40,006 nucleotides of DNA from an uncultured Nitrospira sp. (lineage in GTDB: Bacteria > Nitrospirota > Nitrospiria > Nitrospirales > Nitrospiraceae), in the NCBI GenBank assembly GCA_902500755.1, contig CABVRV010000027.1, forward strand, positions 1-40,006. The letters are read 5' to 3'. Below, piece after piece: positions 1 to 40,006 of the stretch. The notes under the pieces were generated by a model that made no database searches, had not been told where the DNA came from, and saw only the letters and a program-made list of their open reading frames with translations. Both the position numbers and the translations under genes were made by a program. Numbering within the stretch: the first letter of the stretch is position 1; every line of letters begins with the position of its first letter.

Positions 1-410
1 ACACGCAGGTGTGGCGGCAAGCTCATACGTATGATCAAACCCGGGGAGCACCTGGCGCCTGGTTGATGATGTTGGCTCGAACGAGGGCGATCGATCGGTT
101 TCGCGCCGAGGCCGCCGAACATGCGCGGACCGAATCGTTGGATGCCGCGCATTTGTTTGCCAGCGACGATGAGACGCCGGAGCAAGATGTGGAAGGACAA
201 GAGCGTCGACGGTATGTGCAAAAGGCTTTGGCCATGCTTGCTGAGGAACAGCGGCAAGCCATCGCTCTCGCGTATTTCTATGGTTTAAGCCAAAGTGAGA
301 TTGCCGAGAAGCTACAATTGCCTCTGGGGACCGTGAAAACAAGAATTCGGTTGGGTATGATGAAATTGCGCGAAGCCCTCGCGCCCTATGAAACGGGGTT
401 AGTCCCGTGA
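1..410 (+). CDS. ECF-family RNA polymerase sigma factor, 5' end outside window
   Basis: Partial sigma-70 family (ECF) sigma factor that would direct RNA polymerase to a small regulon under control of the next gene. The frame is open to the left edge; the first in-window start is a GTG at 9, but the residues there (WRQAHTYDQTRGAPGAWL) already belong to region 2, so region 2.1 and the true start lie outside. Visible are the end of region 2 (ARTRAIDRFR), a linker, and region 4 with a helix-turn-helix (LSQSEIAEKLQLPLGTVKTR). The gene overlaps the following anti-sigma gene by 4 bp (GTGA), which implies co-expression. The exact ECF group cannot be set from this fragment. Confidence 0.9.
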   Translation, partial: TQVWRQAHTYDQTRGAPGAWLMMLARTRAIDRFRAEAAEHARTESLDAAHLFASDDETPEQDVEGQERRRYVQKALAMLAEEQRQAIALAYFYGLSQSEIAEKLQLPLGTVKTRIRLGMMKLREALAPYETGLVP

Positions 411-1327
411 CCGAGATCAAGTTGCCGGAAGAATTAGAAGAGCAGGCGATGCTCTATGCGCTGGGAATCCTGGATCAGGATGATCGTCGGGCATTTGCCG
501 TGCGGCTTCAAGGGGAGTCACAGCTTTTGCGCCAAGCGGCGACGGCATATCAAACAACAACGGATGCTTTGGCTGCAGCCGTGTCTCCTGTGGCTCCTCG
601 CGCGACCCTTCGCGAACGGCTTGTCAGCCACATTGCGTTGGAGGCCGCTCGCGAAGCCGAACAGTTCGAGTTAGCGGCTGATACGCTGGCCTTAGGTTCC
701 GTTCCTGTCATGCCTCGGGATGCGTTACGGGAGCGTCTCCTTTCTCGAATCGAGGGAGAGTCGAGTGTCCGGCTTGATCTCGGAGACTCGGCGAACGTTC
801 GAGGGGAAACATCTGTTCCGGTGGGAGAGGGGATAGCAAGCGAGCGGGAGAAACGGCTTCCTCAAGACGATTCCCCAGCCAATCGGCTACGATCGTGCTG
901 GACAACCGTTTTAAACTTCCTGCGGACGCTTGTGATTCGTTCCGTGACCTCTGAGCGGGTCCGGTACTGGAAGGCCAAGATCGCCTTTCACCAGCCGACC
1001 AAGGGGCTCACCTACATTAGGGCGTCGGAGGGGATCTGGCGTGGAATCGCTCCGGGAGTGACGGCCAAAGTGCTCTCTTTCGATCCGGTTTCACGAAGAA
1101 TCACGACGCTGCTTCGTTTTGCTCCGGGCACCAGCTATGCGCCTCATCGTCACACCGAGGTGGAAGAGCTCTTTGTACTCGAGGGTGGTTGCTCCATCGC
1201 CGGTCGTGCGATGGCGGTCGGGGACTATCATCGTGCCGAATCTGGTACGGTGCACCATGACACATCAACCGATGAGGGATGTCTGCTGTTTGTGATTTCC
1301 TCGCCACAAAATGAAATGTTACGATAG
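407..1327 (+). CDS. ChrR-like anti-sigma factor with C-terminal cupin domain
   Basis: Probable cognate anti-sigma factor, 306 aa, starting at a GTG that overlaps the sigma stop. The N-terminal ~50 residues (EELEEQAMLYALGILDQDD) look like an anti-sigma domain but lack the HxxxCxxC zinc motif of classical ZAS proteins. Two similar segments follow (about 58-80 and 98-118, each PxxPRxxLRERLxSxI), an internal duplication. The C-terminal ~90 residues form a ChrR-type cupin with a possible metal site (HRH at 247-249, nearby Glu, HH at 283-284). In the ChrR family the cupin senses oxidative signals such as singlet oxygen; that role here is inferred. No transmembrane segment is evident, so it is probably cytoplasmic. 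Confidence 0.8.
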   Translation: MTEIKLPEELEEQAMLYALGILDQDDRRAFAVRLQGESQLLRQAATAYQTTTDALAAAVSPVAPRATLRERLVSHIALEAAREAEQFELAADTLALGSVPVMPRDALRERLLSRIEGESSVRLDLGDSANVRGETSVPVGEGIASEREKRLPQDDSPANRLRSCWTTVLNFLRTLVIRSVTSERVRYWKAKIAFHQPTKGLTYIRASEGIWRGIAPGVTAKVLSFDPVSRRITTLLRFAPGTSYAPHRHTEVEELFVLEGGCSIAGRAMAVGDYHRAESGTVHHDTSTDEGCLLFVISSPQNEMLR

Positions 1328-1389
1328 TGTGTCGTCTCCCAGTGCTTGCCTGCTTTTCATGAATCCAAACAGACCGGAAGCTTCGTAAA

Positions 1390-1417
1390 GACAACAGTGT
1401 GTAAGTTTACGGTTGTC
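1390..1417. promoter_or_regulatory. candidate NikR operator (GACAAC-N16-GTTGTC)
   Basis: Perfect 6-bp inverted repeat, GACAAC at 1390-1395 and GTTGTC at 1412-1417, with exactly 16 bp between the arms. This is the geometry of the classic enterobacterial NikR operator (6-bp half-sites separated by 16 bp), although the half-site sequence differs. It lies 60 bp upstream of nikR and its right arm overlaps a good -35 box, so binding would block transcription. Binding is inferred. Confidence 0.6.
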
Positions 1418-1441
1418 AGTTCGGCTTGTCAGTGCTACAAA
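1413..1441 (+). promoter_or_regulatory. candidate sigma-70 promoter of nikR
   Basis: TTGTCA (1413-1418, 5/6 to the -35 consensus) is followed after 17 bp by TACAAA (1436-1441, 4/6 to the -10). The -35 overlaps the right arm of the GACAAC/GTTGTC dyad. Two direct copies of GTGCTAC (1432-1438 and 1452-1458) lie around and downstream of the -10. Confidence 0.5.
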
Positions 1442-1476
1442 AAGCCATTTCGTGCTACCAGTTTAGAGGAGGCGTT

Positions 1477-1893
1477 ATGGACGGGTTGGTCCGGTTCGGA
1501 GTGTCGTTAGATCGAAAGCTATTAGGGGAATTCGACCGTCACATTCGAAGACGGCGTTACACGAACCGGTCGGAGGCGCTCCGTGATCTGATCCGCGACA
1601 ATTTGGTGGGGGAAGAGTGGGACGAGAACAAGGAAACGGTCGGCACGATCACGTTTGTCTATGACCACCATGTCCGAGATCTGACTGGAAAGTTGACCGA
1701 CATTCAGCATGACTATCACGGGCAGATTCTGTCCGGCATGCATGTGCATCTCGATCACAATCATTGTCTTGAAGTGCTGGTGGTGAAAGGTAAGGGGGCG
1801 GAGATCAAAAAGGTGGCAGATGCTCTGGTATCGGTGAAGGGTGTGAAACACGGCAAGCTGACGATGACGACAACGGGGAAATCCTTTCGTTAG
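1477..1893 (+). CDS. nikR: nickel-responsive transcriptional regulator NikR
   Basis: Nickel-dependent ribbon-helix-helix repressor, 138 aa. The ATG at 1477 is chosen because AGAGGAGG lies just upstream at 1465-1472; an upstream TTG at 1426 has no ribosome site and would add residues unlike the family. N-terminal RHH domain at 1-45 (VRFGVSLDRKLLGEFD...RSEALRDLIR) and C-terminal ACT-like metal-binding domain. The four high-affinity Ni ligands of E. coli NikR (H76, H87, H89, C95) have matches here at H78, H89, H91 and C97, with the same spacing. It is followed after 11 bp by a TonB-dependent receptor, the likely target, and preceded by a NikR-type dyad suggesting autoregulation. Confidence 0.95.
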   Translation: MDGLVRFGVSLDRKLLGEFDRHIRRRRYTNRSEALRDLIRDNLVGEEWDENKETVGTITFVYDHHVRDLTGKLTDIQHDYHGQILSGMHVHLDHNHCLEVLVVKGKGAEIKKVADALVSVKGVKHGKLTMTTTGKSFR

Positions 1894-1904
1894 CGGGTCA
1901 TCTC

Positions 1905-3971
1905 ATGAGACAGAGTGTGAGCAAGCGATTAATTTTTGTCGCCTCTCGTGTGTGCCTCGTCATGGCTTTCTGTTTGCCCGGCGACGTGCTTGCCCACGAC
2001 CCGGATGAACCTGAGTTGGAAGTGCCGGAAGTCGCAGTCCTCGGTGAAAAGCCGGTGGCTGCTTCTTCTCAGCAATTCATCCCCGACAAAGAAATTGTCT
2101 TGCAGCCCCAGGGACGCCCTGCGCAAGTTCTTCGCCTGGTCCCAGGCTTTGTGGCCGTTGAACATTCCGGCGGCGCGGGGAAGGCGGATCAGTACTTCCT
2201 CCGGGGCTTCGACGCCGACCATGGGACGGACGTCGGCTTCTTCCTCGATGGAATGCCGATCAATCTGCGCACCCATGCGCATGGACAAGGCTACACGGAT
2301 CTCAACTTCATTATCCCGGAGACGATCCAGGGCGTCGATGTGCATAAGGGTTCCTACCTGCCGGAGTATGGTGATTTCGTGACGGCTGGAGCGGTGAACT
2401 TTCGGACGCGCGACATGGTCAAGGAAGGGGTCATTCAAGGAGCGGGTGGTGAATATAGCACACAGCGGTACTTGCTGATGCTGTCTCCGACTAAAGACCG
2501 CGTGCGCACGTTATTTGCCGCAGAAGGATTCTACACGAATGGCCCGTATCTTAATGACAATCAATATTATCGGACTAATCTGATGGGGAAGGTCACAACG
2601 AATCTGACCGGAAGAGACGAGCTGAGTCTGAAGACGACCTTTCTCCATTCAAAATGGGACGGCTCCGGAGAGATTCCTTTCCGTGCCGTAAGTACGGGTC
2701 TTCTGGATCGGTTCGGCTCCATCAACCCGTATGAAGGAGGCAACACACTCCGAACGACGGGAAACTTGAACTATCACTATGACACCACCTCAGGTGGTCA
2801 GTTTTTTGCGAACGCCTACGGCCAATATTATCGGCTGGATCTATTCACGGATTTCACGTTTTTTCTGAATGATCCCGTAAACGGCGACGGCTTTGCGCAA
2901 TTCGATCGCCGGGCTATCTATGGCGGCGACATCGGATTCAAACAGCGGGTCGAACTTCTGGGCATGCCTACCGTTGGAACCGTGGGGTTTCAGACCAGAG
3001 TCGACGACGTTCATGCGAAATTGGGGACTCAGACTCTGAGGACTCCGACCGGCACGACGATCGACAGCGACGCCCGCACGGTGTCCTATTCGCCTTTCGT
3101 CAAGGTGGAAGTGCAGCCACTCTCATGGCTGAGATTTTCCGGAGGGGTACGAGGAGAGTTTTTCACAATTGACGTGGACAACCGTTGCGCGACCTGTGCC
3201 GAACAACCTGACGCACGAAAAGGTTCCGGCATTGTCCTTCCAAAAATGAGCATGATTCTCGGGCCATGGGCGAGGACCGAATTCTTCGTCAACTACGGCG
3301 AAGGGTTTCACAGCAATGACGCTCGATCAGCGGTGGCGATCGGCGCTGCTCCACTGGCGAGAGCGCGCAGCTACGAGGTCGGCGTTCGCTCAAGACCCTG
3401 GGGGCCGGAGGGTCTCGAGTTGATCGCCACAGCATGGCGATTGGATCTCAAGTCGGAACTTGTCCTGATCGGTGACGAAGGGACGACGGAGATTCGTGGA
3501 GCTACCAGGCGTCAGGGAGTAGAAGTGGCCGCCAGAGGCAAGGTGTGGGGCCCGCTCTATGTGAACGGCAGCTTCACTTGGACGCACGCGGAATTTCGCA
3601 ACGGAGATGCCATTCCACTGGCGCCGGAATACACGGCCTATGGCGCGGCGATTCTCCAATGGCCGGAAGGCCTGACTTCTCAACTGCAGGCGACCTATCT
3701 CGGAGTTCGGCCGCTCATCGAAGATCGAAGTATCAAGTCGCCCTCATGGATCACCTTTGATCTTTCCGAGCGGTATCGTATCCCCGTCAGACTCCCACAT
3801 GGACGTCTTGAAGCCTTTCTCTTCGTTCAAAACTTGTTCAATACGAAGTGGGAGCAGGCGATCTTTGCGTTCGACTCGCGGCTCCGGACGGAGCCGACGG
3901 GGGTGACCGACATTCATTTTGTACCGGGCAATCCTCGGACGGTGATGGGGGGACTGGCCTGGTACTTCTAG
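1905..3971 (+). CDS. TonB-dependent outer-membrane receptor, probably for nickel
   Basis: Outer-membrane 22-strand barrel receptor, 688 aa, driven by TonB-ExbBD. Signal peptide at about 1-30 (cleavage near DVLA-HDP); plug domain roughly 55-170 (QGRPAQVLRLVPGFVAVEHS, YFLRGFDADHGTDVGFFLDG, IQGVDVHKGSYLPEYGD); then the barrel, ending in an aromatic residue (AWYF) as expected for outer-membrane insertion. The start lies 11 bp after nikR, so the two are probably co-transcribed and repressed by Ni-NikR. The substrate (nickel, perhaps as a chelate) is inferred from that linkage only. Several His/Asp residues in the plug (HDPDEP, DADHGTD, THAHGQG) would suit metal handling. Confidence 0.85.
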   Translation: MRQSVSKRLIFVASRVCLVMAFCLPGDVLAHDPDEPELEVPEVAVLGEKPVAASSQQFIPDKEIVLQPQGRPAQVLRLVPGFVAVEHSGGAGKADQYFLRGFDADHGTDVGFFLDGMPINLRTHAHGQGYTDLNFIIPETIQGVDVHKGSYLPEYGDFVTAGAVNFRTRDMVKEGVIQGAGGEYSTQRYLLMLSPTKDRVRTLFAAEGFYTNGPYLNDNQYYRTNLMGKVTTNLTGRDELSLKTTFLHSKWDGSGEIPFRAVSTGLLDRFGSINPYEGGNTLRTTGNLNYHYDTTSGGQFFANAYGQYYRLDLFTDFTFFLNDPVNGDGFAQFDRRAIYGGDIGFKQRVELLGMPTVGTVGFQTRVDDVHAKLGTQTLRTPTGTTIDSDARTVSYSPFVKVEVQPLSWLRFSGGVRGEFFTIDVDNRCATCAEQPDARKGSGIVLPKMSMILGPWARTEFFVNYGEGFHSNDARSAVAIGAAPLARARSYEVGVRSRPWGPEGLELIATAWRLDLKSELVLIGDEGTTEIRGATRRQGVEVAARGKVWGPLYVNGSFTWTHAEFRNGDAIPLAPEYTAYGAAILQWPEGLTSQLQATYLGVRPLIEDRSIKSPSWITFDLSERYRIPVRLPHGRLEAFLFVQNLFNTKWEQAIFAFDSRLRTEPTGVTDIHFVPGNPRTVMGGLAWYF

Positions 3972-4022
3972 CTGATTACGGGGAAAAGCTTCCGGTCATT
4001 CGGTATACTCAGGCCGTTCGTG

Positions 4023-4063
4023 CTGAGCTCCTCGACGGGCTCAGGAGAGGCCTGTCGAAACAC
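4023..4063. repeat. REP-like palindromic intergenic element
   Basis: The gap after the TonB receptor holds CTGAGC (4023-4028) and GCTCAG (4039-4044) as an inverted repeat around CTCGAC, followed by GGCCTGTCGAA. This resembles the dispersed 'CTGAGC...TCGA...GCTCAG' intergenic palindromes of many GC-rich genomes. Only one copy is seen in this window, so its repeat status is inferred. Confidence 0.35.
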
Positions 4064-4088
4064 CTATCAATTTTACGAACCTGTTGAC

Positions 4089-4718
4089 ATGTCGACGTTC
4101 AAGCCTCTCCCTCGATCCTTCTTTGATCGCCCCACACTGGTTGTGGCGCGCTCACTGGTCGGTAAGTATTTGGTGCGTGAGAACGGGAAGGGAACGATTC
4201 TGGGGAAAATCATCGAAGTGGAAGCATACGTCGGCGCAGAGGACAAGGCTTGTCATGCCTCGAAGGGGAGGACTGCGAGAACTGAGGTGTTGTTCGGTCC
4301 CCCAGGGATCTCCTATGTCTACCTGATCTATGGCATGTATCACATGTTGAATGTGGTGACAGAGCGGCCTGAATTTCCCGCGGCCGTGCTGATTCGAGCG
4401 ATTGAAGTCGATGGTGAGTTGATTGATGGACCCGGGAAGCTCTGCCGCGAGCTGGAGATCGATCGGTCGTTGCATCGACTCGATATGACGAATGGACAAG
4501 CCCTTTGGTTTGAAGATCGTGGCAAACGAGTCGCCGCAAGGCAGGTCGGAACCTTTCCCAGAATCGGCGTGGATTATGCCGGAGCGTGGGCAAAAAAACC
4601 TTGGCGATTTAGGTTGATCAAAACGAGCGTGAAAAGAACTGTTTCAGGTAAGGAAAGAATTCGGACGGGCGAAACAGGGGAAGCCTTGAAGACCAAGCCT
4701 TCCCCTGTTGATAGATGA
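4089..4718 (+). CDS. 3-methyladenine (alkyl-purine) DNA glycosylase, AAG/MPG family
   Basis: Base-excision repair glycosylase of the AAG (MPG) family, 209 aa, which removes alkylated purines from DNA. The ATG at 4089 begins the conserved N-terminus (PLPRSFFDRPTLVVARSLVG). Family landmarks are GKIIEVEAYVGAEDKACHAS, in which E45 corresponds to the catalytic Glu of human AAG, and YVYLIYGMYHMLNVV at 77-91. The fold ends near residue 178 (PWRFRLI); the last ~30 residues are a basic tail whose coding DNA overlaps a strong inverted repeat. It is convergent with the small exported protein gene, 4 bp apart. An upstream in-frame TTG/ATG region would run into the REP-like element and is not favoured. 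Confidence 0.92.
   Translation: MSTFKPLPRSFFDRPTLVVARSLVGKYLVRENGKGTILGKIIEVEAYVGAEDKACHASKGRTARTEVLFGPPGISYVYLIYGMYHMLNVVTERPEFPAAVLIRAIEVDGELIDGPGKLCRELEIDRSLHRLDMTNGQALWFEDRGKRVAARQVGTFPRIGVDYAGAWAKKPWRFRLIKTSVKRTVSGKERIRTGETGEALKTKPSPVDR
4673..4709. terminator. hairpin between convergent genes (possible bidirectional terminator)
   Basis: AACAGGGGAAGCCTT (4673-4687), loop GAAGACC, AAGCCTTCCCCTGTT (4695-4709): 15 paired positions with one mismatch. It lies inside the last codons of the glycosylase gene and just downstream of the stop of the opposing gene. No T-tract follows on either strand, so intrinsic termination is uncertain. Confidence 0.4.
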
Positions 4719-4722
4719 GAAA

Positions 4723-5091
4723 TTAGTCGATCTTGCGATCGCCGGTGATCTTGGTTGCAGAGGTCACCGGTGGGGCAATCTTAATGTCCGGCCCCTGTAC
4801 GTGTGGAAGCCTGCCGGCACCCTGCTCTTTGGTGATCCTCGCATTGTCCGTCTTCACGAGCTCTTGCTTGCTGTGGTGATCGTCAAATCCCGCTGCCTTC
4901 AGCAGAGAGGATTCCCCACCCGCGCTTGCCTGGCCGGGATCGTTCGCGGTCGGCTGGCCGGTTACAGGACTGCCCGAGTTCTGCATCGGGTAGCCCTCAT
5001 GTTTGGGGAGCAGCGCCGGGTTCGCCGACGCGACGGAGCACGCCAGCAGGATTGAGGAAGCTGTCGCAAGCACACCGGTAAGAAGTTTCAT
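4723..5091 (-). CDS. small exported hypothetical protein
   Basis: 122-aa protein of unknown function. The ATG at 5091 has an AGGGAG ribosome site ~9 nt upstream and starts a clear signal peptide (MKLLTGVLATASSILLACSV). Cleavage could be by signal peptidase I after ASA (~24), or at Cys18 if LLAC serves as a weak lipobox. The mature part is low in complexity, rich in Gly/Ser/Pro/Lys with no Cys, and probably disordered (SGSPVTGQPTANDPGQASAG). The longer ORF reaching 5271 is not favoured because its first 60 residues are not signal-like. No family recognised. Confidence 0.7.
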   Translation of the reverse strand: MKLLTGVLATASSILLACSVASANPALLPKHEGYPMQNSGSPVTGQPTANDPGQASAGGESSLLKAAGFDDHHSKQELVKTDNARITKEQGAGRLPHVQGPDIKIAPPVTSATKITGDRKID

Positions 5092-5303
5092 GCCTGTTCT
5101 CCCTTGGAAAAAGAAGAATAAATGACCATCATGCACTCCGAGCTGTCGAGTGCGAGGCCCATGCGCGCGGGCAGAATCATAGCGATGGACGGCTTTTCTG
5201 TCAAACAGACCAAGGCACATGACGGAGCTTGCCGCGTTGACACGGTCGAGGCGTTGTGAGCGATCCAACAAAGCATGGTTGAGGCGCGATGAAGTGTGGC
5301 TCG

Positions 5304-7151
5304 TCAGGTCGGTCGGCGAGGGGGACGCCGGCCACGTCCACGATGTCGAAAGGCCGGTCCACGGCTGACCCCGGGAAGGCGGATGGTCACGGTCGTCCCT
5401 TCACCGGGCGCACTGCCGATCGCAATGGCTCCCCCATGTTCCTCAACGATTTTTTTAACGCTTGGGAGACCCAGCCCGATGCCCGAGCTCTTGGTGGTAA
5501 AGAACGGCTCGAATACTTTGTCGACGATTTCAGCCGGGATGGGAACTCCATCATTCTTGATGAGGATCTGAACTTCGAGCCCGCGTCCGGCCCGATGTTG
5601 CGTCACTTGGATATGGAGATGACCGCCGGGAGACATGGCTTCGCATGCGTTCCGGAAGATGCTCAAGAACGTTTGTTGGAGCTTGGCTTCGTCGCCGCGC
5701 ACGGGCGCGATGATATTGGCATAGTCCTTGGTGACTTGAATGCGGGTCGCCTCAAGATCGGTGCCGACCACCACCAGCGCACTCTCGAGTACCTCCGGAA
5801 TCCGGCAGAGATGGCGATTGAGTTCGAGTGGTTTGGCGAAGTCGAGGATTTCATTGAGAATGGCTTCGATCCGGATCAAATCACGCATGGCATTCTCAAC
5901 GCGCGTCTGTGGATCGAAGTCGAGAATCCCTTCGCCGGTCACTTCCTCCAGTTGCGATCGAATGGAGGCCAGCGGCTCACGGATTTCTGTGGCTAAAAAG
6001 GCGCTGAACTCGCCGATCGCGGCTTGGCGTTCCTGCTTTCGAATGACGGGTTCCGAGGGCCCGTTCGAGAGGGGTGGGAGACCTGTTGTTCCAGGATCCG
6101 TCGCCATGAAAGGGATGGAAGCCTGTAGCGCGGGTGGTTGCAGTAGTTCCGCGAGTTTTAGGATGACGGGTTCCAGTGTGCGCGCATCGGTGGTTTGGTA
6201 CCGGTCTGAGTCCTTGGCTCCCAGTGTAATGGTTCCACCGACTTGACCCTTGACGAAAAAGGGAATGACGAGCGAAGACTGAAACCGGTCTCTGAAGAGA
6301 TGCTTGTGATCGAGAAAGCGGCCTTGCGTGGAGGCCAGGTCGTGATCGACACGCGGCTTTCGATGGCGCACCGCCCATCCCGCAGCTGAACTATCCAGGG
6401 TGAGGCGCTGACCGGGTTTTAACTCTTTCTTTGCGTCTTTTTGTTCACCCTTAAGATCGCCGGCAAGACCCAACACTTCGACGTTTCCAGCCAGTGGATC
6501 ATAGTAGCAGGCCCAAGCTCGGTCATAGGCGACGGACTGATGGGCCTCAGCCAAGACCGCTTCGATCTCGCGTTGGAGTTCCGGTGTGAAGTGTTTGATA
6601 ACCGCCGGAAAAAGGTCCGCCCCGGTTTGCTGCGGGGAGCAGGGTTCCTGAGCGACGTAGGACCGGCTCATGACCACGCTCGTATTAAAGAGACCTTCGC
6701 GGTCCAATGCCTTGGTCATGCCGTCGCACATTTGTTCGAGCTGCGACTTCTCCTTTTTAGAGAACGCCGCGCCTTCTCTTCGCCCAATGACCAGGCAGCC
6801 GTAAACGCGATTGAGGTGACGAAGAGGAACAGCGAGCAGTGACTTGGCTCCGGGGGTAATCAACCGCAGGCGAACCGTGCGCCCGCTTTCTTGATCTTGC
6901 ACGGTCGTCGTTAAAACAGAGGCCCGATGATTCGACAGGGTGCGAAGGATCGCTTGAACATCCCTTGGGGTGAATCCTCGCGAGGCATGTTCGACCAGTG
7001 GCCCATTTTCTTGATGGAAGATCGCCGCCAGGACTGAATCCGTGCCGAGGTCGTTCAGCGCGGCATTGAGCGTCCGTTGCAGGTGTGTTTCCGGTGCCGG
7101 TTTGGCTTGAGGAGTCGACGTCGTCATACGTTCCAGTACAAGCGAGCGCAT
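5304..7151 (-). CDS. GAF-GAF-HisKA-HATPase sensor protein with degenerate kinase motifs
   Basis: Soluble 615-aa histidine-kinase-like protein. Two GAF domains (about 24-165 and 180-340), a HisKA-like helical hairpin (~372-445) and a HATPase domain (~480-595). The H-box reads GEFSAFLATEIREPLAS, so the phospho-accepting His is Thr388 and the usual Asn after Arg is Glu. The G1 box reads IKNDGVPIP in place of the usual DNGxGIP pattern, with Asn532 where the adenine-binding Asp is expected. The N-box (NACEAM, N501), F-box (FEPFFTTK) and G2 (GIGLGLPSVKKI) remain. It may be a pseudokinase or scaffold; no response regulator is adjacent. The tail (594-615) is Arg-rich. The start could instead be Met9 (7127); neither has a strong ribosome site. 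Confidence 0.82.
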   Translation of the reverse strand: MRSLVLERMTTSTPQAKPAPETHLQRTLNAALNDLGTDSVLAAIFHQENGPLVEHASRGFTPRDVQAILRTLSNHRASVLTTTVQDQESGRTVRLRLITPGAKSLLAVPLRHLNRVYGCLVIGRREGAAFSKKEKSQLEQMCDGMTKALDREGLFNTSVVMSRSYVAQEPCSPQQTGADLFPAVIKHFTPELQREIEAVLAEAHQSVAYDRAWACYYDPLAGNVEVLGLAGDLKGEQKDAKKELKPGQRLTLDSSAAGWAVRHRKPRVDHDLASTQGRFLDHKHLFRDRFQSSLVIPFFVKGQVGGTITLGAKDSDRYQTTDARTLEPVILKLAELLQPPALQASIPFMATDPGTTGLPPLSNGPSEPVIRKQERQAAIGEFSAFLATEIREPLASIRSQLEEVTGEGILDFDPQTRVENAMRDLIRIEAILNEILDFAKPLELNRHLCRIPEVLESALVVVGTDLEATRIQVTKDYANIIAPVRGDEAKLQQTFLSIFRNACEAMSPGGHLHIQVTQHRAGRGLEVQILIKNDGVPIPAEIVDKVFEPFFTTKSSGIGLGLPSVKKIVEEHGGAIAIGSAPGEGTTVTIRLPGVSRGPAFRHRGRGRRPPRRPT

Positions 7152-7565
7152 TGTAGCCGGAACGTTCGCGAATAGCTACTCTCTCGGAACTCGTAGAAGC
7201 ACTCGGCTCTCATCAGCCACCACCCAGGCTGGTGATTGTCCTGCTGCCGACAAGCAGTTCATAACAACAGAATCTGTGGCCATCTCTCCGTCCACGCGTA
7301 TCGAAACTGATACGGGGTGGATCGATCACATCCACTCCCTCTGCTCATCAAACTTCGGATAAAGAGTTGGACTATTCCCCTGATTGACGCCATTCGCCAT
7401 TTTTTCCGTAACTTATAACCAAACATCCAGCGCAACTACAGACCAATTACGAGCTGGCACGCGAGTTGCTGGTTGGGAAGAAGTGACAGGAATGCAATCG
7501 GCGGCGCCACCGATTCTAGACCTAGACAACCATTTACGACCATACGAAGAAAGAGGGAGGATATT
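7152..7565. other. intergenic region, no gene seen
   Basis: About 410 bp between the divergent kinase and the small membrane-protein gene. It presumably holds both promoters; no convincing -35/-10 pair was found. A short inverted repeat GTGGAT (7317-7322)/ATCCAC (7330-7335) is present. The only reading frames are short and lack ribosome sites. Confidence 0.5.
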
Positions 7566-7721
7566 ATGTTTAGTGATATGACTGTCTTAATTATCGGGGG
7601 TTCATTAAATATGGCGATCATGATGGTGACGATGTTCCTCTGGTACATATCCCGGTTGAGCAGCGAGATGAGTCGCCAGGAAAGTACGGTCTCTGAGAAA
7701 CGACCCGATCGAAGGTTCTAG
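7566..7721 (+). CDS. 51-aa single-span membrane protein
   Basis: Small protein starting at an ATG with a strong GGGAGG ribosome site 6 nt upstream (7554-7559), which is the main evidence that it is real. It has one hydrophobic segment at about 5-28 (MTVLIIGGSLNMAIMMVTMF) followed by a polar, charged tail (SSEMSRQESTVSEKRPDRRF), probably cytoplasmic or periplasmic. Function unknown. A longer in-frame start at 7473 lacks support. It is convergent with the prodomain-like gene downstream. Confidence 0.6.
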   Translation: MFSDMTVLIIGGSLNMAIMMVTMFLWYISRLSSEMSRQESTVSEKRPDRRF

Positions 7722-7840
7722 CGGGGGTAAGGGCATCATAGATTGCGGCTCTATACGTACCGCAGTGGCTCACGGAAAGGAAGTGGTAGGTTTCGTCGGC
7801 ATCTCAACTCGGATCGATGATTTGAAAAGGACGACGAGTG

Positions 7841-8332
7841 TCAGTCCCGAGGCATTTTGTCGGGATCGAGCTCAACCAATCGGAGTCGACCGTTGCCGAT
7901 ATGGTCGGTTTTATACAGTCGGTTACCGATCTGGATGGTTCCGATCAGGAGATTGCCGGTGATGACAAATGTGAAGTCGCCTTGCACCGGAGGCTTGAAG
8001 GTCCCACGGACGACACTGGTGTCGTTGATACGGGAGACCGTGGAGGACACGTCCAGTACAGGGTTGACGTTGTCGAAGAGTTCCACGGTGATCTTAGGAA
8101 GAGGTCGGGCCCCTGCATCCTTGAGCATGTGAAGGAGTGGAAGGTCAAGTGCAATCTCTCGATCTCCGAGCATCCACGGTTTCTTCGGCAGCGGTGGTTG
8201 GTTGGTGGGGGGAGGAATCAGAACGGTCCGCCACAAGCTCTGGGCCGCGGGAGGTTCTTCGGCCCATGCAATCTGGCTCATGACGCTACCAACTGCCACG
8301 ACGAGAAAAAGATATCGAAATAAGTAGAACAC
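7841..8332 (-). CDS. exported protein resembling the prodomain of the adjacent metallopeptidase
   Basis: 163-aa protein with a signal peptide (about 1-24, cleavage near AWA-EEP). A GTG start at 8332 is preceded by AGGAGA ~11 nt upstream. Residues 79-161 align by eye with residues 104-187 of the metallopeptidase encoded just upstream: both have a hydrophobic VxLxLF-like strand, then GxI...NRLYK (here IGTIQIGNRLYK, there VGTIYSNQRLYK), then RLVE-D and a final Met/Leu-Pro. In the peptidase this segment precedes the catalytic domain. The protein has no catalytic domain. It may be a stand-alone inhibitor, folding helper or secretion partner; this is inference. It is the downstream gene of a probable two-gene unit. 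Confidence 0.7.
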   Translation of the reverse strand: MFYLFRYLFLVVAVGSVMSQIAWAEEPPAAQSLWRTVLIPPPTNQPPLPKKPWMLGDREIALDLPLLHMLKDAGARPLPKITVELFDNVNPVLDVSSTVSRINDTSVVRGTFKPPVQGDFTFVITGNLLIGTIQIGNRLYKTDHIGNGRLRLVELDPDKMPRD

Positions 8333-8401
8333 CGCTCGTCTCCTGGAATTAGCTGTCTTATTCGTTCACTCTATCACATAGACGACGACATCTGAGCGGG
8401 T

Positions 8402-8434
8402 GACCGGAAGGACCGGGTTTCAGTCCTTCCGGTC
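8402..8434. terminator. perfect 12-bp hairpin downstream of the metallopeptidase gene
   Basis: GACCGGAAGGAC (8402-8413), 9-nt loop, GTCCTTCCGGTC (8423-8434), 10 bp beyond the peptidase stop. There is no T-tract on the minus strand. It may be a mRNA 3'-end stabiliser or a partial terminator separating the peptidase from the prodomain-like gene. Confidence 0.5.
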
Positions 8435-8443
8435 TACAATTGC

Positions 8444-10036
8444 TCATGGAAACGGCACGCGAGACTGTCCACGTGATTTCTCACGAGACTCTGTGCGAGG
8501 CTCATCAAGTGAATCGTTGTCGGACTCATCGTCGAGCTCGTCATCCGATTCATTGCCCACATCGTTGGGAGAATCTGCGGATGAGTTGGCACGAGAATTC
8601 CTCAAGGTATTGGGAGACGTAGCGGCGGAGGTGGAGGTTCCCGTGCGCCATGCGGCAACAATATTACGAACCTCGTTCATCGAGCGTGCATTGTCCGCGG
8701 AGTTCGTGGGGTTGACCCTGTGATCGATCCCGGCTGGTCGGCCGTTGATCTTGATCTTCGGGTTTGAAAAATACTTCACACGTGGGCAGGAGACAGTGGG
8801 GCATGGGTACGCCATAATCGTCCGAAATTTTCCGACGGTATCCCGATACCCATAGGAGTAGGCGAAGACCCCGGTTCCGCCGCTCGCCCGGTCGTGGGCA
8901 TTCCCCATGTTGTGACCCAATTCGTGAGCGAGCGTATTGTGTGCCACGCATTCGCGATCCGTCACGCTAAATGCATAATTCCCGAAGCTGGCACGTGGGC
9001 CGTTCGTCATCACATAGGCGATCCCGCAATAGCCTCCGCCGTTATCCACGATCAAGGCGACCAGATCGGCCTTGTATTGATTGCGCAATTGATGAACCTG
9101 ATCCATGAAGCCATCGGTCGTGTTGCGTAAACGGGTGAGATCGGTGCTGACGTTGCCTGATTCCGTATAGGAGACTTCGGCGGCCCGGGCTAGTCGGAGT
9201 CGCATCGCGATTCCGCTGTTACTATAGGCTTGGTTGGCCAGATCAACACCCAGCGCAACCAACGCATTCATGGCGGCCTGGCCACCCTGCCTCGCTCGCG
9301 CTGTTGAAGTGTAGACAACGAGCAGGTCGACGATCGTATTCGATGTCGTTGCGGCAGCGGTGGCCACCGCACCAGTCGTCGCGGACGCAGCGGCATCCAG
9401 TTGTTCCAGGTTGGGCTCTTGTGCGGGAGGATCCGCAGGCGTGCCGTCATCAGGCACCACGAGTGGATGGTGATCCAGCGGTAGGGCCTCTTCGTCTATT
9501 TCGACGAGACGGTGGCGGTTGTCCTCGGTTGGCTCAATTTTATAGAGACGCTGGTTCGAGTAGATCGTCCCCACCATCTTGCTGCCGCGCACCGCCAACG
9601 TGACATCGCTCTCCGAGTCTTCCTGCAGGCGTCCATGCCACACCGTGGCCTTGTTGAGGTGGGTTTGCAGCTCGTCGAACTCCAGCGTGTGAGTTCCGGC
9701 CTCGAAGAGGTCCAGTGTTACCGAGGCTTTCTCTTCTTTGCGAGCGTGGCGTATCGCATTCAACGCAGTCGGATTGAGCGCCACGGTTTGATGACGCCGT
9801 ATCCATCGCTTGGCCATCTGAGGTGACGGAAAGGCTTGGGCGATTGCTGGGGGAATGTCGCTTGGGCTTTCAATGAGAAGTGGTGGTTGAGCGGGCGTCG
9901 AGGCGCAGATTCCGACAGCTGGTGTACCGAGTGCTGCAACGCACAGACAGAGACCTATCGTGCGTGAGCGGAAGAACGAGAAGCGCTGTATTCCGCGACC
10001 TCTCGATGACTGTCGGATTGACACGATCGACTCCAT
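8444..10036 (-). CDS. exported reprolysin-like zinc metallopeptidase (M12-type)
   Basis: 530-aa secreted peptidase. The ATG at 10036 is chosen because AAGGAGGG lies 4 nt upstream; the frame is open further upstream but that part looks non-coding. Signal peptide with a long basic n-region (~1-45), prodomain (~65-195), Ala/Thr-rich linker (~215-232), then catalytic domain (~235-464) with the zinc motif HELGHNMGNAHD at 371-382 (His371, His375, His381, catalytic Glu372) and a likely Met-turn IMAYPC near 407-412. These match metzincins of the reprolysin-like group. The last ~65 residues (466-530) are a Ser/Asn/Asp/Glu/Arg-rich, presumably disordered tail. The next gene downstream encodes a stand-alone prodomain-like protein. 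Substrate unknown. Confidence 0.88.
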   Translation of the reverse strand: MESIVSIRQSSRGRGIQRFSFFRSRTIGLCLCVAALGTPAVGICASTPAQPPLLIESPSDIPPAIAQAFPSPQMAKRWIRRHQTVALNPTALNAIRHARKEEKASVTLDLFEAGTHTLEFDELQTHLNKATVWHGRLQEDSESDVTLAVRGSKMVGTIYSNQRLYKIEPTEDNRHRLVEIDEEALPLDHHPLVVPDDGTPADPPAQEPNLEQLDAAASATTGAVATAAATTSNTIVDLLVVYTSTARARQGGQAAMNALVALGVDLANQAYSNSGIAMRLRLARAAEVSYTESGNVSTDLTRLRNTTDGFMDQVHQLRNQYKADLVALIVDNGGGYCGIAYVMTNGPRASFGNYAFSVTDRECVAHNTLAHELGHNMGNAHDRASGGTGVFAYSYGYRDTVGKFRTIMAYPCPTVSCPRVKYFSNPKIKINGRPAGIDHRVNPTNSADNARSMNEVRNIVAAWRTGTSTSAATSPNTLRNSRANSSADSPNDVGNESDDELDDESDNDSLDEPRTESREKSRGQSRVPFP

Positions 10037-10347
10037 GTAACCCTCCTTAGTGGTTGCGAGTGCGCTGGTCCGTTTAGAGCAAAGGCCGTACCATTCTATG
10101 ACTAAAGGTTGCTTTATGTGAGAAGGGCTCGATCTCCTACGGCATGAAGCTTGTTTGCTGTTGAAACACACAGGTGCATAGGTGAGCAGCAAGAGCATCG
10201 GTGCGATAGAGTGTAGAAAGTGAAGGATGAGGCCTACGTAGAAACGTCCGGTAATTGGTTGGTGGTACTTGCGGCAAAGTGGTTCGTTCATCATAGTCGG
10301 TTTCTGGGAATGGGCCGGATAATCGGGAAGCGGCGCGTGAGCGTTCA
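10037..10347. other. leader/intergenic region
   Basis: 311 bp between the metallopeptidase start and the end of the YvlD-like gene. The peptidase frame stays open upstream, but the strong ribosome site at the downstream ATG and the unlikely composition of the extension argue for a non-coding leader. No promoter or terminator could be assigned with confidence. Confidence 0.4.
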
Positions 10348-10806
10348 TCAATCCGGATTGATGATCTTGGGAGGGCGGCGCTGTTCCTCGTGTATTTCCA
10401 CGTGGGGATGGCGGTCGACAGTCCAGCTGTTCAGGACGGTTGTCACCAGACTGATCACCAGCGCGCCACCGACAGCCGACCAGAATCCAGAAACCGTGAA
10501 CCCCTTCACAAGAAACGCCGTGAATTCCAACAACAGCGCGTTCAAGACCACCAGGAACAGTCCGAGGGTAAAAACAATTAACGGTAAGGTCAGCAGGAAG
10601 AGAACGGGGCGAAGGATCAGATTCAAGAACGTCAGCACCAGGACCGCCGCAATGCCGGACGTGAAACCGTCCGATTCGAGCCCTGGGACCATCGAGATCG
10701 CCAGGAACACCGCAATACCGGTGATGAACACGCGCATGAGGGCGTGGCGGATGCCGCCGTGGAACGGTGATTCGTGGACTACGCGAGAAAAGCGAATGCC
10801 AGGCAT
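10348..10806 (-). CDS. YvlD / phage-holin-IV family membrane protein
   Basis: 152-aa integral membrane protein of the family often named 'phage holin family' or mycobacterial 4-TM holin superfamily IV (Pfam PF04020); it is chromosomal and not evidence of a phage. About four hydrophobic segments lie between residues 24 and 128 (VFITGIAVFLAISMV, SGIAAVLVLTFLNLILRPVL, LFLVVLNALLLEFTAFLV, SAVGGALVISLVTTVLNSW); the motif FLNLILRPVLFLLTLPL is typical. The C-terminal tail is polar. The start codon is 3 bp after the stop of the upstream gene, so translational coupling is likely. Function unknown. Confidence 0.8.
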   Translation of the reverse strand: MPGIRFSRVVHESPFHGGIRHALMRVFITGIAVFLAISMVPGLESDGFTSGIAAVLVLTFLNLILRPVLFLLTLPLIVFTLGLFLVVLNALLLEFTAFLVKGFTVSGFWSAVGGALVISLVTTVLNSWTVDRHPHVEIHEEQRRPPKIINPD

Positions 10807-10809
10807 CGG

Positions 10810-11151
10810 CTACCGAGTGATTGAAGGGTTTCGCATCGGTGAATAATGAACGACGGTTGCAGTCACCTTTTGCTTGTCTTTTGTCGCCTCAATGATGACA
10901 CGGTCACCGACCTTGGGCGGGTCGACCGATTTGGGATTGTTCTTATTTTTAAACTTCACCTGCTTGTCAAGCAGCACGGAAACGACCGGCCCTTTGGCTG
11001 TCTTGACTTCTATGTGCTTGACATCGATGGCTGTCACGATGCCGAGTACGTGCAACAGATCCGCTGCCTGGGTCCAGCCTGCAGTGAGTGCTCCAAGTGT
11101 GATGAATAGTATAATACTGGCTCTTGTCAACCGATCGGCGCTCAGAAACAT
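10810..11151 (-). CDS. small periplasmic protein, OB-fold-like, unknown function
   Basis: 113-aa exported protein. Signal peptide ~1-29 (cleavage near TQA-ADL). The mature domain of ~80 residues alternates short beta-like segments (VLGIVTAIDVKHIEVKT, VVSVLLDKQVKF, KVGDRVIIEATKDKQKVTATVV), resembling small periplasmic OB-fold domains of the DUF5666 kind. It is Lys-rich with no Cys and has no catalytic motif. It lies directly upstream of the YvlD-like gene, with 3 bp between them, which suggests a two-gene operon and a shared envelope-related role. Confidence 0.65.
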   Translation of the reverse strand: MFLSADRLTRASIILFITLGALTAGWTQAADLLHVLGIVTAIDVKHIEVKTAKGPVVSVLLDKQVKFKNKNNPKSVDPPKVGDRVIIEATKDKQKVTATVVHYSPMRNPSITR

Positions 11152-11277
11152 ATCTTAATCCGGCAAAGATGATGGCCCTCATCGTGACAGCGAATCGAAG
11201 CGGAAGTGCTCCTACCCTCGAGACTCGAGCATCATCTCACTCCACTATACAAATTCTTCCAGGCGAATACCACTCCA

Positions 11278-12087
11278 TCATAGGGTGGGCTGGAACCGTC
11301 GACAATTGGAGAGGCGAGCGATCACAAAGACCAAGAAAGGCGAGTGCATCAACAGGCCGCTCATGCCCATGAGCGATTCTCCGATCCAAAACGTCATACC
11401 GAGGTTGAAGGCTAAAACTCCGTAGTAGAGCCCGATTCCGAGCAAGAGCCGCTGCGTGATCGGATGTGGTGACGAGAGGGGGGCGAGGCGGCGGTCCAGC
11501 AAAAAATAGATGGCGAGCGAAATCAACCCCACCACCGCCCACCCGATATAGTTGGCCATCGGAACACCGAAGTGCCAGCCTGGGTCGGGATAGTAGTAAA
11601 TCTTGCCCAAAAACCAGCGGTCGCCTCGTAACGCGACCGGATCTATGACCATATCGATAAAGACAAACAGAAAAGCGGTCAGCGCGGAGACGGAGCAGCT
11701 CGTGCGGGCCTTCACCTCGAAGCGTAATGGCTTGAGAGGGAGATGCTCGGCCATTGAAGAAGAATGGAACGGGAGCAAGAGACCGAGCGCAACACAGTAG
11801 GAGGCAAAGAGAAGGAAACTAAACGAGATGGAATCCATGAATGGCACGTCGAACACATAGAGTTCCTGGCCGACGGTCGAGCCATTGTAGAAGTACCAGC
11901 CGAAGGGGATACCGGTTCGGGTCGATGAAAGTTCGCAGATGAATGCCGTGATCCAGCTGATGAGCCAGAACCGCCATGTCCGTGGCCAGCCGATCAGTTT
12001 GATGGCAGAAAAGAGAAACGCGGCAAGGAAGATAAAAACATAGGGTCGGAGGACGATCGTCTTGAGGAAAAGTGTGACAGCTTCCAT
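11278..12087 (-). CDS. cruF: CruF-type carotenoid 1',2'-hydratase family membrane protein
   Basis: 269-aa polytopic membrane protein of the CruF/DUF422 carotenoid biosynthesis family (PF04240). These enzymes hydrate the psi-end group of acyclic or monocyclic carotenoids (1',2'-hydratase; bisanhydrobacterioruberin hydratase in archaea). About seven hydrophobic helices. Family-typical segments are FICELSSTRTGIPFGWYFY, VFDVPFMDSISF, FVFIDMVIDPVALRG and DPGWHFGVPMANYIGWAVVG, containing conserved acidic and aromatic residues. It is the last gene of a likely polyprenyl synthase-hpnA-cruF operon (24 bp after hpnA). The hydratase role is a family inference; no phytoene synthase or desaturase lies in the window. 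Confidence 0.82.
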   Translation of the reverse strand: MEAVTLFLKTIVLRPYVFIFLAAFLFSAIKLIGWPRTWRFWLISWITAFICELSSTRTGIPFGWYFYNGSTVGQELYVFDVPFMDSISFSFLLFASYCVALGLLLPFHSSSMAEHLPLKPLRFEVKARTSCSVSALTAFLFVFIDMVIDPVALRGDRWFLGKIYYYPDPGWHFGVPMANYIGWAVVGLISLAIYFLLDRRLAPLSSPHPITQRLLLGIGLYYGVLAFNLGMTFWIGESLMGMSGLLMHSPFLVFVIARLSNCRRFQPTL

Positions 12088-12110
12088 GAACAGGGTTTAC
12101 GCAGTTGTGA

Positions 12111-13094
12111 TTATGCGTACCCGTGAGTCTTGAACCATCGGACCGCCTTCTCTAGCGCCACTTCGGGGGGATGTTGCGGCAGGTCGAGTTCTCGGATCGC
12201 CTTGCTGCAATCGTAGTGCATTTTGTACTTGGCCATCTTCACCCCTTCCAGCGGAATTCTTGGTGGTCGGTCGGTCAGGTTGGCCAACCAGTGATTGAGA
12301 TAGGCGAGTGGAAGCACCGCGCCCCTCGGCAATTTTAGGGCCGGGGCTTTGACGCCGGTTAAGGTGCTGAGGATCTCAAACACTTCGCGTAACAAGAGGT
12401 TCTTAGCGCCAAGGATATAGCGTTCACCCTGGCGGCCTTTCTCCATCGCAAGCAGATGGCCGGTGGCGACGTCATCGACATCGATAATGTTCATACCGGT
12501 TTCAATGTAGGCCGGCATCCGGCCTTTCATGAAATCCACGATGATCTGACCCGTCGGGGTCGGTTTCACGTCGCGCTCGCCGACCGGGGCACTGGGGTTG
12601 ACGATGACGACGGGCAATCCCTCTTTCGCCAGCTTGTGCACCTCCTGCTCAGCCAGGTACTTCGAGCGTTTATAGTGGCCGGCCATTTGTTCGAGTGATA
12701 CCGGTGTCTCTTCCGTTCCGAGTCCTCCTCCAGGCGGTAAGCCGATCGCGCCGATAGTGCTGCAATAGACCGTGCGTTCGACTCCCACTTCACGCGCGGC
12801 TTCCAACAGATTTCTGGTGCCGACCACGTTAATGTCATAGAAGATCGATGGATCTTTGGCCCACAGCGCGTAGTGTGCGGCAACATGATAGAGGTGGCGA
12901 CAACCGGTAAGGGCCCGGCGGAGTGACGCTTTATCGCGGAGATCGCCGGCGACTGTGTCGATGTTCAACGACTGGAGATTGGTTGGATCACTTCCTGGGC
13001 GGGCAATGACACGGACTTCCCCCCCGGTCCTAAGCAGAGCGCGAACCACGGCGGCCCCGACAAACCCAGTTGCTCCGGTCACGAGTGCCTTCAT
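12111..13094 (-). CDS. hpnA: hopanoid-associated sugar epimerase HpnA (extended SDR)
   Basis: 327-aa NAD(P)-dependent epimerase/reductase of the extended short-chain dehydrogenase class, closest by eye to HpnA, the sugar epimerase linked to hopanoid gene clusters. The N-terminal Rossmann motif GATGFVG lies at 7-13; the catalytic YxxxK is Y141-K145 (GHYKRSKYLAEQ), with a Ser/Thr in CSTIGAIG near 111-118. NPSAPVGERDVKPTPTG is typical of HpnA and dihydroflavonol-reductase-like proteins. It lies between a polyprenyl diphosphate synthase and cruF on the same strand, which fits isoprenoid-lipid metabolism. Its true substrate is not known for the family. Confidence 0.85.
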   Translation of the reverse strand: MKALVTGATGFVGAAVVRALLRTGGEVRVIARPGSDPTNLQSLNIDTVAGDLRDKASLRRALTGCRHLYHVAAHYALWAKDPSIFYDINVVGTRNLLEAAREVGVERTVYCSTIGAIGLPPGGGLGTEETPVSLEQMAGHYKRSKYLAEQEVHKLAKEGLPVVIVNPSAPVGERDVKPTPTGQIIVDFMKGRMPAYIETGMNIIDVDDVATGHLLAMEKGRQGERYILGAKNLLLREVFEILSTLTGVKAPALKLPRGAVLPLAYLNHWLANLTDRPPRIPLEGVKMAKYKMHYDCSKAIRELDLPQHPPEVALEKAVRWFKTHGYA

Positions 13095-13098
13095 AAGA

Positions 13099-13119
13099 AG
13101 TGCTGAGTGCTGAGTGCTG
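13099..13119. repeat. three tandem copies of AGTGCTG, with an inverted copy nearby
   Basis: AGTGCTG occurs three times in a row directly upstream of the hpnA start; its reverse complement CAGCACT recurs at 13165-13171. Together they span the ~97-bp gap between the polyprenyl synthase and hpnA. Similar 'GTGCTGAGTGC' strings are common short intergenic repeats in many genomes; function unknown. Confidence 0.55.
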
Positions 13120-13191
13120 AGTCTCGAGTGAAGCGGGAGAGAGGAGGGGGGTTATTCCGAAAGTCAGCACTCATGTCTCATGCACTCAGGA

Positions 13192-14082
13192 CTAGTTCTT
13201 TCTGGAAGTGATATACCGTGCGATCTCGCGCAAGGGATCAGCCGAGGGGCCAAAGGAGGAGAGGCGGCTAATGGCACGGGTGACACAGTCATCAGCCAGT
13301 TTTTTCGCCCCGTCCACGCCATAGAACGTCGGATAGGTTTTCTTCCCACGTTCGGCATCGGTGTTGGGATTTTTACCAAGCTCTTCGCGCGTCCCCGTCA
13401 CGTTCAGCACGTCGTCGGCGATTTGAAACGCCAGACCGATGTCTTCGGCATACCCCGTCATGTCGTCGAGTTGCCGGTCGCCCGCTCCGGCGGCAATTGC
13501 GCCCATGCGGACTGCGGCACGAATGAGCATACCGGTCTTGTGCTTGTGAATGTTCTGCAGGGTTGGAAGATCGATATCCTTGTTTTCGGCTTGGATGTCG
13601 AACACCTGGCCACCCACCATGCCCATATTGCCGGAGCCAAAGGCCAACTCTTGGATGATGCGAACTTGCCGCATGGGGTCGCAGCCCTTCATGAGGTCCG
13701 GCCTGCTGACTAGGTCGAAGGCCATCGTGAGTAGTGCATCTCCGGCGAGAATAGCCATCGCTTCGCCATACACTTTATGATTGGTCGGCTTCCCACGGCG
13801 AAAGTCGTCGTTATCCATCGCCGGCAGATCGTCGTGGATCAGCGAATAAGTGTGGATGAGTTCCAGCGAGCAGGCCACCGCCATCAGACCGGGCGGCGTT
13901 TGGCCCAACGCGTCCGCTGCCGCGATCGTCAGAATCGGCCGCACCCGCTTTCCACCCGCCATCAGACTATAGCGCAGACTCTCATGCAACGTGGTCGGAG
14001 GCACCGCAGCCGGTGGAGCTACAAAGTCGAGAAAACGGTCAACCTCGATGCGTTTATGTTCGAGATACTCGGCAATATTCAT
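13192..14082 (-). CDS. ispA: polyprenyl (farnesyl/geranylgeranyl) diphosphate synthase
   Basis: 296-aa trans-prenyltransferase that condenses isopentenyl diphosphate with allylic diphosphates, supplying precursors for hopanoids, carotenoids and quinones. The first Asp-rich motif is DDLPAMDNDD (84-93, the DDx4D form typical of bacterial FPP/GGPP synthases); KRVRPIL lies at 45-51; the second motif region reads FQIADDVLNVTG, with Asn where many family members have the last Asp. GKKTYPTFYGVDGA is also family-typical. It ends in Lys-Asn. Product chain length cannot be decided by eye. It is the first gene of the probable operon with hpnA and cruF. The symbol is by homology. Confidence 0.88.
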   Translation of the reverse strand: MNIAEYLEHKRIEVDRFLDFVAPPAAVPPTTLHESLRYSLMAGGKRVRPILTIAAADALGQTPPGLMAVACSLELIHTYSLIHDDLPAMDNDDFRRGKPTNHKVYGEAMAILAGDALLTMAFDLVSRPDLMKGCDPMRQVRIIQELAFGSGNMGMVGGQVFDIQAENKDIDLPTLQNIHKHKTGMLIRAAVRMGAIAAGAGDRQLDDMTGYAEDIGLAFQIADDVLNVTGTREELGKNPNTDAERGKKTYPTFYGVDGAKKLADDCVTRAISRLSSFGPSADPLREIARYITSRKN

Positions 14083-14516
14083 GAAGTCTCACTCGTATTG
14101 GGGGATTGGCACCGACTCGCGCGGAGAGTAACAAACGAGAGGAAATGAGTCAAACGAGGTAGAGGCAATCGGTCTTTAAGGTTGAGGTCGCATCTTGCAG
14201 GCCTGCATAGCCACGTTTCCTCTTCATCCCTGAATCTCACAGTCCTCCATGTGAGTGAGATCTCGCAGTTCACGTCTTCCCCATGTTGCTTCGTGCAGCG
14301 GCTTGCGCCTTTTCGATTTGACACCATTCATTCTGTCGCTGGAGATTCGTGAGTAGAACCCTCTGCCAACATTGCCGGATGCTCACGTCCTGGCCTGGTG
14401 CCTTGCGAATCTCCGAAGAGTGGTATACGTATAGACCTCAATAGCCTACCGCTGATGTAGCTACGTCTCATCATTGCTCAGCCGCGGAAAGGTCGTGAAG
14501 TCGTACGGGGTACTTG
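14083..14516. other. intergenic region between divergent isoprenoid and glycosyltransferase genes
   Basis: About 430 bp that should contain both promoters. GGAGATTCG (14341-14349) and CGAATCTCC (14406-14414) form a 9-bp perfect inverted repeat, extendable by wobble pairs, around a 56-nt loop. No protein-coding frame with a ribosome site was found. Confidence 0.45.
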
Positions 14517-15776
14517 ATGGGTCATGTTGGCGTCATCTGCCCGAATGCATCGGGACACTTGAATCCGATGCTGGCGCTGGCCGATGCGATTCGCGCGCAT
14601 GGACACCAGGTCACATTCTTCCTGTTGGGCGACCCTCCCGCATCGGTTGCGGCAGCGGGGTTCGAGGTCGTCCCTCTGGGTGGGTCGGTCTTCACGCCAG
14701 ACCAGTACCGCGCCTCGTTTGAGCAGCTAGGTTCGCTGCAGGGCCGGGCGGCACTCAAGCACACGTTTGCGATAGGCGCACGTGCGGCTGAGGCCATTCT
14801 GAAGGTCGGTCCGTCTGCGGCTCGTGCCATCGGTGTGACCGCTCTGGTGGTCGATCAGGCGTCCTTCCCCGGCGGCACGGTAGCCGACCAGTTAGGGCTC
14901 CCGTTCGCGACGGTGTGTAATGCACTCATCCTGCACACCGATCCGATGGCTCCGCCGTTCTTCACCCATTGGCAACCCCAAGACACGTGGTGGGCGAGGG
15001 TCCGTAACCAGATCACGTGGGTGGGACTAAATCGCCTGTATGCTCCCATCTTGGCACGGATCCGGGACCACCGCCGTCGGCTTGGTCTGTCGGTCCCGGC
15101 GCGGATCGCAGATATCTGGTCCGGTCGGCTGCAAATCAGCCAGCAACCCGAGGTCTTCGAGTTCCCTCGGCGTGAGTTGCCGAAACACGTCCGGTTCGTC
15201 GGACCACTCAGGCTACCGGGCGGGTATTCACCGGTTTCGTTCCCGTGGGAAAAGCTTGATGGACGGCCACTGATCTATGCCTCGCTTGGGACGCTCCAGA
15301 ACCGTGTCGCGGGAATGTTCCGGGTGATCGCAGAGGCGTGCGAAGGGCTTGACGCCCAATTGGTCATTTCGACTGGTCATGGGGTTGTCCCGGAGGCACT
15401 CGGCGAACTCCCAGGCTGCCCGGTCGTCGTCCCATATGCTCCCCAATTGGAGCTGCTTCGCAGGTCTGTCATCGCGGTGACTCATGCCGGTCTGAACACG
15501 GTCCTCGACGCGCTGGCCACCGGGATTCCCATAGTAGCGGTTCCGATCACGAATGAGCAGCCGGGGATTGCCGCCCGCGTCGCCTGGGTCGGGGCCGGCG
15601 AGGCCATCGCCCACAAGAACGTGACTCCCCAGACGCTGCGCCGCACAGTGATCCGTGTATGGTCGAACCCGTTCTACCGCGCGGCTGCCGAGCGCGTTCG
15701 GGACTCCATCCAGGCGAGCGGCGGGGCTCCGCGTGCTGCGGAGATGATTGAGCAGAGTTTCAAGCTTGGGGTCTGA
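14517..15776 (+). CDS. UGT-type glycosyltransferase (MGT / zeaxanthin glucosyltransferase-like)
   Basis: 419-aa GT1-family glycosyltransferase. The ATG at 14517 is preceded by a TTG codon at 14514; GGGG lies ~8 nt upstream. The N-terminal half carries the acceptor-side Rossmann fold (GHVGVICPNASGHLNPMLAL). The C-terminal half has the nucleotide-sugar site (VVVPYAPQLELLRRSVIAVT, then HAGLNTVLDALATGIPIVAV), as in macrolide and zeaxanthin (CrtX) glucosyltransferases. It is divergent from the polyprenyl synthase-hpnA-cruF set, so glycosylation of a hydroxylated carotenoid is an attractive inference: CruF would create the hydroxyl. Other small hydrophobic acceptors are possible. It appears more GC-rich than its neighbours. 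Confidence 0.82.
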   Translation: MGHVGVICPNASGHLNPMLALADAIRAHGHQVTFFLLGDPPASVAAAGFEVVPLGGSVFTPDQYRASFEQLGSLQGRAALKHTFAIGARAAEAILKVGPSAARAIGVTALVVDQASFPGGTVADQLGLPFATVCNALILHTDPMAPPFFTHWQPQDTWWARVRNQITWVGLNRLYAPILARIRDHRRRLGLSVPARIADIWSGRLQISQQPEVFEFPRRELPKHVRFVGPLRLPGGYSPVSFPWEKLDGRPLIYASLGTLQNRVAGMFRVIAEACEGLDAQLVISTGHGVVPEALGELPGCPVVVPYAPQLELLRRSVIAVTHAGLNTVLDALATGIPIVAVPITNEQPGIAARVAWVGAGEAIAHKNVTPQTLRRTVIRVWSNPFYRAAAERVRDSIQASGGAPRAAEMIEQSFKLGV

Positions 15777-15799
15777 GTTCGGAAGCCCGACTCCGTTGC

Positions 15800-15829
15800 T
15801 TGTATTTCCGCTGATCGCCCCGCTATACT
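15800..15829 (+). promoter_or_regulatory. candidate promoter with very short or absent leader
   Basis: TATACT (15824-15829, 5/6 to the -10) ends only 8 bp before the ATG of the zinc-finger gene; a weak -35 (TTGTAT, 15800-15805) lies 18 bp upstream. No ribosome site precedes the ATG, so the transcript may be leaderless. Confidence 0.3.
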
Positions 15830-15837
15830 CGCGCGCT

Positions 15838-16128
15838 ATGAGCATTCGAAAAGCTGGTGGTGAATGGGAACCGATGCTGCTTGCAGCCTCGCCTCGGTAT
15901 TGTAGGGTCTGCAAAGATGACCTTTATCGCGACAAGACCATGTTGCGTGGAGGCTGGTCCCGGTGCACGATCTGTGACGAATTTGTCCACTATAGTTGCC
16001 TTGCCAGCGGAAAAGTCTCCTTTCTGAAGGCCCGACCACGGGTATGTAAGACGTGTCGTTCGGTTCAGGAGGGGATCGTGCCGTCTCCCCCGAAAAAGGA
16101 CGAGCCTCCTGTGGCCGCCGCGTCATGA
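15838..16128 (+). CDS. small protein with a C4HC3 (PHD-like) zinc finger
   Basis: 96-aa protein, no family recognised. Eight putative zinc ligands are arranged C22-x2-C25-x17-C43-x2-C46-x4-H51-x2-C54-x15-C70-x2-C73. This spacing fits the cross-brace PHD-finger pattern (C4HC3), and the core GGWSRCTICDEFVHYSC resembles the W..C..C...H..C segment of eukaryotic PHD fingers; the Trp usual before the last Cys pair is missing. The N-terminus is short and the C-terminus is a Pro/Lys/Glu tail, probably disordered. The ATG lies 8 bp after a -10-like box and has no ribosome site. Two further unknown genes with metal-ligand-like or unclassified sequences follow. Function unknown; peptide binding is only a structural analogy. 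Confidence 0.72.
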   Translation: MSIRKAGGEWEPMLLAASPRYCRVCKDDLYRDKTMLRGGWSRCTICDEFVHYSCLASGKVSFLKARPRVCKTCRSVQEGIVPSPPKKDEPPVAAAS

Positions 16129-16337
16129 GTTGCGGTTCGACGCCCCGTCCTCTACGCTCCGACGTGACACGGCCCAGCAGTTCTCCCAGAACCATTCCGT
16201 GCGTGAAGGCCCCGTTGTTCTGATTGAGCGGCATCGGATCACGCCGGTAGGGCTCTTCTCGTGTGTGATTCCCGCGATGAGTCGGCAGACCGTTGCTGAC
16301 GACAGCGTAAATCGCGTGACTGTTCATTAAGCTGATC

Positions 16338-16709
16338 ATGGCACAGATCATTCGAAGTGGAGCGTTTCTTCAACAGTGTTGGTCGGTTCACCCGCTGTGT
16401 GTGACCGTCAAGCGAATGACAGATGAGAACGGGCTGATTCTCTCCTGTAGCTCATGCAAGTCAATCCATCATCTCGCGACCACCACTGTTGTGTCGAAAG
16501 GGCCCTCGGCGCAACGAACGGCCGAAGTAGACATCCTTCGGGACGAGCCGCCTGGCACAGAATTCCTCAAGGCCTGTGTCGCGACGCACCCGGCATCGCT
16601 TTCGCTTCGTGAGATGGACGTCTTTCTGGATCTGGTGCGGCTGCGCTGCGCCGACTGTCGACGTCTTTACGACTTGTCGGTTGCGACATTTGAAACACGG
16701 CAGAAATAA
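16338..16709 (+). CDS. hypothetical protein with duplicated CxxxH...CxxC module
   Basis: 123-aa protein made of two similar ~40-residue modules. Module A (10-46): F-L-x2-C14-x3-H18-P...M27...C37-x2-C40-x2-I-H-x-L. Module B (76-113): F-L-x2-C80-x3-H84-P...M93...C104-x2-C107-x2-L-Y-x-L. Each offers a C-x3-H-x18/19-C-x2-C ligand set, so each may bind one zinc. A Ser/Ala-rich linker separates them. The ATG at 16338 has only a weak upstream purine run. No catalytic motif. It lies between the PHD-like gene and another unknown gene, all on the same strand. Function unknown. Confidence 0.7.
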   Translation: MAQIIRSGAFLQQCWSVHPLCVTVKRMTDENGLILSCSSCKSIHHLATTTVVSKGPSAQRTAEVDILRDEPPGTEFLKACVATHPASLSLREMDVFLDLVRLRCADCRRLYDLSVATFETRQK

Positions 16710-16756
16710 CCAGGAGTTGAGAGAAGGGGGCCTCATCCCTTCACATCGCGATCATC

Positions 16757-17377
16757 ATGTCTCACTCTCTATTGTTTACCGATGAAGAGACCGCGCTGTT
16801 GGCCGATGCCCAGTTATTTCGAAAAAAAGCTGCGATCACGATAAAAATACGAGCTCAGCTTGAAACGACGCACGACGCCTTAAAACAAGAACTTACAGGC
16901 CTCTCACTTGTCACTCCTCCAGGGTTCGATGCAACGCTTTACCAATTGGTGAAGGGAGAGCACCTTGAGGATTTTCCGTATCAGTACCTGGATTGCCCTA
17001 AACACTTTGCCGGCTTGAACGCGTTCACGTTCCGCACGCTCGTGTGGTGGGGACACCATGTTACTTGCGCGTTGTTGCTCAAAGGCGCAGGAATTCCACA
17101 GTACAAACGGCAGTTCCTTGGCCGATTTCACCAGCTTGCCGGACATGAGTTGGAGCTTTCGCTGGCCCCGTCGCTGTGGGAGTGGAAGCGGGGCGAGGGC
17201 TATACCCTGCCGATTACCCATGATCGTAAGGCCCAGGTCGCGGCTGTGCTGGCGGAACGCTCGTTTATGAAGGTTGTGCGGTGTGTGCCGTTTAGCGACT
17301 CGAAGATTCAGACCGGGCAGTTGGCTCAGGTGGCGTGTAGTACGTTTCGATCGATGCTACCCATCGTCACCCTGTAG
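16757..17377 (+). CDS. conserved-looking hypothetical protein, 206 aa
   Basis: Cytoplasmic protein with no recognised domain. The N-terminal ~50 residues are helical and may form a coiled coil (FRKKAAITIKIRAQLETTH...LKQELTG). The middle is rich in aromatic and His residues (EDFPYQYLDCPKHFAGLNAF, FRTLVWWGHHVTCALLLKG), followed by a helical stretch (YKRQFLGRFHQLAGHELELS) and a C-terminal part with two Cys (C190 region and C198 region approximately). No signal peptide or membrane segment. The start is 47 bp after the preceding gene. It could be a ligand-binding or nucleic-acid-associated protein, but there is no direct evidence. Confidence 0.65.
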   Translation: MSHSLLFTDEETALLADAQLFRKKAAITIKIRAQLETTHDALKQELTGLSLVTPPGFDATLYQLVKGEHLEDFPYQYLDCPKHFAGLNAFTFRTLVWWGHHVTCALLLKGAGIPQYKRQFLGRFHQLAGHELELSLAPSLWEWKRGEGYTLPITHDRKAQVAAVLAERSFMKVVRCVPFSDSKIQTGQLAQVACSTFRSMLPIVTL

Positions 17378-17459
17378 GTCTTCCATGATGATTGTCTCCG
17401 AACCGTAACTTGGGTAGACTAAGCATCCATGATCGTTGACCTTTGACAGGGAGGAGCCT

Positions 17460-18107
17460 GTGAAGCCATCGCCTTTGCGGATTCTAGGTTGTGCCGTCAT
17501 GGTCGTGACCATGCTGGCCGGTTGTCGGGGAACGGGAACGGTGCGAGCTCTGGATTTGCGTGAGAAGCCGCCGATGGTGCAGGTGACCGACATCGAGCCG
17601 GTTAAGATCGCCATTGAACCGTTTGACGATCGACGGCCGGACAAAAGCCGTGTGGGTCTTCGCACGCACCTCTGGGGAGGAACCACGTATTTCAATGTCC
17701 CCGGTGAACGGCTGGCCAATGTGATCACCCAGCGACTCGCCGATCGGCTACGAACGCGTGGATGGGGAGATCGAGTGTGGGATGTGCGTGTGGCTCCCGC
17801 GGGATCTGTGCCGGACGCCGACATCGTCATCACCGGACAGGTGCTGGATTTTTCCGCGAGCGCGAAGAGTCGTGTCGGCTCCACCGTGATCGACACGAAG
17901 AGTCGATTCAAGGTGGTGGCGAAGAACCAGGCCGACCAGAGTACGACGATTCGTAACATTGAAGGAGGTCGCAGTCGGACGGTGTTCTGGTTTAGCGAGG
18001 AGGATATTCAGGAACAGTTGTCCGTTACGCTCAAAGATGGCATTGAGCGGCTGATTAGTGATACGACGATCGAGGACAAGGCGCTGCGGTCAGTTCGGGA
18101 GCAATGA
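17460..18107 (+). CDS. outer-membrane-type lipoprotein, YajG-like
   Basis: 215-aa lipoprotein. The GTG at 17460 is chosen because GGGAGGAG lies ~6 nt upstream and the product then begins with a standard lipoprotein signal (MKPSPLRILGCAVMVVTMLAGC) whose lipobox is LAGC; the acylated Cys is about residue 22. The mature domain begins with a VKIAIEPFDDRRPDKSRVG-like segment and continues with VPGERLANVITQRLADRLRTR and DADIVITGQVLDFSASA, resembling YajG-type or similar periplasmic domains. The residue after Cys is Arg, so export to the outer membrane is the default expectation. Function unknown. Confidence 0.75.
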   Translation: MKPSPLRILGCAVMVVTMLAGCRGTGTVRALDLREKPPMVQVTDIEPVKIAIEPFDDRRPDKSRVGLRTHLWGGTTYFNVPGERLANVITQRLADRLRTRGWGDRVWDVRVAPAGSVPDADIVITGQVLDFSASAKSRVGSTVIDTKSRFKVVAKNQADQSTTIRNIEGGRSRTVFWFSEEDIQEQLSVTLKDGIERLISDTTIEDKALRSVREQ

Positions 18108-18205
18108 ACTGGTGGAGTTGCCGGTGAAGCCTAGCCCGTCTGGTAGGAGGCGACAGCCTGCTGATCTCTCGTCTCCAGCCAAGGACCACCAAAAGGAACT
18201 CATCC

Positions 18206-19267
18206 GTGCGAGAGCGGCGGTGGGAAACAACGACGCCACTGAGCTTCAGTCAGGCTCTTGCTGTAGGTGATCGTCTCGCTACGCTCGGGTTAAAGCCGGC
18301 CGTCCCTGCCCAGGATGTGATCTGCTACGTCGAGGAGTGGACGGTCGGGTCTCCGGACGAGTTCGATCAACTTGATCCCTGGGCGACGGAAGATCTTACG
18401 CTCATTCACATCAGGGAACGATGGCGTGGTGATTTCTTCCTCCTTTCCGGCGCCTACCATACGGTCTATCAACGCCACCAAGATGTCGGGACCTACTGCT
18501 CCATCAGCCATCCCTGGCGAATTCGAGAGGTGCTGCAGCTTCACGATCAGCGGGGCATGTTCTGGATTGGGTTTCGGCATGCCCACTCGTTCATCCGTAT
18601 TCGGCTTCAGACTCAGGCAGTGATTACGCCGGGGGAGGTACGCGGCGATGCCGAACGGGCGCGCTGGTTGGATGAGCGCCGCGCGGCATTTCTGGAAGCG
18701 ATCGCCGTCTTGGACCTGCCGATTGAAACGCATGTGGAGAAGAGGGGTGTGGTCTTGCAGCCTTCTGATGCATCAGTACCCTTCTTCTGCTCGTGGCCTG
18801 ATGCCTTTGGCCCCTGTCAGTTCGAATACAACACCCAGGACGCGTTTGAGTTCCTCGTGCCGGCCAGCAAGTTGGCGGAAACGTTCAACCCGGAGCCGGC
18901 GGGAGTTCGGGCCTATCTCACGGGATTTTCCGAAGCAGCCCTGGCGGAATTCCAAGCCATTGAACCAGGTGCGCGGTACGCCTATCGCTGTTCGGTGCAT
19001 TGTCCGCTGGACGATCTGCCTGAGATTTTGACTGCGATCCAGCCTGATGGCATTCTGTATGCCACGCTCTGTGAATTTCAGACCCAGACCCTCTTGCCTG
19101 AACGTGAGGAGGCTTCGGTGATCATCGGGATTGTCGGGGTCAACGGACAGTACAAGATCGAAGCTCGCCTGAATCACGCACCGCTCTCGGAAGATGCCAT
19201 GGCTCCATGGCTAGAACGACTTATCGGCCATCCTGTCGTGTATGCGCCGCTCCCGGCGTTTGTCTGA
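18206..19267 (+). CDS. hypothetical protein, 353 aa
   Basis: Soluble protein without a recognised family. The GTG start at 18206 is preceded by AAGGAAC ~7 nt upstream. Features include a repeated mix of aromatic and acidic segments (VICYVEEWTVGSPDEFDQLD, GRDFFLLSG-like core, FWIGFRHAHSFIRIRLQ) and a C-terminal alpha/beta stretch (ILTAIQPDGILYATLCEFQT, ASVIIGIVGVNGQYKIEARL). No signal peptide, no membrane helix, no obvious catalytic triad. The next gene starts 5 bp after its stop, so the two are probably co-translated; that partner is a DUF2914 membrane protein. Confidence 0.65.
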   Translation: MRERRWETTTPLSFSQALAVGDRLATLGLKPAVPAQDVICYVEEWTVGSPDEFDQLDPWATEDLTLIHIRERWRGDFFLLSGAYHTVYQRHQDVGTYCSISHPWRIREVLQLHDQRGMFWIGFRHAHSFIRIRLQTQAVITPGEVRGDAERARWLDERRAAFLEAIAVLDLPIETHVEKRGVVLQPSDASVPFFCSWPDAFGPCQFEYNTQDAFEFLVPASKLAETFNPEPAGVRAYLTGFSEAALAEFQAIEPGARYAYRCSVHCPLDDLPEILTAIQPDGILYATLCEFQTQTLLPEREEASVIIGIVGVNGQYKIEARLNHAPLSEDAMAPWLERLIGHPVVYAPLPAFV

Positions 19268-19272
19268 CAAGA

Positions 19273-20487
19273 ATGCCGGTTGAGCAGCCCCAGGATCCTG
19301 TTTCTGAAGCGGTGCGGGCTCCCGCAGAATTCAATGTTTTCATTGAACAATCGAACGGGATTTCACAGAGTGGGAGGATGAGTCCATTCGCGAAGCTCCA
19401 GTCCGTTCTGGCTAAGCCATTCATGCCGGCAGTATTTTTTCTCTGCGGTGTGAGCTACGACACCGTGACGCTTTCGCGAATCGATCGGCTTCTGGATAAT
19501 CTGGTTCTGTTGCTCTACCTGGTGTTGCTGGGTGCCCTGATCGTATTGACGGGGCGATTGAGTATTGAATCTCCACCAGAGCGAGCACAACTCCTCTCAG
19601 GTCCCCAATGTACGCGGTGGGCATGGGAGGCCCGTCCCTATTACCCTATGGCGAGCCAGTTCCTTCTCGGTGGCCTCTTTAGCGCGTATGCGATTTTCTA
19701 TTCTCAAAGCGCCACGTTCACCGGCACGGCGATCTTCTTTGCCCTGCTCATCGTGCTCTTAGTGACCAACGAGTTCTTGCGCGACCGATTATCCAATCTT
19801 CAAATTTTGGTCGGTTTGTATACAGTAGTCAGTTTCGCATTTTTCACCTTCTTTCTGCCTGTGATCACAGGTTTGATGAATGTGGTGATCTTCTTGCTCG
19901 GCGCTCTCTTGAGCCTGGGTGTGACGCTGTATTTGGTTCAACTGGTCTATCGCAACAGACCGGATCAGTCAGCACGGGAAACATTCAGCGTGACGGCGCC
20001 CGCCGTGGCGCTCGTCACGGTACTGGTTGGATTTTACTTTCTGAATTGGATCCCGCCGGTGCCGCTGTCGCTCAAACACGGCGGCATCTACCATGATATC
20101 AAGCGAACGAATGGCCAGTTTGAGCTATTCTTTGAGAAGCAGTGGTATCAATTTTGGAAGCGCTCGGACACGACTTTCCCGGCCGAGGAGCCGATCTATT
20201 GTTTCACGGCGGTGTTCGCTCCTGTTGATCTCAACACGACCATCTACCACCACTGGTATTACCGTCCGAACGACAGTCGGCTTTTTACACATGCGGACAA
20301 AATCCCACTCAAAATCTCAGGCGGGCGCGAAGGCGGCTATCGTGCCTACAGCTTCAAGCGGGGTCTTGATCCGGGTGATTGGCGTGTCGATGTCGAGACC
20401 GAAGATGGGCGGATCATCGGACGGGTTGCCGTGAGGGTCCTGAACCAAACGGAAGAACAGCCGAGACTGGCGACGGTGTCGTATTAA
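19273..20487 (+). CDS. multi-pass membrane protein with C-terminal DUF2914 domain
   Basis: 404-aa protein. The ATG at 19273, five bases after the upstream stop, is preferred over a start at 19207 that would overlap the previous gene. About seven hydrophobic helices lie between residues ~55 and 275 (for example LLLYLVLLGALIVLTG, FLLGGLFSAYAIFY, TAIFFALLIVLLVTNEF, LVTVLVGFYFLNWIPPVPL). A periplasmic-type beta domain of ~130 residues follows, with the DUF2914 pattern (YCFTAVFAPVDLNTTIYHHW, YSFKRGLDPGDWRVDVETED, GRIIGRVAVRV). Function of DUF2914 proteins is unknown; an envelope role is inferred. Confidence 0.78.
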   Translation: MPVEQPQDPVSEAVRAPAEFNVFIEQSNGISQSGRMSPFAKLQSVLAKPFMPAVFFLCGVSYDTVTLSRIDRLLDNLVLLLYLVLLGALIVLTGRLSIESPPERAQLLSGPQCTRWAWEARPYYPMASQFLLGGLFSAYAIFYSQSATFTGTAIFFALLIVLLVTNEFLRDRLSNLQILVGLYTVVSFAFFTFFLPVITGLMNVVIFLLGALLSLGVTLYLVQLVYRNRPDQSARETFSVTAPAVALVTVLVGFYFLNWIPPVPLSLKHGGIYHDIKRTNGQFELFFEKQWYQFWKRSDTTFPAEEPIYCFTAVFAPVDLNTTIYHHWYYRPNDSRLFTHADKIPLKISGGREGGYRAYSFKRGLDPGDWRVDVETEDGRIIGRVAVRVLNQTEEQPRLATVSY

Positions 20488-20627
20488 GCCCAGATTATCG
20501 AACGGTTCGGTGGCGACAAATTTTTGAATGAACAGGGGGCGACGGTTGTCCAGTTCGGAGAGCAGGCAGTACCGCTTACAGGTACCCGGTTGCGAGCCAT
20601 CGCGGAAGAATGTACAGTAACCTTTCC

Positions 20628-20990
20628 ATGAGCGGGCGAACTCTTGCTCCATGTCCTGACAGCCCCAACTGCGTGTCGACTCAGGCGACAGACGAAGGCC
20701 ATGCTATCACGCCGTTTCGCTACACAAAGCCTCGGGCTGAAGCGAAGGAGGCGCTGAAGGCCGTGGTCAATTCGCTATCTCGGACTAAACTTGTCGAAGA
20801 AGACGAGTCCTACCTCCATTACGAATTCACCTCCCTGCTCCTTCGGTTCGTCGATGATGTCGAATTTCTTTTCGACGACGACACCAAAACCGTCCACTTC
20901 CGCTCTGCTTCCCGCACAGGCTACAGCGACCTTGGTGTCAATCGGCGACGAATGGAAGAAGTGCGGGCTCTTGTAGGCAGGAAAATCTAG
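20628..20990 (+). CDS. DUF1499 family protein
   Basis: 120-aa protein of the DUF1499 family (PF07386). The ATG at 20628 begins the diagnostic N-terminus LAPCPDSPNCVSTQA, with two Cys; upstream GTG/ATG codons in frame are unsupported. Then AEAKEALKAVVNSLSRTKLV, EEDESYLHYEFTSLLLRFVD and the signature DDDTKTVHFRSASRTGYSDL followed by GVNRRRMEEVRALV. Length is normal for the core domain. No signal peptide here, whereas many relatives have one or a lipobox, so it may be cytoplasmic. Function unknown. Confidence 0.85.
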   Translation: MSGRTLAPCPDSPNCVSTQATDEGHAITPFRYTKPRAEAKEALKAVVNSLSRTKLVEEDESYLHYEFTSLLLRFVDDVEFLFDDDTKTVHFRSASRTGYSDLGVNRRRMEEVRALVGRKI

Positions 20991-21032
20991 CGGTTTCTCC
21001 AAGCGCGCGCACTTAAGTTAGGTACCAAAATC

Positions 21033-21113
21033 ATGGCGATCAGCGCTGAAGATCGAGAACGGTTGATCCATATTCTCGAAGATCACGTCCAAGGAAGTGT
21101 GTCCCGTGGCTAG
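21033..21113 (+). other. 26-codon frame, possible gene remnant
   Basis: Short frame (MAISAEDRERLIHILEDH...) with a helix-like, gene-like sequence that ends abruptly at TAG. No clear ribosome site. It could be the broken N-terminus of a lost gene or chance. Confidence 0.15.
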
Positions 21114-21268
21114 CCCGATCCGATCATCATTCATGGCCGGGTTTCTTCCAATCCTGCTAGACCATTAGATGGTTTCTACTTTCCCGCACAGGTCCATCTG
21201 CCTCGATTGAGCTGTCGCTGTTCGATCCGGCCCTGGGAGGTTTAGATGGTAGGGGTGTTCTACACTGG

Positions 21269-21433
21269 TTAGGGCTTGGTTCCCAGGCGGCGTGTGTGCT
21301 GAAAAATACACTTTGGGCAGGTGTAATGAATGAACTGTTTTCCCCCCACCAGTCGCTTCGTCATGAGTACTTTGCACCAGGTGCAGAGGCGATCGGGTAA
21401 TTCAATCCGAGGCGTGTCTGAAAGAGTACCCAT
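21269..21433 (-). CDS. 54-aa zinc-ribbon protein
   Basis: Very small gene found by reading the minus strand. The product has two CxxC knuckles, C17-x2-C20 and C39-x2-C42, separated by 18 residues (RLCTWCKVLMTKRLVGGKQ, then HYTCPKC), a typical zinc ribbon. It has a short acidic start and a basic end (QHTRRLGTKP). The ATG at 21433 has only a distant AGGA-like site. The regular knuckle pattern, absence of internal stops and its position in an otherwise empty gap support it. It is divergent from the SpeD-like gene. Function unknown; a nucleic-acid or protein-binding accessory role is possible. Confidence 0.6.
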   Translation of the reverse strand: MGTLSDTPRIELPDRLCTWCKVLMTKRLVGGKQFIHYTCPKCIFQHTRRLGTKP

Positions 21434-21543
21434 TGAGAACGTATTGTTCCTGAGCGACGCGACCTTGTCAACCGAATGCGGATAACTTCCTGCCCAGGGC
21501 CAAAATATTTCTTACCGGGACGTGTGCATTAAGAAAAACATGG

Positions 21544-21571
21544 TATAGTTCACGCAATGGATAGTCCATTG
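21544..21571 (+). promoter_or_regulatory. -10-like box followed by a 17-bp dyad in the SpeD-like leader
   Basis: TATAGT at 21544-21549 could be a -10 box (no good -35 found). Six bases later comes CAATGGA-TAG-TCCATTG (21555-21571), a perfect 7-bp inverted repeat near the expected transcription start. It could be an operator or a 5'-UTR hairpin controlling the gene at 21607. Confidence 0.4.
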
Positions 21572-21606
21572 TGCCCAACCCTCTGACAGAAAGGTAGCGA
21601 CCTCCT

Positions 21607-22047
21607 ATGAGCACCTCGCCGAGTTCTGAATCCACGATCTTACCATCCGACGCCCCTGCAGCTGCGACCCGACCTGTTCAAGACATGGTGGGAAACGGCA
21701 AGGCATGGGGACTTTGCACCGCAGTCGATCTCCACGATTGCAATCCCGATCTTATCCGTGATGCAGACTCTATCAAGCGCTACGTTTTTGAGCTATGTGA
21801 GCTCATCGGGATGAAGCGCTTCGGCGAGTGCCAGGTCGTAAATTTCGGCGAGGGTCGCGTCGCCGGCTATTCCATGGTGCAGCTGATATCCACTTCGTTG
21901 ATCAGTGGGCACTTTGCTAACGACACCAATTACGCCTACCTCGACATTTTCAGCTGCAAAGGCTATGATCCGGCAGTTGTCGAATCCTTTTCGAAGGAAT
22001 TCTTCGGCGCCCGGCGTAGTGTCGCGACTGCCACTCTCCGGTACTAA
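21607..22047 (+). CDS. S-adenosylmethionine decarboxylase family (SpeD-like) protein, divergent
   Basis: 146-aa pyruvoyl-enzyme family member. After a ~30-residue Ser/Pro/Ala-rich N-terminus the fold begins at WGLCTAVDLHDCNPDLI and ends with YLDIFSCKGYDP. S97, H102 and C117 keep exactly the spacing of the processing and catalytic trio S63/H68/C83 of prokaryotic SpeD, so self-cleavage at S97 to form a pyruvoyl group is plausible. The flanking motif, normally SHISIHTWPE, reads SLISGHFAND, so His64 and the Trp are lost. Some SpeD homologues have become arginine or ornithine decarboxylases; substrate here is open. No spermidine synthase is nearby. A terminator follows. Confidence 0.75.
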   Translation: MSTSPSSESTILPSDAPAAATRPVQDMVGNGKAWGLCTAVDLHDCNPDLIRDADSIKRYVFELCELIGMKRFGECQVVNFGEGRVAGYSMVQLISTSLISGHFANDTNYAYLDIFSCKGYDPAVVESFSKEFFGARRSVATATLRY

Positions 22048-22071
22048 AAGGTTTCAGCCAATAGAGAAATT

Positions 22072-22107
22072 ACTCGGGGGCGGATCAAGTTCGCCCCCGT
22101 AGTTTTT
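22072..22107 (+). terminator. Rho-independent terminator after the SpeD-like gene
   Basis: CGGGGGCG (22075-22082), 9-nt loop, CGCCCCCG (22092-22099), extended by ACT/AGT pairs around one bulged T, then a T5 run (22103-22107). Its position 25 bp after the stop fits intrinsic termination. Confidence 0.85.
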
Positions 22108-22133
22108 CATCACGCGGGGGAGTTTGCCCATTC

Positions 22134-22472
22134 ATGAAAGGGAAAACGATACGAGAGGTGCTCGACACGCTTCCTTCAAAACTGGACAAAGATGCCGCCG
22201 AAGATGTTGATGCGGTATACCAGTTCGATCTTCAAGGAGCCCAAGGCGGGCAATATCAATTGTTGGTGCAAAATGGAAGCTGTGTCGTGAAGGATGGAAT
22301 CCATGACGATCCGCATGTGACGTTGTCGATGGCCGGAGAAGATTGTATTCGGATCCTCAACGGGCAGCTTAGCAGTATGACCATGGCCATGTCCGGGCGA
22401 TTGCGGATCACGGGAGATATTGGGTTGGCCATGCAACTCAAATCCTTGTTTCCCAACATTGTGGAGCATTGA
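22134..22472 (+). CDS. SCP2 sterol-carrier domain protein
   Basis: 112-aa single-domain SCP2 (sterol carrier protein 2, PF02036) protein, a small alpha/beta fold that binds lipids in a hydrophobic cavity. Recognisable segments are AVYQFDLQGAQGGQYQLLVQ, VVKDGIHDDPHVTLSMAGED and ILNGQLSSMTMAMSGRLRI, followed by GDIGLAMQLKSLFP. GGGGGAG lies ~12 nt upstream of the ATG. It is separated from the SpeD-like gene by a terminator and converges on the RND gene (5 bp between stops). Possible ligands include hopanoids or other lipids, which is speculation. Confidence 0.88.
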   Translation: MKGKTIREVLDTLPSKLDKDAAEDVDAVYQFDLQGAQGGQYQLLVQNGSCVVKDGIHDDPHVTLSMAGEDCIRILNGQLSSMTMAMSGRLRITGDIGLAMQLKSLFPNIVEH

Positions 22473-22477
22473 GAGAG

Positions 22478-25400
22478 CTACTCGGGAGCAGGAACTGCTT
22501 CAGTTGACACCGACCGATAATCGTACGGCTCTTCCTCAAACCTTCTAGGGAAACGCTCCTCCAGGATTACATACATCGTCGGGACGAGAAACAGCGTGAG
22601 CAGGGTGGAAACACTCAACCCACCGACGACCGCGCGTGCCAATGGCGCGTTGGTTTCAGCACCGGTTCCGAGTCCGATTGCCATGGGGAGGAGTCCGAAG
22701 ACCGTGGCCAGCGAGGTCATGAGAATCGGACGCAGCCTCGTTCGTGCGCCGGTGACGACGGCCTGGTGAAGTGCGTATCCTCTTCGACGGAGCACGTTGG
22801 TGTAGTCAACCAGCAAGACTCCATTCGAGACCACAATCCCAAACATCATGATGATGCCCATCATTGAGGAGGTGGACAGCGTCGTTTCTGTCAAGAACAG
22901 CATCAAAATGACCCCGGGAAAACCCATCGGCACGGCGAACATGATGATGAATGGATCGATGAGCGACTTAAACTGAGCGGCCATGACCATGTAGACCAAC
23001 ATGAGCGCGAGAACGATGGCAAACTGCAATCCTTCAAATGTTTCCCGCTGCTGCTGAATCTGCCCGGCCAGTTTGATGCTGAATCCTGCCGGCAGCTGGA
23101 GTTTGGCGAACGCCGACTCGAGATCTTCGGCAATCTCGCCAAGCGTTCGAGTGGTCGGATTTGCCGTAACGTGGATCACGCGCTGAAAGTGCTTCCGATC
23201 GACCTTCACCGGCCCCGCGTTCAACTTGAGTGAAGCCACGTTCTTGAGTAGGACCGGCTCACCGGTTTTGGTGGTGAGAAGAATATTCTCCAAATCGGTG
23301 AGGCTTTTTCGGTGTGCTTCCGCCAGCCACGCGCTGATGAAGTACTCGTTGCCGCTTTGTGGATCGGTGTAAATGATGGGATCGGTCTGACCGTTCCCAT
23401 TCAAGGAAAAGAGGACGGCATTGGCCACATCGGTTTCGCTGATCCCGAGCAAAGCTGCTTTCTCTCGATCCACTGTCACGTTGACTTCCGGATAGTTTTC
23501 CTCCCGACTTGGTTCGACATCGGCCAGGCCGGGAGTCTGCTCCATGATCTCTTTGACACGTGCGATGACCTTCCTTGCCGTTCCAAAATCATGTCCGTAA
23601 ATTTCCACATCAACGGCCTTTTGGGAGCCGAAGCTGGTGACACGCTTGACAAGACCTCCAGGGTCGAAATACATCGAGACGCCAGGAAACAGTTTCACGA
23701 TCTTGGGGCGCACATCGTTCATGATCTCAACCTGAGTTCTTGTCCGCTTCGACGGTTCGACGAGATACACTTGAATCGAAGAGGTGTGAGGGCCGGTATT
23801 GGGGTTGAATAGAGACGAACGACCTTGGGACAGGACACCGGTACTGGAGATGATGGTCTGCAGTTCAGTAGCGGGAATATTTGCCCGGATGACCCGTTCT
23901 ACTTCTGAGACTTGCTGTTCAGTCCTTTCAACCCGTTGGCCGACCGGTGCCCTTAAGACAATCCGAAACTGGCTCTCGTCGGAAACCGGCAGGAACTCGG
24001 TTCCGATCAGAGGAATTAAGGTGAGCGATCCAAGGAAAATCAAAGCGACTGCGATGATCAGAATCTTGCGATGTCCCAGGATCCACTTCAGCGAGTCTTC
24101 GTAACCTCGATCCAGCGATTCATAGCGGGTGCGGCTCCACTCCATCACTACCGCAAGCCAACTCGGCATGGCGCGACGTGCGTCTTGCTCAGGTTTGAGA
24201 AATCTATAGCACAGCGCCGGTGTCACTGTGCGAGAGACAAGGAATGACGTGAAGAGCGCGATCGCGATCGTGATGGTCAACGGAATCAACAACAGGCGCG
24301 CGATACCGACAACGAAAAACATGGGGAGAAACACGACGACGGTCGTCACGGTCGAGGCAAAGATCGGCATCGCGACTTCTCGGGCAGCATCGAGGATGCC
24401 GTTCCACCGGTCGGGGTTGGTGTTGACGTGGCGCTGAATGTTCTCCAGTTCCACGATGGAATCATCCACAAGCCTGCCGATTCCCAGCGCGAGCCCACCA
24501 AGCGTGAAGATATTGAGAGTCTGATTCGTGAAATAGAGCACGATAAACGTCACGAGCATTGACAGCGGGATGGCTACGGAAATGATCATGGTGCTGGTCA
24601 CGTTTCGTAGAAAGATAAAAATCACGGCCGCGGCCAACAATGAGCCGTGAATGGCCTGTTCGATCAGATTGCGGATGGATTGACGGATGTAAAGAGACTG
24701 GTCAAACGAAATACCGAGCTTCACTCCTTCAGGGATTCCGAATAGCTTCGGCAGGGCGGTGCGTAGGGCGTCGACGACTGCGACCGTATTGGCCAGCGGT
24801 TGTTTGTTGACGCGAAGAAATACCGATCTAGCTCCATCGGTATGAACGATGTTTGTTTGAATGTCCGAGGAATCCGTTACAGTTCCTACGTCACGCACGC
24901 GGACGGGGCTGCCTTGTTGATTCACCTTCACGATGACGTCTTGGATCGGCTCCACCGTTCGAAACTGGTTGTTCGTGAACACGTTGTAATCAAGGTTGCC
25001 GGCTTTGATATCGCCGGAAGGCAAAATCAAGTTGGCGGCTTTGACGGATCGGACGACGTCGAGAATCGAAAGTCCACGGGCACTGAGGAGCGCAGGGTCC
25101 AGATTGATATTGATCTGGCGAATCTTCCCTCCTTCCACCGTCGCGGCCGCCACGTCGGCAATCTGCTCGATCTGTGGAGCGATGGTGTTATACGCGAGGT
25201 CATAGAGTCCGCGCTCGTCCAGCTCGTCGCTCGACACCGATACAATCGAAACAGGAATATTGGAGACATCGAACTTGACGATAAACGGCTGCAGAATGCC
25301 CGGCGGGAGGCTGTTTAAGATCTGCGTGATGCGCTGCATCACCTCCATTTGACCGACATTGAGGTCGGCGCCCCAGTTGAACCAGATCTGGACCGCTCCA

Positions 25401-25663
25401 AGCCCTTGCTTGCTGAACGACTCGACATGTTCCACATTAGAAGCCGAACTGACGGCTTTTTCGATCGGGTACACGACACTCTGCTCGATGTCGAGAGGAG
25501 GCGCACCTTTGTAAATGACGCCCACGAAAGCGACGGGGACCTGGATTTGTGGGAAGAGGTCAACCGGCAGTCTCTGAAGCGAAGTCACACCCAATACCAC
25601 CATCGCCACAGAGAGCATCAAAATACCGATTCGATTGCGTAACGCGAGTAGAGTCAGCCACAT
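22478..25663 (-). CDS. RND efflux transporter inner-membrane permease (AcrB/HAE-1 type)
   Basis: 1061-aa proton-driven pump subunit in the inner membrane, working with the adaptor encoded next to it and an outer-membrane channel not found here. The ATG at 25663 (MWLTLLALRNRIGILML) is preferred over a TTG at 25678; neither has a strong ribosome site. Twelve transmembrane helices in two repeats with two large periplasmic loops. TM4 has the proton-relay pair in ALGIGRLVDDSIVELENI (adjacent Asp-Asp). The second half has MGIIMMFGIVVSNGVLLVDY and RPILMTSLATVFGLLPMAIG. The sequence is of the multidrug-like branch, not the heavy-metal branch. Substrate unknown. The last gene of a TetR-MFP-RND operon. 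Confidence 0.93.
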   Translation of the reverse strand: MWLTLLALRNRIGILMLSVAMVVLGVTSLQRLPVDLFPQIQVPVAFVGVIYKGAPPLDIEQSVVYPIEKAVSSASNVEHVESFSKQGLGAVQIWFNWGADLNVGQMEVMQRITQILNSLPPGILQPFIVKFDVSNIPVSIVSVSSDELDERGLYDLAYNTIAPQIEQIADVAAATVEGGKIRQININLDPALLSARGLSILDVVRSVKAANLILPSGDIKAGNLDYNVFTNNQFRTVEPIQDVIVKVNQQGSPVRVRDVGTVTDSSDIQTNIVHTDGARSVFLRVNKQPLANTVAVVDALRTALPKLFGIPEGVKLGISFDQSLYIRQSIRNLIEQAIHGSLLAAAVIFIFLRNVTSTMIISVAIPLSMLVTFIVLYFTNQTLNIFTLGGLALGIGRLVDDSIVELENIQRHVNTNPDRWNGILDAAREVAMPIFASTVTTVVVFLPMFFVVGIARLLLIPLTITIAIALFTSFLVSRTVTPALCYRFLKPEQDARRAMPSWLAVVMEWSRTRYESLDRGYEDSLKWILGHRKILIIAVALIFLGSLTLIPLIGTEFLPVSDESQFRIVLRAPVGQRVERTEQQVSEVERVIRANIPATELQTIISSTGVLSQGRSSLFNPNTGPHTSSIQVYLVEPSKRTRTQVEIMNDVRPKIVKLFPGVSMYFDPGGLVKRVTSFGSQKAVDVEIYGHDFGTARKVIARVKEIMEQTPGLADVEPSREENYPEVNVTVDREKAALLGISETDVANAVLFSLNGNGQTDPIIYTDPQSGNEYFISAWLAEAHRKSLTDLENILLTTKTGEPVLLKNVASLKLNAGPVKVDRKHFQRVIHVTANPTTRTLGEIAEDLESAFAKLQLPAGFSIKLAGQIQQQRETFEGLQFAIVLALMLVYMVMAAQFKSLIDPFIIMFAVPMGFPGVILMLFLTETTLSTSSMMGIIMMFGIVVSNGVLLVDYTNVLRRRGYALHQAVVTGARTRLRPILMTSLATVFGLLPMAIGLGTGAETNAPLARAVVGGLSVSTLLTLFLVPTMYVILEERFPRRFEEEPYDYRSVSTEAVPAPE

Positions 25664-25729
25664 ATCAGGAAGAAGCAAGCTGCAATGCGAGACGTGAACC
25701 GGTGGATGAAGGGAGGCACTGGTTTCCGT

Positions 25730-26917
25730 TCACGTCTTACTTTTTACCGGATCCAATAGTTGCGTCTGCACCGGGGTGCCCTCGTGTACCAAGTCTTTAC
25801 CGGAGAGAATGATCTCTTCATTCCCTGTCAGCCCATTGGTGATTTCTATATAGCTCCCTTGTTGGGCGCCGATCTCAATGTCCACTCTCCGGGCTTTCCC
25901 TTCTTCAACGATGTACACATATTGTGACTCTTCAAGCCGGCTGACCGCATCGATGGGAATCTGTAAGGCCTGAAGATGCGTTCCTACCAATACTTCGACT
26001 CGGGCGAACATTCCACCCTTTAATCGACGATCTCTGTTCGGTAAGTCAATTTCAACAGTCATGGTACGGGTTGCGCGATTCAGGGCCTGGACGATACGTG
26101 TTACCGTCCCCTCGAATATCTGGTCGGGGTATGCTTCAGCGCGAAGCTCTGCCTTTTGTCCGATCTTCACGCGTGGAATATCTCGCTCGACCACTTCGAT
26201 CAGAACACGGACCGTATCGATGTCGTGCAAGCTCATGATGCCTCGCGACATGGTCGACGTGCTGGCGGTGGCGCTGCTGACATAGGCTCCGGTATCTAGA
26301 TTACGCTCCGCGATATAGCCGGAAAACGGAGCTCTGATATAGGAATAAGCCAGGTTGGTGTTTGCTTGGGCCAGGGCGACATCCATTTGGTTCACCTGAG
26401 CTTGTAAAGATTCTTGTGCCGCTCTGGCGGCATCAAGGTTGACCTCCGCCGTATCGAGGTCCTGCTGCGAAACGAATCGGTCTTTGATGAGAGTTTGCAT
26501 GCGGTCGAATGTGAGCTTGGCATTGCGAACCACCGCATCCTGCTGCGAGACTCTTGCTTTCGCGGCAGACAGGTTGGCCTTCGCTTGATCAACGGCATGC
26601 TGATAGTCCGTATGATCTATTTCAACGAGTAATTGATTCGCTCGGACAAAATCACCTTTATCTACATGCAATTTTGCAATGTACCCGTCGACGCGTGAGA
26701 AGACATTGACAACTTGATTGGGTGAGATGTCGGCCGTGTAGGCCAAGCGAATGTTGAGATCTTGTTTAAGCGGGGACACAATGCCGACGGTGACAAGGCG
26801 AGTCTTGTTTGTCTCGGTTTTAGCGCCCGTGCTCAGGCGAAAGACGAGAAGGGCGGCAATCACAAACACAACGGCAATCCCAAGGGCTAACAATGGATGT
26901 CGGGATAATTGGCTCAT
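25730..26917 (-). CDS. RND efflux periplasmic adaptor (HlyD/MFP family)
   Basis: 395-aa membrane-fusion protein linking the RND pump to an outer-membrane channel. One N-terminal membrane anchor (~8-27). Lipoyl half-motif VFSRVDGYIAKLHVDKGDFV, alpha-hairpin coiled coil at about 105-185 (QAKANLSAAKARVSQQ, AEVNLDAARAAQESLQAQ), second lipoyl half YIRAPFSGYIAERNLDTGAY, then beta-barrel (VLIEVVERDIPRVKIGQKAE) and membrane-proximal domain. Starts 15 bp after the TetR stop; the RND gene follows after 66 bp. Probably repressed by the TetR protein. Confidence 0.92.
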   Translation of the reverse strand: MSQLSRHPLLALGIAVVFVIAALLVFRLSTGAKTETNKTRLVTVGIVSPLKQDLNIRLAYTADISPNQVVNVFSRVDGYIAKLHVDKGDFVRANQLLVEIDHTDYQHAVDQAKANLSAAKARVSQQDAVVRNAKLTFDRMQTLIKDRFVSQQDLDTAEVNLDAARAAQESLQAQVNQMDVALAQANTNLAYSYIRAPFSGYIAERNLDTGAYVSSATASTSTMSRGIMSLHDIDTVRVLIEVVERDIPRVKIGQKAELRAEAYPDQIFEGTVTRIVQALNRATRTMTVEIDLPNRDRRLKGGMFARVEVLVGTHLQALQIPIDAVSRLEESQYVYIVEEGKARRVDIEIGAQQGSYIEITNGLTGNEEIILSGKDLVHEGTPVQTQLLDPVKSKT

Positions 26918-26932
26918 ATGCGTGTTTGCCGC

Positions 26933-27577
26933 CTACGCATCAGATGACTGTCGTACGAGCCCGCCAAGGAACAGTGAGACATATTCTGCGACCGTATCCT
27001 CGTGAGTGAGGTGCATGGGTAAGCCATAGACATCGTGGAGCAGTCGATGGTGAACGATGATCCCGAAAAATGCTCTAGCTGCAAGCAAGGGATCGACCGT
27101 TCGGAAAGCGCCAACTTCGATGCGTCGGTGAATGTAGTTTGCAAGAAGGTCATGGAATACTTGATACTGCCGCTGAAAGAACATGTCGGACATCTCATGC
27201 CCTTCCAGGGCACTGAAAAGGAGCAGGCGGAACAAGGTCGGATCGGCTCCTCTTCTGATTCGATAGCTCGCAAGCAAGGTGAAGAGCCGCTCATCATCCT
27301 GCTTCTTCGCGGCATCCTCGACCGCCTCTCGAAGCCCCGAGTATTGGGCCTTCTCCTCGAGAATTGCGGTGTATAGCGCTTGCTTAGTTGGAAAGTATTT
27401 GAAGAGAAGCGCCTCACTGACTCCGGCTGCCTTCGCGATTCGTTTTGTAGTCGTTCCAGTAAAGCCGTTGGTCGCAAACAGCGACGCGGCAGTGTTGATT
27501 AGGCTTGCTTGACGTTGATTAGCCGATGTTCGCGACTTCCGTTGAGGATGAGGGGATGGTTTCTGAATGCTATTCAT
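26933..27577 (-). CDS. TetR/AcrR-family transcriptional repressor
   Basis: 214-aa regulator. The basic, polar N-terminus is followed by the TetR HTH at about 24-68 (ASLFATNGFTGTTTKRIAKA, AGVSEALLFKYFPTKQALY) and an all-helical ligand-binding domain (FRLLLFSALEGHEMSDMF, ARAFFGIIVHHRLLHDVYGL). It is the first gene of the efflux operon and is therefore its likely local repressor. Its ATG lies inside the left arm of a perfect 42-bp interrupted palindrome, so it probably represses itself by blocking transcription at the start of its own gene; the mRNA could also fold over the start codon. Confidence 0.92.
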   Translation of the reverse strand: MNSIQKPSPHPQRKSRTSANQRQASLINTAASLFATNGFTGTTTKRIAKAAGVSEALLFKYFPTKQALYTAILEEKAQYSGLREAVEDAAKKQDDERLFTLLASYRIRRGADPTLFRLLLFSALEGHEMSDMFFQRQYQVFHDLLANYIHRRIEVGAFRTVDPLLAARAFFGIIVHHRLLHDVYGLPMHLTHEDTVAEYVSLFLGGLVRQSSDA

Positions 27578-27607
27578 GGTGAGTAATCACTCACCATGAA
27601 TAGCATT
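27566..27607. promoter_or_regulatory. perfect palindrome over the tetR start codon (operator)
   Basis: Arms of 19 bp, 27566-27584 and 27589-27607, are exact reverse complements around the 4-bp spacer AATC. The tetR ATG (27575-27577, minus strand) lies in the left arm, and the right arm carries a mirror-image copy of its first codons on the plus strand. The inner core GGTGAGT/ACTCACC looks like a TetR-family operator. The transcript would form a 19-bp hairpin including the start codon. Confidence 0.85.
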
Positions 27608-27662
27608 AGGCTATATTGAAAGGCAAGGCAGGATCAGTATGTAGTTCTTGGCACTAACCAGA

Positions 27663-28046
27663 CTAAGCTTGTCCAACTGACTGGGTGTGAAGAAATACCC
27701 GCATCCGGTCTCCTTCCTGCAGGCTCAGCTCTTTCAGAGCCACACCGAACAGTGACCCAGTACTCCATGCTACGGTCGCTTCCAGGATGAATAGAGGATC
27801 TTCCTCGTCCGGGAGGTATAAAAACAGGGTGAGGTCCGTGCCAACCTGCACAGGATAATTTCCGCGAATACCGACTCCGCCCTCGGACAAGTCGACGACG
27901 GTACCGTCACCGATTAGAACGTCTTCTCCATTGAAACCTGAGTACATGAGGCCAAAGGAAACGTTGGTTCTCCCCTTTTCCCTGCGTTCGATTGAACCGC
28001 GGGAGTGCCGACCCTGCGAATGTCCTACTTGTTTCATCTGTCTCAT
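27663..28046 (-). CDS. single-domain PilZ protein
   Basis: 127-aa PilZ-domain protein, a likely c-di-GMP receptor. Start at 28046 with a good GGAGG site 7 nt upstream. The c-di-GMP signature is intact: RxxxR in RREKGRTNVSF and DxSxxG in VVDLSEGGVGIRG. Beta-barrel strands follow (GTDLTLFLYLPDEE, FILEATVAWSTGSLFGVALK). It ends in a short helix (EGDRMRVFLHTQ). Not fused to any output domain, so it must act through a partner. One of four PilZ genes in the window. A structured upstream region lies at 28101-28188. Confidence 0.85.
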   Translation of the reverse strand: MRQMKQVGHSQGRHSRGSIERREKGRTNVSFGLMYSGFNGEDVLIGDGTVVDLSEGGVGIRGNYPVQVGTDLTLFLYLPDEEDPLFILEATVAWSTGSLFGVALKELSLQEGDRMRVFLHTQSVGQA

Positions 28047-28100
28047 CGTATTCCTCCACGTAATATTTCCAGTCCCAGAGGTCTCGTATGAAAGAAGATT

Positions 28101-28188
28101 AGCGCTGGGTGTCGGTTTTGCCTCCCCACAAAGGGAGGGGTACTAACTCGGTCAGAAGGGGGATAACCACCTGGTGGCGACACCCGCT
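28101..28188. ncRNA. candidate structured element upstream of a PilZ gene
   Basis: GGGTGTCG (28107-28114) pairs with CGACACCC (28178-28185), enclosing CCTCCC/GGGAGG (28121-28126/28133-28138) and CCAC/GTGG (28167-28170/28174-28177): a small multibranch fold possible on either strand. It lies 55-140 nt upstream of the PilZ start on the minus strand. It does not match the GEMM c-di-GMP riboswitch as I know it. A mobile-element end is another possibility. Confidence 0.3.
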
Positions 28189-28288
28189 GGTAAGAGAATC
28201 TATTCGGAACGGAGTGATGAAAGAATTATCGCGTGCACTTGGAAGCGGTACACTTTCCGCGTTGTCTATGAACAGCTTGGTGGGGGAA

Positions 28289-28711
28289 CTACATAAGTCG
28301 GAATCGGGTTCGTTGATCGCTCACGGTGGTGTGAGAAATGCTCTTCCAGATGAATGATTGGAGCCGTTTTCGGTGGTCCCGGTTCAGGTCCATGAATCGG
28401 ACGGAAAACTGACAGCCAGATACCCATACGACATGCGCCGATTTTAAGGTAAGTTGTGGTAATCCGTCTGGAAGCGCAATGGTCAGGGTTAATAGTGTGC
28501 CACGTGTGACCGGGCGGTCGCTGATAACCTTGCATCCGGAAACCGATACGTTTTTTGTGAGCCCTTCTCCTTGGTGAGGCTGTGTTGGCACTTCACCGAC
28601 ATAGCGAACTCGACATGTGACAGCTACACGTTCAGCATAGCGGTTATCTAACGGCACGTAAGGCTTCCGGTTCATCATCGTAAGTTTTACAATCATAACC
28701 TTATGGGCCAT
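28289..28711 (-). CDS. single-domain PilZ protein
   Basis: 140-aa PilZ-domain protein. Start at 28711 with AGGAAAG just upstream; a later Met (MMNRKPYVPL) is possible. The signature residues are present: RxxxR in RYAERVAVTCRVRY and NxSxxG in KNVSVSGCKVIS. Then barrel strands (GTLLTLTIALPDGLPQLTLK, AHVVWVSGCQFSVRFMDL) and a helix (HRKRLQSFIWKS). The last ~18 residues form a polar tail. Its origin and the other PilZ here (27663-28046) share little beyond the fold, so they are not a recent duplication. Confidence 0.82.
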   Translation of the reverse strand: MAHKVMIVKLTMMNRKPYVPLDNRYAERVAVTCRVRYVGEVPTQPHQGEGLTKNVSVSGCKVISDRPVTRGTLLTLTIALPDGLPQLTLKSAHVVWVSGCQFSVRFMDLNRDHRKRLQSFIWKSISHTTVSDQRTRFRLM

Positions 28712-28792
28712 TCTTTCCTAATCAATTCAGTAATGCGGCTTAGGGATGCTTGTGGACGTATGAGATGGTCCTGACGACTCGGTGATCGAAGA

Positions 28793-29320
28793 TTAAAAGG
28801 CCGTCGTGGAGGTCTCATCGGTCAGTTTTTCAGGAAGTGTCCGACTCTCGAAAAAGATGATGCCACGATCAAGCCTGTTTTCGAACCGCAACGTCACTTC
28901 CGTGTGAAAGCCATGCCAAGCATACACTTTCACTGAGCCGACAGCGATCTGCCCTGGCGTGCGATCGAGGGGACCGTACTTGGCTTGAAGGTAGCTCACA
29001 ATGTCCTCATGACTTTCTTTGCCGTGATAACGAACGGTTACTCGGCCAAGCTTATTCTCAAATGTAGTAAGCCGTAGGGAGTCGACTACCGTCGTGCCAA
29101 GCATCGGGGGGTGTGTTTTCGGCTCATATGTTTGAATGCGACCTGAATCCTCGATTTTTATGAATTGTTCCGCTTCCGACAGGATAGTTCCCCAGGAAAG
29201 GTCTTCGAATCCATTTGGATCGTTCGCAATGGGGACACCCAAGCTAGGAGTTCCCGACATGAGCAGGCAGAACAGCAATGCGACAAACCGTGTGAGCCGC
29301 TCAGAGTGATACCTGCGCAT
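28793..29320 (-). CDS. exported hypothetical protein, paralogue of the next upstream gene
   Basis: 175-aa protein with a signal peptide (~1-28). The mature N-terminus VPIANDPNGFEDLSWGTILS and the C-terminal part (YGPLDRTPGQIAVGS, TEVTLRFENRLDRGIIFFES) are closely matched by the protein encoded directly upstream, showing a tandem duplication. The central region (TTFENKLGRVTVRYHGKESH) is a predicted beta-rich stretch. No catalytic residues or metal ligands. It starts 5 bp after the upstream stop, so they form an operon. Family not recognised; perhaps a small periplasmic sensor or binding protein. Confidence 0.7.
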   Translation of the reverse strand: MRRYHSERLTRFVALLFCLLMSGTPSLGVPIANDPNGFEDLSWGTILSEAEQFIKIEDSGRIQTYEPKTHPPMLGTTVVDSLRLTTFENKLGRVTVRYHGKESHEDIVSYLQAKYGPLDRTPGQIAVGSVKVYAWHGFHTEVTLRFENRLDRGIIFFESRTLPEKLTDETSTTAF

Positions 29321-29325
29321 ATAGC

Positions 29326-29856
29326 TTACTCTGCGGAATCAGTGATGTCATCGTTGAATCGAGGTGCAAGCGTACGACTATCGATGAAGATATAGCCCCG
29401 CTCTGTACTAGCCTGATAGGTCAGATTGATTTCGGTGTCGGTCCCGCGCCAGTTGTACTGTTGGGTGAGCCCCCGTGCCATTTGCCCAGGAATTCGATCT
29501 AGTTGTCCGAATCGGCCTTCTAAATGGTTCAACACCTGTTTGTGGACCTGTTCACTTTCATAGCGGATGATCACTCGTGCAAATTGATCATCCAATGAGA
29601 CATAGAGGATGCTGCTCATCTCAGCTCCGGCAAACGAGAGGAGCCCTTCCTTGTAGAGGTATTCGACGATATGCGAGCCCGCACGGATGGCTTCCAGGTC
29701 CTGGCGAGAGGATAAAACGGTCCCCCAGGGAATATCGTGAAATCCTTTCGGATCGTTTGCCATGGGAACTGCCCATGCTGCGTCCACGCCGATTATGGTT
29801 GTGAACAGCGCAGCCAAAGGCCAAATATGCATCGTATGGAGGGATAGGCGGTTCAT
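29326..29856 (-). CDS. exported hypothetical protein, paralogue of the next downstream gene
   Basis: 176-aa exported protein. The Met at 29856 begins a normal signal peptide (MNRLSLHTMHIWPLAALF, cleavage near AWA-VPM); the longer frame from 29922 adds a polar Ser/Asp-rich stretch with no ribosome site, so it is less likely. Mature features mirror the downstream paralogue: VPMANDPKGFHDIPWGTVLS, FGQLDRIPGQMARG, TERGYIFIDSRTLAPRF. It is divergent from the decarboxylase operon, sharing an upstream region that contains a strong rightward promoter. Confidence 0.65.
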   Translation of the reverse strand: MNRLSLHTMHIWPLAALFTTIIGVDAAWAVPMANDPKGFHDIPWGTVLSSRQDLEAIRAGSHIVEYLYKEGLLSFAGAEMSSILYVSLDDQFARVIIRYESEQVHKQVLNHLEGRFGQLDRIPGQMARGLTQQYNWRGTDTEINLTYQASTERGYIFIDSRTLAPRFNDDITDSAE

Positions 29857-29935
29857 ATCCGCTGATGAATCGGAGAGGGTCTTGGATGTACTCACGCTAG
29901 CACGAGAATCATGTGAAGACAATCACCGATCATCC

Positions 29936-29965
29936 TTGAGAACGCGCCAAGCCCTATCTTATAAT
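29936..29965 (+). promoter_or_regulatory. sigma-70 promoter of the phosphonate-type operon
   Basis: TTGAGA (29936-29941), 18 bp, TATAAT (29960-29965, perfect -10). Transcription would start near 29972. An ATG at 29964 lies inside the -10 box and so cannot be the start codon of the first gene. Confidence 0.7.
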
Positions 29966-30014
29966 GCGCCGTTTTTGGCAGGCGATTGCTGACCATGCCG
30001 AGGAGAACAGTCCA

Positions 30015-30512
30015 GTGATTGAGAGTGATGTGTTTGTGCAGGCCATGCAGGATATGGGGGTCAACTTTTTCACCGGAGTGCCTGATTCAATCCTGGGTGG
30101 GATCATCGCGGAGTTGTTGAATCGACGACTGTATACTCCCGCTGTTCGAGAGGATGAAGCTGTCGGTATGGCCGCCGGCGCCTACATGGCTGGAAAAACT
30201 CCGGCCGTCCTCATGCAGAATTCGGGACTCGGCACTTCGCTCAACACCCTCATTTCACTCAATATGATCTATAGACAACCCTGCGTGCTGATCGTTTCAT
30301 GGAGAGGTCAAGGGGGGAAGGATGCCCCGGAACATCTGGTGATGGGCGACGTCATGCCGCAATTGCTCGATACCGTTAGAATTCCACACCGGACGCTGAC
30401 CGAAAAAACAGCCGTCGAGGACTTTCGGTGGGTCGCCGATACGTATATGAAGCAACAGATCCCTGTTGCGCTCTTTATTACAAAGGGCGTGGTGAAGGGG
30501 TTGCACCCATGA
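30015..30512 (+). CDS. phosphonopyruvate/sulfopyruvate decarboxylase, alpha (N-terminal) subunit
   Basis: 165-aa N-terminal half of a split thiamine-diphosphate decarboxylase. The GTG at 30015 is chosen because AGGAG (30001-30005) is 9 nt upstream and the earlier ATG sits in the promoter. Motifs: NFFTGVPDSILGGIIAELLN at the start, REDEAVGMAAGAYMAG carrying the TPP-activating Glu, then VLMQNSGLGTSLNTLISLNM and IVSWRGQGGKDAPEHLVMGD, all as in phosphonopyruvate decarboxylase (Ppd) and ComD. Ppd converts phosphonopyruvate to phosphonoacetaldehyde; ComDE makes sulfoacetaldehyde. The neighbouring PhnW- and PntC-like genes favour the phosphonate reaction. The stop overlaps the beta-subunit ATG (ATGA). 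Confidence 0.85.
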   Translation: MIESDVFVQAMQDMGVNFFTGVPDSILGGIIAELLNRRLYTPAVREDEAVGMAAGAYMAGKTPAVLMQNSGLGTSLNTLISLNMIYRQPCVLIVSWRGQGGKDAPEHLVMGDVMPQLLDTVRIPHRTLTEKTAVEDFRWVADTYMKQQIPVALFITKGVVKGLHP

Positions 30513-31090
30513 AACCAGAGGAGGGAACCTTAATCAGTCGCGCGCAGGCCATGGCAGCCTTGTTGGACTTACTGACGGACCAACCGGTCATTATCTGCAA
30601 TGGGTTCCCTTCTCGCGAGGCCCACAAGATAGCGGACCGGCCTACCCATTTCTATATGATCGGGTCAATGGGCAACGCTCCGGCTATTGCGCTCGGTGTT
30701 GCTCTTGCCAAGCCGAATAAGCAGGTGATTACCTTTGACGGCGACGGAAATGTCCTTATGGGCATGGGCACGCTCGCGACCGTCGGGGCCTTGAAACCGA
30801 AGAACTTCATCCATGTGGTGTTCGATAACGAAGTGTACGGAACCACTGGGAATCAGCCGACGATCTCCAATGTCGTGCCGCTGGAGAAAGTGGCGAAGTC
30901 GGCAGGCTACGTGAATGTCGAGCGGGTACTGGATCGTGACGATCTTGTCTACGAATTCAAAGACATGCTGAAAAAGGACGGGCCCAGCATGCTGCTTATC
31001 AAAGTCAATGAATTGGTGGAAGATGCCGGTCGTGTACTGCACGAGCCGCCGGAGGTGACCCGCCGGTTTATGAAAGCGATTGAGGGATAA
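30509..31090 (+). CDS. phosphonopyruvate/sulfopyruvate decarboxylase, beta (C-terminal, TPP-binding) subunit
   Basis: 193-aa second half of the split decarboxylase, starting at an ATG that overlaps the alpha stop by 4 bp. The thiamine-diphosphate motif GDGNVLMGMGTLATVGAL (GDG...N type) lies near 77-94, preceded by MIGSMGNAPAIALGVALAKP and followed by FIHVVFDNEVYGTTGNQPT, closely similar to Ppd. Together with the alpha subunit it reconstitutes the ~360-residue enzyme found as one chain in most Ppds. The split form is like archaeal ComD/ComE. In most known phosphonate pathways this step follows PEP mutase, which is absent from this window. Confidence 0.87.
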   Translation: MKPEEGTLISRAQAMAALLDLLTDQPVIICNGFPSREAHKIADRPTHFYMIGSMGNAPAIALGVALAKPNKQVITFDGDGNVLMGMGTLATVGALKPKNFIHVVFDNEVYGTTGNQPTISNVVPLEKVAKSAGYVNVERVLDRDDLVYEFKDMLKKDGPSMLLIKVNELVEDAGRVLHEPPEVTRRFMKAIEG

Positions 31091-31178
31091 AGGGCGACAA
31101 GAGTTTCCCTTGCGCTCTCCGGCCGCGCACGATAAGAGGAAATCCATTCATGCCTTTTAAACGTGGAAGGAGAAAAGC

Positions 31179-32261
31179 GTGGTTCTCCTGAATCCTGGGC
31201 CGGTAAACGTTTCCGATCGTGTACGACAGGCTCTGCTCCGTCCAGATATCTGCCATCGAGAAGATGAATTTTCCGAGCTACTGCATCGGATCCAAACCAA
31301 GCTGCTCAAAGCGTTCGTCCCTGAAGCTGAGTCGGACTATGTCGCTGTTGTGATGACTGGGTCAGGGACGGCTGCCGTCGAGGCTGCCTTGATGTCGTCG
31401 CTCCCGCATGGCCGACGGATCCTCATCCTCAACAACGGCGTGTATGGAGAGCGGATGTCCCAGATCATCGGGCTTCATCGCTTGGGCGTGAGTGAGTTGA
31501 AATGTGAATGGACGGTTCGTCCGGACTCGGAAAGACTGCTGCTCGCGTTACGCCAACATCAGGAAGTCCATGTGGTCGGCATGGTGCATCATGAAACGAC
31601 GACCGGGCTCTTGAATCCTGTTCACGAGATCGCGGAGATTGTCGATAGCCAGAACCGCGTGTTTGTGTTGGATGCTGTCAGTGCGCTCGCCGGAGAAACA
31701 CTCGATGTCGCCAAGTCGCATATCTATATGGTGGTGGGCACGGCTGGGAAATGCATTCAGGGGTTCCCTGGCGTTTCGTTCGTACTGGTGCGAAAAGGAT
31801 TTGTTGAGAAGATGCGATCGTATCCGAAACGGTCCTGGTACCTCCATCTGACACATTACATCGATAATCAAGGGCGAGGCACGATTCCGTTCACGCCGGC
31901 GGTACAAGTCTATTACGCGTTCGATGAGGCCCTTGATGAACTCCTTGAGGAAGGTGTCTCCAAGCGCGTCCAACGGTACAAGAGAATGGCGACGCTGATC
32001 CGTGAACGAATGGCGTTGCTTGGCGTGAAGGCTCTGCTTCCCGCGGATCGGCAATCCAATACCATTACGGCCTATCACTTGCCTGATGGGGTGACGTATC
32101 AATCGCTGCATGACCGGCTCAAACAGCAAGGCTATGTGATCTATGCCGGACAAGGAAACCTAGAAAACAAGATCTTCCGCGTCGCTAATATGGGGGCATT
32201 GACCGAAACACAGTTCGGCGGATTTCTGGACGTGTTTGAACAGGCGTGTAGGCCCGCATGA
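31179..32261 (+). CDS. phnW: 2-aminoethylphosphonate:pyruvate aminotransferase-like (class V)
   Basis: 360-aa PLP-dependent aminotransferase. The GTG at 31179 is supported by AAGGAG 6 nt upstream. It begins with the PhnW-like LLNPGPVNVSDRVRQAL and DICHREDEFSELL; the PLP Lys is K191 in GTAGKCIQGFPGVSFVLV, and D165 (VFVLDAVSALAG) would contact the PLP ring nitrogen. In the operon, it would aminate phosphonoacetaldehyde to 2-aminoethylphosphonate, the reverse of the usual catabolic reading. Alternative acceptors (alanine-glyoxylate type) cannot be excluded. The downstream cytidylyltransferase overlaps by 4 bp. Residues ~200-230 include a PKRSWYLHL segment fitting substrate-binding Arg/Lys. Confidence 0.85.
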   Translation: MVLLNPGPVNVSDRVRQALLRPDICHREDEFSELLHRIQTKLLKAFVPEAESDYVAVVMTGSGTAAVEAALMSSLPHGRRILILNNGVYGERMSQIIGLHRLGVSELKCEWTVRPDSERLLLALRQHQEVHVVGMVHHETTTGLLNPVHEIAEIVDSQNRVFVLDAVSALAGETLDVAKSHIYMVVGTAGKCIQGFPGVSFVLVRKGFVEKMRSYPKRSWYLHLTHYIDNQGRGTIPFTPAVQVYYAFDEALDELLEEGVSKRVQRYKRMATLIRERMALLGVKALLPADRQSNTITAYHLPDGVTYQSLHDRLKQQGYVIYAGQGNLENKIFRVANMGALTETQFGGFLDVFEQACRPA

Positions 32262-32977
32262 AAGCGATCATTCTGGCAGCAGGAGTCGGGAAACGTTTGT
32301 GGCAGGTGACGCAGCATCGCCCCAAGTGCCTTATTGAGATTGGCGGTCGATCGCTTCTGCATCGCTATCTGCAGTCCCTGGCGAGCGTCGGCATTCGTCG
32401 AGTGGACATCGTCGTTGGGTACAAGCAGGAGATGATTCGAGCGGCGGTCGAACAGGATTCGTATGGTCTCATTGTGAAGTTTTTAGTGAATGAAGAGTTT
32501 CACCGAGGCAGCATTTCATCCTTGTGGATCGCCCGAGATGCGTTCGACGACGATGCCATCGTGATGGACGCGGATGTGCTGTTCCATCGGGAAATTCTCC
32601 GACGGTTGGTCTCGTCGCCTCATGAGAACGCGTTGCTGATGGATGAAACTGTGAAGCAAACCGGTGAAGAATGTATGGTGGTTGTGGCGGGCGGCCGCGT
32701 GATTGCGCTGACGAAAAAGGTACCGGAACAATACGACTATGCCGGCGAAGGCGTGGGATTTTTGAGGGTTCGGCATGCCGACACGCCGCGTGTTATCTCC
32801 TCGCTCCGCGACTATATCGACAAGGGATCATGGGATATGGAGTACGAAGATGCTCTACTGGCGTATTTTCGGGACGTACGAGTCGGTTATGAAAAGATCG
32901 GAGGACTCCCCTGGACCGAGATTGATTTCATCGATGACGTAAAGAAAGCTGAGTTGGAAGTTTTGCCAAGATTATGA
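32258..32977 (+). CDS. pntC: PntC-like phosphonate/phosphoamine cytidylyltransferase
   Basis: 239-aa nucleotidyltransferase of the sugar-phosphate/choline-phosphate cytidylyltransferase type. The signature LAAGVGKRL followed by RPKCLIEIGG lies at 6-30; metal-binding Asp in VMDADVLFHRE near 104; EDALLAYFRD and WTEIDFIDDVKKAELE at the end are typical of LicC/PntC. The start overlaps the aminotransferase stop (ATGA). Known PntC proteins activate 2-aminoethylphosphonate as CMP-AEP and are often fused to an aminotransferase; here the two are separate but translationally coupled. That context is the reason for the symbol; phosphocholine or phosphoethanolamine activation (LicC-like) remains possible. 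Confidence 0.78.
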   Translation: MKAIILAAGVGKRLWQVTQHRPKCLIEIGGRSLLHRYLQSLASVGIRRVDIVVGYKQEMIRAAVEQDSYGLIVKFLVNEEFHRGSISSLWIARDAFDDDAIVMDADVLFHREILRRLVSSPHENALLMDETVKQTGEECMVVVAGGRVIALTKKVPEQYDYAGEGVGFLRVRHADTPRVISSLRDYIDKGSWDMEYEDALLAYFRDVRVGYEKIGGLPWTEIDFIDDVKKAELEVLPRL

Positions 32978-33059
32978 GAAAGTCTTCCCTATGGTACGAT
33001 GGCAGAAGCGCACGATTGGGGGAAGAGCGTGATCCTCAAGTATAGCTGAATGTGAGACC

Positions 33060-34496
33060 ATGAGTAAGAGCATTCTCCAACGGAGGGCAGAGATTCAAGG
33101 ATTGGCGACGGCGATTCTTCTGCCTTCCGTCGGAGTATTCGGCGGACCGATCGGGCCGGAGATCGGAGAGCTGGGTCCTCTGGCAAGTGTGGTGGGAATC
33201 GGACTCTTTCAACGCACGGTGCTGACCCTGCAGCGAGCGGGGATTCGTCAGTTAATCGTCCTCTCGGGTTCGGAGGAAGAACAACTCAAGCTGACGTTGG
33301 GGAAAGGGCCGCGCGTCACGATTCCTGTCCGCTGGATGCCGATTCGGGAGTTTCCACTCGACGATCCTCGGACATGGGAGTCGTTGGCTGCCGAAGTGCA
33401 TGGATTTGCGCTGGTCGCCAGCGTCCATAGCGTGTTTTCTCGTGGGTTGATCGAACAACTACGGCGAGACGTACGAGACGGCCAATCGATCGTGGTCGCG
33501 CAATCCCGACAGGATCAACTCGATCACCCGACGATGCATGGCGTGCCCTTGAACATGTCGTCCGGTCGTTCGAAGACCGTTGGCTCAACCCGTTTGGAGG
33601 AGTCAACCGTGCGCGTCGCGGAGCTTGTGGTTGTTCCCGCGAATCTCATGAGCGCGGCGAATCCAGCAACGAATGAGAAAGGTCGTCCTCCGATTCGCCA
33701 GTGGATCGAGCGGGCCGCCGCAGACGGACGAGTACGAGTCGTGACAGCTGAAGCGAAGCGAGGCACCTGGTATCAAGAGGTTCGCACCTTGTCCGATGTG
33801 AACACGGCGGAAAACAAACTATACAACTCCCTCAAGGGGGAATTTGAAGGGTTTGTCGACCGGTATTTCAATCGAAAGTTGTCTCGTTGGTTCACCCGCC
33901 TGTTTCTCGCCATCGGGCTTTCGCCGAATTCCATCACGGTGCTTGCTGGACTCATCGGTTTGGTTGCTGCTGCGGGATTTGGGATTGGCACGTACAGCGC
34001 CGGGGTTGTGGCGGCGGTGTTATTTCAATTGGCGGCCGTCATCGATTGTTGTGATGGGGAAGTTGCGCGATTGACCTTTACGGAGTCACAGTTCGGCGCG
34101 TGGCTGGATCTCGTCCTGGACAACGTCGTGCACATGGCGATTTTTGCAGGGATCGCCGTGGGGCTCTATACCACGAAAATTGGACAAAATGATGAGTGGG
34201 TTCCTCTCGCACTCGGTGTGGCGGCGGTGGTCGGGAACGCCGTTTCATTTTTTCTCGTCGAAAAGGCGCAAAAAATCAAAACGATGAGTGGGTGGAAATC
34301 TCCGGCCCATGCAGCCTGGGCCGATACCCTGTTGAGAAATGTCGCGAGCCGGGATTTCTCGGCAGCCTTGCTGGGGTTTGCGCTCTTCGATCAATTATAC
34401 TGGTTTCTCATCTTTGCAGCAGCCGGTTCGTTGCTCTTTGCCGCTGCAATGGTCTGGGTCATCCGCCCCTCCTTGACAGCAGTGCCTCGACAATGA
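33060..34496 (+). CDS. CDP-alcohol phosphatidyltransferase fused to a degenerate nucleotidyltransferase-like domain
   Basis: 478-aa bifunctional-looking protein. The C-terminal half (about 255-470) is a multi-helix membrane CDP-alcohol phosphatidyltransferase with the full motif D332-G-x2-A-R-x8-G346-x3-D350-x3-D354 (DCCDGEVAR...QFGAWLDLVLDN). The N-terminal ~230 residues keep a nucleotidyltransferase-like alpha/beta pattern (LFQRTVLTLQRAGIRQLIVL) but the nucleotide-binding loop is altered (LLPSVGVFGGPIG instead of LAAGxGxRL). The layout recalls inositol-1-phosphate cytidylyltransferase/DIPP synthase fusions. In this operon it would transfer the CMP-activated headgroup onto a lipid alcohol. 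Starts 82 bp after the PntC-like gene without a strong ribosome site. Confidence 0.8.
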   Translation: MSKSILQRRAEIQGLATAILLPSVGVFGGPIGPEIGELGPLASVVGIGLFQRTVLTLQRAGIRQLIVLSGSEEEQLKLTLGKGPRVTIPVRWMPIREFPLDDPRTWESLAAEVHGFALVASVHSVFSRGLIEQLRRDVRDGQSIVVAQSRQDQLDHPTMHGVPLNMSSGRSKTVGSTRLEESTVRVAELVVVPANLMSAANPATNEKGRPPIRQWIERAAADGRVRVVTAEAKRGTWYQEVRTLSDVNTAENKLYNSLKGEFEGFVDRYFNRKLSRWFTRLFLAIGLSPNSITVLAGLIGLVAAAGFGIGTYSAGVVAAVLFQLAAVIDCCDGEVARLTFTESQFGAWLDLVLDNVVHMAIFAGIAVGLYTTKIGQNDEWVPLALGVAAVVGNAVSFFLVEKAQKIKTMSGWKSPAHAAWADTLLRNVASRDFSAALLGFALFDQLYWFLIFAAAGSLLFAAAMVWVIRPSLTAVPRQ

Positions 34497-34521
34497 ATGC
34501 GACGCCGACACCACTGACCAC

Positions 34522-35529
34522 GTGTTGAGGTATTTCCTACTCGCCCTCGGTCTTGCCGTTCTGGGCCTTCTCGTGTGGCGTATCGGCCCCGGTCATATCT
34601 ACGATGCGGCGTCGCGACTGGGACCGGTCACTTTGTTGATCATCCTCATTCCATCCGTGCTCATGTATACAATCGAAGCCTATGGCTGGAAGATAGTCCT
34701 AGGGCCGGCCGGGAAAGCCGTCCCCTTTTGGCGGCTGCTGACGATTCGGACGGCCGGGGAAGTGGTAAATATGACCACTCCAACGGCCTACTTGGGTGGC
34801 GAACCACTCAAGGCCTATCTGCTGAAAAAGCACAATGTTCCTATAGCAGAAGGAGCTGCGTCTGTCGTCATTGCCAAAACAACCATGACGATCGCCGAAG
34901 TGTGTTTCATTCTCACCGGGATCGCCCTTGGATTCTGGATTCTCGGTGCCGGCAGCTCAGCAGGACAGACGATTACGGCGGCCCTGGTGAGTGTGGGGTT
35001 GCTTGTGTGCTCGATCGCTGGGTTTGTCTTTATTCAGCATCGCGGGCTCTTTGCGACGATTCTGTCGATCGTTAAGAAACTGGGTGTGAGGATCAAAGCG
35101 TTGGAAGCGCAGGAAGAACACCTGCGCTCGATCGACCAGACGATTCTGAATTTCTACCGCCACCATAAGAAAGCGTTTCTCGCATCGACTGGAGTATGCT
35201 TTTTCGGCTGGCTGGCGGAATCGCTGGAAGTCTTTGGGATCATCTATTTTCTTGGGGGGTCGGTGAGTTTCTGGGCCGCCATCTCCATCGGAGCGCTGGC
35301 CGCTTTTATTAAAGGTGGGTCATTTTTTATCCCCGGAAGTCTCGGCGCTCAAGACGCCGGCTATCTTCTGTTGTTGAAGGCCTTTGGCTACAGCGACGTG
35401 ACCGGTATTACCTTCGCGCTGCTGCGACGATTTCGTGAGCTGGTCTGGATTGCCATTGGCTTACTGTGCCTTGCACTGGTGGGGAAACGAGGGATGAATC
35501 AGGATCAGCGAGTCGAAAGCCCGTCCTGA
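34522..35529 (+). CDS. flippase-like integral membrane protein (LPG synthase TM domain / UPF0104)
   Basis: 335-aa polytopic protein (about eight helices) of the lysylphosphatidylglycerol synthase transmembrane (AglD/MprF-N, DUF/UPF0104) family, implicated in moving lipids between leaflets. The family-typical parts are RTAGEVVNMTTPTAYLGGEP, with TTPT and GGEPLKAYLL, and PGSLGAQDAGYLLLLKAFGY in the second half. GTG at 34522 or TTG at 34525 must be the start because an in-frame stop lies at 34474-34476. It lies 25 bp after the phosphatidyltransferase, suggesting flipping of its product. It overlaps the convergent PilZ gene by 25 bp. Confidence 0.82.
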   Translation: MLRYFLLALGLAVLGLLVWRIGPGHIYDAASRLGPVTLLIILIPSVLMYTIEAYGWKIVLGPAGKAVPFWRLLTIRTAGEVVNMTTPTAYLGGEPLKAYLLKKHNVPIAEGAASVVIAKTTMTIAEVCFILTGIALGFWILGAGSSAGQTITAALVSVGLLVCSIAGFVFIQHRGLFATILSIVKKLGVRIKALEAQEEHLRSIDQTILNFYRHHKKAFLASTGVCFFGWLAESLEVFGIIYFLGGSVSFWAAISIGALAAFIKGGSFFIPGSLGAQDAGYLLLLKAFGYSDVTGITFALLRRFRELVWIAIGLLCLALVGKRGMNQDQRVESPS

Positions 35530-35876
35530 ATGATCGTTCGAAACCGCTCGACCATCCGATCCCATACAAACCCATGCAGTCGAAAGTCTGCGGCCCGCTC
35601 CACCTTGTGGAACTGCAGACCCATTCGATTGCCCTGGACCCATCGAACCTCCGCTTCCTCAACTGCTAATGACCGTGGTTGATCGGGGAGAATCAGTTGG
35701 ACACGAAGCGTTGTTTGCTGTGGGAGGGTATCGTCACATTCGACCGCACAACCGAACACCGTGAGATTCGTTACCTTTCCTTCCCCGATGATCTGCGTAT
35801 CGGAAAACATCACCGGGAATGAAACAGGAAGCAGGACTCGATAGTGGTGCCGCTGATAGGGGTGTGTCGATTCCAC
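35505..35876 (-). CDS. single-domain PilZ protein
   Basis: 123-aa PilZ-domain protein from a GTG at 35876. RxxxR is present (YQRHHYRVLLPVSF), and the second motif is NLTVFGCAV, with Thr in place of the usual Ser; c-di-GMP binding is therefore likely but less certain than for the other three. Barrel strands include TLRVQLILPDQPRSLAVEEA and EVRWVQGNRMGLQFHKVE; a C-terminal helix ends the protein. The 3' end overlaps the convergent flippase-like gene by 25 bp. Confidence 0.8.
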   Translation of the reverse strand: MESTHPYQRHHYRVLLPVSFPVMFSDTQIIGEGKVTNLTVFGCAVECDDTLPQQTTLRVQLILPDQPRSLAVEEAEVRWVQGNRMGLQFHKVERAADFRLHGFVWDRMVERFRTIIQDGLSTR

Positions 35877-35986
35877 GGTGGCCCAGTCTAGATGGCCGCT
35901 TCCATGAGAATGAATCCCTCCTTTGGTGGGGCCACGGAACGGGTTTATCTGTCACGTAGGTTGACTCGAGAGGTCGCTGGGTCTGA

Positions 35987-36385
35987 TCAAACGGAATAGT
36001 GCTTGTTGAGATGCGCGCGCTGTAGCTGCAGAATGCATCGAACCAACATTTCTCGCTCCTCCGAGCTCAATCTGATAAAGCGTGCGTGGAGGCGATAGGT
36101 ATTCGGTGGGTAGGGAAGGGGATCAATCCGCAAGACTTCAATGGAGGGGGTAAAGGGTTCTTGGTCGGGGAGGAGCAACGTGCAGGCAAGCACCTCATTG
36201 GCCTGGTAGGGTGTGTTGACCACCAAGCCGATGCCACCGGCACTCAGGTTCACGGATTTCTCAGTGATTTCTCCCTCGGTCGCGTCTGTTTCAGGTTGCA
36301 AGCGAATGGGCAGGGTGACGGTGATTCGATAGTAATCTCGCCGCTCTCGCGCAGTCGGCGGCGGGGCTGGTCCATCTGCTGACAT
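35987..36385 (-). CDS. single-domain PilZ protein
   Basis: 132-aa PilZ-domain protein. N-terminal Pro-rich tail (PAPPPTARERRDYY), intact RxxxR (ERRDYYRITVTLPI) and NxSxxG (KSVNLSAGGIGLVV), then barrel strands (EVLACTLLLPDQEPFTPSIE, YRLHARFIRLSSEEREM) and a C-terminal helix. A predicted c-di-GMP receptor without an output domain. It lies 110 bp upstream of the preceding PilZ gene on the same strand. Confidence 0.85.
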   Translation of the reverse strand: MSADGPAPPPTARERRDYYRITVTLPIRLQPETDATEGEITEKSVNLSAGGIGLVVNTPYQANEVLACTLLLPDQEPFTPSIEVLRIDPLPYPPNTYRLHARFIRLSSEEREMLVRCILQLQRAHLNKHYSV

Positions 36386-36472
36386 GATAGAACGGAGTAT
36401 ACCAAAATGGGAGCCTATGACTAGCCGCGATCCGAATCAGTAGGGGCATTGATGGGAAAGAAGCAACGAAGG

Positions 36473-37120
36473 TTACTGCTTCGTATTCATGGTCTGGTGC
36501 CAGCGTCGCAGGTGTTTCAGATTGGGTAATTTCGTCTTGCCGGTGAACAGGTAGTTGCCGAGCACGCCGTACAGATTGTAATCCACGAACAACGGGCGAT
36601 CGGCCAGCAGAAACGGCGAAGCCACCAGCATGTCGTCGATCGGCTTCAAGAGTTCCGCAAACTGTGTGCACAGATACCGTCGGTGGGTGGTCCATTCCTG
36701 AACGCAGCCTCGTCCGAACTTGCGTTCCTTGTGGCGAATGAGCATCGTCCGTTCGATGAGGGGGCGAGTCGGAATCACATACGTATCGTTCACCTTGAAC
36801 CCCACCATCTCCAAGTCATTCTCGATATAGCGAGAGAGGATCAGCTGGAGCCCCTCGAACTCTTTTGGAAACAGGTTCAGCTTGTAACGACGATCCACGT
36901 AATGCGCCACCTCCTGTCCGAAATCCGTGACATCGCAGATCCTGCGCTTCCTGTCGATCAGGCAGGGCACCGTGTGACCCTGGCCCCTCGTCGCGTTGAT
37001 GATCGGTGCCCGATCATGGTAGGGGATGTTGTGAAGTCGAAATGGAATACGATGGCGCGTCAGGATGTGCCTAATGGTGATGCAGAAGGGGGACCAAGGA
37101 AATTGGATGAGGGTGAGCAT
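36473..37120 (-). CDS. glutathione S-transferase-like protein
   Basis: 215-aa protein with a thioredoxin-fold N-terminus (MLTLIQFPWSPFCITIRHIL, Cys about 14) as in GST_N domains, a cis-Pro motif region (GHTVPCLIDRKRRICD), and a helical C-terminal domain (about 90-210). The ATG at 37120 is chosen because it starts the fold; the frame extends further upstream without a clear ribosome site. The substrate is unknown and the family is broad. Residues FLLADRPLFVDYNLYGVLGN match the GST_C 'adrPs.aD..lyg.l' segment. Confidence 0.75.
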   Translation of the reverse strand: MLTLIQFPWSPFCITIRHILTRHRIPFRLHNIPYHDRAPIINATRGQGHTVPCLIDRKRRICDVTDFGQEVAHYVDRRYKLNLFPKEFEGLQLILSRYIENDLEMVGFKVNDTYVIPTRPLIERTMLIRHKERKFGRGCVQEWTTHRRYLCTQFAELLKPIDDMLVASPFLLADRPLFVDYNLYGVLGNYLFTGKTKLPNLKHLRRWHQTMNTKQ

Positions 37121-37294
37121 GGGGGTTATATGAACCAAGGGAGAAAAAACTTCAAGGTTGGGGAAAGGGCAGCCTCCAACGCGCAAATGGAATGAGGTAT
37201 CTCACGGTGGGATTTCGCATGTTTGAATGAGATGGGAATCCAAGGGAGTGGATAGGGATCTTAGGTAGTTGGGGAAATGGAGGTAAGCGGAGAT

Positions 37295-37738
37295 CTATTC
37301 CTTTCTGGTTCCCCCTTTTTCCAACTGGTCGTGGTCTTTCAGCGCTTTGATAATGGCATGTCTGTTGGGGCCCGCACTGCAACGTTCCAATGTTTCAATA
37401 ATCTTCTTTGCATGCTGTACAAATGCCTTAACATTATTAGGGCTTTCCGACCTTTTATCAGAAAGTCGATAGTCAGCAGTAATTCGGCTGCTATGCAGTG
37501 TGCCTAAGTCGCTACTAATCTGTTGAAGTTCTTCGTTCTTGCTATTGCCAAGAAATCGCTGGACTTGCCCGTGTCCTCCTGGACCTCTGTTAATTTGAAT
37601 GCCCATCTTTTCCAACACTTCAACGCCCACGTTATAGGCTGCGTAGTAGGCGCGACTTGTGGCGGTTCTTAGTTTAGCTGGTTGTGGTGATTCGAAGGCA
37701 AGAGCTTGGGCTAGTTCCAAAAATTTCTTTGGTTCCAC
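37295..37738 (-). CDS. HEPN-like helical protein
   Basis: 147-aa all-helical protein, GTG start, 2 bp after the preceding stop. Resembles HEPN-domain proteins: LRTATSRAYYAAYNVGVEVL (SRAYYAAY signature) and LHSSRITADYRL (RxxADY type). An R51-x4-H56 string (RGPGGH) is present but I cannot confirm that it is the RNase Rx4-6H motif of toxic HEPNs. It is the last gene of a tight operon with an unknown and a TIGR04255-like gene, in a region lower in GC than its surroundings, which suggests transfer. A toxin, defence or regulatory role is plausible, not shown. Confidence 0.6.
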   Translation of the reverse strand: MEPKKFLELAQALAFESPQPAKLRTATSRAYYAAYNVGVEVLEKMGIQINRGPGGHGQVQRFLGNSKNEELQQISSDLGTLHSSRITADYRLSDKRSESPNNVKAFVQHAKKIIETLERCSAGPNRHAIIKALKDHDQLEKGGTRKE

Positions 37739-37740
37739 GA

Positions 37741-38436
37741 TCAGACGAAGTCGTAGATCAATCGAATTCTATCTCTGGCAGGCCAGGGAATTGCTCGAAC
37801 CAGCTCTTTAGTATAGCTATCGTACATCTCTAAGACTTTTCCTATTTCGCCATGAACCTGAACGACAATCATAAGCCATTCATCTTCAGATTCTGGATCA
37901 CTCTCGACTTTAACGTCGATAGAGGTCACATCTACGAATGATTGTTGAGCAATTCTAAGGGCTCGTTGGAGATGGTTAAATATATGCCAGCGAGAGCAGC
38001 AAGAAAGAATCTCGTCTGAAAGAAGCACGCTTCTGGCCTGAACATTCGCTGGGGCTATTAGTGAAGATTCCAATGGCTCGTTGGTCCATAAGACATTGCG
38101 AACGCCCAGTCCAAAATTCGAAATCGCAATATTCCGGGAGTCAAGGTACTCCGTTGCTGCTATATGAGCGAAACAAGTTGCCGTAGTGAAAGTGCCGCTA
38201 GTTATGTCGGTGGCATAATTGGTTGTCGTAATGGTCCCTTGTCCACCCCAAACCTCGGGATTCGATGCCGCTTGGTTAGTAAGGACAGACGATAGAGTGA
38301 ACCCTGGCAGAGAAACTAGTCTTCGCTGGTATTCGTTGGGCTCTTCTGAAGCTGAGGCCATCTTGTATTGGGGCCTGAAAAGTGAACCAGCATGCCTGTT
38401 TCTTGTTGCAATGTCTTCTGTAGCGTATTCAACCAT
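37741..38436 (-). CDS. hypothetical protein, middle gene of accessory operon
   Basis: 231-aa protein without recognised domain. The N-terminal half is rich in Thr/Ser/Asn (TITTTNYATDITSGTFTTAT) and may be beta-rich; the C-terminal half is alpha/beta (NHLQRALRIAQQSFVDVTSI, DEWLMIVVQVHGEIGKVLEM) and ends PARDRIRLIYDFV. Gap to the upstream gene is 3 bp, to the downstream HEPN-like gene 2 bp, so the three must be co-translated. Codon use is more AT-rich than in neighbouring genes. Confidence 0.65.
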   Translation of the reverse strand: MVEYATEDIATRNRHAGSLFRPQYKMASASEEPNEYQRRLVSLPGFTLSSVLTNQAASNPEVWGGQGTITTTNYATDITSGTFTTATCFAHIAATEYLDSRNIAISNFGLGVRNVLWTNEPLESSLIAPANVQARSVLLSDEILSCCSRWHIFNHLQRALRIAQQSFVDVTSIDVKVESDPESEDEWLMIVVQVHGEIGKVLEMYDSYTKELVRAIPWPARDRIRLIYDFV

Positions 38437-38439
38437 TAG

Positions 38440-39267
38440 CTATGCTCTCCGAGCCCAGGTAGCTTTTTGTACTTCCGAATTAGTCAGGTCAGAGAACCCT
38501 CTGACTATCCACTCTCGACTGAGCGAGAACCACGATCTAATTTGTGGTGCCTCCAGTGTCAAGGGAATCCCCCTTGCCGTAAGTTCAAGGAGGAGTGTTG
38601 GAGTTTTATCTTTAATTCGCGTCGCATGTCGTAATGAAACGTGCAACCGACCTTGATTGCTGGGAAGAAGGAATGACGTTTTCCACGAGAGAGATTCGGG
38701 TGTTGGCAAGAACTCGTGGTTCTTTCGCCAAATAATGTCTGGAAATACCTTCGTGATCTCTTCCCCAACCGTGTTCTGCGCGCCAACCGGTATATGGTTA
38801 ATATATGTCAGTTCCAGCTGATTTAACTTTGGCCTAGAAATACCCTCAGAGCGGCAGAATTCACAAAACCTGTCCCAGGCTTGAAAGAACTTGTCTGAGA
38901 CAATGTCGTACCTTGGATATGTGTCGTCGTCACTGACTCTTTTCCAATTATGGAGAAATCTATCATTCTGAAGTTGCATCACCCAATTTTCGTGAGCGTC
39001 CAAGAAAAACATTCGAGGAAGGGGTGCTTCCTGAAGCAGCTCTAGTGTGGGCTGTTCAGTCTTTCCTTCTTGATCATACCGTTCAATGACTGGAGCGAGG
39101 ACTGGCATTTCCTTGAACTTGGGGTAGTCCGTCTTTATGGTTTGCCAAAAAAGCCCAATCAGAGGGGTGCGAAGTTCGTTAAGGGGAGAAAACTGCATGC
39201 CATAGACGACTTCAATTACAGGTGGTCGCTCGTAATCCGGAAGGGAGTTCGAAAGTTTTTCAGGCAT
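38440..39267 (-). CDS. TIGR04255-family protein
   Basis: 275-aa protein resembling the sporadically distributed TIGR04255 family: N-terminal LPDYERPPVIEVVYGMQFSP and later RLHVSLRHATRIKDKTP followed by LLLELTARGIPL are the parts I recognise. The ATG at 39267 begins just before the conserved N-terminus; a TTG at 39336 would extend it. No catalytic motif known. First gene of the three-gene operon. Family function is unknown; its patchy occurrence fits accessory or defence roles. Confidence 0.7.
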   Translation of the reverse strand: MPEKLSNSLPDYERPPVIEVVYGMQFSPLNELRTPLIGLFWQTIKTDYPKFKEMPVLAPVIERYDQEGKTEQPTLELLQEAPLPRMFFLDAHENWVMQLQNDRFLHNWKRVSDDDTYPRYDIVSDKFFQAWDRFCEFCRSEGISRPKLNQLELTYINHIPVGAQNTVGEEITKVFPDIIWRKNHEFLPTPESLSWKTSFLLPSNQGRLHVSLRHATRIKDKTPTLLLELTARGIPLTLEAPQIRSWFSLSREWIVRGFSDLTNSEVQKATWARRA

Positions 39268-39423
39268 GGAGCCGAAAGTTGTCGGAATCCAGAGAATATC
39301 TAATGCATTATTATCGGAAAATATGCCTGATGGCAATGTTTATGTTCAGGATAGCTTGGATGATATGTCCATATGAGCTAGTACGCCTCATGCGGGATCA
39401 AATAGTTATATTCTTATGTTACG

Positions 39424-39612
39424 ATGCCGCGCATGAACGCGGCTGTGAATCTCCTCTGGCTTTTGCTCTCCGTTCTCGGTGCGCTCGCGCTGGCTCACGT
39501 GGTCGGCGTCGTCAACCTAAACGAAAAGGTCAATGGGCTGTGGTTGGTCGTCGTAGCGGCCTGTATTTATGTGTTGGCCCATCGATTCTATGGCCGATGG
39601 CTGGTGCTTTGA
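39424..39612 (+). CDS. small two-span membrane protein
   Basis: 62-aa protein with two hydrophobic segments (about 8-30, NLLWLLLSVLGALALAHVV; about 38-55, GLWLVVVAACIYVLAHRF). Start at 39424 (or Met4 at 39433); no clear ribosome site. The composition is strongly membrane-like. It converges on the toxin pseudogene. No family recognised; chance cannot be fully excluded. Confidence 0.45.
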   Translation: MPRMNAAVNLLWLLLSVLGALALAHVVGVVNLNEKVNGLWLVVVAACIYVLAHRFYGRWLVL

Positions 39613-39621
39613 GGAGGCGCG

Positions 39622-39942
39622 TTACAGGCTGATTCGGCTGACTTGGCCCTTGGGCACAGTCGGGAGAGTCTGAAGAAGTTTGGGCAAGAGTGGACGAAGG
39701 TCTTTTAGGCGGTTGGTCGGAGCCTGAAGCACAATGACCGCAATGGTGAACTGGGGGATGTTCAGCTGAAAGGCCAAGTTACGGTCAACGGTGACGAAGG
39801 TGTCGAATTGCACTTGAGCTCTGGTCAATAACTCGCCGTTTTTGATTCCTGCCCATCCCGCTTGGGGGACCGTGACGACTTCATATCCCTAGATCTCTCT
39901 TGCAAAGCGCCGGTCGATACACTCGTCGAGGAGGTTTCTCAC
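39622..39942 (-). pseudogene. DUF5615-like PIN-type toxin gene interrupted by an amber codon
   Basis: The minus strand from a GTG at 39942 reads VRNLLDECIDRRFAREI, then TAG (39891-39889), then GYEVVTVPQAGWAGIKNGEL and FDTFVTVDRNLAFQ, ending in RISL. Without the stop it would be a normal ~106-residue PIN-like (DUF5615/Mut7-C type) toxin with the acidic LLDE and VTVDRN motifs. No frameshift is needed, so a single nonsense change (e.g. from CAG or GAG) could have inactivated it. Start overlaps the upstream antitoxin stop by 4 bp (GTGA), the usual arrangement. Downstream restart at a TTG (39828) would drop the catalytic N-terminus. Confidence 0.72.
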
Positions 39943-40006
39943 GAGGCCTTAGCGAGCATGCGGGTCTTGGCTTCTTCGAGGAAGGCGATGACCTGGTCCC
40001 GACTGA
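39939..40006 (-). CDS. C-terminal end of probable DUF433-type antitoxin, 5' end outside window
   Basis: Only the last 22 codons are in the window (SRDQVIAFLEEAKTRMLAKA then Ser-stop), a helix-like end typical of small antitoxins that precede DUF5615 toxins, with stop and toxin start overlapping. Family assignment (DUF433) is by position and is tentative. Confidence 0.5.
   Translation of the reverse strand, partial: SRDQVIAFLEEAKTRMLAKAS

Follow-up and report, generated by a model that had tools for sequence, protein, structure and literature searches.

A conserved Nitrospira operon predicted to encode the downstream part of a 2-aminoethylphosphonate membrane-lipid pathway

RESULTS

Six genes and their surroundings

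The window analyzed here is a 40,006-nt stretch of DNA from an uncultured Nitrospira sp. (assembly GCA_902500755.1, contig CABVRV010000027.1, positions 1 to 40,006). It carries the following features at the locus, with domain names checked against Pfam and NCBIfam:

28793..29320, minus strand: small protein of 175 aa, paralogue of the 198-aa protein whose gene it adjoins
29326..29922, minus strand: small protein of 198 aa, a divergent neighbor retained beside the operon
29936..29965, plus strand: sigma-70-like promoter, TTGAGA-18-TATAAT (consensus match only), in the gap separating the operon from the small divergent genes
30015..30512, plus strand: PpdA, N-terminal half of a split TPP decarboxylase (PF02776), phosphonopyruvate type by context
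30509..31090, plus strand: PpdB, C-terminal half of the decarboxylase (PF02775), with an ATGA overlap with PpdA
31179..32261, plus strand: PhnW/AepZ-like 2-aminoethylphosphonate (AEP) transaminase (TIGR03301, 348.8 bits)
32258..32977, plus strand: PntC-like cytidylyltransferase, with an ATGA overlap with PhnW
33060..34496, plus strand: CdpT (PF01066), a decayed IPCT-like nucleotidyltransferase half joined to a CDP-alcohol phosphotransferase half
34522..35529, plus strand: HpnL-like/LPG_synthase_TM membrane protein, proposed flippase (PF03706, 129.9 bits; TIGR03476, 167.6 bits)

All six operon genes proposed by the initial annotation were confirmed by their domains, on one strand. PpdA starts with GTG preceded by GAGGAG. 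The ATGA overlaps that had been ascribed to the operon occur at two of the five junctions, and the other three have gaps of 88 bp (PpdB/PhnW), 82 bp (PntC/CdpT), and 25 bp (CdpT/HpnL). The promoter, previously described as strong, matches 11 of 12 consensus bases and is well placed. However, only 2 promoter-like sites were present on both strands of positions 26900 to 36000, compared with a mean of 5.6 in shuffled sequences, so the description as strong amounts to a suitably positioned match to the consensus and nothing beyond that. The 198-aa neighbor had no Pfam or NCBIfam match at an E value of 0.001. The same gene order was found again in the loci read for further genomes of the order; thus, the arrangement is not due to chance.

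Assignment of the encoded enzymes

The decarboxylase had been described as a split Ppd/ComDE-type enzyme. Both halves are indeed present, but their scores do not decide between phosphonopyruvate and sulfopyruvate models. PpdA scored 128.9 bits with TIGR03297 (phosphonopyruvate decarboxylase; cut-off, 312.5, with each split chain covering part of the model) and 114.8 bits with TIGR03845 (cut-off, 147.95), while PpdB scored 181.6 bits with TIGR03846 (sulfopyruvate beta model; cut-off, 221.5) and 174.9 bits with TIGR03297. Because the two models score about equally and neither reaches its cut-off, the phosphonopyruvate assignment of PpdAB rests on context. The transaminase also falls below its TIGR03301 cut-off (360.8), with this model ranking first among 17 families; its best solved match is the AEPT domain of 6pd1 (194.7 bits), narrowly ahead of the PhnW structure 1m32 (189.4 bits). 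For the cytidylyltransferase, the best solved match is the PntC domain of the same Treponema denticola PntC-AEPT protein (E value, 4.7e-15, versus 1.8e-11 for LicC), and its residues R13, K23, and K153 align with the PntC catalytic residues R15, K25, and K153 (PMC6697681). At the AEP pocket, T. denticola PntC is described as having Glu104 and Glu196, and LicC as having Asp at both positions (PMC6697681); the Nitrospira protein has Asp at the first and Glu at the second.

The CDP-alcohol phosphotransferase motif of CdpT, tested with the pattern DxxDGxxARx(7-9)GxxxDxxxD, is intact in the form DxxDGxxARx8GxxxDxxxD (DCCDGEVARLTFTESQFGAWLDLVLD). Its N-terminal half lacks the GxGxR loop, its nucleotidyltransferase motif being lost, and the protein scored 99.5 bits with the IPCT/DIPPS model NF041135 (cut-off, 580). 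The loop is retained in CdpT relatives of four other Nitrospirota genomes. Its loss from CdpT fits a donor supplied by the separate PntC-like enzyme. The HpnL-like protein does not reach the TIGR03476 cut-off of 195.65 bits; its homologues scored 317.9 bits in Mycetohabitans and 154.4 bits in the distant Nitrospirota genome G219.

A canonical PEP mutase alternating with a probable second type

The initial annotation considered the operon to be without a PEP mutase. This holds for the window, as none of the three PF13714 matches in the genome lies on its contig, but not for the genome: the search for PepM and its EDKxxxxxNS motif found a canonical enzyme on contig C13 (TIGR02320, 387.1 bits; cut-off, 319.55; motif EDKLFPKTNS), hereafter a-type. 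The refuting case named by the initial annotation, a genome holding no PEP mutase, therefore does not apply. In 3 of the 20 a-type loci fetched, a second, full-length Ppd-like gene adjoins PepM, which may reflect a separate use of PepM there. The nucleotidyltransferase domain fused to PepM is possibly a second activating enzyme, although it is without the arginine of GxG(T/S)R.

A divergent b-type carries the motif EDN..PKRCS (18/18 b-type loci in one sample and 20/20 b-type proteins read in the other). In two overlapping samples, 68 genomes have the a-type, 32 the b-type, and none of the 100 both, and the type switches at least six times on the operon tree. The canonical a-type is unlinked to the operon; within the genus Nitrospira, the b-type lies beside it. 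In b-type genomes of the window's family, the divergent PepM is found past one or two of the small paralogue genes, and Nitrospira moscoviensis has an intact copy beside the operon; in two a-type genomes (G007 and G019), decayed b-type remains adjoin it. Outside this family, the b-type is not beside the operon, lying about 2.5 Mb away on the same contig in G048 and on different contigs in the others. In one genome (G045), the operon is without PntC, and a PntC gene instead overlaps the unlinked a-type PepM.

The b-type could be another enzyme, such as a C-C lyase or a phosphonopyruvate hydrolase, that merely alternates with PepM. It has Cys at the PEP mutase Asn, and its PKRCS loop resembles the KRCGH loop carried by C-C lyases. 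Moreover, the three b-type proteins scanned scored 271 to 279 bits with TIGR02320, below the cut-off, and the hydrolase 2dua (237 bits) outscored the mussel PEP mutase 1m1b (211 bits). Nonetheless, the best solved match is the PEP mutase 5unc (278 bits), with C-C lyases at about 140 bits or less; the fused NTPT domain is kept; a joint clade of b-type and hydrolase is weakly rejected (p-AU = 0.039); and the two types never coincide in the 100 typed genomes despite the repeated switching. We therefore consider a different function for the b-type rather unlikely.

Co-occurrence of CdpT and PepM

Among 246 Nitrospirota genomes, 74 combine PepM with a strong CdpT (scoring above 200 bits), 2 have CdpT only, 1 has PepM only, and 169 have neither (Fisher P = 1.8e-59, with no correction for kinship). 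Even within the window's own family, three genomes (G118, G192, and G255) carry neither gene. PepM was not detected in two genomes with strong CdpT that are 94 to 95% complete (G266 and G249). In the smaller sample, neither PepM type was found in 5 of 59 genomes, three of which (G020, G035, and G044; 67, 94, and 87% complete) have a CdpT match with an E value of 3e-42 or better. G219 has a run of three neighboring genes on the same strand that encode a CdpT relative, PepM, and Ppd.

Proximity to hopanoid genes

One set comprising PepM, Ppd, AEPT, PntC, a CDP-alcohol transferase, and an HpnL-type protein is found in Mycetohabitans and in Roseomonas; its AEP genes border hopanoid genes in Roseomonas and are 8 to 15 kb away from such genes in Mycetohabitans. 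An hpnK-like and an hpnL-like gene flank a CdpT relative in G219, where a paralogue of this relative (42% identity) adjoins PepM. In genomes of families f2 and f4, PntC and CdpT are separated by a gene resembling squalene-hopene cyclase. Squalene-hopene cyclase is present in 76/76 genomes with strong CdpT and in 40/170 without it; thus, hopanoids do not need the operon. The sequence read from B. stagnalis (37 kb) and Cupriavidus P-10 (31 kb) gave no hopanoid gene match.

DISCUSSION

Our data suggest, with a probability of roughly 0.7, that the operon encodes the downstream part of an AEP membrane-lipid pathway that starts with an enzyme from another locus. PepM would convert PEP to phosphonopyruvate, PpdAB would decarboxylate it to phosphonoacetaldehyde, the PhnW-like enzyme would form AEP in the anabolic direction, and the PntC-like enzyme would activate it as CMP-AEP. 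CdpT would then pass AEP from this presumed donor to a membrane-lipid hydroxyl, and the product would be moved across the membrane by the HpnL-like protein. The 6pd1 matches, the co-occurrence with PepM, and the Mycetohabitans and Roseomonas sets all point to a module that makes and activates AEP and passes it to an acceptor in the membrane, as the headgroup operon of the initial annotation would require; the PEP mutase, absent from the window, is not missing from the genome. Against this reading count the sub-cut-off scores of the decarboxylase, transaminase, and HpnL-like proteins, the genomes with CdpT in which PepM was not detected, the second Ppd-like genes, the nucleotidyltransferase domain fused to PepM, and the b-type, which is without the PepM-defining motif and lies apart from the operon outside the window's family.

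The acceptor may be diacylglycerol, the simpler candidate, or a hopanoid or other isoprenoid alcohol; the hopanoid remains the boldest option. In its full form, Nitrospirales would make a phosphonohopanoid, with CdpT transferring AEP to bacteriohopanetetrol or another hopanoid alcohol, HpnL moving the product, and part of the order using a Cys-for-Asn PEP mutase that would therefore escape motif-based surveys. The hopanoid gene neighborhoods and the presence of squalene-hopene cyclase in every genome with strong CdpT speak for it, whereas the cyclase in genomes without strong CdpT and the B. stagnalis and Cupriavidus P-10 results speak against it. We view it as possible rather than probable.

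AEP might instead be placed on a glycan or another nonlipid surface polymer, as in known phosphonoglycans, with a polyprenol-linked or soluble acceptor for CdpT. DIPPS (4mnd), which uses an inositol phosphate and not a lipid as acceptor, is among the relatives of CdpT. The PntC work to date deals with pathways presumed to modify glycans or lipids (PMC6697681). This destination is nevertheless unlikely: Pfam and NCBIfam gave no glycosyltransferase or LicD family match for any of the six conserved genes, and in Mycetohabitans, Roseomonas, and G219 a CDP-alcohol transferase recurs with an HpnL/LPG_synthase_TM protein where hopanoid genes are adjacent or close by. Very improbable is a sulfonate route from sulfopyruvate through sulfoacetaldehyde to taurine, with the lipid genes merely alongside. 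The decarboxylase is split, as ComDE is, and PpdB scores slightly better with the sulfopyruvate model; however, PepM is present in 74 of the 76 genomes with strong CdpT, the transaminase and PntC best match solved AEP enzymes, and taurine offers no phosphonate for CTP activation. Degradation, with PhnW working catabolically and the lipid genes as chance neighbors, is scarcely credible: PhnW family enzymes also act in AEP catabolism (PMC8154272), but synthesis is favored by the co-occurrence of PepM and by a conserved gene order that includes PntC and CdpT, and the phosphonatase PhnX (TIGR01422) exceeds its cut-off in 0/59 genomes, although all 59 have sub-cut-off matches and 0/14 control genomes pass, leaving this search without a positive control.

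Nitrospira are among the main nitrite oxidizers and include comammox bacteria. If the AEP-lipid pathway operates as proposed, it would be a conserved route placing C-P bonds in Nitrospira membranes, nitrifiers could supply reduced organic phosphorus on a steady basis, and C-P lipids would gain a defined transferase candidate. Cultured species such as N. moscoviensis make the phosphonate-lipid question directly testable. The b-type proteins further suggest that surveys filtered on EDKxxxxxNS, as one was (PMC6697681), may miss phosphonate makers. Furthermore, hpnL is described as having no established function (PMC12583986); the recurring link of the AEP pathway to hopanoid genes offers a testable role for it, and it would gain a function if the phosphonohopanoid proposal proves true.

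Among known CDP-alcohol phosphotransferase systems, the nearest to CdpT are AF2299 (4o6m) and the IPCT/DIPPS protein 4mnd. The latter likewise fuses a nucleotidyltransferase-like domain to the phosphotransferase, whereas CdpT is without the N-terminal GxGxR loop and adjoins a stand-alone PntC. The sets of Mycetohabitans endofungorum and Roseomonas marmotae comprise the same six kinds of proteins as the Nitrospira pathway. However, they have a single-chain Ppd, PepM within the cluster, and hopanoid genes close by, in contrast to the split Ppd and unlinked PepM here; their CDP-alcohol transferases (231 and 200 aa, respectively) have no N-terminal domain, unlike CdpT, and the Mycetohabitans cluster has an extra 2OG-Fe oxygenase. 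Hopene cyclase-PEP mutase hybrid clusters of unknown product have been reported in Roseomonas (PMC8776678) and share the phosphonate-hopanoid gene link, while the relevant passages of that report mention neither a CDP-alcohol transferase, HpnL, nor Nitrospira. Finally, the Pnt pathway of T. denticola and Atopobium rimae, as described in PMC6697681, uses the same kinds of PepM, Ppd, AEPT, and PntC and the same CMP-AEP logic. Compared to that pathway, the Nitrospira decarboxylase is split, PepM is unlinked in the window's genome, and a CDP-alcohol transferase and an HpnL-like protein are present where that study mentions LicD-like transferases or glycosyltransferases (PMC6697681).

A putative phosphonolipid-type operon in Nitrospira

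The initial annotation described a phosphonolipid-type operon of six genes on one strand, and this observation was confirmed: all six genes are present on the forward strand, and the domain names proposed for them agree at the family level with Pfam and NCBIfam. The ATGA overlaps it reported were found at two of the five junctions but not at the others, and its promoter match, although well placed, lies in a region that holds fewer promoter-like sites than shuffled sequences do. The features of the region are as follows.

Features of the operon region in the window
27663-28046, reverse strand, short ORF
28289-28711, reverse strand, short ORF
28793-29320, reverse strand, small protein with no Pfam or NCBIfam match
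29326-29922, reverse strand, paralogue of the preceding protein, likewise with no Pfam or NCBIfam match
30015-35529, forward strand, operon encoding PpdA and PpdB (split decarboxylase), a PhnW-like protein, a PntC-like protein, CdpT (CDP-alcohol transferase) and an HpnL-like protein; PpdA starts at GTG 30015, with GAGGAG upstream
35505-35876, reverse strand, short ORF
35987-36385, reverse strand, short ORF

The four short opposite-strand ORFs that flank the operon region look like genes for PilZ-type proteins. Relatives of the two small paralogues, one or two per locus and divergently oriented, adjoin the operon in the Nitrospiraceae loci that we read.

The N-terminal half of CdpT resembles an IPCT-like nucleotidyltransferase without the GxGxR loop, and its C-terminal half carries a complete CDP-alcohol phosphotransferase motif. 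Weaker matches to CdpT (112 to 133 bits) occur in eight further genomes of a 246-genome Nitrospirota sample, G219 included, and the N-terminal loop is intact in all four of the weaker relatives read (G090, G189, G161, and G164). The CDP-alcohol comparison served for motif reading and pairwise identity only and not for tree shape; its tree lacks two rows, those of the G037 short form and of Roseomonas, and shows Mycetohabitans as a long branch. For the cytidylyltransferase, identification as LicC was rejected, with LicC second-best rather than best among the solved-structure matches.

Distribution of the operon and its association with PEP mutase

In a sample of 59 genomes, which overlaps the larger one, a CdpT match at an E value of 0.001 was obtained in 58, including the window's own; several weak matches outside the genus are probably other members of the family. 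A synteny comparison of fetched loci, as proposed in the initial annotation, revealed the same gene order in the genus Nitrospira and three further families of the order. It was likewise seen in additional genera of the family to which the window belongs and in one genome of another order, G205. Our named loci are the 80 best among 208 confirmed matches, and N. moscoviensis NSP M-1 is one of the named relatives. CdpT was found in all 52 genomes placed on the operon tree, PhnW in 50, PpdB and HpnL in 49 each, and PpdA and PntC in 48 each, with some of the losses falling at contig ends. One locus (L039, G012:C1:1219000-1235000) holds a decayed second partial copy, with fragments of PhnW, PntC, CdpT, and HpnL, near the intact one.

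The operon and PEP mutase (PepM) belong together. Among the 246 genomes, 76 have a CdpT above 200 bits, 75 have PepM, and 74 have both (P = 1.8e-59, uncorrected for kinship). Only G266 and G249 have a strong CdpT without PepM, and only G219 has PepM without a strong CdpT; there, a weak CdpT relative adjoins that PepM. In G045, PntC lies outside the operon and overlaps a canonical, or a-type, PepM, and a PntC-like gene (37% identity) is located one gene away from PepM in G053, where none was found in the operon. Against the association stand three genomes of the 59-genome sample, G020, G035, and G044, which have a CdpT match but neither type of PepM, and 3 of 20 a-type loci, in which a second, full-length Ppd-like gene adjoins PepM (L064:5337-6470, L066:5783-6922, and L075:1944-3077).

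The window's genome encodes a canonical, unlinked PEP mutase

The pathway set out in the initial annotation is largely supported, except for the lack of a PEP mutase. None is encoded in the window, as it had stated: none of the genome's three PF13714 matches lies on the window's contig, and no PEP mutase remains were seen there, a divergent, b-type PepM query giving above 35 bits only a match to the PntC gene. Nonetheless, a search of the genome for PepM, also proposed in the initial annotation, located a canonical PepM on contig C13; the enzyme is thus present in the same genome, unlinked to the operon. This best PF13714 match is a 545-amino-acid protein that scores 387 bits with TIGR02320, above the cut-off, has the motif EDKLFPKTNS, and carries a fused C-terminal nucleotidyltransferase domain. 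The second match is methylisocitrate-lyase-like, and the third is weak.

Two types of predicted PEP mutase alternate

Among the 59 genomes, 31 encode an a-type protein, above the TIGR02320 cut-off, and 21 a divergent b-type protein, at about 239 to 285 bits. G053 has a third kind just below the cut-off (motif EDKLFPKVNS), the a-type gene of G029 is broken up, and neither type was found in G015, G020, G035, G043, and G044. EDKxFPKTNS was present in all 20 a-type proteins fetched (of 31) and EDN[VI][YF]PKRCS in all 20 b-type proteins fetched (of 21), G049 being typed b from its score alone. In the 246-genome sample, where 30 of 75 loci were read, every protein showed the motif expected of its type (18 b-type and 12 a-type).

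The two types also differ in placement. The a-type gene is unlinked to the operon, and in three Nitrospira loci (L064, L075, and L079) its neighbors resemble ispD, ispF, a serine acetyltransferase gene, and truA. In all 13 b-type genomes of the genus Nitrospira, the b-type gene adjoins the operon divergently, beyond one or two small genes, and the same placement recurs in the six other b-type genomes that were fetched from the window's family. Outside this family the b-type gene lies away from the operon, about 2.5 Mb apart on the same contig in G048 and on different contigs in the others.

In a mutase-family tree of 27 rows, b-type proteins form one supported group, separate from the a-type and from phosphonopyruvate hydrolases; a joint group of b-type proteins and these hydrolases was weakly rejected (p-AU = 0.039). 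Compared with solved structures, the b-type scored best with a PEP mutase (5unc, 278 bits), followed by phosphonopyruvate hydrolase (237 bits) and a second PEP mutase (1m1b, 211 bits).

PepM types a and b are mutually exclusive. Of the 246 genomes, 75 have a PepM match at 1e-60, and every one of these has exactly one PepM, 18 being b-type and 57 others; over both overlapping samples, and omitting G219, G053, and G029, a-type occurs in 68 genomes, b-type in 32, and both in none. On the concatenated operon-protein tree (31 a, 19 b, and 2 untyped), the type changed at least six times, compared to a mean of 15.5 after shuffling. Moreover, two a-type genomes, G007 and G019, retain decayed b-type pieces at the usual b-type site (fragments L040:7892-8525 and L025:13220-13414); the many "partial" b-type matches in the 80 named loci that are the PntC gene aligned with the fused domain (residues about 293 to 417) were excluded from such remains. 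Together, the exclusion, the type changes, and the decayed pieces are what one expects if the putative b-type PEP mutase does the same job as the a-type.

The probable acceptor is a lipid

We infer the operon's reactions, donor, and acceptor. A lipid is favored as the acceptor of activated 2-aminoethylphosphonate (AEP) by the chemistry of CDP-alcohol transferases and by the HpnL/LPG_synthase_TM partner, and evidence from several sources points towards hopanoids. The full gene set of Roseomonas marmotae adjoins ispH, hpnH, shc (squalene-hopene cyclase), and hpnCDE, and that of Mycetohabitans endofungorum lies about 8 to 15 kb from ispH, hpnH, hpnA, shc, and hpnD. G219 has a run of shc, hpnA, hpnH, hpnJ, hpnI, and an hpnK-like gene (hpnM on the opposite strand), followed by a CdpT relative and an HpnL-like gene, with HpnK and HpnL scores below their cut-offs; its second CdpT copy, 42% identical to the first, adjoins PepM and Ppd. 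Loci of families f2 and f4 have a squalene-hopene-cyclase-like gene of 325 to 327 amino acids between PntC and CdpT (L032:5707-6690 and L037:8436-9413), and matches to this short protein were obtained in 10 of the 59 genomes; two of these matches are doubtful (E about 5e-4). Squalene-hopene cyclase itself was found in 76 of 76 strong-CdpT genomes versus 40 of 170 others. However, the relatedness of the genomes confounds these observations, cyclase genes also occur without the operon, for example in G118, G192, and G255, and the same set is found in B. stagnalis and Cupriavidus P-10 with no hopanoid gene match in the stretch read.

Marine Nitrospirales are described in PMC10579370 as having shc and hpnH; in a word search, "phosphon" was absent from PMC10579370 and PMC5516240. 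For Roseomonas, PMC8776678 already notes that hopene cyclase is linked with PEP mutase, and it suggests an undiscovered terpene-phosphonate.

Two further observations concern these neighborhoods. In the window, a gene for the hopanoid-associated epimerase HpnA (12111-13094, reverse strand; TIGR03466, 466.8 bits, above the cut-off) adjoins a farnesyl diphosphate synthase gene (13192-14082, reverse strand), about 16 to 17 kb from the operon. The Mycetohabitans AEP cluster includes a 2OG-Fe(II) oxygenase (L278:17329-18060) by record annotation, without an NCBIfam match, which could hydroxylate the headgroup.

It is unlikely that an AEP lipid serves solely to replace phosphatidylethanolamine, because PS decarboxylase was matched in 57 of the 59 genomes, including the window's own, and G000 has four CDP-alcohol transferase family genes, one of which adjoins a PS decarboxylase gene and therefore probably encodes PssA.

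Comparison with the Pnt pathway

The system appears to be a variant of the Pnt pathway: it would follow the same Pnt logic, to which it adds a CDP-alcohol transferase and an HpnL-like protein, and its PepM alternates between two types among the genomes.
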